From: a virus
Length of the DNA: 39,073 bases
Direction: 5' to 3' (one strand)
Virus record (IMG/VR): IMGVR_UViG_3300032895_000011
Coordinates: 1-39,073 of that record
This document shows, in pieces, positions 1 to 39,073 of this stretch (position 1 is the stretch's first letter; every line of letters starts with the position of its first letter). The notes under the pieces were generated by a model. The model was not told the DNA's origin. It was given only the letters and a program-made list of their open reading frames with translations, and did no database searches. Both the position numbers and the translations under genes were made by a program.

Positions 1-59
1 GGGGGGGGCTGGGTGGGGGGGGCGCGGCGGTGCGGGTGAGGGTTGGTTGCTGGGTCCAT
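1..59 (-). CDS. Possible start of a host gene, cut by window edge
   Basis: A leftward ATG at 59 opens a frame that stays open to the window edge (about 19 codons, rich in Pro, His and Arg). It sits only a few bases after the likely transcription start of a good promoter at 70-99, so the mRNA would be nearly leaderless; I see no Shine-Dalgarno sequence. The palindrome inside that promoter is of the kind bound by TetR-family repressors, so an autoregulated regulator is one possibility. The first 30 bases are unusually G-rich and may be poor contig-end sequence. Too short to assign. Confidence 0.3.
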   Translation of the reverse strand, partial: MDPATNPHPHRRAPPTQPP

Positions 60-69
60 GATGGGAGAC

Positions 70-99
70 ATACTAAACTAACGGTTAGTTAGTGGTCAA
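70..99 (-). promoter_or_regulatory. Sigma70-type host promoter reading left
   Basis: On the minus strand a -35 box TTGACC (99-94) and a -10 box TAGTAT (75-70) are separated by 18 bases. The spacer is filled by a perfect inverted repeat (76-90), so a bound repressor would block RNA polymerase. The promoter is outside the phage end at 156 and is taken to be host DNA. Confidence 0.5.
76..90. promoter_or_regulatory. Palindromic operator, TetR-like
   Basis: AACTAACGGTTAGTT has perfect 7-bp arms around a central G. Palindromes of this size and A/T pattern are common operators of TetR-family repressors (family knowledge). Its place between -35 and -10 supports an operator role. Which protein binds it cannot be told from this window. 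Confidence 0.5.
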
Positions 100-155
100 G
101 GGGATTCTTTGGGGGGAGGGCGAGTTTTTTTGGGGCGTGGGTTTTTTGGGGTGGG

Positions 156-202
156 TGTAGGGCGCCAGCGAAAACTGGAAGGCGCGCCACTGAAAACCGG
201 AA
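156..202. other. attR: Phage right end with two transposase-binding repeats
   Basis: A TG dinucleotide at 156-157 starts a block that resembles the Mu end, read from outside inward. Two imperfect direct repeats follow: 162-180 (GCGCCAGCGAAAACTGGAA) and 184-202 (GCGCCACTGAAAACCGGAA). They match at 16 of 19 positions and lie exactly 22 bp apart. In Mu the R1 and R2 MuA-binding sites are also adjacent, 22 bp apart, begin about 6 bp from the terminal TG and contain a GAAAA core. The last phage gene ends about 100 bp inside. Bases 151-155 (GTGGG) would be the 5-bp target duplication; the other copy is outside the window. Confidence 0.7.
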
Positions 203-214
203 CCAAACAGGACG

Positions 215-256
215 CCTGAGAACCCCCTGAGAGCCACCTCAGCACCCAACCTCAGA
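215..256. repeat. Short repeated motif CCTSAG near the phage end
   Basis: Four related motifs occur at 215 (CCTGAGAACCC), 226 (CCTGAGAGCC), 237 (CCTCAGCACCC) and 250 (CCTCAGAACCC), spaced 11, 11 and 13 bp. The last overlaps the stop codon of the fibre gene. The spacing is near one helical turn, which would put them on one face of the DNA. Function unknown. Confidence 0.4.
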
Positions 257-2882
257 ACCCGAACCAGTCTTGCAGATCGGCGGCAGTCATACCGGCCGCC
301 AGGTGGTTGCCGCCTGCGTTCAGGTGCAACTCCCCGTCCTGCTGCTCAAACCATTTTGCGCCCCACGGCCCGCTGACCGCGTCGAACGCCGCATACGCCT
401 GGAGGTTCAGCACGTAATCGCAAACCGGGGGCGTTCCCTGGGAGGCAGCCCCACCCATCCAGCCAGCAATAGTCTGGATGTCGTCATTGACCGCCAATGA
501 CGCATTCCGGATCACATCCGTGTCGCAAATCACCTTCGCGCCGTAGGAATGCATGGTACTGGAAAGGGACGTATAGGTTGCCTCGATCTGCGCGACGGTC
601 TGACCGGCGCTGCGGTCGTTATACCCCCCCTCTATCAGGACAAATTTGTTGCCGCTATAGGCCGCCAGCGTCGGCTCCACGACGTTGGGGAGGATGTTCG
701 ACCCGACGAAGCTGCTCAGATCAGCGCCAGTGAGTGCGGTGTTCACGAAGGAAATGTCGGGGCGGTCAAGCTGCGCCGCGGTTTGCCGCAGCAAATCCTG
801 CTGGTAGGGATAGCCCCACGCCTCCATGTGACTATCACCGAGCGCCACCACAACCCCGCGCTTCTGGGGATAGGTTTTGAAGGTCTCCGCGACCGATTCC
901 TCAAGCTCCGCATCCTCCGTGGCCGAAAGCGTCCAGGGAAATATCAGGACCATCGATTCATCGGCAGGCGCGCTGATGCTGCCGTTCCACAATTCCCCCA
1001 GCGTCCCGCCAGACACCGTCGATGACGTGCCCGCACTGCCTGTGTTGCACACATTGCCGACACAGAACGTCGTGGTGGTGCTGTTGCTGCTGCCCAGGTA
1101 GAGCGTGGCCTCGTCGGGCATCCCCGGTCCGTTGATTTTCGTGCTCGAGTTGTCCTGCAACTGCGTGCCGGCGGTCCCGGTGCCGCCCCCGGCATTCAGA
1201 TAAATCAGAGGCAGGGAACCTTGCGCGCCCAGGTGCAGCAGGTAGGCGCCGGCATTGTTGGACACGACGCCGGCCAGAACAGCCACCGTGTAGTTGTTGC
1301 CGGTCACCGCAACGGCGGTCCCGAGCGATAAAAACGTGACGGTGGTCGGGTCCCAGTCCGATGCGGAAGCGGTGCGAGCATCGAACATCCAGGACCGCGC
1401 GTTGCCGAGGCGGCGCCCAGGGAACATGACAGGCTGATCGGCCTGGACGGCTGTTTGCGTCGCTTCGAGGTTTGTCTGGCCACCGCAACCCTGGTTGTAT
1501 ACGATGGCAAGGCGCGGGTTAACGCCGGCCGAATAGGTCGCATATTGGGCGATCGGCGCGCCGCCCGAGGTAAACCCGTCCAGCGTCTTCTCATCCAGGG
1601 AACCATCGGATTGGAAGCCGATGTTCTTGACCTCGCCCGTATCGCTGCGCTGGATTTCGAGCGCACTCCCCGTATAGGTCTGCGTCAGCAGGCGCGTGCT
1701 ATAACCGATCGCATATTGTGGCGTCAGGTTCCAAACCGAACTCCCATCACCACCCGTCGTAGCGAGCGGTGAGATGCTGGACGGAGACACAGGGCACGCG
1801 TGCATGCGGGGCTGGGTGATCGACCACGTGGCCGGCACGTTCGGCGAACCGCCGGTGCACGTCAGCGTCGTGATCTGCATGCCGCCCGTGAACGTGAGCA
1901 CCTCGTTGGCGACGCAGCTTCCCCCTCCGGACGTATAGGTCGCGTTGCTGATGTTGGTCAGCGCGACGTCGAGCGGCAGGATCGCGCTCTCCACCTCCTG
2001 CCATTCGGCATAGCCGGCCGTATTGTCCTGTGCTTGGTAGACGCGCCCCAGGCTGTCTTGCCATGTCGCGCCATCCGCAAACGGGACCGAGCTGTCATCG
2101 TTCAACTGCGGAGAGCGCGGCCCTGCCGCAATGCCGTTGATGTTCAGGGAACCGTTCACGGTGCCCTGCACCCCAAGATTGCCGCCAATAACGCCGCCGG
2201 CGGCATTTAACGGCACGAACCCCAGCGCGGCCGTCACGTCGCCGCTCATGAGCGTCACCGCGCCGCTGCGGCCGAACACGGTGGTGACGTTGGCATTCAG
2301 AAGGCCGTTGGAAGGGGTCAGCCCGCTGCCCACGCCAAGCGCCGCCAATGCGCCCGCGCCGGAGATGTCCCCCAAAGCCGGCTGCCCCAGGTGCGGCACG
2401 CCGCTGGTGTCGATGTAGGACACCCACTCATGCGGCTGTTGCGCCACGCTCGCCACGCCGCCGGGCGTGCTGCTCGTCGGCGCTGGCAGCCGCTGATAAG
2501 GCAGTGTTCCGCTGCTGATATTGCTGGCGTTCGTGGTATCCGTTGTGGCCGACGCCGCGAGCCCCGACACATCGGCGGCGGCCGGTTGTGCGGTCGAAGG
2601 CACGCCCGACGTGGAGATCCCGTTGACGAACTGATGCGCCGCCGGCGTCAGACTTTGCACACCCCCCAACGTGGTTGGCGTCGGCGCCGGCAGCGCGCCG
2701 GCGGTGGTACCACATGAAAACGTCCCGGTGGCCGCGTTGTAGTTCAGATGCTGGCCGCCGGCGTCGCCGCAGCTCGGCAGATTTTGCAGCTCCACCGGCC
2801 CGGTCGGCGTCGGCGTCTGCGCCTGCGCGGCCGTCGCCACGCACGCGGCAACAAGCGCCCCGACAAGCCAAATCCTGCTCAT
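252..2882 (-). CDS. Secreted/tail fibre protein with SGNH hydrolase domain
   Basis: An 876-residue protein. The ATG at 2882 is chosen because it overlaps the upstream stop (ATGA) and opens a clear Sec signal peptide: Arg3, a hydrophobic core, and an AQA cleavage site near residue 21. Residues 64-109 and 132-176 are two related units (both start LPAPT and contain an H-x-F/W...SGVP passage), as in fibre stalks. The C-terminal about 200 residues look like an SGNH/GDSL esterase: GDS with Ser684, Gly of the TGAD block, GGYND with Asn755, and DGELH with His853; the Asp-His spacing is one residue longer than the usual DxxH. This would remove acyl groups from a surface glycan. A signal peptide is odd for a virion fibre. 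Last gene of the late operon; a Mu-S-like or receptor-degrading role is inferred. Confidence 0.7.
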   Translation of the reverse strand: MSRIWLVGALVAACVATAAQAQTPTPTGPVELQNLPSCGDAGGQHLNYNAATGTFSCGTTAGALPAPTPTTLGGVQSLTPAAHQFVNGISTSGVPSTAQPAAADVSGLAASATTDTTNASNISSGTLPYQRLPAPTSSTPGGVASVAQQPHEWVSYIDTSGVPHLGQPALGDISGAGALAALGVGSGLTPSNGLLNANVTTVFGRSGAVTLMSGDVTAALGFVPLNAAGGVIGGNLGVQGTVNGSLNINGIAAGPRSPQLNDDSSVPFADGATWQDSLGRVYQAQDNTAGYAEWQEVESAILPLDVALTNISNATYTSGGGSCVANEVLTFTGGMQITTLTCTGGSPNVPATWSITQPRMHACPVSPSSISPLATTGGDGSSVWNLTPQYAIGYSTRLLTQTYTGSALEIQRSDTGEVKNIGFQSDGSLDEKTLDGFTSGGAPIAQYATYSAGVNPRLAIVYNQGCGGQTNLEATQTAVQADQPVMFPGRRLGNARSWMFDARTASASDWDPTTVTFLSLGTAVAVTGNNYTVAVLAGVVSNNAGAYLLHLGAQGSLPLIYLNAGGGTGTAGTQLQDNSSTKINGPGMPDEATLYLGSSNSTTTTFCVGNVCNTGSAGTSSTVSGGTLGELWNGSISAPADESMVLIFPWTLSATEDAELEESVAETFKTYPQKRGVVVALGDSHMEAWGYPYQQDLLRQTAAQLDRPDISFVNTALTGADLSSFVGSNILPNVVEPTLAAYSGNKFVLIEGGYNDRSAGQTVAQIEATYTSLSSTMHSYGAKVICDTDVIRNASLAVNDDIQTIAGWMGGAASQGTPPVCDYVLNLQAYAAFDAVSGPWGAKWFEQQDGELHLNAGGNHLAAGMTAADLQDWFGF

Positions 2883-3214
2883 GAGGGATACCATGTGTTG
2901 ACCTGGTCGAAGGTGAAGCCGGCGTTGCCGCCTGGCGGGACGCCGGTCGCGATGTTCATCGCGTTGCCGTAGATCAGCGTTCCGCTGGGCGGGAACGCGA
3001 GCAGCAGCCCGGTGCCGGCGTTGAAGATCCACTGATAGCCGCCCAGGATCGACTGAAGCTGAACCCCGCAGCTCGTAGACACGTTGACAACGATGTTGCG
3101 CACCGCGGTCAGCGGCGTGGCGCCCGACTGGCCGCCTGGCTGCGCCACGATGCCCGTCATCACGGCCGCCGGGATCGGCGGCGGCGCGTCGAGCTGCGTG
3201 ATGATGATTCTCAT
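2879..3214 (-). CDS. Tail-end structural protein, hypothetical
   Basis: A 111-residue protein beginning MRIIITQLDAPPP. The start at 3214 is chosen from the ATGA overlap with the gene before it; the longer open frame upstream has poor, Arg/His-rich coding content. The C-terminal half is Gly/Pro/Asn-rich with a pattern (LLLAFPPSGTL, GGNAGFTF) typical of small beta-rich fibre-associated proteins. It lies between a small beta-sandwich-like protein and the SGNH fibre and overlaps both by 4 bases. I do not recognise a named family. Confidence 0.6.
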   Translation of the reverse strand: MRIIITQLDAPPPIPAAVMTGIVAQPGGQSGATPLTAVRNIVVNVSTSCGVQLQSILGGYQWIFNAGTGLLLAFPPSGTLIYGNAMNIATGVPPGGNAGFTFDQVNTWYPS

Positions 3215-3525
3215 GCTGTCACCGATCGCTGAACGCGGATGCCGAACGTCTCGGAATGCACGATCACGCCGCCCGTGGTGATCGCCTTGATGTCGGCGCG
3301 CAGCGTGCCAACAGGCCACAGCGCGGTGCCTCGCTGGGTGATGGTGGCGACGCCGGTCACCGTGGAGGCCACCACGGATAGCGTGGCCACCAGGTTGTCC
3401 TGCGCATCGCGCACCTGGCTGGCCAACGTCAGGTTCGTCAGGTCGATGGGGACTCCATCGTCAGCCAGGACTGTGAGCTGCAGCAGCAGCGTGTCGCCGC
3501 GGCGGATCTGGACTTCGCGCGCCAT
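3211..3525 (-). CDS. Small beta-rich baseplate/fibre protein
   Basis: A 104-residue protein with the pattern REVQIRRGDTLLLQLTV...DLTNLTLASQVRD, i.e. alternating strands like the N-terminal domains of phage baseplate upper or fibre-adaptor proteins that have a cargo-binding beta-sandwich. It ends in an ATGA overlap with the next gene and follows the assembly-chaperone-like gene by 3 bp. Structural role inferred from fold pattern and position; no catalytic residues are visible. Confidence 0.6.
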   Translation of the reverse strand: MAREVQIRRGDTLLLQLTVLADDGVPIDLTNLTLASQVRDAQDNLVATLSVVASTVTGVATITQRGTALWPVGTLRADIKAITTGGVIVHSETFGIRVQRSVTA

Positions 3526-3528
3526 GCG

Positions 3529-4056
3529 CTACACCGCCAGGGTCACGCTGCTCGCCGGCAGCGCGGTGGCGTTCAGCGGATTGCCGGTCGCAATCAGATC
3601 ACATGCGGTGACGAAGTTGTCGATCGCCTCCGCCACCGCCGTCCATTGCGCGACGGTGAAGGTGTGCCAGTTCCCCGTGCTGTCGAGCATGGGAAATGTC
3701 GTGGCCCCCCCGGCGAACGCCCCCGTGCGGCTGACGGTGGTCATCACCGCGGCCAGCTTGATTTGCGTGGCGGCGTCGGTCGGGAACAATGTAGCGGCCA
3801 GCGTGATGCTGCCGGTCAGCGCGACCGTCAGCCCCGCGACGGACGCAGCCGCCGCCTGCTGGGCCAGCGTTGGCGCCGGTGCGGTCACCACCGGCGCGGT
3901 GAAAGCGCCCCCCGCGTAGCTCCACCCGATTGCCGGCTGGGGGGAAAGGCCGTCGATCTGCACCCAGGTTGCGCCGGCCGCCGGCAGGTTGGTGGCCGCG
4001 GTGGCGATCGCCACATTCGTAACCGTCCCCCCGCTGACTTCGGCGAACGTGCCCAT
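3529..4056 (-). CDS. Tail fibre assembly/attachment-like protein
   Basis: A 175-residue protein. Residues about 30-55 contain the pattern WVQIDG...QPAIGWSYAGGAF, the tryptophan/glycine signature found in many fibre-associated or fibre-assembly proteins (xxGWxYxGxxF). The C-terminal half (about residues 60-175) is helical and Ala/Thr-rich. The ATG at 4056 shares its first base with the previous stop. In Mu a fibre-assembly protein (U) follows the fibre gene, and this gene has the same position, but the sequence is not close enough to name it U. Confidence 0.6.
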   Translation of the reverse strand: MGTFAEVSGGTVTNVAIATAATNLPAAGATWVQIDGLSPQPAIGWSYAGGAFTAPVVTAPAPTLAQQAAAASVAGLTVALTGSITLAATLFPTDAATQIKLAAVMTTVSRTGAFAGGATTFPMLDSTGNWHTFTVAQWTAVAEAIDNFVTACDLIATGNPLNATALPASSVTLAV

Positions 4057-5228
4057 TATGCGAACTCCGTTACGAGAAGGATTCCGGACGCCCCAGCGTT
4101 GCCGGGAACCCCGCTGCTGCCGACGATCGCCGCTCCGCCGCCGCCCGCGCCGGGACCAAGGCCGCCCAACGGCGACACGCCGCCAGGGCCGCCGGTCGCG
4201 CTGATGCCCGCACTGGGGGAAATGCCCGTTCCCGCAATGCTCAGGCTGCCGGCCGCGCCGGCGGCGTTGAAGCGATTGCCGCCCGTCGCTGCCGCCGGCG
4301 GAAACGCGCCAGGCAGCACAAGCAGGGTGTTTGTCCCCGGCCCGGCCCAGGGCGTGGCGATGCCGCCTGGAGCGTTCATGAGCGACCCCAGCGAACTGGC
4401 GCCCCCGTTGCCCCCCGACCCGCCTCCTGCGGCGCCCGCCGCGCCGCCTGCACCGATGACCACCGACTGCGACGCGCCGATTTGCGAGCGGGTAAACGAT
4501 CCGAACGTCACCGAGCCGGCCGATGCGCCGCCCGAAATGGCGTATTCAGAAGACGTGCATGTTGGCAGGCCACCGCTGCCCCCTCCGCCACCGATCAGCA
4601 GGAAGAGGCCCCAGCTCATCAACGGGTTCGGCGTATAGGTGCCCGACGTGTCGAATATCTGGTCGCCGAGCCGCCGCCCCGTCGGCTCCGCATCGACAAG
4701 CCAGCGCGACACGCCGTCGCCAAACAATGTCAGTGGGGCAGCGTTCGTCAGAGATGGCGCGGCGATGGCGGATAGAGCCGGGGACTGGAATGTGTCGCTC
4801 CCCGCGGCGGCAAAGGTCACCGTCGCCGAGGTCGTGTCGGAACGAACGAACTTGAAGCGCAGCGGCCTGCCGTTCGCCGCCGCCGCCGCGGGCATCGTGA
4901 TCGCCACGTTGCCCGCCGCTGCACTCACCAGCACCAGGCCGGCGTTGTCGGCGGTCAGCGTTATATTGGCCGTGACGCTGGTGACGTTGCCGGCGGCGGC
5001 CCGCAGCACAGCTTGCAGCAATTGTGTATCCGCGGCAGGCGCCCCGTCGGCGGAATAGTTCTGCGGCGTAATGCCAAGGCCGGCGATGAGACCGACGATG
5101 CTTTCGTCAACGCCGTTGAACCACACCTCATCGAACGTGGTGCCGACAATGCCCGCGGCCAGGTTCTTGTTCTGCCAATACCGGACGCCGCCGACCGTCA
5201 CATATCCGCTGCTGGAAACGCGGTCCAT
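4056..5228 (-). CDS. Glycine-rich tail fibre protein
   Basis: A 390-residue protein. The N-terminal about 70 residues (GGVRYWQNKNLAAG, FDEVWFNGVDESIVG) look like a baseplate-attachment part. Residues about 90-190 are Ala/Thr-rich beta repeats. From about residue 210 onward come long glycine tracts (LLIGGGGGSGG, GGAGGAAGAAGGGSGG) typical of adhesin tips made of polyglycine helices. It ends LLVTEFA, the pattern seen at the end of glycine-rich receptor-binding fibres. Likely the main receptor-binding fibre (Mu S equivalent by position after gp48). It is followed directly by the assembly-like protein. Confidence 0.75.
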   Translation of the reverse strand: MDRVSSSGYVTVGGVRYWQNKNLAAGIVGTTFDEVWFNGVDESIVGLIAGLGITPQNYSADGAPAADTQLLQAVLRAAAGNVTSVTANITLTADNAGLVLVSAAAGNVAITMPAAAAANGRPLRFKFVRSDTTSATVTFAAAGSDTFQSPALSAIAAPSLTNAAPLTLFGDGVSRWLVDAEPTGRRLGDQIFDTSGTYTPNPLMSWGLFLLIGGGGGSGGLPTCTSSEYAISGGASAGSVTFGSFTRSQIGASQSVVIGAGGAAGAAGGGSGGNGGASSLGSLMNAPGGIATPWAGPGTNTLLVLPGAFPPAAATGGNRFNAAGAAGSLSIAGTGISPSAGISATGGPGGVSPLGGLGPGAGGGGAAIVGSSGVPGNAGASGILLVTEFA

Positions 5229-5234
5229 TGGCTC

Positions 5235-5828
5235 TTACCCCGTATAGTTGAACACGGCGCGCGTCCAAAGCGGAGCTTTCGCCGTGATGAAGGGTTGCAG
5301 GACGTTGGCGGCGAAGCCGCCCAGCGTGTCGCCACAGACCGTGTCGCCGCAGATCGCATCCCAACTGTCGTCGGTCGGAAGCGTCACCAGGAAAACCAGG
5401 TGCTGCGGCCAGGGCAGCAGCGTGTCGCCGCACACCGCTTCGCCGCAGACCGGCAGCGGGAACTCTTCAATCGTGATGGTGACGCCGATCGACGCAGCCA
5501 CTGCGATGAAATAGCCGGCACACACGATCGGCGCGTCCACCCACCGGTTGTGCAGAAGCTGTGCCTGCTGCGCGCTGGAAAGCGGCAGCGTGTCCCAGCC
5601 ATACGGATCAGGCCCCAGCACACGCTGATAGTCCGCCAGCAGGTTCACCGCCGTGCCGGGGTCAAGCTCCTGCTCGAAGCTCTCCATCTGCGCTTCGATC
5701 AGCGACCATTCGTTTGCCACCGCCAGCAGCCGCGCACCCCAGTACGTGTCCGGATCGCTGGGGAGCGCCCAACCCATCGGCTGCAGCGCCAGCATCTCGG
5801 CCTGGATCTGGATGGGCGTGCGGCTCAT
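5235..5828 (-). CDS. Baseplate protein, Mu gp48/YmfQ family (DUF2313)
   Basis: A 197-residue protein. Its N-terminus (MSRTPIQIQAEMLALQPMGWALP) and the central LDPGTAVNLLADYQRVLGPDP are the signature of the gp48/YmfQ baseplate-wedge family, which links gp47 to the fibres. The family's conserved G-x-CGD-L element occurs twice as near-duplicates: VCGEAVCGDTLL about residue 128 and AICGDTVCGDTLGG about residue 165. The start overlaps the gp47 stop by ATGA. Usual family length is close to 200. Confidence 0.85.
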   Translation of the reverse strand: MSRTPIQIQAEMLALQPMGWALPSDPDTYWGARLLAVANEWSLIEAQMESFEQELDPGTAVNLLADYQRVLGPDPYGWDTLPLSSAQQAQLLHNRWVDAPIVCAGYFIAVAASIGVTITIEEFPLPVCGEAVCGDTLLPWPQHLVFLVTLPTDDSWDAICGDTVCGDTLGGFAANVLQPFITAKAPLWTRAVFNYTG

Positions 5829-6958
5829 GTGAACACCACCGTGCCCAGCGTCAGCAACGATGTGACCGTCGCCGGCGCCACGTCGCCGGAAGGCGCGCTG
5901 CGGTCGAAATTGTAAACGCCCGTCGCGCCGCTGATCGCGGCGTCAGACCGGGAGATATCCAGCGTGCTGCCGATCTCGATGTCCGGCCCGACGAAATACA
6001 GGCTCAGCGCATTCTCAATCGCCTGCTGCACTGCCGTGGTGTTCGGGTTCGGCGCCAGCGTGAAGTTCACCGGCTGCAGCGTGGCTGCGATCACGGACAC
6101 CACCGGTGCGCCCAAAGGCTTCCGGTTCGTCGCGTCGTTCAAATAGGCCGTCGCCTCACTCAGTTCGGTAGAGGTCGGCACGCGCCAGGCCGTCACCACG
6201 CCGCCGCTGCTCAACACCGGCATTGCCAGCGCCACGGTGACCTGGCCCAGCCCCGGGCTGAACGCGTCCGGCATGCAGCCGGGTAACACCGCCTGCGCCC
6301 ACTGATCGAAGTCGTTGGCGTCGCCGCCAGCGCCGCGGTTGCGGATCCGCGCCAGCAGCCGCGGACGCCAGCTCGTCTCCACCGGTTCCAGATCCTGGCC
6401 GCCGGTGACGCCATTCGAATCAATCGTGCCGGACTGCGATATCAAACCTTCCAGCGGAGACACTGCCGTCAGTGTCACGCCGGCCGCCAGGTTGCCGGCA
6501 CTCCCCGCCGCCGCCGCCGAAACGCCGATCGAGAACGCCCCCGACGCTTCGATGGTGCCCGCGTTGATCACTTCGTAGATCGCACCGCCCGGCACGCTGA
6601 ATTCGAATCCGCCGGGAACCACCGTGCCGATCTGTCCGCCCGGCAGCACCAGGTTGCCCGCGGCCGGCGTCGGCTGATCCTGCGGCACACCCCATATCGC
6701 GGCATGGCGCGGCAGCCACAGCACCGCCGTATCCGGCATCAGTTCCTGGCCGTAGCGCGCCTGCATCTGGTACAGGTCCTGCGCGCTCAGATCGATCACG
6801 CGACTATGCACCGCCAGCGTTGAAATCGGGCTGCGCGCGTCAACGACGATCGGCGGCGATCCGGGAAACTTCAGCAAATAGATGCGCTGGTATTCGGCTT
6901 CGTAGACCGCGGCGGCGCGGGCCGCGACGACGCCCGGTGCTGGTACCGGTACGGGCAT
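5825..6958 (-). CDS. Baseplate J-like protein, Mu gp47
   Basis: A 377-residue protein. The start at 6958 (MPVPVPAPG) is favoured by a TGATG overlap with the gp46 gene; the further in-frame upstream extension is Gly/Arg-rich and non-coding in character. The middle (residues about 90-330) has the baseplate_J pattern: repeated GLISQSGTIDSNGVTGGQDLEPVETSWRPR, RIRNRGAGGDANDF, WA...PG. It forms the outer baseplate wedge that anchors the gp48 protein and fibres. Position and length fit Mu gp47 (about 380 residues). Confidence 0.9.
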   Translation of the reverse strand: MPVPVPAPGVVAARAAAVYEAEYQRIYLLKFPGSPPIVVDARSPISTLAVHSRVIDLSAQDLYQMQARYGQELMPDTAVLWLPRHAAIWGVPQDQPTPAAGNLVLPGGQIGTVVPGGFEFSVPGGAIYEVINAGTIEASGAFSIGVSAAAAGSAGNLAAGVTLTAVSPLEGLISQSGTIDSNGVTGGQDLEPVETSWRPRLLARIRNRGAGGDANDFDQWAQAVLPGCMPDAFSPGLGQVTVALAMPVLSSGGVVTAWRVPTSTELSEATAYLNDATNRKPLGAPVVSVIAATLQPVNFTLAPNPNTTAVQQAIENALSLYFVGPDIEIGSTLDISRSDAAISGATGVYNFDRSAPSGDVAPATVTSLLTLGTVVFT

Positions 6959-7425
6959 CAGCCCACCGCCAGGTTGTGGGAAAGCTGCACCGGGCCGGCC
7001 GCCATCTGCCAGCCCAGCACCTGGTAGCGGACCCACCGCACCTTGATCGTTACCGGCACGCCCATCGCGGCGATCGGCGCGGCGCATTCCTGCAACGCAC
7101 TTTCAGCGAACCGCCGCGTCGCCTCGGTTTGCTTGCGGCGCGCCAGCAGCCACATGCGGCTGCCGAACAATCGCCCCAGCGTATCCAGCGCATCCAGCGG
7201 CGTGCCGCGCCGCGCGACCAGGGTGCTCGGCGCATAGGCGTTCCCGACATCCGCCACCTTGTCGTCTGCGCGTGCGCGCCGGTCGCAGCCCACCGCCAGG
7301 ATCATGGCCGTCTGCGCCGTGGTGTCCATGACAAGATTGGTCCCGTCGAACGCCAGATCGACGCGACCGGTCGCCGGATCCACGGCCAGCATGTCATCGC
7401 AGAACACGGGCATGGCCCCGATCAT
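6958..7425 (-). CDS. Baseplate wedge protein, Mu gp46-like
   Basis: About 155 residues. It contains the GP46 pattern: DLAFDGTNLVMDTTAQTAMILAVGCDRRA, then GSRMWLLARRKQTEATRR and a C-terminal VRWVRYQVLGW. GP46 is a gpW/gp25-type baseplate subunit found between spike and gp47 in Mu-like phages. The start is uncertain: ATG at 7425 is given; ATG at 7413 and GTG at 7455 are alternatives, none with a strong ribosome site. A gap of about 80 bp separates it from the spike gene. Confidence 0.8.
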   Translation of the reverse strand: MIGAMPVFCDDMLAVDPATGRVDLAFDGTNLVMDTTAQTAMILAVGCDRRARADDKVADVGNAYAPSTLVARRGTPLDALDTLGRLFGSRMWLLARRKQTEATRRFAESALQECAAPIAAMGVPVTIKVRWVRYQVLGWQMAAGPVQLSHNLAVG

Positions 7426-7505
7426 CCGCGCGCGCGCGAAGCCGCGGCGACGCACCCGCGTGCGGCGTTGCGGCGCCCTGTGCGGACTGCGCGTGCAGCC
7501 CGGCG

Positions 7506-8063
7506 CTACAGCGTGCCGTGCGCATCGCTGATAGTGCCGTTCGAATGGATATTGCCGGTCGCCACCATGCTGCCGTTCAGCGTGATGTCGCCGTTCAGCG
7601 TCAGCGGCCCGTTGATGGTGCAGCCGGAAGCTGCATTGATGGTGCAGCCAGCCGCCGCATTGATAGTGCAGCCGTCCGCCGCATTGATCGTGCAGTTCGG
7701 CGCGTTCACGTTGAAGACGTTGCCGCCCCAGATCTCCACCGTGCCGCCCTGGCGCACCTTCACCCGGGTGCCGTCAGGCGCCGCGATCGCACGTTCGCCC
7801 GACGCCTGGCCGCCGAACCGCGTCGATGGATTGGCCAGCAGCGCGATCGGCTGGCTTGGGTCGTTTTCCGCGAACAGCACCAGCGCGATCGCGCCGTCGC
7901 CGGATGGCACATTGGCGAAGCCATCGATCTGCCACACCTCGCAGGTGCGCACGTTGCCGTCGCCCAGCTTCACCACCGCGGTCTGCACCTGGCCGGTGTC
8001 GTCGATCGACTGAACCACTCCGCGCTTCACCGCCATGCGCAGGTTCATCACGTCTTCAGCCAT
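7506..8063 (-). CDS. Baseplate central spike, Mu gp45-like
   Basis: A 185-residue protein. The N-terminal about 90 residues (VVQSIDDTGQVQTAVVKLGDG...VEVWQIDGFA..P) form the OB-like domain of Mu gp45/P2 gpV spikes. Residues about 115-150 are a tandem octapeptide repeat (CTINAAxG four times) predicted to form the triple-stranded beta-helix needle, followed by LNGDITLNGSMVATGN. Known spikes end in an HxH iron-binding tip; here the C-terminus (NIHSNGTISDAHGTL) has two histidines but no HxH. It punctures the outer membrane at infection. Neighbours hub and gp46 match Mu order. Confidence 0.88.
   Translation of the reverse strand: MAEDVMNLRMAVKRGVVQSIDDTGQVQTAVVKLGDGNVRTCEVWQIDGFANVPSGDGAIALVLFAENDPSQPIALLANPSTRFGGQASGERAIAAPDGTRVKVRQGGTVEIWGGNVFNVNAPNCTINAADGCTINAAAGCTINAASGCTINGPLTLNGDITLNGSMVATGNIHSNGTISDAHGTL
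7612..7707. repeat. Four 24-bp coding repeats in the spike gene
   Basis: A 24-bp unit beginning TTGATNGTGCAG recurs at 7612, 7636, 7660 and 7684 in exact register, each encoding the octapeptide CTINAA(x)G on the minus strand. It is an in-frame expansion of one beta-helix turn, so copy number could change spike length without shifting frame. It is not a CRISPR array: there are no spacers and it lies inside a gene. Confidence 0.8.
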
Positions 8064-8077
8064 CTCTCAGCGGCCTT

Positions 8078-9316
8078 TCATGATGCGCTCAGCGGCGTCG
8101 GCGCGCTGGTCAGCGGCGAGTTCTTCGCGCTGGCGGGCGCCTTCGATTTGCGGCGATCGGCTTCGTCGATCCGGTCGTATGCGGTGACGCCGACCAGGCG
8201 CAGCATCGTGAACAGTCCCTCGGCGCCGAAATGGTATTCGCAGCCGGCGATCAGCATGTCCTTATCGATGCCCGCGTAAGGGTCGTAGACGGCCACCACC
8301 TGGTTCGGCAGCCACAGCGCGTTGGCAGGCCCGGCGCGCCAGTCCAGCACCTTGTAATGCAGTGATTCGGACTGTCCGCGCGCGACGCGCAGCATCCATT
8401 CCGCTTGCTCCTGCGCCGTGCTCATGCCGGACTGGCTGCGCGTCATGCGCACCGTCGGGCGCCAGCGCGTCACTTCCGGATCGGTCACGTGGCCGGTCAT
8501 CACGATTGCCGCGGCCTCGGCCGCGCTGTTCGTGCCCGGTGTGCTGGGGGGCGCCGGCGCGCTGGAAAGCGGTGTCACCGCATCGGTCAACGGCGCGGCA
8601 ACGCCGGTGCGGTTCTTCGTCGTCTGCCCGCGCACGTAGTAATCGCTGAACCTGTGCTCCCAATCGAATTCCGCCTCGCCCTCCTGAATGTTCTCGCCCA
8701 TCCGCAGCGGCGCCGGCCCGCGCGTCTTGCCGCCCTGCGTCAGCAGCAGGCCGCCGACGCCGTCGCTGGTCAGCAACGCGCTGCGCTGGCGCGATGCGCT
8801 TTCCAGGAACTCCATGCCGGTCTGGTGCGGATGCAGCGCCAGGCACGTGAAGGGTGCGCCAAGGTCCACATCCGTGCGCACCGGAATGCCGGACGGCGCG
8901 CACACCGTGTTGGCCACCGCCAGCAGTCCGGCGTTGCGGAATTCGGTGGGGCCGTCCGGCAGCGCGGCGCAGTCCACCAGGTCGCCGGTGCGGTCGCGGC
9001 CGGTGAACTCGGCATCGATCTGCGTCGACGTCCAATGGAAATGCGGCTTGTCGATGTAGCCGATCAGCACCGGATCGCCGTCCAGCGCGATCGTGCATGG
9101 GTCGCCGGCCTTCAGCGGCGGCACATCCGGCGTCTGCCCGATATACGCCTGCAACGCCGCCGCCAGGCGCGCCTGGTCCAGGCATTTCAGCGTGAAGCGG
9201 CCGGCGATCTGCTGAAGGTCGCGCTCGATCGTCACATCGCTGAAGCTGGTCAGCGTGAAGCCGCCCACCTGCATCGTCACGCGGTCTGTCACCGCGATGA
9301 TGCTGTTGCCGCTCAC
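8078..9316 (-). CDS. P: Baseplate hub, Mu gp44 (gpP) family
   Basis: A 412-residue protein. It starts MSGNSIIAVTDRVTMQVGG and continues with FSDVTIERDLQQIAGRFTL and GDPCTIALDGDPVLIGYID, the strand pattern of the gp44/late-control-D/gp27-like hub. The central part contains EFLESASRQRSALLTSDGVGGLLLT and GENIQEGEAEFDWEHRFSDYYVRG. The hub forms the trimer that receives tube and spike. It begins with an ATGA overlap on the gp43 gene, and the spike gene follows 14 bp later. Some 30 C-terminal residues are Ala/Pro/Ser-rich and probably disordered. Confidence 0.9.
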   Translation of the reverse strand: MSGNSIIAVTDRVTMQVGGFTLTSFSDVTIERDLQQIAGRFTLKCLDQARLAAALQAYIGQTPDVPPLKAGDPCTIALDGDPVLIGYIDKPHFHWTSTQIDAEFTGRDRTGDLVDCAALPDGPTEFRNAGLLAVANTVCAPSGIPVRTDVDLGAPFTCLALHPHQTGMEFLESASRQRSALLTSDGVGGLLLTQGGKTRGPAPLRMGENIQEGEAEFDWEHRFSDYYVRGQTTKNRTGVAAPLTDAVTPLSSAPAPPSTPGTNSAAEAAAIVMTGHVTDPEVTRWRPTVRMTRSQSGMSTAQEQAEWMLRVARGQSESLHYKVLDWRAGPANALWLPNQVVAVYDPYAGIDKDMLIAGCEYHFGAEGLFTMLRLVGVTAYDRIDEADRRKSKAPASAKNSPLTSAPTPLSAS

Positions 9317-10599
9317 AGCAGCACTTCCAGCGGCCCGGGCGGCGGCGCGCCGGGATTAACGATTCCGTTGCGGCGCACCAGGTCCAGGTAGACGGCCGGC
9401 ACCTGGCTGGGATTGTCGCCGGCGAGATACTGCGCATACAGCCACGCCGGCGCGGGCGCCGGCGGCGTGAACGTGATCACGGGCGGCAGCCGGCCGATCT
9501 CGGCGTTCATGTCAGACGCCAGCGCGCTTTGCGCGTTCACCAGCGCCCGCCACAGCGCCGAGCCGGCCGACGCTGTCGCCGGCGTTGCCACCAGCAGCGC
9601 GGCGGTGTTCGCCGCGGCGCCCACCGCGGCATACAGCGTCTGCTGCCACGTGCTGGCTTCCTGCTGGCTGGTGAAGGTGATGTCGCTGGCCGCCTGCACC
9701 GCGCCGGCCACCGCCATGGCCTGCGCCGCGGCGGCCATCGCCTGCGCCGCCGCTGGCGCCTGTGCAGGCGCCACCAGGCTGGGCAGCGCGGCAAGAATCA
9801 GGTTCGCCGTGGTGCGGCCATCCTGCGGCGCCGGCGGCGTCAGGGAGCCGCCAGGCGCCACGGCGGCGGGGATCAGCGGCGTGGACGTGCCGGCGATCGC
9901 CGCGCTGACGCCGCCGAACGCGACGGCGACGTTGGCGGGATAGCTGGCATTCGGCGCCAGGTCGTCGATCGCCGCCAGCAGCGCCAGCGGCGCGGCAACG
10001 GCCGCCGTGATCACGGCATCGGCCGCGCCCAGCACGGTGTTCCACACGCCCAGCACGGTGGACGCCAGGCTTTGCACCGCGGCGATGACGGCCACCGTAA
10101 GCTGGGCAGCCGCAAGCACCACGGCTGCCACGTCGGCCGCGGCGGTTTGGATATCGTCCAGCGCATCCAGCAACGCTTGCAGCGTGTCGGGCACCGGCGG
10201 CACGGGCGCGGTGTAGGGATAGAACGTCGCGCTGAAGCGCGTGACGCGATATTGCTCCTGTGTGTTGCTGAAGCGCGGCTGCTGCTCGGCCTGCATCACT
10301 TGCAGCTCGCCCATCCAGGGGTGCTGCAAGGTCCATGGACCAGGCGTGCGATAGGCCGCCCGCATCGCGTCCGCCTGGGCGGTGTAATCGTCGCCGATCA
10401 GCAGGCCGTTGATGGTGATCGCGCCGTCGATTTCGCCCAGATCCTGGAATTGCGCGATGTCCTGGCCGGGGAACAGGAAGCGCAGCACGCGACGGCCGCC
10501 TTCGTCGCTGCTGTCGATCATCCAGAACGGGACGCCGGCGATCGACGCCTCGAACAGGAATTCGGAAAAGTCGCCGATGATGTCGATGCTGCCGGACAT
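9313..10599 (-). CDS. N: DNA circularisation / tail protein, Mu gp43 (gpN)
   Basis: A 428-residue protein. Residues about 1-100 have the DNA-circularisation N-terminal domain pattern (DFSEFLFEASIAGVPFWMIDSSDEGGRRVLRFLFPG; later PWTLQHPWMGELQV). The rest is strongly Ala/Val-rich, with many small-residue helices. The ATG at 10599 is preferred over the in-frame TTG at 10602 because it forms TGATG with the tape-measure stop. In Mu, gpN is a baseplate-proximal tail protein and is said to protect injected DNA ends. Downstream gene P overlaps by 4 bases. Confidence 0.88.
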   Translation of the reverse strand: MSGSIDIIGDFSEFLFEASIAGVPFWMIDSSDEGGRRVLRFLFPGQDIAQFQDLGEIDGAITINGLLIGDDYTAQADAMRAAYRTPGPWTLQHPWMGELQVMQAEQQPRFSNTQEQYRVTRFSATFYPYTAPVPPVPDTLQALLDALDDIQTAAADVAAVVLAAAQLTVAVIAAVQSLASTVLGVWNTVLGAADAVITAAVAAPLALLAAIDDLAPNASYPANVAVAFGGVSAAIAGTSTPLIPAAVAPGGSLTPPAPQDGRTTANLILAALPSLVAPAQAPAAAQAMAAAAQAMAVAGAVQAASDITFTSQQEASTWQQTLYAAVGAAANTAALLVATPATASAGSALWRALVNAQSALASDMNAEIGRLPPVITFTPPAPAPAWLYAQYLAGDNPSQVPAVYLDLVRRNGIVNPGAPPPGPLEVLL

Positions 10600-12860
10600 C
10601 AATCGCGCCCCAGGGTTGGCCCCGGGTTCACGTTCGGCGCGGCCTTCGCCTGGACCGATGGGCTGTTGCTTTGCACCTTCGTGATAATCGGCCGCGCGTT
10701 CGGATCAACGCCGACTTCGACGGCCACCTTGCCCTGCGGCATCTGGGGCAACAGCCACGCGCCCCCGGACGGGTCCATGCCGCTGATGCCGGCCGGCCCC
10801 GGCGTCTGGGCACCGCCGCCGGCCGGGGCAGGCTTGTCGTTCACGCCCAGCAGCCGGCCGACCGCGCTGTTCTTCAGCAGCTCGATCCATTCGTGGATCT
10901 TGTTGATGATGCCGCCGACGGCGTCGCCGATCGCGTGCAGCGTGCTCAGGATCGCGCCGCCCGTCCAACTGTCCAGCAATTTGAACAGATCGATGAAGAG
11001 CTGTTTCACAACACCAAGTGCGCCCTCGATGATCCTGCCGATGCCATCCCACGTCTTCTGCCAGCCGGTGAAGGCCTGGCGCAGGTTCAGTGTGAACACG
11101 CCGGTCAGGAATTCGACAAAGCCGTTGAACGCGCCTTCGACGCCGTGCCACATCTCCACGAAGAAACCGCGGAAGCGGCCCCAGTTTTTATAGATGTCGT
11201 AGGCTGCCGCGGCGATCAGCACCACGCCAGCGACGATCGCCGCCGCGACGGCGGTGGAAACGCCCAGCACGCCGGCGAGTGCATCCACCACGAAGTTGAT
11301 GCCGGTCCAGGCGCCCCGCAGCGCGGACCAGCCGAGCCTCAAGGCCCCCCATACCAGGTTCGCGCCCGCGGCGACCGCCGGCCATACGAAACCGATCGTT
11401 CCCAACGCAGTGCCCAGTGCCAGCGTCCAACCGACCAACCCCAGGAATTCGGATTTCACGCCGGGCAGCGTGCCATCCAAGCGGTCCAGAAGGCCCAGGA
11501 AGTGCGAGAGGCCCCAGTTGACGCCGGACAGAACGGGCAAAAAGCCCTCGCCCGCCTGGCGGACGAGCTGCGTAAGCCGCTCCTGCGCCAGGTCCAGCTT
11601 CTTTTTCGGCGACCCCATCGCCGTATTGAACTGGGCATCGAGATAGTTGCCGCCGGTCGCATCCAGGCGCCCGGTCAGCGCCGTAAGATCAGCCCGATGG
11701 TCCATCAGTGCACGGGCACCAAGGGCCGACTGCTGGTTGCCGAAGAACGCGCCAAGCACCTGCATCCTCACGTCGGGCGGCAAGTTCCGGACTTCGTTCT
11801 GAACAGCGTCGAGGACGGCAAGCAACGGGTTGCTCCCCGACTTCCTGGCCCCCGCCAGGATGTCTGGCAAATTGATGCCGGTGACATGGTACTGCTCCAG
11901 CATTTGCTTTGTGGCGGGCGCCATCCCGCGGCCTTCGAGGGCGAGCGACCGAGCCGCCGTCCGCGAACCGAGGAAGGTGAGCAAATCGCTGAAGTCCGCC
12001 GCCCCCGACCCGGGGTCGGGCGCATACTTCATCACAGTCTCAAGCGATGCGAGCGCAAGGTCCTCGTTCCCACGCCCGGTCATGTGCCAGCCGGAAAACA
12101 GGCCTGCGATGCCGGGTAGCTCTCGGGCGAAGTCCCCCACGCCAAAACGGCCGCTCTGTGCCGCCAGCGCCAATGCGGCGAGCGCGCCTTTCTCCTGCTC
12201 GTCACCCTGGATGCCAAAGCTCGTCGCGAGCGCATACGTCGCCGGGCTTAGAATTGCCGGATCGACCCCGAACGCCGTGGCGGCGCGCGAATGCACAGGC
12301 AGCCACTGCGCGACCTGCGCTTGTGACATTCCCGTCCGCAGCAGGTCGATCTGCGTTTCCGCGATGCTGCTGCTGAATTGTGCCGTCGCCGTTGCCTCGT
12401 GGGCAAAGACCGTCATCAGGCGAGCGGCCTCCGTATTCGCCGCGCTGCCACTGAAACCTTCAATCATCGCGGCGCGAAGCGCCTGAGCCTGATACTCGGC
12501 ATAGTTCTGCATCGGCTCGAACACACTAAAGCCCTGCGCCGCGGCACCCAGCGCGCCGATGCGGCTTTCCGGGCCGAACGTTCGGCTGGCCCACCCGCCG
12601 ACCGCCGTTTTTATTCGGCTCAGCGCGGCATGCGCGCCGTCGGCGTTCGTCACGATCGCCTTCAGGTGCCCCACCAGCCCCAGCGCTTCGTGCGAGATCG
12701 TCCGCAGCGCGTTCGCCGCGCCGCTTTCCCCCAACTTGCCCAAGGTCAGGCCGCGGCCGGCATCCCGCAGCCCCGACAGGATGTTCTTCAGGCCGTTCAG
12801 TCCGGCTGTGAGATCGTCCTGAAGCGTCAGCTTCAGGCTGGCGACCATCTGCCCGTTCAT
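10599..12860 (-). CDS. Tail tape measure protein, Mu gp42
   Basis: A 753-residue protein. It starts MNGQMVASLKLTLQDDLTAGLNGLKN, a coiled-coil-like opening typical of Mu-type tape measures, followed by a TP901-like core (FSVFEPMQNYAEYQAQALRAAMIEGFSG). Residues about 495-570 are a long hydrophobic, Ala/Gly/Val-rich stretch with several membrane-like segments, as in tape measures that pass through the inner membrane. The C-terminal about 100 residues are Pro/Gly-rich. Its length sets tail length. Its start lies 4 bases inside the end of the frameshifted chaperone product, the usual position for this gene. Confidence 0.92.
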   Translation of the reverse strand: MNGQMVASLKLTLQDDLTAGLNGLKNILSGLRDAGRGLTLGKLGESGAANALRTISHEALGLVGHLKAIVTNADGAHAALSRIKTAVGGWASRTFGPESRIGALGAAAQGFSVFEPMQNYAEYQAQALRAAMIEGFSGSAANTEAARLMTVFAHEATATAQFSSSIAETQIDLLRTGMSQAQVAQWLPVHSRAATAFGVDPAILSPATYALATSFGIQGDEQEKGALAALALAAQSGRFGVGDFARELPGIAGLFSGWHMTGRGNEDLALASLETVMKYAPDPGSGAADFSDLLTFLGSRTAARSLALEGRGMAPATKQMLEQYHVTGINLPDILAGARKSGSNPLLAVLDAVQNEVRNLPPDVRMQVLGAFFGNQQSALGARALMDHRADLTALTGRLDATGGNYLDAQFNTAMGSPKKKLDLAQERLTQLVRQAGEGFLPVLSGVNWGLSHFLGLLDRLDGTLPGVKSEFLGLVGWTLALGTALGTIGFVWPAVAAGANLVWGALRLGWSALRGAWTGINFVVDALAGVLGVSTAVAAAIVAGVVLIAAAAYDIYKNWGRFRGFFVEMWHGVEGAFNGFVEFLTGVFTLNLRQAFTGWQKTWDGIGRIIEGALGVVKQLFIDLFKLLDSWTGGAILSTLHAIGDAVGGIINKIHEWIELLKNSAVGRLLGVNDKPAPAGGGAQTPGPAGISGMDPSGGAWLLPQMPQGKVAVEVGVDPNARPIITKVQSNSPSVQAKAAPNVNPGPTLGRD

Positions 12861-13704
12861 GGCTTCTTGCCCAATTGCTCCGACAGCTCAGTGATGTCGC
12901 GCACCAGGTCCCTCGCTTCGCGGGCGGTCAGGCTGTAGAGTTCCGTCTTCGTCCAACTGAAATGGCCGCCGATCAGCGCCAGGATCACCCGCCAGTTCGA
13001 CGGCCATTCCCCGATAAAAAACCGATCACTTTCTGGGTCGCCACCACGTCGGCGCCGTCCATGTCGTTCACCAGTTCCTTCGCCGCCTTGGGCGTGATGC
13101 CCACGGCGCGACGGATCGCTTCGCCCAGCACATCCTGGGCATTGGCGATGGCCTGGCGATCGGCACCCGTCAGGCGCTTGAACAGCAGCTCGGTATGCGT
13201 CGCGCCGTCGCCGTCGGCGGCGGGGAAGAACAGCGGCAGGCGGATGCCGTCCGGCGTTTCGTCGGCGTGTGCCGGCAGCCCCTGACGCGACATGTCGCCC
13301 AGCAGCTCGCTCACGATCTTCTCGGCCGCGCCCACATCGGCGCTGTCCATCCGCTGCCGCAGCAGCGCGTATTTCGAAGCTGTCAGGCCCGTGCTGATTG
13401 CCACCGCCATGTCGGTCGCGTTCTTCACGTCCATCAGCCGGCGCACTTCCGGGCCTTTCAGGCGGCGGAAGGTCAGGCTTTCGAACCGCTCGCTGCGCAC
13501 CGCCGCGCCGCCGCCCACCGGCCGGAATTCCAGCGTCTTCGGAAATTCAAGCTCCAGCAGGATCGTGCCGTCCGCCTGCTGCGTCGCGCGCGGCGGCAGG
13601 TCCAACGGCGGCAACTCTTCATTCAGCACCGGGATCGATGCCCCCGGCGCGGGTTCGCCGGCGACCTGGATCACCAGGCCGCCGTCATCATCGTGCGTGT
13701 CCAT
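12857..13704 (-). CDS. Tail assembly chaperone, -1 frameshift form (Mu gp41')
   Basis: At the heptamer TTTTTTA (minus strand, 13021 to 13015), a -1 slip at Leu230 moves translation into a frame that adds 52 residues, starting IGEWPSNWRVILALIGG and ending EQLGKKP at a stop (12859-12857) that overlaps the tape-measure ATG. The extension is helical and contains YSLTAREARDLVRDI. The G/GT arrangement (short and frameshifted form just before the tape measure) is established for lambda-type and Mu-type tails. The product would be 282 residues. Confidence 0.8.
12985..13704 (-). CDS. Tail assembly chaperone, short form (Mu gp41)
   Basis: A 239-residue zero-frame product. The start at 13704 has a GGGAGG ribosome site 7 bases upstream. 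Central residues (TLEFRPVGGGAAVRSERFESLTFRRLKGPEVRRLMD) match the gp41 tail-assembly-chaperone family. Like lambda G, it is expected to coat the tape measure before tube polymerisation. It ends GFLSGNGRRTGG, directly over a slippery heptamer. Confidence 0.88.
   Translation of the reverse strand: MDTHDDDGGLVIQVAGEPAPGASIPVLNEELPPLDLPPRATQQADGTILLELEFPKTLEFRPVGGGAAVRSERFESLTFRRLKGPEVRRLMDVKNATDMAVAISTGLTASKYALLRQRMDSADVGAAEKIVSELLGDMSRQGLPAHADETPDGIRLPLFFPAADGDGATHTELLFKRLTGADRQAIANAQDVLGEAIRRAVGITPKAAKELVNDMDGADVVATQKVIGFLSGNGRRTGG
13015..13021 (-). promoter_or_regulatory. Programmed -1 frameshift slippery site
   Basis: T TTT TTA is a canonical X-XXY-YYZ heptamer in the zero frame (codons GGT TTT TTA). 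Six plus-strand A residues at 13016-13021 and the T at 13015 define it. It lies nine codons before the zero-frame stop, and the -1 frame stays open to the tape-measure start. Confidence 0.85.
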
Positions 13705-13707
13705 GGA

Positions 13708-14103
13708 TCAGCCTCCCGGCGTCTGGGCGTTTTCCAGCGGCGCGCCGCCGGACCAGGTCACATCGATTTCGCTGTTCTCGCCGGCGGTCAGCGTCATGGC
13801 GCCTGTAATGAATCCGTCGTCCCAGACGAAGATCTGCCCGGTGTCGCATTGCACCTGCAGCTCGCCGCTCGCGCCCACATTGAAGGTGCCGGTCACCACC
13901 ATGCCGGAGGTGACGACGGCCTTCACCTTGACCTCGCTCTCCTCCATCATCTTCGCGAAGCCGACCTGCTTGCCGAACTTCACGGGCTTGTTCACCAGGC
14001 CGCCCAGCTTCACCGTGCCGCCTGGCTTGATGTTGATGTTGTTGCCGAGCCAGGAAACCTCGATGATGCCAAGAACCTGGCCGGTGCTGGTTGTTCCGGA
14101 CAT
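13708..14103 (-). CDS. M: Tail tube protein, Mu gpM (gp40)
   Basis: A 131-residue protein. SWLGNNINIKPGGTVKLGGLVNKPV and GFAKMMEESEVKVKAVV carry the small tail-tube (gp40) pattern of alternating beta strands. It stacks inside the sheath as the DNA conduit. It follows the sheath gene after 12 bp with AGGAG as ribosome site. Its length is close to the Mu protein (about 118 residues). The chaperone gene follows 3 bp later. Confidence 0.9.
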   Translation of the reverse strand: MSGTTSTGQVLGIIEVSWLGNNINIKPGGTVKLGGLVNKPVKFGKQVGFAKMMEESEVKVKAVVTSGMVVTGTFNVGASGELQVQCDTGQIFVWDDGFITGAMTLTAGENSEIDVTWSGGAPLENAQTPGG

Positions 14104-14115
14104 GCCGGCTCACTC

Positions 14116-15636
14116 CTACGATGCTGCGAACTCAAGCACGCCGGCGCTCACGATCAGGTTGCCGATGCGGGTGTACTGCACCTGATAGTCCAGCCGGTTC
14201 CTGTCGTTGGCGTCGATCTTGAACACCGCGGCCTGCGCGTCTGCGGTTTCGTTCACGATCCAGCCTTGCTTGGCGTAGACCAGCATGCGGGCAGACCAGC
14301 TCGCCTTGGCGCGGTTCGGCGTGCAGACGTTCGGGTTGTACTGCGCCGCCAGGCTGCCGTCCGGCGCCAGCTTGTTGGCTGGATAGGTATCCTTGAAGTA
14401 CGTGCGCCAGTCGTAGCGGATGCGGCTCGCCACCGCCTCTTCGCACATCGGCAGCCACGTGTTGCGATCGGTGACGCCGGCGGAATTCGACATGTAGGTG
14501 GAGACCAGGCGCTGGATGCTCACCGTGCCGTCGGCCGCGACGTTGTACGTGCTGCCGCCGCCAGCCAGCATCAACTCCTGCTCTTGATCGGTCAGCGTGT
14601 TCGCGCGCTGCGGCCCGACGATACCGGGCAACGGCACATCCACCAGTTCCAGGCTGGGATCAGCGATCAGGCTTGGCTCCGCCACGCCCAGCATGGCGCC
14701 GGCCACCTGCCACGGCATACTGCCCGGCGCCGTCATCGGCAGCGCCGCGACGTACTGGCTGTTGATCGCGCCGGCCGCCGCGACGCCCTGCGAATAGGTG
14801 CCGGTCAGGCACAGATAGGCACGCGCGTCCTGGCGCACAGTCGCGGTGTAGCGGCGCGCCAGCTCGGCGGTCAGCAGGCCAACGTTCGTGGTGTCCTGGA
14901 ACGGCGCGCAGATCCCGGTGTACCAAAGGCCGGTGATGGCGCTGATCGGCGCCGATATGTTCGGGTTGGTGGCGCCCGCGGTCACGCTGCCCACGGTCAC
15001 CGTCATGCCGGCCGGCAGCGCATCGCCCGGCGCCGGCGAGACAACCACATTGATCGCGTTCGCCTCGGTGCCTGCGTTTTTCGCAGTCAGCGTCATCACG
15101 CCGGCGGCTGTCGTCGCGGTCACCGGCATCTGCGGATCCGCGTTCACCAGCGCGGCGAACTCGCTGGCCGTGGTCGTCGGCGTATCGGTTGTCAGCGTGC
15201 CGGTGTAGAACCGCACGCCGCAGATGTTCAGCGCCGGCGTGCCCGCGGCGGTATAGGTGCCTGCGAACGTCACCGTCACACTGGCCTTCGTCGCGCCGCC
15301 GGCGTCGCTGATGCCGATCACATCCAGCGGGATGTTGGCGCCCCGCGGTGTGCTCAGATAGCCGATCACCACACCTTCGGCCATCGATCCCGGGCCGAAC
15401 AGGGCCGTGGCCTGCGCGGGCTGGATGATGTTCTGGTTGATCGCGCCAGGCGTCGCCGTGCCGGCCGATGTCATCTGCGCGATGATCAGGTTGCGCGCGG
15501 GGATCGGCAGGATGCCCACCGAGCCGTAATTCGGCACGACGGCGACAAGCGTCGTCGGCCGGTAATAGGGCGTCGGCGGGATTTCGGTGGGGAAGATGAT
15601 GTTCGGAACGACGTCCTGGCTCGTGCTGCCCGACAT
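14116..15636 (-). CDS. L: Contractile tail sheath protein, Mu gpL
   Basis: A 506-residue protein; the ATG at 15636 has a strong AAGGAGGG ribosome site. The N-terminus (NIIFPTEIPPTPYYRPTTLVAVVPNYGSVGILPIPARNLIIAQM) and C-terminus (RIRYDWRTYFKDTYPANKLAPDGSLAAQYNPNVCTPNRAKASW) are characteristic of Mu-like sheaths, with GICAPFQDTTNVGLLTAELARRY in the middle. The tail is therefore contractile. Usual size is about 495 residues. Confidence 0.94.
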   Translation of the reverse strand: MSGSTSQDVVPNIIFPTEIPPTPYYRPTTLVAVVPNYGSVGILPIPARNLIIAQMTSAGTATPGAINQNIIQPAQATALFGPGSMAEGVVIGYLSTPRGANIPLDVIGISDAGGATKASVTVTFAGTYTAAGTPALNICGVRFYTGTLTTDTPTTTASEFAALVNADPQMPVTATTAAGVMTLTAKNAGTEANAINVVVSPAPGDALPAGMTVTVGSVTAGATNPNISAPISAITGLWYTGICAPFQDTTNVGLLTAELARRYTATVRQDARAYLCLTGTYSQGVAAAGAINSQYVAALPMTAPGSMPWQVAGAMLGVAEPSLIADPSLELVDVPLPGIVGPQRANTLTDQEQELMLAGGGSTYNVAADGTVSIQRLVSTYMSNSAGVTDRNTWLPMCEEAVASRIRYDWRTYFKDTYPANKLAPDGSLAAQYNPNVCTPNRAKASWSARMLVYAKQGWIVNETADAQAAVFKIDANDRNRLDYQVQYTRIGNLIVSAGVLEFAAS

Positions 15637-15639
15637 TGA

Positions 15640-15996
15640 TCAGCCCTCCTTCTTCGGCGCCGCGGCATCCGATGCGGCCCGCGCGGCCGACGCGGTCACC
15701 GCGGCTGCCAGCGTCGCTGCCGCGGCGGAGGGTTGCGCAGCCGGCGCCGCAGCAGGCTGCGGCTGTGGCGCGATCGCCGGCGCGGCCGTGGTCGCCGTTT
15801 GCAGCGGCTTCCCGCTTTCGTCCGTTCGCACCAGGTCGCCCTGAGCCAGGCGGCGTTGCACGTACAGGTCCAGTTCCACCAGCACAGGCGCGGCCGCCCC
15901 TGCATCCGTGTCGTTCGGGAAATACCGGCGCGCGCGGCCAGTCGTCGGCCACGGCACGCGGCGATCGGCAGCGCCGGCCTTCACCCAGATCTTCAT
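15640..15996 (-). CDS. Mu gp38-like protein (DUF2635) with Ala-rich tail
   Basis: 118 residues. The first about 65 (MKIWVKAGAADRRVPWPTTG...ELDLYVQRRLAQGDLVRTDE) match the small DUF2635 tail protein that sits between gp37 and the sheath in Mu-like phages. Residues 68-118 are a Pro/Ala/Gln-rich low-complexity extension that the usual 60-70 residue family members lack. The ATG at 15996 forms ATGA with the gp37 stop. Role in tail assembly is inferred from position. Confidence 0.8.
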   Translation of the reverse strand: MKIWVKAGAADRRVPWPTTGRARRYFPNDTDAGAAAPVLVELDLYVQRRLAQGDLVRTDESGKPLQTATTAAPAIAPQPQPAAAPAAQPSAAAATLAAAVTASAARAASDAAAPKKEG

Positions 15997-16607
15997 GCTG
16001 ACGTTCCTGTCGTCTGATCGGTCAGTGGCGTGGTCGCGCCGCCGTCGAAGCTCCACGTGATTTTTGCGCCGTCGATGTCGGCCGGGATCGTGTCCTCGCC
16101 GCCCAGCACGGCCGTTACCGGCAGTGTCACCGGCACAGTCGCTTCCAGCGTGATCAACGCCACCGTGTCGTCTTTCCAATCCTCGGCGAAGCTGTTGGCC
16201 GCGCTCTGGATCGATACTGTGCCTAGCTTCACGCCCCCGGCCGACAGCACCCGGCCATGCAGCACGCCGATCGCCGCCTGCGTCATTTGCAGGCTTCCAG
16301 GCGCGAGCTTGTCGCCGAAGAAACGCTGCCGCGGACCGGCCTCGTTGCGGGTCGCCAGGAAAATCGGCCAGACGGTGGTTCCGACGAATTGCGAGCTGCT
16401 GCCGCCCTTGTTGCCTTCCACCATCGCGAACCCGATGCCCACGAACGGCGTGCGGCGCAGCAGCTTGTTCCACACGGCGGCATCCGCCCTGGCCGGCACG
16501 AAATTGTGCTCGAACTTTTCGGCCGGGAATATCACCTTCAGCCGCTCGGCCAGCGCGTCGCCGATCGCCGCGATCGGGCCGGGTGACCTGATGAAAAGCT
16601 CGGCCAT
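15993..16607 (-). CDS. Mu gp37-like tail protein (DUF1834)
   Basis: 204 residues. An N-terminal block (GPIAAIGDALAERLKVIFPAEKFEHNFVPA) and the VGIGFAMVEGNKGGSSSQFVGTTVW region fit gp37/DUF1834, a tail-terminator-like protein of Mu-type phages. The ATG at 16607 overlaps the gp36 stop by one base. The fixed gp36-gp37-gp38-L order supports the call more than any single motif. Confidence 0.82.
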   Translation of the reverse strand: MAELFIRSPGPIAAIGDALAERLKVIFPAEKFEHNFVPARADAAVWNKLLRRTPFVGIGFAMVEGNKGGSSSQFVGTTVWPIFLATRNEAGPRQRFFGDKLAPGSLQMTQAAIGVLHGRVLSAGGVKLGTVSIQSAANSFAEDWKDDTVALITLEATVPVTLPVTAVLGGEDTIPADIDGAKITWSFDGGATTPLTDQTTGTSA

Positions 16608-17026
16608 CAGAACGGCCCCGCGCCGAACACCGGCCGCCGCTCCGACATCTGCGCGTAGCTTTCGTCGCCGATCGCGACTTCATCGAGTTCCAGTACGAAC
16701 TTGCCCAGCGACACATCGCGCGCCCAGGCAATGCCGTCTTCGTACTGGCGCCGCATTTCCTCGGTGGGCGACTTCTGCTCGCCGGTCGAAAGCTTGTAGC
16801 GTGCGATGGCGCAGCACTTCGCCACCACGATCGGCGGCGGCACATCAATCGGCACCCGGTAGCGGCGCCCGACATAGCCATCGATCTCGGCCGACGCATC
16901 GGCAAGCGCCGCCTCCGCCACCGGCTGCACCACGCCGTCCAGATCCTGATCGGCCGGCGTGGTCAGGCGGACGATTTCCGTCTGGCCATAGCGGTCAATC
17001 AGATCCTGGACGGTGGCGTAGGCCAC
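16607..17026 (-). CDS. Mu gp36-like head-tail connector (DUF1320)
   Basis: 139 residues, GTG start at 17026 with an AAGGG ribosome site. It begins MAYATVQDLIDRYGQTEIVRLT, the hallmark of DUF1320, followed by ASAEIDGYVGRRYRVP and AKCCAIARYKLSTGEQKSPTEEMRRQYEDGIAWARD. This helical protein is an HK97 gp6-type head-completion adaptor. Confidence 0.92.
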   Translation of the reverse strand: MAYATVQDLIDRYGQTEIVRLTTPADQDLDGVVQPVAEAALADASAEIDGYVGRRYRVPIDVPPPIVVAKCCAIARYKLSTGEQKSPTEEMRRQYEDGIAWARDVSLGKFVLELDEVAIGDESYAQMSERRPVFGAGPF

Positions 17027-17029
17027 GGG

Positions 17030-17272
17030 TCAGCCCTTGGCCTTGGTAGCCGCAGGTAGCTTCGCGGCGGCAGCCGCCTCGGCGGCCATCACCTGCTCTT
17101 CGGTCAGCGTCTCGCCGCCGACGATCAGCGCCAGGTGCGGATCGTCGTACATGTCGCGAAGCTGCGCGGCGGTGAACGCCTCCAGCTTGTGCACGCTGTG
17201 GCCTTCGTGACGCAGGCCGCCGCGATTGTAGCCGCCCTCACGCATAAGCACGATGTGCAGCAGATCCGGCAC
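17030..17272 (-). CDS. Mu gp35-like small protein (FluMu_N type)
   Basis: 80 residues, GTG start at 17272 with GGGAG upstream; ATG at 17245 is an alternative. REGGYNRGGLRHEGHSVHKLEAFTAAQLRDMYDDPHLALIVG is the pattern of the small domain carried after the major capsid gene in Mu-like phages. The Ala-rich tail (residues about 63-80) is basic at the end. Exact virion role unknown. Confidence 0.75.
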   Translation of the reverse strand: MPDLLHIVLMREGGYNRGGLRHEGHSVHKLEAFTAAQLRDMYDDPHLALIVGGETLTEEQVMAAEAAAAAKLPAATKAKG

Positions 17273-17292
17273 TTCCGGTTCTCCCTCGTTAT

Positions 17293-17339
17293 GCGCCGGC
17301 GATCGGCGCGCAGTCAGTCAGCCTGGCGCTGCCGCCAGG
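17293..17339 (-). terminator. Two stem-loops just after the capsid gene
   Basis: CCTGGCG(CTGC)CGCCAGG at 17322-17339 is a perfect 7-bp stem with a 4-base loop, immediately beyond the capsid stop codon. A second stem GCGCCG/CGGCGC with a 5-base loop is at 17293-17309. No T tract follows on the minus strand, so these may protect the capsid mRNA 3' end or cause partial attenuation rather than terminate. Confidence 0.5.
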
Positions 17340-17340
17340 A

Positions 17341-18273
17341 TCAGTTCAGCCACTCGTCTTCGTAGGCTTCGAACAGACCGCGGGCCGGGTTCGGCACCTG
17401 CGTGACCGTCATGCTGGCTGTGTACAGGTTGGACATGGTGTTGGGGACCAGCTCGTTTTCAGCCAGCGCCTTCGCGGTGGTCAGCAGCGAAGTGGGCACT
17501 ACGAGCAGCGAGCCCTTCACCCCCATCGGGGAGCCGTCGGGACGATGATAACTCGCCATTTGCGTGCGCGCCGCGATCAGGTTTTCGATCGTCAGCGGCT
17601 GCAGCGACATGAAGCCGTATTGCCAGATACCAAACCCGGAGTTGCACCGGCCGTCGATCCCCCATTCAAATTCCTTGTTCCAGAACACCTGGGGGTCTTG
17701 CATCGAGAACTTTGGGATCAGCGCGAACGGCCGCCGGCGCTGAAAGACGAAGCTCTTCTGGCGATGGGTGATATCCAGCAGATACCAGGGCGTGGAAGAT
17801 CCCGTCACGTAGTTCGGGCTCGTCGTGTTCCCGCCAGCGCTCGTGAAGTCTGGGTGCGCCGTGTCGAAAAAGTTCTGCCCGTCGTAGCAGATCGTTTGAT
17901 GGCCGGTCTTCATGGCCGCCGCCACCAGCAGGTCTGGCAGCCGGGCCGCGGCCTCGGCCAGCCCCGCACCGCCTTCGGTCAGCAGCCCGAACCTGTCGTC
18001 CTCGACGTCCGTCCGTGCGATCGAGATAGTGTCTTCGAACAGCCGGTTGACGATCTGGAACGTGGTCACGGAAAGGCTGTTCGCGACACGGTCGCCGGTC
18101 CACTCGCGCAGACCAGGCAGCATGTTGAGGCGAGGATAGACTTCCGCCGCCCCCGAAGAGGTGACCTCGTGCGTGAACTTGCCGAACTTGGTGGTGGCCG
18201 CGCTCAACTGATCATTGAACGCCAGGTTCACCATGTCGTTGATCGACTGAAGGTTCGGAAATGTGAGTTCCAT
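17341..18273 (-). CDS. T: Major capsid protein, Mu gpT
   Basis: 310 residues (Mu T is about 305). It contains LAFNDQLSAATTKFGKFTHEVTSSGAAEVYPRLNMLPGLREWTGDRV and ARTDVEDDRFGLLTEG, the T-family capsid pattern, with HPDFTSAGG and a late DPQVFWNKEFEWGIDGRCN region. HK97-fold shell protein. The start at 18273 has no strong ribosome site but begins right after the decoration-like gene. Hairpins follow it. Confidence 0.94.
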   Translation of the reverse strand: MELTFPNLQSINDMVNLAFNDQLSAATTKFGKFTHEVTSSGAAEVYPRLNMLPGLREWTGDRVANSLSVTTFQIVNRLFEDTISIARTDVEDDRFGLLTEGGAGLAEAAARLPDLLVAAAMKTGHQTICYDGQNFFDTAHPDFTSAGGNTTSPNYVTGSSTPWYLLDITHRQKSFVFQRRRPFALIPKFSMQDPQVFWNKEFEWGIDGRCNSGFGIWQYGFMSLQPLTIENLIAARTQMASYHRPDGSPMGVKGSLLVVPTSLLTTAKALAENELVPNTMSNLYTASMTVTQVPNPARGLFEAYEDEWLN

Positions 18274-18282
18274 CGGTGCCGC

Positions 18283-18981
18283 TCAGCTCCCCAGCAGCTT
18301 GACGTAGGTAAGGCCGTTCTCGATCCCAGCCAGCACGCCGATCTGCATCGCGCCGGTGCTGTCTTCGACCGTGATGGTGAAAGTGTCGCCGGCGACGAAG
18401 TTCGTGCCGCTGTTGGACAGGGTGAAGCCCAGGCCGTTCTGGCTGTAGGCCGTCCCCAGTGTGCCGTTCGGCAACGCGATGCCGCTGGGATCGGTCAACG
18501 AGAACGTGGTGGCGCCGGTCAGGATGGTGCCGGTGTAAGGGCCGTTCTTCGCCGTCGTGCCGACGGTGATCGTGCCCGTGGTGCCGGTGCCTGTGTCGCT
18601 CGCGCCGCGCGTGAACAGCGCGGTCAGCGCGTTCGTCAACGTGAAGGTGTTGTCATCGGTGGCATAGACCGGCGCGCCGCCGTTCGCGAGGCTGCCATAC
18701 GACGCATTCGGCACAGTGAGCTGGTAGCAGCCCTTCAGCGCCTCCATCGGCGGGCTGCATGCGGCCACCGCGCTGGCGGTGTTATTGTAATCTTTGCTCG
18801 CCAGCCCGGCGAACGCGACGGCGCCCGCAGTCTGCAACCGCTGCAGAGTGCCGGCGGCGTTCCAGCAGATCATGCCGCCGCGCCAGATTAGCTCGCCTGG
18901 CGCAACCAGGCCGCCGAAGTTGACGCCGCCCTGCGGCAGAATGCCACGTCGCTGCGGCGAATATCCCGCTGAAAGCGCCAT
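18283..18981 (-). CDS. Head decoration-like protein
   Basis: 232 residues, located between scaffold and capsid, where Mu-like phages encode a small head protein. The N-terminus (QGGVNFGGLVAPGELIWRGGMICWNAAGTLQRLQTAG) resembles capsid decoration proteins of the lambda gpD type. The middle is Gly/Thr/Ser-rich beta sequence (TGTGTTGTITVGTTAKNGPYTG) and the C-terminus ends GMIENGLTYV-like. It overlaps the protease/scaffold stop as TGATG. Role inferred. Confidence 0.6.
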   Translation of the reverse strand: MALSAGYSPQRRGILPQGGVNFGGLVAPGELIWRGGMICWNAAGTLQRLQTAGAVAFAGLASKDYNNTASAVAACSPPMEALKGCYQLTVPNASYGSLANGGAPVYATDDNTFTLTNALTALFTRGASDTGTGTTGTITVGTTAKNGPYTGTILTGATTFSLTDPSGIALPNGTLGTAYSQNGLGFTLSNSGTNFVAGDTFTITVEDSTGAMQIGVLAGIENGLTYVKLLGS

Positions 18982-19562
18982 CAGCCGTTCCCCCCGTTGC
19001 TGGCCGCCTCACGCTTTTTGCGCTGCGCCACCAGCTTTTTCACGTCCATCCCCGTCTTGGACGCGAGCAACTTTTCGGTTTCCGTCGGCGCATCGGCGTC
19101 CGGCTGCCCCTGCGCGTTCAGGGTCCCGTGCGGCACGCCGCCGGCGTTGATGCTGATCAGCGCGTTGACTTCCTTCTCCACCGCCGCGGCGTCGGCCATG
19201 TGCCGCGTCACGTAGTGGTCGCGCAGGGACGCGATCGGCTTCCCAGCCTTGATCGCGCCATCCACGAAGGCCCCCGCCTTCTCGCGCGCACGCTCCTGCT
19301 GCATCGTGCCGATCTGCGATTGCAGCGACACCACCTGCTGCGCCAGCGCGCTGGGATCGCCCGCCGACTGCCGCGCGGCCAGCGCGGTCACCAGGCCATC
19401 GGCGCCCAGCGACGCATCCAGCCCCGCGGCCTGCGCGACGGCGGCAAGCTGCTGGCCGTGCTGCGTCACTGCCGTTGCGTTGGCGGTGACGGCGGCCAGG
19501 ATCGCTGCCTCGTCCGCGGTTTCCGCCAGACCCAGGGCCTTGCGGAGCGCTGCCAGGTCCAT
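18981..19562 (-). CDS. Z: Internal scaffold protein, Mu gpZ (nested)
   Basis: 193 residues from an in-frame internal ATG at 19562 (MDLAALRKALGLAETADE). It is preceded by AGGAG (19573-19569) with a 6-base spacer, better than the ribosome site of the full gene. In Mu, gene Z is the C-terminal part of I made from an internal start and acts as scaffold. The sequence is helical, Ala/Gln-rich and charged, as expected. It is removed by the I protease. Confidence 0.85.
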   Translation of the reverse strand: MDLAALRKALGLAETADEAAILAAVTANATAVTQHGQQLAAVAQAAGLDASLGADGLVTALAARQSAGDPSALAQQVVSLQSQIGTMQQERAREKAGAFVDGAIKAGKPIASLRDHYVTRHMADAAAVEKEVNALISINAGGVPHGTLNAQGQPDADAPTETEKLLASKTGMDVKKLVAQRKKREAASNGGNG

Positions 19563-20021
19563 GCCTGTCTCCTGCTTTGAGTTGAGCTGCTGGTCGAGTT
19601 CGACCAGGTTCGGAGCATTGGTCAGCGCGGCGCGCTCGATGCGCAGCACGACGCCGGCCTTGGTATGCAGCAGCACCGGGCTGATGCCGCTGTAGGCTCG
19701 ATCGGACAGCAGCGCCCTGCCGCTCTCGTTCCAATCGACGCGACCCCAGATGCCGTCGGGCCGCGCCTGCATCTCCACGATCCAACCGCGCGCCGGGCTG
19801 GGCTGGCCGGTTTTGCCGCTCAGGTCGATGGCGTGGTTTTCGTCGATTGGAAGTTTGCCGGCCGCCATGCTGGCGGTGATCACCGCCTGCGCATCTTTCA
19901 GGATGTAGGGGCCGCGGCCGTCCACGCCGCGCGACGTGCCGGCGGGCAGCAGGTGCACCCACTCCGGCGGCGTTGCGGCGCCCTGCGCGAACAGGACGGC
20001 TTGAAGAAGGACGGCTGGCAT
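18981..20021 (-). CDS. I: Head maturation protease, Mu gpI
   Basis: 346 residues from the ATG at 20021; GTG at 20063 would add 14. The N-terminal half (EWVHLLPAGTSRGVDGRGPYILKDAQAVI, IDENHAIDLSGKTGQPSPARGWIVEMQARPDGIWGRVDW) is the Mu-type serine protease, with His63 and a likely nucleophile Ser114 in YSGISPV. It processes the scaffold and capsid. A 234-bp non-coding gap precedes it, where Mu has a late promoter. The second half is the scaffold, also made separately. Confidence 0.9.
   Translation of the reverse strand: MPAVLLQAVLFAQGAATPPEWVHLLPAGTSRGVDGRGPYILKDAQAVITASMAAGKLPIDENHAIDLSGKTGQPSPARGWIVEMQARPDGIWGRVDWNESGRALLSDRAYSGISPVLLHTKAGVVLRIERAALTNAPNLVELDQQLNSKQETGMDLAALRKALGLAETADEAAILAAVTANATAVTQHGQQLAAVAQAAGLDASLGADGLVTALAARQSAGDPSALAQQVVSLQSQIGTMQQERAREKAGAFVDGAIKAGKPIASLRDHYVTRHMADAAAVEKEVNALISINAGGVPHGTLNAQGQPDADAPTETEKLLASKTGMDVKKLVAQRKKREAASNGGNG
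19569..19573 (-). promoter_or_regulatory. Ribosome binding site for nested scaffold
   Basis: AGGAG on the minus strand, 6 bases before ATG 19562. Finding a near-ideal site inside a coding region at exactly the protease-scaffold border is strong support for separate Z synthesis. Confidence 0.8.
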
Positions 20022-20255
20022 GGGCGGGACGGTGCCCGCGGGGCCGGATGGGCGGCGTCGCACTTGTGTGCGGCAGAGCGCCGCGCGGTGATCAGGCGCG
20101 GCCGAAGCCTACGCGCGCGAGGGGGCGATTTCCAGGGCTGTGTGGCTCCGAGGGGAAGCAGGTCCCCAGGGTGCGGCCTGGTATAGTACCGGCGCCGCTG
20201 CGCGCCCTGACGGCCGCTGGGCGCCCTTCAGGGGCCTGCGTCGCCAGAAAATCGT
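20022..20255 (-). promoter_or_regulatory. Gene-free gap before gene I; candidate late promoter
   Basis: No convincing gene. On the minus strand a -10-like TACTAT (20187-20182) lies within the imperfect palindrome GGTATAGTACC (20180-20190). Seventeen bases upstream is GTCAGG, a poor -35, as expected for an activator-dependent promoter. Mu has such a late promoter (P_I) directly before gene I, activated by C. Candidate only. Confidence 0.4.
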
Positions 20256-20780
20256 TCAGGCCGAGGCGTCGTCGCACTCGTCGCACACAAAATCGAACCC
20301 GCCGCACTGCGCTCCGCAAAAACCGCAGCGGGTTGGAAGAACGCCGCGCTGCCTGAAATGTTGCTCAACCGAATGCGCCAAACGCCGCTGGCGAGCTGGA
20401 GCGGCAACTGGCGCGGGTGCGTGCGCCGGCCCCACCGCGGCCTCCTTCTCCCGGTACGGCTCGGCCCGCTCTGCGGAAAGCTCCGCCGGCCATTGCGTTG
20501 GGGGCAGGAAAATGTCTGGAGCGCTTACAGGCTGGATCGACTGCATATAGCGGTCCCATGCTTCGTCCCCGGCTCGCAAGGCGTCCAATGGGACGCCGAG
20601 GCCGACGGCGAGCCGGAAGAGATTCGACGGCACCGCGTCGCCGCTCTCCCAGCGGAACACCATTTGCTCCGATACGCCGCAGAACGCGGCGAGCACAGTC
20701 CTGGAAAACCTGCGCCTAACTCGGGCTCCGCGGATGCGCAGCCCGAGTGAAGCGCTGGAGAGGGGAGAACGCTTCTTCAC
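20256..20780 (-). CDS. XRE-family regulator with C-terminal zinc-finger-like tail
   Basis: 174 residues. Residues about 12-70 form a helix-turn-helix (RIRGARVRRRFSRTVLAAFCGVSEQMVFRWESGDAVP). Residues 152-169 have CGFC and CDEC pairs (Cys152, 155, 166, 169), a likely C4 zinc site. The middle is Pro/Ala-rich. It starts by ATGA overlap with the preceding small gene. A regulator here, between genes G and I, is not part of the Mu late set. The target could be the adjacent gap before gene I. Role unknown. Confidence 0.7.
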   Translation of the reverse strand: MKKRSPLSSASLGLRIRGARVRRRFSRTVLAAFCGVSEQMVFRWESGDAVPSNLFRLAVGLGVPLDALRAGDEAWDRYMQSIQPVSAPDIFLPPTQWPAELSAERAEPYREKEAAVGPAHAPAPVAAPARQRRLAHSVEQHFRQRGVLPTRCGFCGAQCGGFDFVCDECDDASA

Positions 20781-20962
20781 CCCGGCTTGCGCTGCACGAC
20801 AGCCCAGGCCGCCGCAGCCTTCATCAGCGCCACGCTCTCATCAATCGTTCGCGGCGCATTGTCATTCGCCGCTTCAGTCGCGATCAGGTCCGCCATGAGG
20901 AACCGGCGCCAGCCCGGCGGCAGCGGCGGCAGCGACGGCTTCGGATCATTGGCAGCTTGCAT
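20777..20962 (-). CDS. Small hypothetical protein
   Basis: 61 residues, start MQAANDPKPSLPPLPPGWRR at 20962 with GGAG 6 bases upstream. The middle contains DLIATEAANDNAPRTIDESVALMKAAAAWAVVQ; an Asn-Asp-Asn motif near the centre is common in small phage regulators, but I do not recognise the family. It overlaps the XRE gene by ATGA, so the two are co-translated. Confidence 0.55.
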   Translation of the reverse strand: MQAANDPKPSLPPLPPGWRRFLMADLIATEAANDNAPRTIDESVALMKAAAAWAVVQRKPG

Positions 20963-21116
20963 AGTGCTCTCCCGTGCGCCTTTCACAGCGCGATGGTGAT
21001 GACCGCCGAGCCGGGAGGTGAAAGGCCCCACAGGAGCGGGGCACGACGGTCTTTAGGCTTGCGCCCTGGACATGCGCCGCCGTCTCCCGGCCGATGCGAT
21101 CTATCTGTGCAGTCAT
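20946..21116 (-). CDS. Possible small protein, weak
   Basis: A 56-residue frame from ATG 21116 (MTAQIDRIGRETAAHVQG...), with AGGA at a reasonable spacing. The second half is Arg/Ser-rich and low in coding character, and the frame runs 17 bases into the next gene. It may be a genuine 5' partner of the accessory block or a chance frame. No family recognised. Confidence 0.3.
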   Translation of the reverse strand: MTAQIDRIGRETAAHVQGASLKTVVPRSCGAFHLPARRSSPSRCERRTGEHYASCQ

Positions 21117-21191
21117 TGTGATGTCCTGTTCGCGGCTTTCACCCCGCGGCCTGGACGCTACGCGCGATGAAATCGCGCCGTCAAGCAAATC

Positions 21192-21683
21192 TTATTGGCC
21201 TCCATGCAGCCACGGCTCCCTCGTCCTGGTAAGCAGGCTATTTTCAACGTCGCCGCGGCAGCCGGTCGCGTCCCCTTCCTTCACCTCAACCGTCGTAGTC
21301 TCCATCCCGATCGCGAGCTGTTCGACGCGCGTTCCGGCCTTAGGTTCGCAGGCAACGAATTGCATCAAGCGATCAAGATTCCCCTTCGCTTCGCTGACGT
21401 CTCCGGACGCAAGCAGCCGCCGCGCTTCGGCGAGCGATCGAGCGTCCTGCCAAACGATAGCTCTCGCGTCGCGCCCCCCGAGACCCCAAATATAGCGAAC
21501 GTATTCGTCTGCGCTTACCTTCGCCGCCGCCGCCTTCGCCTGCATCGCCGCAGGGGGCGCGACATTACGATTCTCGTCCAGCGCGCCCGAGAGCTTAAGG
21601 ATAACCGAAAGCACCACGAGCGTCCCGAACAGCGCGCCAACGGTTATCAGGAGCGCCCTGACGCCGCGCCAGATCCTACGCAT
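21192..21683 (-). CDS. Membrane-anchored hypothetical protein
   Basis: 163 residues with one N-terminal membrane segment (about residues 10-33: LLITVGALFGTLVVLSVILKL) after a basic MRRIWR start, then an exposed helical domain (RDARAIVWQDARSLAEARRLLASGDVSEAKGNLDRLMQFVACEPK). Cys112 and Cys142 could pair outside the cytoplasm. A GGGAGGGAGG ribosome site precedes it. It follows gene G and opens the accessory block. Base composition is visibly more A/T-rich than the structural genes, which suggests acquisition. No family recognised; an envelope or lysogenic-conversion role is only a guess. Confidence 0.6.
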   Translation of the reverse strand: MRRIWRGVRALLITVGALFGTLVVLSVILKLSGALDENRNVAPPAAMQAKAAAAKVSADEYVRYIWGLGGRDARAIVWQDARSLAEARRLLASGDVSEAKGNLDRLMQFVACEPKAGTRVEQLAIGMETTTVEVKEGDATGCRGDVENSLLTRTREPWLHGGQ

Positions 21684-21698
21684 TACCTCCCTCCCGCT

Positions 21699-22220
21699 TT
21701 ACGCGCGGAGGGATCGTTGCACGAACACGTCCAGCACGTCCATCACCGCGCGCTGGTCGTTCGGCCCGAAGCCCAGATACGGCCGCTGCGGGATCCGCAC
21801 GGATTGCGCGTGCACCAGCATATATCGCGACTTCATCCCGGCGCCCGCGCCCAGCAGGAAGGTCAGCGCCGGCGCGTTCTTCGGCGTGATCACCGCGCCG
21901 AACTGATGCACGCCCGCATAGACGCGGTTGCTGCCCACGGTCACGCTGGCGCCGGACACCTGGAAGGTGATGGACCGTTGCAGCATCCGGCTGGCGCGCA
22001 GGATTCCCGGCCCTCGCTTGATCTGCGCATACGCCGGCGACAGCGGCGCCCAGGCCACGCCCCACACATCGCGGCCGGTCTCGAAGCGCTTCTGCGTCTC
22101 TTCCACCATGGCGGTGCCGATCGCCGACAACACGCCGACATGCAGCACGCCGCCCAGCCGCGCCACCCCAGCCATGAACGCCTTGTCGTCCAGCGTCGCG
22201 TTCAGGCGCGCGCCGGTCAC
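21699..22220 (-). CDS. G: Virion morphogenesis protein, Mu gpG family
   Basis: 173 residues, GTG start at 22220 in a GTGA overlap with the F stop, with GGAG 7 bases upstream. The longer frame above it is a shadow of gene F. It contains GVLSAIGTAMVEETQKRFETGRDVWGVAWAPLSPAYAQIKRGPGILRASRMLQRSITFQ and VYAGVHQFGAVITPKNAPAL, the phage virion-morphogenesis (tail completion) signature. It acts in head-tail joining. The position right after F matches Mu. Confidence 0.92.
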   Translation of the reverse strand: MTGARLNATLDDKAFMAGVARLGGVLHVGVLSAIGTAMVEETQKRFETGRDVWGVAWAPLSPAYAQIKRGPGILRASRMLQRSITFQVSGASVTVGSNRVYAGVHQFGAVITPKNAPALTFLLGAGAGMKSRYMLVHAQSVRIPQRPYLGFGPNDQRAVMDVLDVFVQRSLRA

Positions 22221-23035
22221 CGGAACGCTCCGCAGCCGCACACGCCGCCCCGCGAGCTGAACCGCGCCACCAGCGCATGCAGCGTCTGCACCGGCGGTTC
22301 CGGTCCGTCCGGCTGCCAGCCCGGGCTGCGCACCGGGATCCCGCGTCCGCCGTCCTTCCACGCCTTGCCGACGTTGTAATCGAACCCAGGGTCGATGCCG
22401 ATCGGCACCTGGTGCACCGCGCCGGTGTGCGGGTTCGTCCACGGCCGCGTGATAATCGGCGGCGAGGCATCGGGGCCGGATTTGCCCATGCGCCGCAGCC
22501 CAGCCTCGCCGACGGGCGCCACGCGGCACGAACAACGCCAGCCGTTCGGCGGATAATGGCTGTCCCAGAACGGATCGTCCGCGCGCAGCGTCAGGCCGTT
22601 CCACGCCAGGTGCTGCGGCCGGGGCCGCTGGCTGTCGCCGTGCACATACATCCAGTACGGAAACGCCGTCAGCGTATCCGGTTGCGTGAGTTGCGCATAA
22701 CGGCCGGCTGCGAACGCGGTGGACAGGTTGGTGTCGTAGATGATGCCGGATCGCCAACCGGGGCTGCCGGTGTACTTCCAGCCGTATTTATCTACGATGT
22801 TGTTGAAGTCGCCGCGGAAGGTTTCCAGCGTGGTGCCGTCTTCCAGCGCCTTGCGCAATGCCTCCTGAAAGTCGGCCAGCAGATCATCACTGGCAGCGCC
22901 GGCGACCATGAAACCGTGCGCATGCGCGGTGCGCCACAGATCGGTCCAGTGCTCGGATGGCACGCGAGCCTTGGCGCGGAAGAAGTCGATGGCTTCTTCG
23001 AACGGCAGGTCGATCGCTTCAACGTCGGTGGTCAC
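22217..23035 (-). CDS. F: Minor head protein, Mu gpF family
   Basis: 272 residues, GTG start at 23035. It contains LPFEEAIDFFRAKARVPSEHWTDLWRTAHAHGFMVAGA, then YDTNLSTAFAAGRYAQL and YVHGDSQRPRPQHLAWNGLTLRADDPFWDSHYPPNGWRCSC, the Mu_F head-morphogenesis core, ending in a Cys pair typical of this fold. It is shorter than Mu gpF (about 430) and lacks the long C-terminal part; the TLHALVARFSSRGG tail ends abruptly into gene G. Located after portal, as in Mu. Confidence 0.9.
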   Translation of the reverse strand: MTTDVEAIDLPFEEAIDFFRAKARVPSEHWTDLWRTAHAHGFMVAGAASDDLLADFQEALRKALEDGTTLETFRGDFNNIVDKYGWKYTGSPGWRSGIIYDTNLSTAFAAGRYAQLTQPDTLTAFPYWMYVHGDSQRPRPQHLAWNGLTLRADDPFWDSHYPPNGWRCSCRVAPVGEAGLRRMGKSGPDASPPIITRPWTNPHTGAVHQVPIGIDPGFDYNVGKAWKDGGRGIPVRSPGWQPDGPEPPVQTLHALVARFSSRGGVCGCGAFR

Positions 23036-23047
23036 CGCGCGCCTATG

Positions 23048-23293
23048 TCAATAGCTCTTCCGCTCTGGGAACGGAGATGACACGACGGTTTTGCCGTGTA
23101 GCAGGACCGGTCCTCTGTCGAAGTTTTCCAGCCGCCACCCGAGTACTTGAAGCGCGTCCGCGAACGCCCGCGTGTGCCGCATCCAGTGATCCGCGTACGC
23201 GACATGCCGCACCAGATCAGCCAAGGCATGCTTGGGCTCGCCATTGCACGGAAAATCCCATGGGAAACTGACTGTTTCAGCCGGCTTTATCAT
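23048..23293 (-). CDS. Small hypothetical protein between portal and F
   Basis: 81 residues from ATG 23293, in ATGA overlap with the portal stop. It starts MIKPAETVSFPWDFPCNGEPKHA and contains RHVAYADHWMRHTRAFADALQVLGWRLENFDRGPVLLHG. His- and Trp-rich, soluble, no motif recognised. Other Mu-like genomes usually go directly from portal to F, so this is an added small gene. A shorter overlapping frame on the same strand (23032-23244) is judged a shadow. Confidence 0.55.
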   Translation of the reverse strand: MIKPAETVSFPWDFPCNGEPKHALADLVRHVAYADHWMRHTRAFADALQVLGWRLENFDRGPVLLHGKTVVSSPFPERKSY

Positions 23294-25152
23294 TTTGTCC
23301 ACCCGCTCGTATCGATCCCCAGCTCGTGCGCCTTCGCCAGTATCCGCCGGCGCGCCTCGGCGCGTTGCGCGTCGGACAGGCCCTTCGTGTTGTCCACCAT
23401 GTCCCACGCCAGTTGCACGTGGTGCGCATCGTGGATCGGCAGCTCGTGCAGCTCGGGCACTGCGAAATCCTCGGGGCGCAGTCGCCGGCGATCGGCTGCC
23501 GTCAGGTCCGACATCCGGGACACCTGCGCGGCTTGCAGCTCCTGCACCACGGCCGCCTGCCCGACCAGCTCGGCCAGCGCCATGCCGCGGGCCATCGCCT
23601 CGGCCAGTTCCTCGGGCCGCAGCTTCAGCGCGTGCAGGCGGTGCACCAGGTCGTGCATGTCGGCGGCGTGTTCGAATACCGCGCGCACCTGCGCGGTCAG
23701 CCCGTGCATCGCACCGGCGGCATCGCGCGCCAGGCGTTCGTTCAGCGCCGCCAGCACTGCATCGTCCGCGCCCGGCTGCTCAGCCAGCAGCGCGGCGAAC
23801 AGGCCCTTCCGCGGCGCGGTGGTGTCGTTCGGCAGTTCCACCTTGCCGGCCTGCGGCAGCGCTGGCACCTGTATGCGTTCCGTGATGCTGGCGGGCACGC
23901 CGCCCACCACCTCATCCTGCGCGTCCGGCTCATCAAGCTGCAGCAGCCCGCGGAGCTGCGACGCCTTCACCTTCAGCCCCATGCCGCCCAGATTGTGAAC
24001 CGCGTCCACTACATCCTTAACCGGCACCGTGTCGGGGCGGCCGATCGTCGCGACGGGATATTTCTTTTGCGGCCCGAAGCTGAACGCCACCATCGGCACG
24101 ATGATCTGCCGCGTCAGCGAGACACTCAGCAGCGCGGCATCGAACCGCTCCACGTCCTCTTCGACCTCGCGGTGCTCCTTGCCCACCGCATGGCCGCCGC
24201 TGATCGCTTCGGTGCCCGCCGTGCCGCCAAGCACCAGCTTGCTCACTTCGCGGTTCAGCCAGTCCGCGCGGCCGATATAAAGCTGGGCGCCGGCGGCGTT
24301 CTCCGCACCCTTGATAAATTCGATTTCCATGCTCTTGGGAACAATCGCGGCGATGTCGCCGGCGATGCTGGAAACCGCCCGCCACAGCGTGCGCTTGTCG
24401 CCGTCCGATGCCTCCGACCCGTACCGCCCCACGCGCATCGGCAGCCCGTATGCCTGCACGAACAGTGCCCAGTCCTTCAGCGTGTAGCTGGAATACATCC
24501 ACAGGAACGCGACCATGCGCGTCAGGCCGTTGCGCACCACGTTGCCGCTTTTGCTCGGATGCCGGTGCACCAGGAATTTGTGGGGCACCAGCTCCTCGAA
24601 GCCGTTCTCGCTGCGCAGCCAGATTGTGTTGCCGTCCTGCCAGCTCACTTCGAAGAACCGCTGCGGGCGATAGCAGAACTGCGCCGGCACCACGCGGCCT
24701 GGCGCGCTATCCCAGATGATTTCGTGGACGCTGTAGCCCTTCGCCACCGCGTCCAGCACGTGGAACATCGCCTGCTGCAGCACGTCCGTCTTCAGCCAGT
24801 CGCGCACCAGGTCGCCGTGCTTCTTCGCGCCGGGCACGCCTTCGGCATCGGCCACCGTGATCGGAAGCTGCGCCACCTGGCGCCGCCGCTTGCCCAGCAC
24901 GCTGGCATAGTGCGGGAACAGTTCCTCGATCTCTTCGGCGAGGATCATCCATTCCTGGGTGCTGCCGTTGTCGGCGGCCTTGATGAGAGCGCCCAGCCGC
25001 GCCGGGTCCATGCCGAACGCCAGGTGGCCTTGGAACGGCGGCCGGGCGTACTGGCCGCCGGTGGGGCTGATCTCCTCATCAAACTGCGCCGCAACCGCTT
25101 TCTGGATCGGCTTCAGGGTATAGGGATCGACCAGGCTGTAAACGTCAGGCAC
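23290..25152 (-). CDS. Portal protein, Mu gp29 (DUF935), C-terminally extended
   Basis: 620 residues, GTG start at 25152 overlapping the previous stop by 8 bases. Residues about 1-480 hold the DUF935 portal pattern (RRRQVAQLPITVADAEG, VLDAVAKGYSVHEIIWD, RYGSEASDGDKRTLWRAVSSIAGDIAAIVPKSMEIEFIKGAENAAGAQLYIGRADWLN). It forms the head vertex for packaging. Residues about 552-620 (FAVPELHELPIHDAHHVQLAWDMV...QRAEARRRILAKAHELGID) look like a separate small domain, seen on other phage head proteins, and lengthen the protein beyond the usual about 510. Confidence 0.92.
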   Translation of the reverse strand: MPDVYSLVDPYTLKPIQKAVAAQFDEEISPTGGQYARPPFQGHLAFGMDPARLGALIKAADNGSTQEWMILAEEIEELFPHYASVLGKRRRQVAQLPITVADAEGVPGAKKHGDLVRDWLKTDVLQQAMFHVLDAVAKGYSVHEIIWDSAPGRVVPAQFCYRPQRFFEVSWQDGNTIWLRSENGFEELVPHKFLVHRHPSKSGNVVRNGLTRMVAFLWMYSSYTLKDWALFVQAYGLPMRVGRYGSEASDGDKRTLWRAVSSIAGDIAAIVPKSMEIEFIKGAENAAGAQLYIGRADWLNREVSKLVLGGTAGTEAISGGHAVGKEHREVEEDVERFDAALLSVSLTRQIIVPMVAFSFGPQKKYPVATIGRPDTVPVKDVVDAVHNLGGMGLKVKASQLRGLLQLDEPDAQDEVVGGVPASITERIQVPALPQAGKVELPNDTTAPRKGLFAALLAEQPGADDAVLAALNERLARDAAGAMHGLTAQVRAVFEHAADMHDLVHRLHALKLRPEELAEAMARGMALAELVGQAAVVQELQAAQVSRMSDLTAADRRRLRPEDFAVPELHELPIHDAHHVQLAWDMVDNTKGLSDAQRAEARRRILAKAHELGIDTSGWTK

Positions 25153-25435
25153 CGGTCATCTCCATTTCTCGCACGATCGGATCGTCCGGGTTCAGCTTCG
25201 GCGCCACGCCGCGCGGCAGGTCGCGGCGGTATTTCCACAACAGCCGCTGCACCCAATGCCGATGCTCGGCGGTCAGCGTCTTCGGATCGCGGCGCGTCAG
25301 GCCGTCCACCAGCGCCGCGTCGGCCGGCGCCAGCGTGATGCCAAGCAGCGCCTTGATGCGCGTCACCATGACCGGCGCCATGGTGATGGCCATGCGCTCT
25401 TCGTCGTCGTCCTGCTCGGGTGCCTGCCAGGCCAT
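25145..25435 (-). CDS. Small helical hypothetical protein
   Basis: 96 residues. It contains MVTRIKALLGITLAPADAALVDGLTRRDPKTLTAEHRHWVQRLLWKYRRDLP, a basic helical segment. It begins right after the XRE gene stop (TAGATG) and overlaps the portal start by 8 bases. Position between terminase and portal and basic character fit a packaging-related accessory protein, but no family is recognised. Confidence 0.6.
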   Translation of the reverse strand: MAWQAPEQDDDEERMAITMAPVMVTRIKALLGITLAPADAALVDGLTRRDPKTLTAEHRHWVQRLLWKYRRDLPRGVAPKLNPDDPIVREMEMTGA

Positions 25436-25819
25436 CTAGCCGGGCGCCTTTGTCAGAACATTCCTGATCAACGTGGCTTTATTGGCGATCACTTCGAGCG
25501 CTTCGAGCGCTTTGCAGATGCCGCGCATGTCGAACAGCTCCCTAAGCCCCGCCGTCAGTTCGTCGGCGATCTGTTGTTTGACATAGCGAATAGCAGACGG
25601 ATCGCCCGTGATCAGCCATGCGATGTCTGTCTCCGGAAACTCGGAGGAAATGCCTAAAATGATGTCGATGTTGACCTTGTCGGCTCCCCTTTCGACGGCA
25701 CTTAGATAGCTCGGCGAGATCTTGAGCCGCGCCGCGAACCTGCGCTGTGAAAGCTTGCTGTGCCTGCGCACGGCGCAGACCCGCTTACCGATGCCGATAT
25801 GCTCCGGCTGAAGGCCCAT
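25436..25819 (-). CDS. XRE-type transcription regulator inside the packaging operon
   Basis: 127 residues. GGAGG lies 5 bases before ATG 25819, and the ATG forms TGATG with the terminase stop. Residues about 12-60 form a classical Cro/C1-like helix-turn-helix (RHSKLSQRRFAARLKISPSYLSAVERGADKVNIDIILGIS), continuing with a phage-repressor-like FPETDIAWLITGDPSA region. The C-terminus is a helical possible dimer domain (LREL FDMRGICKALEALEVIANKATLIR). Lower in G+C than terminase and portal. A regulator here is unexpected; it could act as a late-stage or superinfection repressor. Confidence 0.75.
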   Translation of the reverse strand: MGLQPEHIGIGKRVCAVRRHSKLSQRRFAARLKISPSYLSAVERGADKVNIDIILGISSEFPETDIAWLITGDPSAIRYVKQQIADELTAGLRELFDMRGICKALEALEVIANKATLIRNVLTKAPG

Positions 25820-27438
25820 CACCGCCTCCCCATGAACGCACCGCCGCGCAGCGGAGCAAGCAGCCCCCCGCGCGACGGCAGCGGGTTGTCTTCCTCAAAC
25901 GTGTCCGGCCTGTCGCGCCATCGGTGCTGATCGGCAGCCGCATCGCGGCGCCCCGCGGCCTCGTAGCCGTATTCCTCCGGCTCGGCCTGGCTCGCGTAGA
26001 AGTCGAGGAGCGCCGCTATCATGCCGTCGCCGTGCCGCGGCTCGCCGTCCACGCCTTCCACCTTCATGTCAGCGACTGTCGGATTGCCCCGCACCAGCAC
26101 GGCCACGCGATGATCGGCGATCACGTCATCGCCGGGCGGCAGCCGGAACGAGAGATCTTCCAGCGCCGCGCGGTACTCCGGGAACCACTCGCTATACCAT
26201 TGTGCGGTCGCTTTGATGCATTCGATCCGCTCGGCGCCAAACTTCTGCTGCGCCGCCTCTGCATGCGACTGCCCGTTGCCGCGCGCGTCCAGCGCACCGC
26301 GCTTGAATAAGGGCAGCATGTCCACCATCGCGAACAGGATATATTGCTGCACATCGAACGGGATGCGCCGCAGCTCGATTTGCAGCGCCGGCGACCAAAC
26401 GGCTGGGCGATCCTGCTGGCTCACCAGGATGACAGAAAGGTCGCCGTCGCGGCCGAAGTCCTGGCCAAACACGTGCCGCTTTTTCGGATCGAACGCAGCT
26501 AGCAGCGGCGCCAATTCCAGCTTCACCCATTGCTTGGTTTCCGCCAGCCGGTTGTCATCCAGGTACCAGCCTTCCGGCTTCGACCATTTCAGCACCGGGA
26601 CGCCAGCGATCTGGGCACGCTGCACCAGGGTTCGCGGGAAGTAGGCACCTGAACTCTTGCGCGGGATTACCTCGAGTTCTTCGTCCCGCGCCTCGGTCCG
26701 CGCGCCGTAGCTGCCGGTTATCTTGTCCAGCCACTTCTGCTTGCCTTCCGCGCTTGGCGTCCAGCCGCGCACCAGGCAGACACGCTCATACAGGCCGTTC
26801 TTGACCGCGAGAGAGAACGGGATGTGATGGATTTTATAGGCATAGAGGCCCTTGCGTGTGTCTTCGATCAGCGTGTTGAATGCATTGTCCTGGCCGTTAT
26901 GCGTGCTGATGACGCGGATCTTGCCGCCCCAGATCAGCAACGCATTCACTGCATCCAGCACTGCCGACACGTCCTGGTGGAACGCCGCCTCGTCAACCAC
27001 CACGATGCCTTGCAGCCCGCGGATGTTGGCTGGCCGGCTGGACAGCGCCACGATCTGGAAGCCCGAGGCAAACCGCACGCGATAGGCGGCGATATCCTTG
27101 CTGGTACCGTCCTCGCGCTCATCCTTGAACAAGAATTCTTCGATCTCTGCCAGCTCTTTCGCGACAATCTGAGCGAAGTGACCGACGTAGCGGATGAATT
27201 CGAGACCCTTTTCCTTCGTGTCGCCGATGTAGAAGACGTTGTCTCCGCCGGCGTCCCGTGCCGACGCCGCGACGATGGTATCGTCCAACGCCTCGGCATA
27301 GGTGATGCCGGTGCGCCGGCCCTTCTCGGCGATCTTCAGGTCCGACGTATCTTCCAGCCAGGCGCGCTGGTGCGCCATAAGGGTATCGAACTCGATATAG
27401 AAAGTGTCGGCCGGCGACCGAGCAGGCTGCTTATCCAT
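25819..27438 (-). CDS. Terminase large subunit, Mu gp28
   Basis: 539 residues from ATG 27438 (MDKQPARSPADTFYIEFDTL), overlapping the previous stop by 8 bases. The longer frame upstream is a shadow. The ATPase domain has KGRRTGITYA as Walker A-like (residues 39-48), GIVVVDEAAF as Walker B (145-153) and ISTHNG (178-182). The nuclease domain has Asp327 (FGQDFGRDGD) and Asp384 (ALDARGNG), as in headful terminases. Powers DNA packaging with the portal. Confidence 0.94.
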   Translation of the reverse strand: MDKQPARSPADTFYIEFDTLMAHQRAWLEDTSDLKIAEKGRRTGITYAEALDDTIVAASARDAGGDNVFYIGDTKEKGLEFIRYVGHFAQIVAKELAEIEEFLFKDEREDGTSKDIAAYRVRFASGFQIVALSSRPANIRGLQGIVVVDEAAFHQDVSAVLDAVNALLIWGGKIRVISTHNGQDNAFNTLIEDTRKGLYAYKIHHIPFSLAVKNGLYERVCLVRGWTPSAEGKQKWLDKITGSYGARTEARDEELEVIPRKSSGAYFPRTLVQRAQIAGVPVLKWSKPEGWYLDDNRLAETKQWVKLELAPLLAAFDPKKRHVFGQDFGRDGDLSVILVSQQDRPAVWSPALQIELRRIPFDVQQYILFAMVDMLPLFKRGALDARGNGQSHAEAAQQKFGAERIECIKATAQWYSEWFPEYRAALEDLSFRLPPGDDVIADHRVAVLVRGNPTVADMKVEGVDGEPRHGDGMIAALLDFYASQAEPEEYGYEAAGRRDAAADQHRWRDRPDTFEEDNPLPSRGGLLAPLRGGAFMGRR

Positions 27439-27910
27439 GCGCCACCGCCCCTTCGGCCGCCGCATCCAGTAGCCGCGCCACCCATCGCAAGATGTGATCA
27501 ACCGATCCCCCCGGCACGCCGTCCCACTCGCCGGGATAGTCAGGTCCCTCGCCGCGTTGATCGGTATGAAAGCTGACCTGGCCCGTCGGCAGATCGACAT
27601 AAAGCACGAACTTGTGGAACGGCTGCTGCGGATCTTCACCCCAGCCCCAGCCCAGCCCGCATTCCTCGGCGTGTTCGCCCAGGATCTTCGACAGGTTGCC
27701 TATCGACCATTGCTTCGTGTCGTAGGCGGCGGATTTATATCGCCGACCGCGATAGACCTTCGCACGCGAGCTTGTCTTTTGCGCGCGCAGCAGGTTCACC
27801 GCGACCTGGCCGGCCGGCCCGAGTTCCGCCAGCCGCGCATACAGCGCACGCGTGGCGTCGCCGTCGCTGCCTTCATAAACCCGCAGCACCTGCGCCAGCA
27901 TCTCACCCAT
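27431..27910 (-). CDS. Conserved hypothetical protein before terminase
   Basis: 159 residues. N-terminal helical part (LAQVLRVYEGSDGDATRALYARLAELGPAGQVAVNLLRAQKTS), then a Trp/Gly-rich passage (KSAAYDTKQWSIGNLSKILGEHAEECGLGWGWGEDP...HKFVLYVDLPTGQVSFHTDQRGEGPDYPGEWDG). The strongly patterned, low-redundancy sequence is clearly coding. It overlaps gp27 (8 bases) and terminase. Function unknown; nothing suggests an endolysin active site. Confidence 0.75.
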   Translation of the reverse strand: MGEMLAQVLRVYEGSDGDATRALYARLAELGPAGQVAVNLLRAQKTSSRAKVYRGRRYKSAAYDTKQWSIGNLSKILGEHAEECGLGWGWGEDPQQPFHKFVLYVDLPTGQVSFHTDQRGEGPDYPGEWDGVPGGSVDHILRWVARLLDAAAEGAVAHG

Positions 27911-28481
27911 GCGCCACCGCCCGCAGCCCCAGCACGTCCCGCCGGATTTGCGCCGCCCGCTCCGCGGACAGGCCAGCCTGACTGGCGCATGCCTCGGCCT
28001 TGTCCGCCGCCTCAGTCAGCGCTTCGGCCCGCGCCCGCTCAGCCGCACGCTTTTCCGCGGCGGCGATGAAGTCCTGGTTTGTCTTGCTGGCCCGCGTCAG
28101 GTCCGCGATGCCCTTGCACATCTTGCCGAAGCTGTCCGCATCGAGCGTCACGCCCCGCTCCAGCTTCATTACCATCTCTGTGAGCTGCCCCTGCATCAGC
28201 TCGACATTTAGTTGCGTGGCAGCGCTCCCCGGCGCGCCGTCGATATGCCGATTGAGCATTTCAGAGACCTGGCGTGTGAACCGCAGCCGCTCGCCGATTT
28301 CATCCATTTCCTTGATGTGGCGCCCCAGTGCGCTGCGGCTGACCCGCTCAAGAGCTTCGACGCCCTCCATTCCGCGCAGGTGCACCAGAATGTCATCGAT
28401 CGTGTGCCCCTTCTGACGCAACCGGCCGATCTCGGCCTGGACTTCCTCGGGCAGCCTATCGATGGAGGATTGCCGACCCAC
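27903..28481 (-). CDS. Mu gp27-like protein (DUF3486), probable small terminase
   Basis: 192 residues, GTG start at 28481. It opens GRQSSIDRLPEEVQAEIGRLRQKGHTIDDILVHLRG, the DUF3486 signature with a helix-turn-helix (DDILVHLRGMEG..LERVSRSALGRHIKEMDE). The C-terminal part is a charged helix. The family sits directly before the large terminase in Mu-like phages and is considered the DNA-recognition subunit. Confidence 0.88.
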   Translation of the reverse strand: MGRQSSIDRLPEEVQAEIGRLRQKGHTIDDILVHLRGMEGVEALERVSRSALGRHIKEMDEIGERLRFTRQVSEMLNRHIDGAPGSAATQLNVELMQGQLTEMVMKLERGVTLDADSFGKMCKGIADLTRASKTNQDFIAAAEKRAAERARAEALTEAADKAEACASQAGLSAERAAQIRRDVLGLRAVAHG

Positions 28482-28489
28482 GCCGCGCC

Positions 28490-28798
28490 TCAGTCCGGAT
28501 CAGGCCGGGCAACGCCCGGGTGATGGCTGCGGCCGTTCGCCACGTCGGCGCCGGCGCCGGTCAGCTTCGCCAGCCACAGCTTGCCGCGCGGCAGATCCAG
28601 CTCGTCTTTCTTCGCCAATCCATGCTCACACAGCCACGCAATATCGGCGCGCAGCAGGCCGCCGCTAACCGCGTGCCCCAGCGCCGTCATCACATGATGC
28701 AGCGCGCCTTCGTTCAAGCTGGATGCCGGCGCTTCATCGAGCGTGCGCAGGATCGCCAGCCGCCGGTCCTCGGCGATGATCTCCTGCATCGTGCTCAT
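28490..28798 (-). CDS. Mu gp26-like protein (VpaChn25_0724 family)
   Basis: 102 residues. SLNEGALHHVMTALGHAVSGGLLRADIAWLCEHGLAKKDEL is a winged-helix-like region, and the C-terminus AKLTGAGADVANGRSHHPGVARPDPD has the family's conserved ADVA-GR-H-PGV-RP ending. The start overlaps the previous stop as ATGA. Found upstream of the terminase genes in Mu-like phages; probably DNA- or terminase-associated. Confidence 0.85.
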   Translation of the reverse strand: MSTMQEIIAEDRRLAILRTLDEAPASSLNEGALHHVMTALGHAVSGGLLRADIAWLCEHGLAKKDELDLPRGKLWLAKLTGAGADVANGRSHHPGVARPDPD

Positions 28799-29130
28799 TT
28801 GTCTTTCTCCAGCATGCGCTGCAGCAACATGCCCATCGTGTGTTCAACGCGCTTCAGGCCCGCCTCCATGCCGCGTGCCGTTTCCTGCACCACGGCTACA
28901 CCCTTCTCGACGCCGCCCATCCGCCGCGTCAGGTCGCTCACGTCGTGTTCGTTCGGCAGCGCACCCAGCCGCTCACGCAACCCACTCACTGCGCGTTCCA
29001 ATGTCTCGTGCTGCGCCCGCGTCACGAAAGCGGCCTTCAGCATGTGCCGCACCACGGCCACCGCACCGCCTCCGACGATCACCGAACTGGCAAGGATCCC
29101 GGCGCCAGCCTGCCATGCGTCGATCATCAT
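28795..29130 (-). CDS. Mu gp25-like membrane protein (DUF2730)
   Basis: 111 residues. One N-terminal membrane segment (residues about 8-30: GAGILASSVIVGGGAVAVVRHML), followed by a coiled-coil-like chain (LERAVSGLRERLGALPNEHDVSDLTRRMGGVEKGVAVVQETARGMEAGLKRVEHTMGMLLQR). This topology and position match DUF2730. A role near lysis or the envelope is possible. Overlaps both neighbours (TGATG and ATGA). Confidence 0.85.
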   Translation of the reverse strand: MMIDAWQAGAGILASSVIVGGGAVAVVRHMLKAAFVTRAQHETLERAVSGLRERLGALPNEHDVSDLTRRMGGVEKGVAVVQETARGMEAGLKRVEHTMGMLLQRMLEKDK

Positions 29131-29351
29131 CAGCGGCCCATCCCTTGCTCAAGTTTCTCTTGGCACTCGACGCAGGTGCAGCAGTCCCCCCCCTTGAACA
29201 GGTCGCGGCGCGCCTTCGGGATTTCCTCGCCGCACATCATGCACCACCCATCACCCGAAGCCGGGCGCGACGCCGCCGCGGAACGAAACGCGCGGAGCGC
29301 GAAGGTCATCTCGCGCTCCGCCCGTTCGACAACGACATCGGCATCATCCAT
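29130..29351 (-). CDS. TraR/DksA-like C4 zinc finger protein
   Basis: 73 residues, the length of F-plasmid TraR. The N-terminus carries acidic Asp residues (MDDADVV) like the TraR segment that enters the RNA polymerase secondary channel. The C-terminus has CMMCGEEIPKARRDLF and CTCVEC, giving Cys37, Cys40, Cys60 and Cys63 as the zinc ligands, with two extra cysteines at 57-58. Ribosome site GAGG, 5 bases before ATG 29351. It may alter host promoter choice (family knowledge); for this gene it is inference. Confidence 0.8.
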   Translation of the reverse strand: MDDADVVVERAEREMTFALRAFRSAAASRPASGDGWCMMCGEEIPKARRDLFKGGDCCTCVECQEKLEQGMGR

Positions 29352-29358
29352 AGGGACC

Positions 29359-29544
29359 TCAGTTCGGCGCCGCGGCGGTGCAGGCTTGCGGCTTTGCGGG
29401 CAGCAGCGACTTCACTGCCCGCGCCGCGGCGTCGAAGGCGCCGATATCCTGCCCCACGGCGCCGGCTGCCGTGCCGCCCGCCAGCAGCATGGGCGTCGTG
29501 CAACCGGACAGCAGCGGCAGCGCCAGGATCGCCGCGCGGATCAT
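29359..29544 (-). CDS. Small lipoprotein, lysis-module candidate
   Basis: 61 residues: MIRAAILALPLLSGC gives a signal sequence with a lipobox (LSGC, Cys15), then a short Ala-rich chain ending KPQACTAAAPN. It starts by ATGA overlap with the upstream membrane protein gene. Size and topology recall small outer-membrane spanin lipoproteins (Rz1 type), but it lacks the usual proline richness, so this is not a firm call. Confidence 0.65.
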   Translation of the reverse strand: MIRAAILALPLLSGCTTPMLLAGGTAAGAVGQDIGAFDAAARAVKSLLPAKPQACTAAAPN

Positions 29545-30245
29545 GTCGCCGGCGGCAGCGTGGTGGGCGTGGTCACCACCGGCACCGATGTGGCCGCCGT
29601 CGTCGCCGGCAGCGCGGTGGGTGTGGTGCCGGCAGGACAGGCCGCGGCCACGTCGGCGGCGATCTGGTTCGTCACGGATACCGGCGCGCCGGCCGAGTTC
29701 GCCACCGCGACCAAGGTCCCTGCGACAATCTGCCCGGTCGTGGTGTTGAGCTGCGCGCAGATCAGCGCGCCGTCCGCCACAAGCTGTGCCGCCGTCTTGT
29801 TCTGGCTGGCCGCAGCCGAGGCGAGCGTGACGCCCGCGCTGACAAGGCTGGCCTGCTGCTGCGAGGAAAGACTGCATGCGGCGATCCCGCAGCCGGCAAA
29901 CAACAGCAGGCCCACGGCTGCGAGTTTCGCGATCGACCCGCTGCCCTCCGCCGGTACCGGAACTGCGGCCGGCGCAGGCGCTGCCGCGGGCACCACCGCG
30001 CCATGCTGCAGCCCGGTGCGATAAGCGGTGACCAGCGCCTCGATATCGGTCGTTGCGTTCTGTCCCGCGGTCTTCAGCGCGGTGTTCTCCGGCCACAGCA
30101 GCCCGATCACGCCGGCCACCAGAAGCGGCGTCGCCGACGTCCAGTCCATCTGGCCGCCGGCAACAGCCAGCAGCGTCGGCCCCAGGACCATCGCGCCATG
30201 GCCGGTGGTCACCTGGCCGAGCCAGTCGTGCAGTTTCAGGTTCAT
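29541..30245 (-). CDS. Membrane protein, holin-like with lipoprotein-like second half
   Basis: 234 residues from ATG 30245, with GGGGA as ribosome site. Hydrophobic segments: about residues 17-52 (two short helices, GAMVLGPTLLAVAGG and TPLLVAGVIGLLW) and 107-122 (KLAAVGLLLFAGCGIAACSL). The second half looks like a separate secreted lipoprotein joined by an Ala/Pro linker (residues 83-100); FAGC at 116-119 resembles a lipobox. The C-terminus is Ala/Thr-rich (TTPTTLPPAT). First gene of the late region after the Mor-like gene, where Mu has lys. Holin-like function is a guess. Confidence 0.65.
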   Translation of the reverse strand: MNLKLHDWLGQVTTGHGAMVLGPTLLAVAGGQMDWTSATPLLVAGVIGLLWPENTALKTAGQNATTDIEALVTAYRTGLQHGAVVPAAAPAPAAVPVPAEGSGSIAKLAAVGLLLFAGCGIAACSLSSQQQASLVSAGVTLASAAASQNKTAAQLVADGALICAQLNTTTGQIVAGTLVAVANSAGAPVSVTNQIAADVAAACPAGTTPTALPATTAATSVPVVTTPTTLPPAT

Positions 30246-30255
30246 CGCTTCCCCG

Positions 30256-30282
30256 TTCGGTGTGTGAGCATTCGGTGTGTGA
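30256..30282 (-). promoter_or_regulatory. Tandem 12-bp repeat before the late operon
   Basis: TTCGGTGTGTGA occurs at 30256-30267 and 30271-30282, 15 bp apart (minus strand: TCACACACCGAA twice). It lies 11 bp upstream of the first late gene and just downstream of the Mor-like gene. Direct repeats at this spot suggest an activator-binding element for a Mu lys-type promoter. Confidence 0.5.
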
Positions 30283-30285
30283 ATG

Positions 30286-30310
30286 CCCGCGTGCCGGACG
30301 GCAGCGCGGG
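30286..30310 (-). terminator. Hairpin between Mor-like gene and late operon
   Basis: CCCGCG TGCC (GGAC) GGCA G CGCGGG forms a 10-bp stem with one bulged G, loop at 30296-30299. It sits between the Mor-like stop (30367) and the tandem repeat. No U tract follows, so termination may be partial. Confidence 0.4.
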
Positions 30311-30366
30311 CGAAACAGACGCAGCCTGCGCGCGCGCGCATCGCGGCTGCGGCGCACCCGCGTGCG

Positions 30367-30747
30367 TCAGACCGCAAGATTGAACTGAAGGTCGTTCGGC
30401 TGCCGGGACCGCCCGGCCAGGAACCGCCGCACCGAATACTCGGCGAGCTTCACGCGCCGGGCGATTTCCACATTCGACATGCCGCGCGCCGCATAGACCT
30501 GCATGCGCCACTGTTTTGCCAGCGGCAGCGCGACCTTGTCGCCGCCATAATAGCGGATCAGCGTGGCGGTGGCATCCTTGCCGATCAGTGCCTCAAGCCG
30601 CTCGTGCACCGTCCTGTGGTTGCCCGCTAGGCCGTTCGGAACCCAGAATCGCGTGCCGCCATATTCTTCGATCAGCAGCAGCGCGGCATCCAGGCCGATC
30701 CATTCGACCAGGTCGGAAACGCTGGCCGGGGGCGGCGGCAGCTTCAT
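30367..30747 (-). CDS. mor: Mor/C-type late or middle transcription activator
   Basis: 126 residues from ATG 30747, in ATGA overlap with the gene before it. LVEWIGLDAALLLIEEYGGTRFWVPNG and ALIGKDATATLIRYYGGDKVALPLAKQWRMQVYAARGMSNVEIARRVKLAEYSVRRFL carry the Mor-family dimer domain and helix-turn-helix (about residues 79-111). In Mu, Mor turns on C and C turns on late promoters. Only one such gene is visible here, so it may do both jobs. The HTH lies next to the tandem repeat and hairpin. Confidence 0.88.
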   Translation of the reverse strand: MKLPPPPASVSDLVEWIGLDAALLLIEEYGGTRFWVPNGLAGNHRTVHERLEALIGKDATATLIRYYGGDKVALPLAKQWRMQVYAARGMSNVEIARRVKLAEYSVRRFLAGRSRQPNDLQFNLAV

Positions 30748-30992
30748 CGCACCAGGCGCGGCTGCTGAAGCGTCACCGTCTGCCGCACCGTGAAGCTGCA
30801 ATCGCCGTCGGTTTTCGTCCAGGTCAAGCGCAGCGTCAGGCGCCCGTTATTCAATCCCTTCGGCGCTCGCACGGGCTTCAGCGTGAACCCTTCGCGCTTC
30901 AGCACGTTCGACACAGGCTCGATGGTCAGCGCCGCGATCAGCTCCGCCACCGCTGCACCGTTGATGCGCTGTCCGCGGCAGGTGATGATCAT
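30744..30992 (-). CDS. Small early hypothetical protein
   Basis: 82 residues (MIITCRGQRINGAAVAELIAALTIEPVSNVLKREGFTLKPV...). The C-terminal half is rich in beta strands and basic residues (GRLTLRLTWTKTDGDCSFTVRQTVTL). It overlaps the Mor-like gene (ATGA) and the preceding gene (ATGA). No family recognised. Confidence 0.6.
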   Translation of the reverse strand: MIITCRGQRINGAAVAELIAALTIEPVSNVLKREGFTLKPVRAPKGLNNGRLTLRLTWTKTDGDCSFTVRQTVTLQQPRLVR

Positions 30993-31201
30993 GTCTGCTC
31001 GCCTGCGCGTTCCAACACCGCGACTGCATCATCGATCGCGAGCTGGAAGATGCGGGACCGCTGCGATGCGGGCCAGTTGGACAGCACCAGCGCCGACAGT
31101 ATCGCGGCGACGTGGGCCTGCTCATGAGGCTCCAGCGCTGCCATCTCGCGATGGAAGTCTGCGGCGACCTCCGCCAGCACCATGATGTTATTCGGTGACA
31201 T
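30989..31201 (-). CDS. Small helical early protein
   Basis: 70 residues, mostly helix (VLAEVAADFHREMAALEPHEQAHVAAILSALVLSNWPASQRSRIFQLAIDDAVAVLERAG). Overlaps both neighbours. No recognised domain. It could be a small host-takeover protein. Confidence 0.6.
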   Translation of the reverse strand: MSPNNIMVLAEVAADFHREMAALEPHEQAHVAAILSALVLSNWPASQRSRIFQLAIDDAVAVLERAGEQT

Positions 31202-31460
31202 TGGCCGCGTCCGTGTAAATCGGCAGCCCGATCGCGCGGCGGCCGTCGGTGGTCAGGCTGATATCGGTCACTGTCGCCTCGCGGTTCGACGCGGCGACGT
31301 CGACGCGCCCGCGGATCAGCCGCTGGTGCGTCAACTGCTGCACCATCCTCAACTTGCGCGTTTCCGCAGCCGTCGGCCGCGCGCGGTTCAACAGGAACAG
31401 CCGTTGCGGGCAGGCGCGCAAGAACTGCTGTTCTTCGGCGGTGAGTTTGGTTTCAGGCAT
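31188..31460 (-). CDS. Small early hypothetical protein (intact copy)
   Basis: 90 residues from ATG 31460 (MPETKLTAEEQQFLRACPQRLFLLNRA...). The first 27 residues are duplicated upstream at 31652-31732. The C-terminal part (RKLRMVQQLTHQRLIRGRVDV...VTDISLTTDGRRAIGL) suggests a nucleic-acid-binding helix and strand mix. Overlaps the gene at 31453. Confidence 0.6.
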   Translation of the reverse strand: MPETKLTAEEQQFLRACPQRLFLLNRARPTAAETRKLRMVQQLTHQRLIRGRVDVAASNREATVTDISLTTDGRRAIGLPIYTDAANVTE

Positions 31461-31462
31461 CG
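31379..31462. repeat. 84-bp direct repeat, left copy
   Basis: Matches 31651-31734 at 83 of 84 positions; the only difference is A at 31421 versus G at 31693, which is synonymous. The copy spans the start of the intact MPETK gene. Confidence 0.9.
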
Positions 31463-31638
31463 TGGACCTCGAAGTCGAACTCGGAGGTAGTTTCCGCGAC
31501 AATCACGTCGCCGATCTCGCCGCGCTGCGCCTTCACTTCCGCGTCGTCGTAAGCTCCGTCCCAGTCTTCAGCCTCGATCTCGAAGTCAGGGAACCGCTCT
31601 ACCGTTATCCGTTGCACCTTAACCCTAAATTTGCGCAT
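31453..31638 (-). CDS. Small acidic protein inside the repeated block
   Basis: 61 residues (MRKFRVKVQRITVERFPDFEIEAEDWDGAYDDAEVKAQRGEIGDVIVAETTSEFDFEVHDA). Basic N-terminus, strongly acidic remainder. The start has GGAG 6 bases upstream. It lies between two near-identical 84-bp copies, so it was probably inserted or carried by a duplication. An acidic DNA-mimic or inhibitor is a possible guess, no more. Confidence 0.6.
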   Translation of the reverse strand: MRKFRVKVQRITVERFPDFEIEAEDWDGAYDDAEVKAQRGEIGDVIVAETTSEFDFEVHDA

Positions 31639-31732
31639 GACGCTCTCCCTGCGCGCGGTTCAACAGGAACAGCCGTTGCGGGCAGGCGCGCAGGAACTGC
31701 TGTTCTTCGGCGGTGAGTTTGGTTTCAGGCAT
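31625..31732 (-). pseudogene. Truncated duplicate of the MPETK gene start
   Basis: 35 codons: the first 27 residues equal the N-terminus of the intact gene at 31188-31460, then the frame runs into unrelated QGERHAQI and stops at 31625. It overlaps the ribosome site and start of the acidic gene at 31638, so its translation could drive that gene. It is a remnant from duplication. Confidence 0.7.
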
Positions 31733-31734
31733 CG
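31651..31734. repeat. 84-bp direct repeat, right copy
   Basis: Partner of 31379-31462, 272 bp away. Together they bracket one gene of 61 codons. Confidence 0.9.
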
Positions 31735-32090
31735 CGCGCGCCCTTGTTCACGCGCCGCCAATATTCCTCGCGAACCTTCCAGCCATCTTCGGTTATCTTG
31801 ATCGCGGCGTTGATATAGGTCTCTCCGGGTCTGCCGCCCAAAGCGGGCATAGGCTCACCGGTGGTGACGAACTTGATCCAGCCCAGAGCAGGCAATTCGC
31901 GGGTATAAAAATCCTCCCAATCATCGATCTGCTCGCACTCATGTTTACCGAACCCCGGACGTTGTTTATGGCCCTCCGGACTGATGAAGATAGGGAACGC
32001 GAGCCATGCGCCCGCGAACAAAGCCAGGAACGCCGCTTGCTTGTCGCGCGGCATGGCATCCAATTTGGCAATTTGGTCGCTATCAGGCAT
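31725..32090 (-). CDS. Early hypothetical protein
   Basis: 121 residues, start 32090 overlapping the GemA stop by 8 bases. MPDSDQIAKLDAMPRDKQAAFLALFAGAWLAFPIFIS includes a hydrophobic segment (about residues 20-36). The rest (KHECEQIDDWEDFYTRELPALGWIKFVTTGEPMPALGG) looks soluble. The membrane-like stretch is short, so anchoring is uncertain. No family recognised. Confidence 0.6.
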   Translation of the reverse strand: MPDSDQIAKLDAMPRDKQAAFLALFAGAWLAFPIFISPEGHKQRPGFGKHECEQIDDWEDFYTRELPALGWIKFVTTGEPMPALGGRPGETYINAAIKITEDGWKVREEYWRRVNKGARDA

Positions 32091-32544
32091 CCACCTTCTC
32101 CCCCTTGCGTTGCAGCCGCGCCCGCCAAGCCTTCAGCCCCTCGATCACCTTGTTCGCCTCTTCCGCGTACAGGAACTCCGGGGCGCTGATGCCGGTTGGG
32201 TTCTTCACGCTCTTGGTCTGGCGCGCCACGAAGCTGCGCAGCTCGGCGTCGCCGGCGTTGCCGTCCAACAGTGGCCGGATGTCCGCCCAGATCGCGTAGA
32301 TCATCCGCACCTGCGGGTTGTCGCTGCGTCGATTCTTCGGCCGGGGCTGATCGACGAAGCCCAGCGACTGCATCTCCTCCAGCACCGCGACCAGCTCGGC
32401 ATCGGAGCAATCCGCCGCACTGCTCTTCCACGTCACGCGCATCAGCACGGCGCGATAATCGTCATCCGCCATCCGGAGCTGTTTCTTCGCGACGTGGATC
32501 TTCGCCAGCATCCCGTGCCGCTCGCTCTTCCGCTGCGCGCTCAT
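32083..32544 (-). CDS. gemA: GemA-like regulatory protein (DUF1018), Mu gp16
   Basis: 153 residues from ATG 32544, TGATG with the preceding stop. HVAKKQLRMADDDYRAVLMRVTWKSSAADCSDAELVAVLEEMQSLGF and MIYAIWADIRPLLDGNAGDAELRSFVARQTKSVKNPTG are typical of GemA/DUF1018, which modulates host gene expression and DNA topology in Mu. It precedes Mor in the early operon, as in Mu. Confidence 0.9.
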   Translation of the reverse strand: MSAQRKSERHGMLAKIHVAKKQLRMADDDYRAVLMRVTWKSSAADCSDAELVAVLEEMQSLGFVDQPRPKNRRSDNPQVRMIYAIWADIRPLLDGNAGDAELRSFVARQTKSVKNPTGISAPEFLYAEEANKVIEGLKAWRARLQRKGEKVDA

Positions 32545-33023
32545 CAGGCGCGCGCCCGCAGATGGTCCGGCGCGGTCGAGATCATTCGGAATGGCGCCTT
32601 CTGCCCGTCGGACGGCGCCACCGCCCAGGCAGGCAGATTCACGATCAGGTCGTTGCCGTGGATCTCGAATGTCGCCGGCTCGCCCTTGCGCGCCATCGGC
32701 GCCACGCCGGCCGGCAGCGGCAGCCGCACGACGGGCGACGGCACGGTGCCGTTCCTGCCGCCCCAGCATACCAGCTTGTGTTCGTTGCCGGCGCTCAGCC
32801 GCAGCCGGCCCGCGTGCTCGCCGGTGCCCAGCAGCGCAGAGACGGATTTGCCCTTCGCCCACCATTCGGCGAGCGGCGCCCCGATCCGCTTCGCCCGCAC
32901 CGTCACCAGCAGCGCCATCTGCGCGCCTTCGCGGCCGATCCGGGATATCGCCACGCGCACGTCAGGCTCGCGGCTGTAGTTCCTCGTGCGCCGCTCCAGC
33001 GGCTCAATCTTTGTCCAACCCAT
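32544..33023 (-). CDS. Conserved early hypothetical protein
   Basis: 159 residues from ATG 33023 (MGWTKIEPLERRTRNYSREPDVRVAISRIG...). The beta-rich, basic sequence includes AISRIGREGAQMALLVTVRAKRIGAPLAEWW and KLVCWGGRNGTVPSPVVRLPLPAGV. Overlaps the upstream gene by 20 bases and GemA by one. Clearly coding, function not recognised. Confidence 0.65.
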   Translation of the reverse strand: MGWTKIEPLERRTRNYSREPDVRVAISRIGREGAQMALLVTVRAKRIGAPLAEWWAKGKSVSALLGTGEHAGRLRLSAGNEHKLVCWGGRNGTVPSPVVRLPLPAGVAPMARKGEPATFEIHGNDLIVNLPAWAVAPSDGQKAPFRMISTAPDHLRARA

Positions 33024-33450
33024 CGTCTTTCCCCTGTTTGGCAACCCAGTGCCGGCACGCCGGATCTGCCCGGCGGATGTCGCTTCCCGCTCCGCACGTC
33101 CAGCGCGCGCGGCTCAGTGCGCATTTCGAAAATCTCTTCCCCGCGCGGGTCGATACCGAGACGCGATGCTGGCACGCACCGCACGTCTCGCCCTTCGGCC
33201 CGGTGCCGGGCGGCGCGGCGTGCCCGCGCGTCTTCACCGGTGCGGGCTTGCTCTGCGGCGGCAGGATCATCAACGGCACCTGGCGGGGGCTCTCCGGCGC
33301 GGGCTCGCTCTGCGTCGGCATGCCCATCAGCGCCTCTTGGTAGGCGTTGTCCGTCACATGATTCACCGGCGCCGGCGCCATGTCCCGCAGGTCCACGACG
33401 CCCTCGCCGAACGTGAACCGCTTCAGGTGCGGGCTGCTGAAGGTCCGCAT
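33004..33450 (-). CDS. Cysteine-rich early protein, possible zinc binder
   Basis: 148 residues from ATG 33450 (MRTFSSPHLKRFTFGEGVV), TGATG with the preceding stop. The middle is Pro-rich. The C-terminus has CGACQHRV, SKCALSRARWTC and DPACRHW, i.e. five cysteines plus a histidine that could bind zinc. Conserved-looking but unnamed. Confidence 0.6.
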   Translation of the reverse strand: MRTFSSPHLKRFTFGEGVVDLRDMAPAPVNHVTDNAYQEALMGMPTQSEPAPESPRQVPLMILPPQSKPAPVKTRGHAAPPGTGPKGETCGACQHRVSVSTRAGKRFSKCALSRARWTCGAGSDIRRADPACRHWVAKQGKDDGLDKD

Positions 33451-33710
33451 CAGTGGCGCACCGCGTCGGGCGGACAGGGCTCGGCGCATCCGAGCGCTTC
33501 GGCCCTCTCGATCAGCCACAGCAGCGAAACCCCGTCGAGCCCGACGCCGGCCTCCTCGCACTCATCCGCGGTAAAGATCGTTCGCGCCAGGTCGATCCCG
33601 TACTCCTCGGCGACGACTCTCAGGGCGCAGGACATCAGCAGAAGAATGTCCATCGCGCGCGCGAGGAATTCGGCGATTTCGACGTCGGTCGGGCGTCCGG
33701 TGTCGCTCAT
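33450..33710 (-). CDS. Small early hypothetical protein
   Basis: 86 residues from ATG 33710 (MSDTGRPTDVEIAEFLARAMDILLLMSCALRVVAEEYGIDL...). An amphipathic helix region is followed by an acidic stretch. ATGA overlap with the gene before it. No family recognised. Confidence 0.55.
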   Translation of the reverse strand: MSDTGRPTDVEIAEFLARAMDILLLMSCALRVVAEEYGIDLARTIFTADECEEAGVGLDGVSLLWLIERAEALGCAEPCPPDAVRH

Positions 33711-33994
33711 AGCTGCCTCGCAGGAGGCAACGCAGCGCAAGCGTCCAGGGCCGCTTGGACCTCTTCGACGGTCTTATGCGGTACGCCCATCGCCTCTTCG
33801 AAACCGGGGCCGAGCATGCATGTCTCGAAGCGGTATCCGAGATCTTTCGGGTAAAACCACGTCTTCTCGATCCCCCGCAGCACGGACAGGCCGTATCCAT
33901 TCTTCGCGAACCAAACTTCGGCGCGCTCGATACCCCACTCCGGCATTATGGGGTGCGGTCCGAATTTCAAATCGCTGAACTGGATCGTGCTCAT
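33707..33994 (-). CDS. Small early hypothetical protein
   Basis: 95 residues (MSTIQFSDLKFGPHPIMPEWGIERAEVWFAKNGYGLSVLRG...). The sequence is varied with many aromatic residues and clearly coding. Overlaps both neighbours by ATGA. Function unknown. Confidence 0.6.
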   Translation of the reverse strand: MSTIQFSDLKFGPHPIMPEWGIERAEVWFAKNGYGLSVLRGIEKTWFYPKDLGYRFETCMLGPGFEEAMGVPHKTVEEVQAALDACAALPPARQL

Positions 33995-34596
33995 AGCCGG
34001 CTCATGTCCAGCACGATCTGTTCGAACGTCGCGTCCTCGCCGCCACGATCGTAGATCCGCAGATGCCGCCGGCTGTAGGCCACGCGCAGGGCATCGTTGA
34101 TCGCCTGCATTGCCTGGCGCCAGCGTTCATCGTCGAAACTGAACTGCCGCAGCGCCAGGATGCGGTCCACGCGCGGCCGGCCGCCCTCGCCGACTTCGAA
34201 GGCCGCCATCACGATCGCGCGCAGTTTTTCGTCGGCACCCTCGCTCCAATCCGTCAGGCAGGCGTCAATCAGCTCTTTCGCCACCTGCAGCTCCGGCCCG
34301 AAGGTCAGTGCATCGGCCACGGAAACCTGCACGCGCACCAGCGCATCGCTGCTGTGCAGTTGCAGGCCGTCGCGCCGGCCGCCCAGCTTCAGGCCGTATT
34401 GCTCTGCGATCAGCGCGCGGAATGCGTCGATATCGGCCATCATCGCGAGCTTTTCCTGCACGATCAGGTCGCGCAACGCGCGTGCCCGCGCGGCCAGCGC
34501 AACGCAAAGATCGTGTTCCAGAACGCGCGCCGGCTTGAACATCCGCTCGGGATAAAGCCTGCCGCCGACTGCCGGGATCATGCGTTCGTCGTTCAT
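33991..34596 (-). CDS. DUF3164 family protein
   Basis: 201 residues. FSFDDERWRQAMQAINDALRVAYSRRHLRIYDR near the C-terminus is the DUF3164 signature found in the early region of Mu-like phages. The N-terminal half is helical (LVAL AARARALRDLIVQEKLAMMADIDAFRALIAEQYG). Starts ATGA with the upstream stop. Its biochemical role is not established. Confidence 0.85.
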   Translation of the reverse strand: MNDERMIPAVGGRLYPERMFKPARVLEHDLCVALAARARALRDLIVQEKLAMMADIDAFRALIAEQYGLKLGGRRDGLQLHSSDALVRVQVSVADALTFGPELQVAKELIDACLTDWSEGADEKLRAIVMAAFEVGEGGRPRVDRILALRQFSFDDERWRQAMQAINDALRVAYSRRHLRIYDRGGEDATFEQIVLDMSRL

Positions 34597-34784
34597 GCTG
34601 CCTCACTCACCAGGCGCAGGCCGCGGCGAGCCCGCGGCCTGTCCTGCTCTTGCTCGCGAAGTTCCTGGTAGATTCGGTATTGCTGCTCGGCCGCGGCGGC
34701 GCAGGCCGGGCACGCTTCGATGCCGCCCACGCTGCGCGACACCACGTAGCCCTTGTCCTGGCATGCGCCGCAGCGGGGCTCCAT
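34593..34784 (-). CDS. Small CxxC zinc-ribbon-like protein
   Basis: 63 residues from ATG 34784. MEPRCGACQDKGYVVSR and EACPACAAA form two CxxC pairs (a C4 zinc ribbon like those in DnaJ-type or regulator proteins), followed by a basic helix (YRIYQELREQEQDRPRARRGLRL). TGATG with the upstream small membrane gene. Confidence 0.65.
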   Translation of the reverse strand: MEPRCGACQDKGYVVSRSVGGIEACPACAAAAEQQYRIYQELREQEQDRPRARRGLRLVSEAA

Positions 34785-34969
34785 CACAGCAGCCACCCCG
34801 CCACGAAACCGCCCGCAGCCATCAGCAGCGACAACGCCGCCGCGCCGGCCACGAATTTCGCCCGGCTGATGCTCGCCGCCCGCATCGCCTCCATGCCCAT
34901 CGCATAGCCGCCGGCGAGGCATCCCGCCGCGGCCAGCAGCACCAACAGCCGAAACGTCGGTTCGTTCAC
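34784..34969 (-). CDS. Small two-helix membrane protein
   Basis: 61 residues, GTG start at 34969 (GTGA overlap). Two hydrophobic helices (about residues 7-26 and 40-60: LLVLLAAAGCLAGGYAMGM; AGAAALSLLMAAGGFVAGWLL). Inner-membrane location predicted. Function unknown; small membrane proteins in early phage regions are often exclusion or immunity factors, but this is a guess. Confidence 0.6.
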   Translation of the reverse strand: MNEPTFRLLVLLAAAGCLAGGYAMGMEAMRAASISRAKFVAGAAALSLLMAAGGFVAGWLL

Positions 34970-35061
34970 GGCTGCCTCCCTGCGGCACTGCGGCGCCGCT
35001 TCGGGGCACAGAAATACGCCAGCGCCGCGCGCACGGCCCAGACCGGAGGAACGTCGATCAT
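34966..35061 (-). CDS. Mini-ORF of 31 codons
   Basis: MIDVPPVWAVRAALAYFCAPKRRRSAAGRQP, with ATG 35061 in ATGA overlap upstream and GTGA overlap downstream. The continuous coupling on both sides supports translation despite its size. Basic C-terminus. Confidence 0.45.
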   Translation of the reverse strand: MIDVPPVWAVRAALAYFCAPKRRRSAAGRQP

Positions 35062-35384
35062 CCCCGATCCTCCGTCTCGGCTTCGTGCAGCACCGCGTTG
35101 CGCGCCATCGCGTCCTGGATGATGCGATCCAGCCGCGTCTCCTCGCGCACCGTCAGAACACCGCACGCCCGGTAGACGCCCACCAACAGCTTGAATGTCC
35201 CAAGCGCCGTCGCCCGGCCGATCTTGTCCTGGGGCGTCGGCGCCGACCGCATCGTGCGGGCAATGACACTCTGGACCGCCGCGCGAACCCGGTCCCTCTC
35301 GATCGGCGTCATGATGTCGAGCAGCCGGTAGTCGTCGGCCAGGAAGCTGAGCACCAGATCCGGCAGCAAAATTCCCTGACACAT
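35058..35384 (-). CDS. Early hypothetical protein after MuB
   Basis: 108 residues (MCQGILLPDLVLSFLADDYRLLDIMTPIERDRVRAAVQSVI...). Helical, with IGRATALGTFKLLVGVYRACGVLTVREETRLDRI. Follows MuB by 3 bp. A Mu kil/gam position; no Gam signature is seen. Confidence 0.6.
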   Translation of the reverse strand: MCQGILLPDLVLSFLADDYRLLDIMTPIERDRVRAAVQSVIARTMRSAPTPQDKIGRATALGTFKLLVGVYRACGVLTVREETRLDRIIQDAMARNAVLHEAETEDRG

Positions 35385-35387
35385 CGT

Positions 35388-36362
35388 TCACGCCCCCCCT
35401 CCGCTCAACTGCGACCACGCCCCGCGCACATGCTCCACGCCCAGCGGCTGACTGTTTGCCGCCGCCAGGCCGAACGCGATCCGCAATGTCATGGTCAGCC
35501 CGCGCAGGCCGCCCGGCTGCAGCGCAATTCCCTGAAGCTCGGCGCGCTCCGCGTCCCCGCTCACGCTCCAAGCGTCCAGCAGCGTCGCGATATCGGGCTT
35601 CGTCGGCCGCGGCGGCGCAAAGCGCACCCCGACGCGGCTGCTGATCTGCGCCAACTGAACGCGCCGCCGCGCCAGCCCCATATGCGCGTCCAGATCGTGG
35701 TTGCCCGCCAGCACGATCCCCACGCTGGCGGCATCGAAAATGCTGCGCACCTGGTCCAGCGCTTCCACCGACAGGTGCTGCCCTTCGTCGATCATCAGCA
35801 GCCCGCGCGTGCCCTTCAGTCGCAGCACGATGCGGGCGTAAAGTTCCGCCACGCGCCCCGGCAGCCCCAGCCTCATGTTGGTGGCGATCTCGCCCAGCAC
35901 TGCGGAAATCCGCGTGTGGCACGGCGTCAGCGTCACCATCCACGTGGTCTGCGGATATTGCTCCGCATACGCGCTCAGCGCCTGCGTCTTGCCGACGCCG
36001 GAGCCGCCAACCACCACGCCGATCGTCGGCGTCGCCTTGGCGAAGTCGCAGATTTCCCAGATCCGGGATGCCGTCTTCGTCATCACGAACGGCGGCTCGG
36101 CCGGCAGCGTCGCCTTCGTCCGCGCCCGCGCCTCACGCCCCATCAGCCACGCGTTCACCGCGCGCGTCACGCGCTTGTTGTCGCCGGCATAGGTGCCGGC
36201 CCGCCATGCCGACAGCGTCTGATACGCGATGCCCGTCTCCGGCTGGATCCGGCTCAGCGGCCGACCGTCGGCCTTCGTCGCCGCGTCGAATTCCGCGCGC
36301 ACGGCCGCCTCGTCCAGCTCCGGCGCCGCTCTTTCCAGCAGGTCTTCTGTGGTGCTACTCAT
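35388..36362 (-). CDS. B: MuB-type target-choice ATPase
   Basis: 324 residues (Mu B is 312). N-terminal helix-turn-helix (RPLSRIQPETGIAYQTLSAWRAGTY, about residues 34-58), then an AAA+ domain: Walker A GGSGVGKT (119-126), Walker B GLLMIDEGQHL (187-197), sensor region IVLAGNHDL. It binds DNA as an ATP filament and delivers target DNA to the transposase. The ribosome site (AAGGAACGAGG) precedes ATG 36362, and A stops 30 bp upstream. Confidence 0.94.
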   Translation of the reverse strand: MSSTTEDLLERAAPELDEAAVRAEFDAATKADGRPLSRIQPETGIAYQTLSAWRAGTYAGDNKRVTRAVNAWLMGREARARTKATLPAEPPFVMTKTASRIWEICDFAKATPTIGVVVGGSGVGKTQALSAYAEQYPQTTWMVTLTPCHTRISAVLGEIATNMRLGLPGRVAELYARIVLRLKGTRGLLMIDEGQHLSVEALDQVRSIFDAASVGIVLAGNHDLDAHMGLARRRVQLAQISSRVGVRFAPPRPTKPDIATLLDAWSVSGDAERAELQGIALQPGGLRGLTMTLRIAFGLAAANSQPLGVEHVRGAWSQLSGGGA

Positions 36363-36392
36363 TGCCTCGTTCCTTGTTGCGATCGGCGAGTG

Positions 36393-38351
36393 TCAGTCGC
36401 CGGTTTCTTCACGAACCACGTGCAGATGCGCGCCGCCTGGCCGGGCTGCGCGTATCTGTGCGAGTGCGCTGAACAGCGCGTCTTCCTTTTCCTCCTGCTC
36501 TGTGTCGGGGATCGGCTGCAGCGCCGCGCTGCCGCGCGCCAGGCGCACCACCTTCGCCGCCGGCAGCGGCGCGGGCTCGGGCGCATCCGGCAGCAGCGCC
36601 GCCACTTCCTGGATCGACATGCGCCGCTCGGCGTCCAGCCTGTCGCGTTGCGCCCGCCGCCATTGATTCCGCGCGCGCGCATGGTCCTGCGCCGCGTCGA
36701 TGTTGTTGAAGCCCGCAGCCTCGCGGCACGCCGCCGCGCCCAGATACGCCCCGTCCAGCCGATACACATGCAGCGGCTGCTGCAGCTTCTCGGGATCGAA
36801 CCGCGCCACCACGCGATGGCCGCGCCATTCGTGCAGGAACTCGCCCCAGAAACGATTGCCCAGCAGCTCGATCACGCCGTCCTGCTTGCCCACGGCCAGC
36901 CCCTCGGCGGCCAGCAGCCACAGCCGGCGTTGCTCCGGCGTCGCCTTGCGGATCGGCGAGCGCTCATAGCTCTCATTGAACACATCATCGAAGGATCGGC
37001 CTTCGCACACGCGGCTGCGGCGCCCGACGCGGGAGTTGTGCTCAACCACCGCCTCCGCGACCACCGCGACGAATACATCCAGCGGCACCGCCTTGCTGCC
37101 GTAATTCTCCGGCTTCGCCAGCGGATCGTTGCCGGTATAGGCACCGGCGAATTTCGGATGCTTCGCCGTGTCGGTGGCGAAGTCGCGGAACGCGCGCTCG
37201 ATCGGCTTCGCCTGGCCGTGATATGGCGTTGTCCAGTGCACGGTCACGCCGAGCTGCGTCATGATGCCGCTCGGTTCGTCATCCAGCACTTTGAAGCGAT
37301 ACCGGTTCGGCGTGCCCCCGGTCAGCCACTTGCTGGCGAACGCGCGGCCATTGTCCAGCCACGCATCGTCAGGGATGCCGAACTCTTCCACCAGGTCGCC
37401 GAACGCCAGGCGCACCGCGGCGCGGTTCTCGCTTTTATCGACGCGCCAGGACAGCATCTTGCCCGAAAGCAGGTCCTGAAACGCCACCATCACCGGGCGC
37501 CCGACGTAACCGTCCGGCCAGCGCACGAACACGTCCCACTTGTGGCCGTCGGCGTTCACCGCTTGCAGGGCATGGAACACGCTGCGATCGCGCACTTGCG
37601 CGGGGAACATCGCCTTCACCGCATCCACGCCCTCGCGGGCCAGCACCCGCACCGGCTCCGGCAGCGCACTGATGCGCCGCAGCAGCGTGCGCTTGCTGGC
37701 CAGCGTCCAGCCGTGATGCTTGGCGGCGCGTTCCAGCCGGCGGAAGCACCCGGTGAAGCTGGGGCGCTCCGGCCGCAGGTAATCGGCTTTTAGGAACTCC
37801 CACGCCTCGGCGCTGCATTCCACCGTTTCGGTGCTGCCCGCGTGGCGCGGCGCGAGATACGGCAGCCAATCAGGCCGCTCCACGCCGGCCACGGCCGCTG
37901 ACCAGCTATAGAAGGTGGATTTGCTGGCGCCCGCGCGCCGCGCGACCATGTCCACCGCCACCACGCGATCGACGCCGTTGCGCACCAGCGCTTCCACCGC
38001 CCCGATCGCTTCCAGCTTCGCCTTCGCCTTCGCTTTCTTCTTGTCAGGCAGCGCGTCGAACCACGCCCACATCTCTTCCCGCGTCAGCGTGGCCTTCGCC
38101 CGCTCGCGTTCCGACGCCTGCTCGATCTTGGATAGCTGGATAGCCAGATCAGCCTGCGCGGAAAGCGGCAGCAGGCTGTAGTGGTACTCGATGCCGCCGC
38201 CACGCCCCTGCCGATCGCGGCACAGCGCACCCTGCTCTTGCCACCGCTCGCGTTTCGCCAGATCGATCACTTTGCCCTTGGTCGCGGGCATGCCGGCCAG
38301 CGCCATCGCGGCGATCTCGGCCGCGCTGAACCATTCCTGCGCCAGGCTCAA
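36393..38351 (-). CDS. A: Mu-type DDE transposase (MuA)
   Basis: 652 residues (MuA 663). The only usable start is TTG 38351, in a TTGA overlap. The N-terminal winged-helix domain (AQEWFSAAEIAAMALAGMPATKGKVIDLAKRERW) is complete. The catalytic core has Asp268 (NADGHKWDVFV), Asp333 (LDNGRAFASKW) and Glu385 (KPIERAFRDF), the DDE triad. The C-terminal tail likely contacts B and ClpX. It catalyses end cleavage and strand transfer at the TG-ended phage termini. Confidence 0.96.
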   Translation of the reverse strand: MSLAQEWFSAAEIAAMALAGMPATKGKVIDLAKRERWQEQGALCRDRQGRGGGIEYHYSLLPLSAQADLAIQLSKIEQASERERAKATLTREEMWAWFDALPDKKKAKAKAKLEAIGAVEALVRNGVDRVVAVDMVARRAGASKSTFYSWSAAVAGVERPDWLPYLAPRHAGSTETVECSAEAWEFLKADYLRPERPSFTGCFRRLERAAKHHGWTLASKRTLLRRISALPEPVRVLAREGVDAVKAMFPAQVRDRSVFHALQAVNADGHKWDVFVRWPDGYVGRPVMVAFQDLLSGKMLSWRVDKSENRAAVRLAFGDLVEEFGIPDDAWLDNGRAFASKWLTGGTPNRYRFKVLDDEPSGIMTQLGVTVHWTTPYHGQAKPIERAFRDFATDTAKHPKFAGAYTGNDPLAKPENYGSKAVPLDVFVAVVAEAVVEHNSRVGRRSRVCEGRSFDDVFNESYERSPIRKATPEQRRLWLLAAEGLAVGKQDGVIELLGNRFWGEFLHEWRGHRVVARFDPEKLQQPLHVYRLDGAYLGAAACREAAGFNNIDAAQDHARARNQWRRAQRDRLDAERRMSIQEVAALLPDAPEPAPLPAAKVVRLARGSAALQPIPDTEQEEKEDALFSALAQIRAARPGGAHLHVVREETGD

Positions 38352-38806
38352 AGTGCCCCTCCCGCGCGAGCCTGCCGGCGCAGCGCATCCGCTGCCCGCC
38401 CCAGCTCGTCTCGTTTTTCGTGCAGCGCCGCGAGTTCGATCAGTGGCAGGTGTTTCCGTTCCACCACGGCCCAGCCCATCATTTCGGCAAGCAGTTCCAG
38501 CAGCCGCCGGTCCCGCGTGACATGCAGCACCGCCAGGAACCGCGTGACGCTGATGCGATGATCGTCGCGCACCTGGCTGGTGTAGGCGTTCAGCATTGCC
38601 TTGCTGACCGGCTCGCCCAGGAAACCCGACATCCGCGCCACCACGTCTTCCCGCGCCAGCCCGCAGTCGCTCAGCGCGGCCTTGATGGCGTTGCAGATGC
38701 GCCCATCCAGCGTCGCCGCGCGCGTGCGCTCATCTTCGAACCGCACAATCGCCGGCGGTGGCGTCCACTCAAGCAACGAAAGCTGGCCTGGCGCGCCGCG
38801 GGACAT
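38348..38806 (-). CDS. Early DNA-binding-like protein before MuA
   Basis: 152 residues. GLAREDVVARMSGFLGEPVSKAMLNAYTSQVRDDHRISVTRFLAVLHVTRDRRLLELLAEMMGWAVVERK looks like a helix-turn-helix fold. Such proteins occur directly before A in many Mu-like prophages. AAGG lies 7 bases before ATG 38806. A regulator of the early promoter or transposition accessory factor is possible. Confidence 0.65.
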   Translation of the reverse strand: MSRGAPGQLSLLEWTPPPAIVRFEDERTRAATLDGRICNAIKAALSDCGLAREDVVARMSGFLGEPVSKAMLNAYTSQVRDDHRISVTRFLAVLHVTRDRRLLELLAEMMGWAVVERKHLPLIELAALHEKRDELGRAADALRRQARAGGAL

Positions 38807-38997
38807 ATCAGCGCCTTCCGCTCAGCAATCGGGAAATTCCCACAGTCGTTATTTGGACGCGCGGGTAATGCTTCCGCTCTCGGAACTGCTGATAAACCAG
38901 ACAGATGAGGGTTTCGCGATATAGCCGGCTTCTTACGCCTGGATTGATTAGTCTCTTACCGCCCGACTCTTGCCATTTTGTGGCAAGAAAAATCCCA
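38807..38997 (-). promoter_or_regulatory. Early control region with operator-like palindromes
   Basis: No convincing gene. An 8-bp inverted repeat TCTTGCCA(TTTTG)TGGCAAGA spans 38968-38988. GGGAAATTCCC (38831-38841) is a second small dyad, and TTCCG(CTCT)CGGAA (38872-38885) a third. A weak -10-like TATATC (minus, 38923-38918) has a poor -35. The region is more A/T-rich than neighbouring genes. Consistent with a repressor-controlled early promoter. Confidence 0.5.
38968..38988. promoter_or_regulatory. Inverted-repeat operator candidate
   Basis: TCTTGCCA and TGGCAAGA, 8-bp arms, 5-base spacer. Not a terminator for leftward reading because no T tract follows on that side. Sits 160-180 bp upstream of the first early gene. 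Likely repressor or Ner-type binding site. Confidence 0.45.
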
Positions 38998-39073
38998 TCA
39001 AGTCATAGCCGGAACGATCATTGTCTCGGTGAGCCAACCGGCGGCCGCAACGGCAGCGCGCCCGGCCTTGGTC
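38998..39073 (-). CDS. C-terminal end of an early or regulatory gene, cut by window edge
   Basis: Twenty-four codons to a TGA at 39000-38998; the frame is open to the edge and ends GWLTETMIVPAMT. Ala/Gly-rich preceding residues. Ner or another small regulator would lie here in Mu, but too little is visible to assign. Confidence 0.4.
   Translation of the reverse strand, partial: TKAGRAAVAAAGWLTETMIVPAMT

Follow-up and report, generated by a model that had tools for sequence, protein, structure and literature searches.

The window, that is the whole 39,073-nucleotide stretch of viral DNA analysed here, is a contig of a Mu-like transposable phage whose minus strand carries nearly all of the genes. 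The genes and sites concerned are as follows.

36393-38351: transposase gene
35388-36362: MuB gene
30367-30801, minus strand: late transcriptional activator-like gene (phrog_836), lying 5' of the late gene run that holds the XRE gene
27903-28481: Gp27-type small terminase gene
25819-27435, minus strand: Mu-type large terminase gene (terL), extendable to 27639 with an upstream GTG
25822-25831, minus strand: purine-rich ribosome site GGGGAGGCGG, inside the 3' end of terL at a GGAGG...TGATG joint, which serves g96 in relatives
25436-25819, minus strand: XRE/HTH_3 regulator gene of 127 amino acids, with the HTH at about residues 10-70
25145-25435, minus strand: g96, a conserved protein of 96 amino acids and of unknown function, which follows terL in most relatives
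23290-25152, minus strand: Mu-type portal gene, assigned by a Portal_Mu domain match
163-202, plus strand: two direct repeats CGCCASYGAAAACYGGAA (163-180 and 185-202), spaced 22 bp, candidate transposase sites at the right end of the phage

Positions 1-155, on the outer side of the candidate transposase sites, are very G-rich; this stretch is probably host DNA flanking the phage or sequence of low quality. Since no right-end-type repeat was found near position 39073 of the window, the phage's left end, and the repressor region with it, probably lies outside the window.

The open reading frame at 25436-25819 encodes 127 amino acids from the ATG at 25819, or 128 from an upstream GTG, and the plus strand across the same positions is broken by stops. 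As the window has a G+C content of 67% and contains 244 open reading frames of at least 60 amino acids, length alone is no proof of a gene. The predicted protein gave an HTH_3 match of 33.6 bits against a Pfam cut-off of 23, and PHROG transcription regulators matched its residues 9-112 with a best E value of 1.7e-11; these matches indicate that the frame is more than a product of chance. The first-pass annotation had described a Cro/C1-like, repressor-like protein of 127 residues, and the domain score together with the best homologue, an HTH protein at a c-repressor position, supported this description. The product is probably a DNA-binding regulator of the CI-N-terminal-like or Cro-like HTH_3 type, judging from these matches. 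Only HTH families were matched, and neither a C-terminal LexA/S24-type peptidase nor an oligomerisation domain was found in the protein. The C-terminal 54 residues or so are predicted to be helical and gave no match in phages, leaving the C-terminal third without a homologue found, and a single-sequence structure model of the protein reached a mean pLDDT of 54.8, a confidence too low to allow a fold search.

Both ends of the XRE gene are joined exactly to its neighbours. The start lies in GGGGAGGCGGTGATG, which contains the terL stop, the TGA of terL overlapping the ATG of the XRE gene, while the XRE stop TAG directly adjoins the ATG of g96, whose own upstream match AAAGG ends 11 nt before that ATG. 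The gene had been placed between terminase and portal, and this was correct for the terminase side, where terL adjoins it; on the other side g96 intervenes before the portal gene. The strong ribosome site and TGATG coupling to terminase that had been pointed out are indeed present at the terL stop, as GGGGAGGCGG-TGATG. They are not a mark of the XRE gene, as the terL/g96 joint of relatives often shows a TGATG behind a purine-rich stretch; the occurrence of the same joint in relatives without the XRE gene indicates that the ribosome site and the coupling belong to the joint and were inherited from it.

The g96 protein belongs to an unnamed family with the motif WKYRRxLP...P.DPIV. About 27 related contigs encode a member between terL and portal, and some (L030, L035, L038 and L042) have a second copy. 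Its structure model was all helical with a pLDDT of 84, and searches with g96 gave no structural match and no convincing PHROG match.

Relatives were fetched from IMG/VR by portal and by terL. The XRE gene was found in none of the 128 distinct related terL 3' ends that were followed by portal, and no open reading frame of any fetched related phage locus matched the XRE protein, the sole matches being the window's own copy and the homologues included on purpose from the database. No XRE homologue was detected in 31 whole related phage records, in a search run without a positive control. Close relatives were likewise absent from viral contigs, whether the query was used alone or with the Acetobacter homologue described below, and genome contigs scanned with a portal alignment or with the Acetobacter homologue gave no match. 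The XRE gene is thus known from one copy only among the relatives searched. In the portal-fetched set, terL was followed directly by g96 in about 24 of the 27 distinct g96-bearing contigs. The absence of the gene from related junctions indicates that it is an insertion into a fixed terL/g96 joint, as read from the sequences compared. The location that had been given, the most conserved part of the operon, holds for its neighbours but not for the gene itself; the suggested check for presence in relatives showed it to be missing from all those examined, at the junctions and in the whole records alike.

In several relatives, long open reading frames that appear glycosyltransferase-like by eye lie between g96 and portal (L004, 4975-5913; L005, 5014-5853; L015, 4150-5130; L016, 4490-5914), which indicates that the region accepts cargo. 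The terL/g96 slot itself is filled in L003 (3820-4011) by a 63-amino acid open reading frame of unknown function. The C-terminus of this frame looked similar to that of the XRE protein, but no local alignment was obtained and it was rejected as a relative.

The base composition of the XRE gene sets it apart from its surroundings. Its G+C content is 57.8% against 66.7% in the window, which places it in the lowest 0.65% of 384-bp stretches, and against 63-68% in terL, g96 and portal. Comparison of the neighbouring genes revealed two lineages. The terL product was 72% identical to that of L040 and 65-70% identical to those of most of the contigs L073-L081 (overall range 65-74%), and in most of L073-L081 portal comes directly after terL. 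Contigs with a portal 60-71% identical to that of the window had a terL only 40-43% identical. The g96 product was 55% identical to that of L003, g96 and portal together being 55-71% identical to their lineage, and the 159-amino acid gene upstream of terL followed the portal lineage again, with 62-65% identity in L003, L014, L024 and L041. Since the flanking genes belong to the portal lineage and terL to the other, terL appears, on these identities, to have been exchanged as a single gene whose neighbours on both sides follow another lineage, with the XRE gene at its 3' breakpoint, exactly where the ancestry changes.

This position suggests that the XRE gene could be a passenger, carried in when recombination exchanged terL and kept only through translation coupling to g96, and the single occurrence of the gene and the C-terminal third without a homologue found are consistent with that. 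With a single known copy, selection on the gene is not measurable. The frame is intact, the HTH is complete and the joints are exact at both ends, all of which argue against a mere passenger, and the XRE gene is missing from every contig seen whose terL is related, so that it was not simply carried along with the known terL lineage and either arrived separately or came from an unsampled donor. We regard the passenger reading as unlikely. The XRE gene rather looks like a recently acquired extra than a core late switch.

Searches with tblastn yielded only distant homologues, in 3 phage and 16 plasmid records, with 29-40% identity. The best of those found was the HTH protein WP_035346056.1 of the Acetobacter aceti plasmid pAACEN2 (31% identity over 107 residues), whose gene lies in a Mu-like prophage remnant, divergent from transposase (MuA-like) and MuB-like genes. 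Both proteins have the same HTH type and share a FP-x-x-D-x-x-WL-x-TG segment; WP_035346056.1, on the other hand, has 182 amino acids, another C-terminus and a gene at the c-repressor position, while the XRE protein has 127 amino acids and is encoded in the late operon. The position of the homologue supports a repressor-type origin of the XRE gene, although shared operators are not thereby shown. A further reading would have the phage's own repressor moved into the late operon; the window ends before the left end of the phage, where relatives carry their own repressor-like and Ner-like genes, and the repressor-like genes there showed no resemblance to the XRE protein.

A repressor of second-phage type might bind the operators of related or competing Mu-like phages sharing the cell and so block them, and the c-repressor position of the Acetobacter homologue and the foreign base composition of the XRE gene both point in that direction. 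An identity of 31% is nevertheless uninformative on shared operators, and a lysogen would get no protection from a protein made only late; a sigma-70 consensus scan showed no promoter belonging to the gene. Such interference is a conceivable but minority reading. A more specific version, in which a lytic phage makes a competitor's stolen immunity repressor from its late operon along with the packaging motor and so silences the competitor or its prophage, is quite improbable.

Two palindromes in the window had been put forward as operators.

38968-38988: TCTTGCCA-TTTTG-TGGCAAGA, with 8-bp arms, upstream of the first early gene of the window, a possible operator
76-90: AACTAAC-G-GTTAGTT, with 7-bp arms

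The first of these is a genuine palindrome, yet neither could be linked to the XRE gene. The two have no half-site in common and their arm sequences are unrelated. The palindrome at 76-90 probably belongs to flanking DNA outside the right end of the phage, since it lies outward of the tandem end repeats starting at 163. Palindromes of the 38968-38988 kind numbered 14 in the whole window against 12.8 expected under a Markov model, while only 0.02 would be expected in the 267-bp stretch ahead of the early genes, so that the site is locally unusual.

No promoter or terminator match was found beside the XRE gene in a scan limited to the sigma-70 consensus. Together with the tight minus-strand run 3' of the late-activator-like gene, this makes late production plausible, and the proposed co-production with the packaging proteins can be retained at that strength, from gene order; late expression through coupling is likely. 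The further proposal, that the phage uses the protein to switch its early genes off late in infection, was not supported. A Cro-like feedback repressor belonging to the phage's own programme, made with the packaging proteins and silencing the early operon near 38968-38988, would be in keeping with the HTH_3 domain, with the place of the gene downstream of the late-activator-like gene and with the locally unusual palindrome. However, every relative whose terL or portal is of the same kind does without the XRE gene, which disfavours feedback on the phage's own early genes; moreover, such palindromes are about as numerous across the window as chance predicts, and the window ends before the left end, where relatives hold repressor-like and Ner-like genes of their own. 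The feedback reading is therefore very doubtful.

Weak HTH-only matches to HipB-, PezA- and HigA-type antitoxins raised the question of an antitoxin of a toxin-antitoxin pair, or of an Aca-type repressor of an anti-CRISPR operon. All of the antitoxin matches were far below the curated cut-offs, and g96 occupies the same place in relatives without the XRE gene. Both readings, which we consider extremely improbable, were rejected as the adjacent genes are terL and g96, with no toxin or anti-CRISPR-like gene among them. Like the Aca regulators, the XRE protein is a small HTH protein encoded among late genes of a Mu-like phage; unlike them, it lacks an adjacent gene of anti-CRISPR type.

At 20256-20780 on the minus strand, just upstream of the protease/scaffold gene, lies a gene for a second HTH protein, whose C-terminus bears a zinc-ribbon-like pair of CxxC motifs; L042, L044 and L039/L040 likewise have HTH genes at this place. 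By analogy with the accessory and anti-CRISPR genes that Mu-like phages of Pseudomonas also carry at fixed sites, an Aca-like or Com-like role of its product may be worth testing.

Compared with CI-type repressors of lambdoid and Mu-like phages, the XRE protein has the same N-terminal HTH_3, but its gene lies outside the immunity region, between terL and g96, and the protein gave no C-terminal peptidase match. Classical morons usually, though not universally, have their own promoter and terminator. In Mu-like phages of Pseudomonas aeruginosa, short accessory genes occupy fixed sites; they are often low in G+C, and anti-CRISPR genes are among them (PMC4378225). The XRE gene resembles these accessory (moron) genes in being a short extra gene at a core-gene joint, low in G+C and absent from relatives, and differs from them in that no flanking promoter or terminator was seen in the sigma-70 scan and in that it encodes a regulator in the terL/portal joint.

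Taking together the HTH domain, the exact joints, the absence in relatives, the deviant composition and the change of ancestry, all read directly from the sequence, we favour as probable a horizontally acquired, moron-like accessory HTH_3 regulator inserted precisely between terL and g96 at a mosaic junction. The accessory-insert part of this explanation is very probable on the same grounds, while a function in repressing an early promoter of the phage itself or of a competing phage is proposed tentatively, as something short of probable. The XRE gene would be translated from the late transcript by way of the pre-existing ribosome site at the distal end of terL, and g96 would now be reached by TAGATG stop-start coupling through the XRE gene. 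The helical C-terminus may let the protein dimerise to bind DNA, both the dimer and the fold of this part being guesses given the low-confidence structure model. The protein would repress a promoter that lies elsewhere than in the late operon and most plausibly belongs to the phage, prophage or host element from which the gene came.

As a regulator among the accessory genes of a Mu-like phage, the XRE gene is of a known kind, and this slot and this gene are new as far as searched. It is a single but clear case in which a regulator gene has entered a joint between packaging genes, exactly coupled and at a mosaic breakpoint. Should its product repress a competing phage, late-expressed stolen repressors would represent a weapon of phage against phage; otherwise the XRE gene simply adds to the accessory genes of transposable phages.
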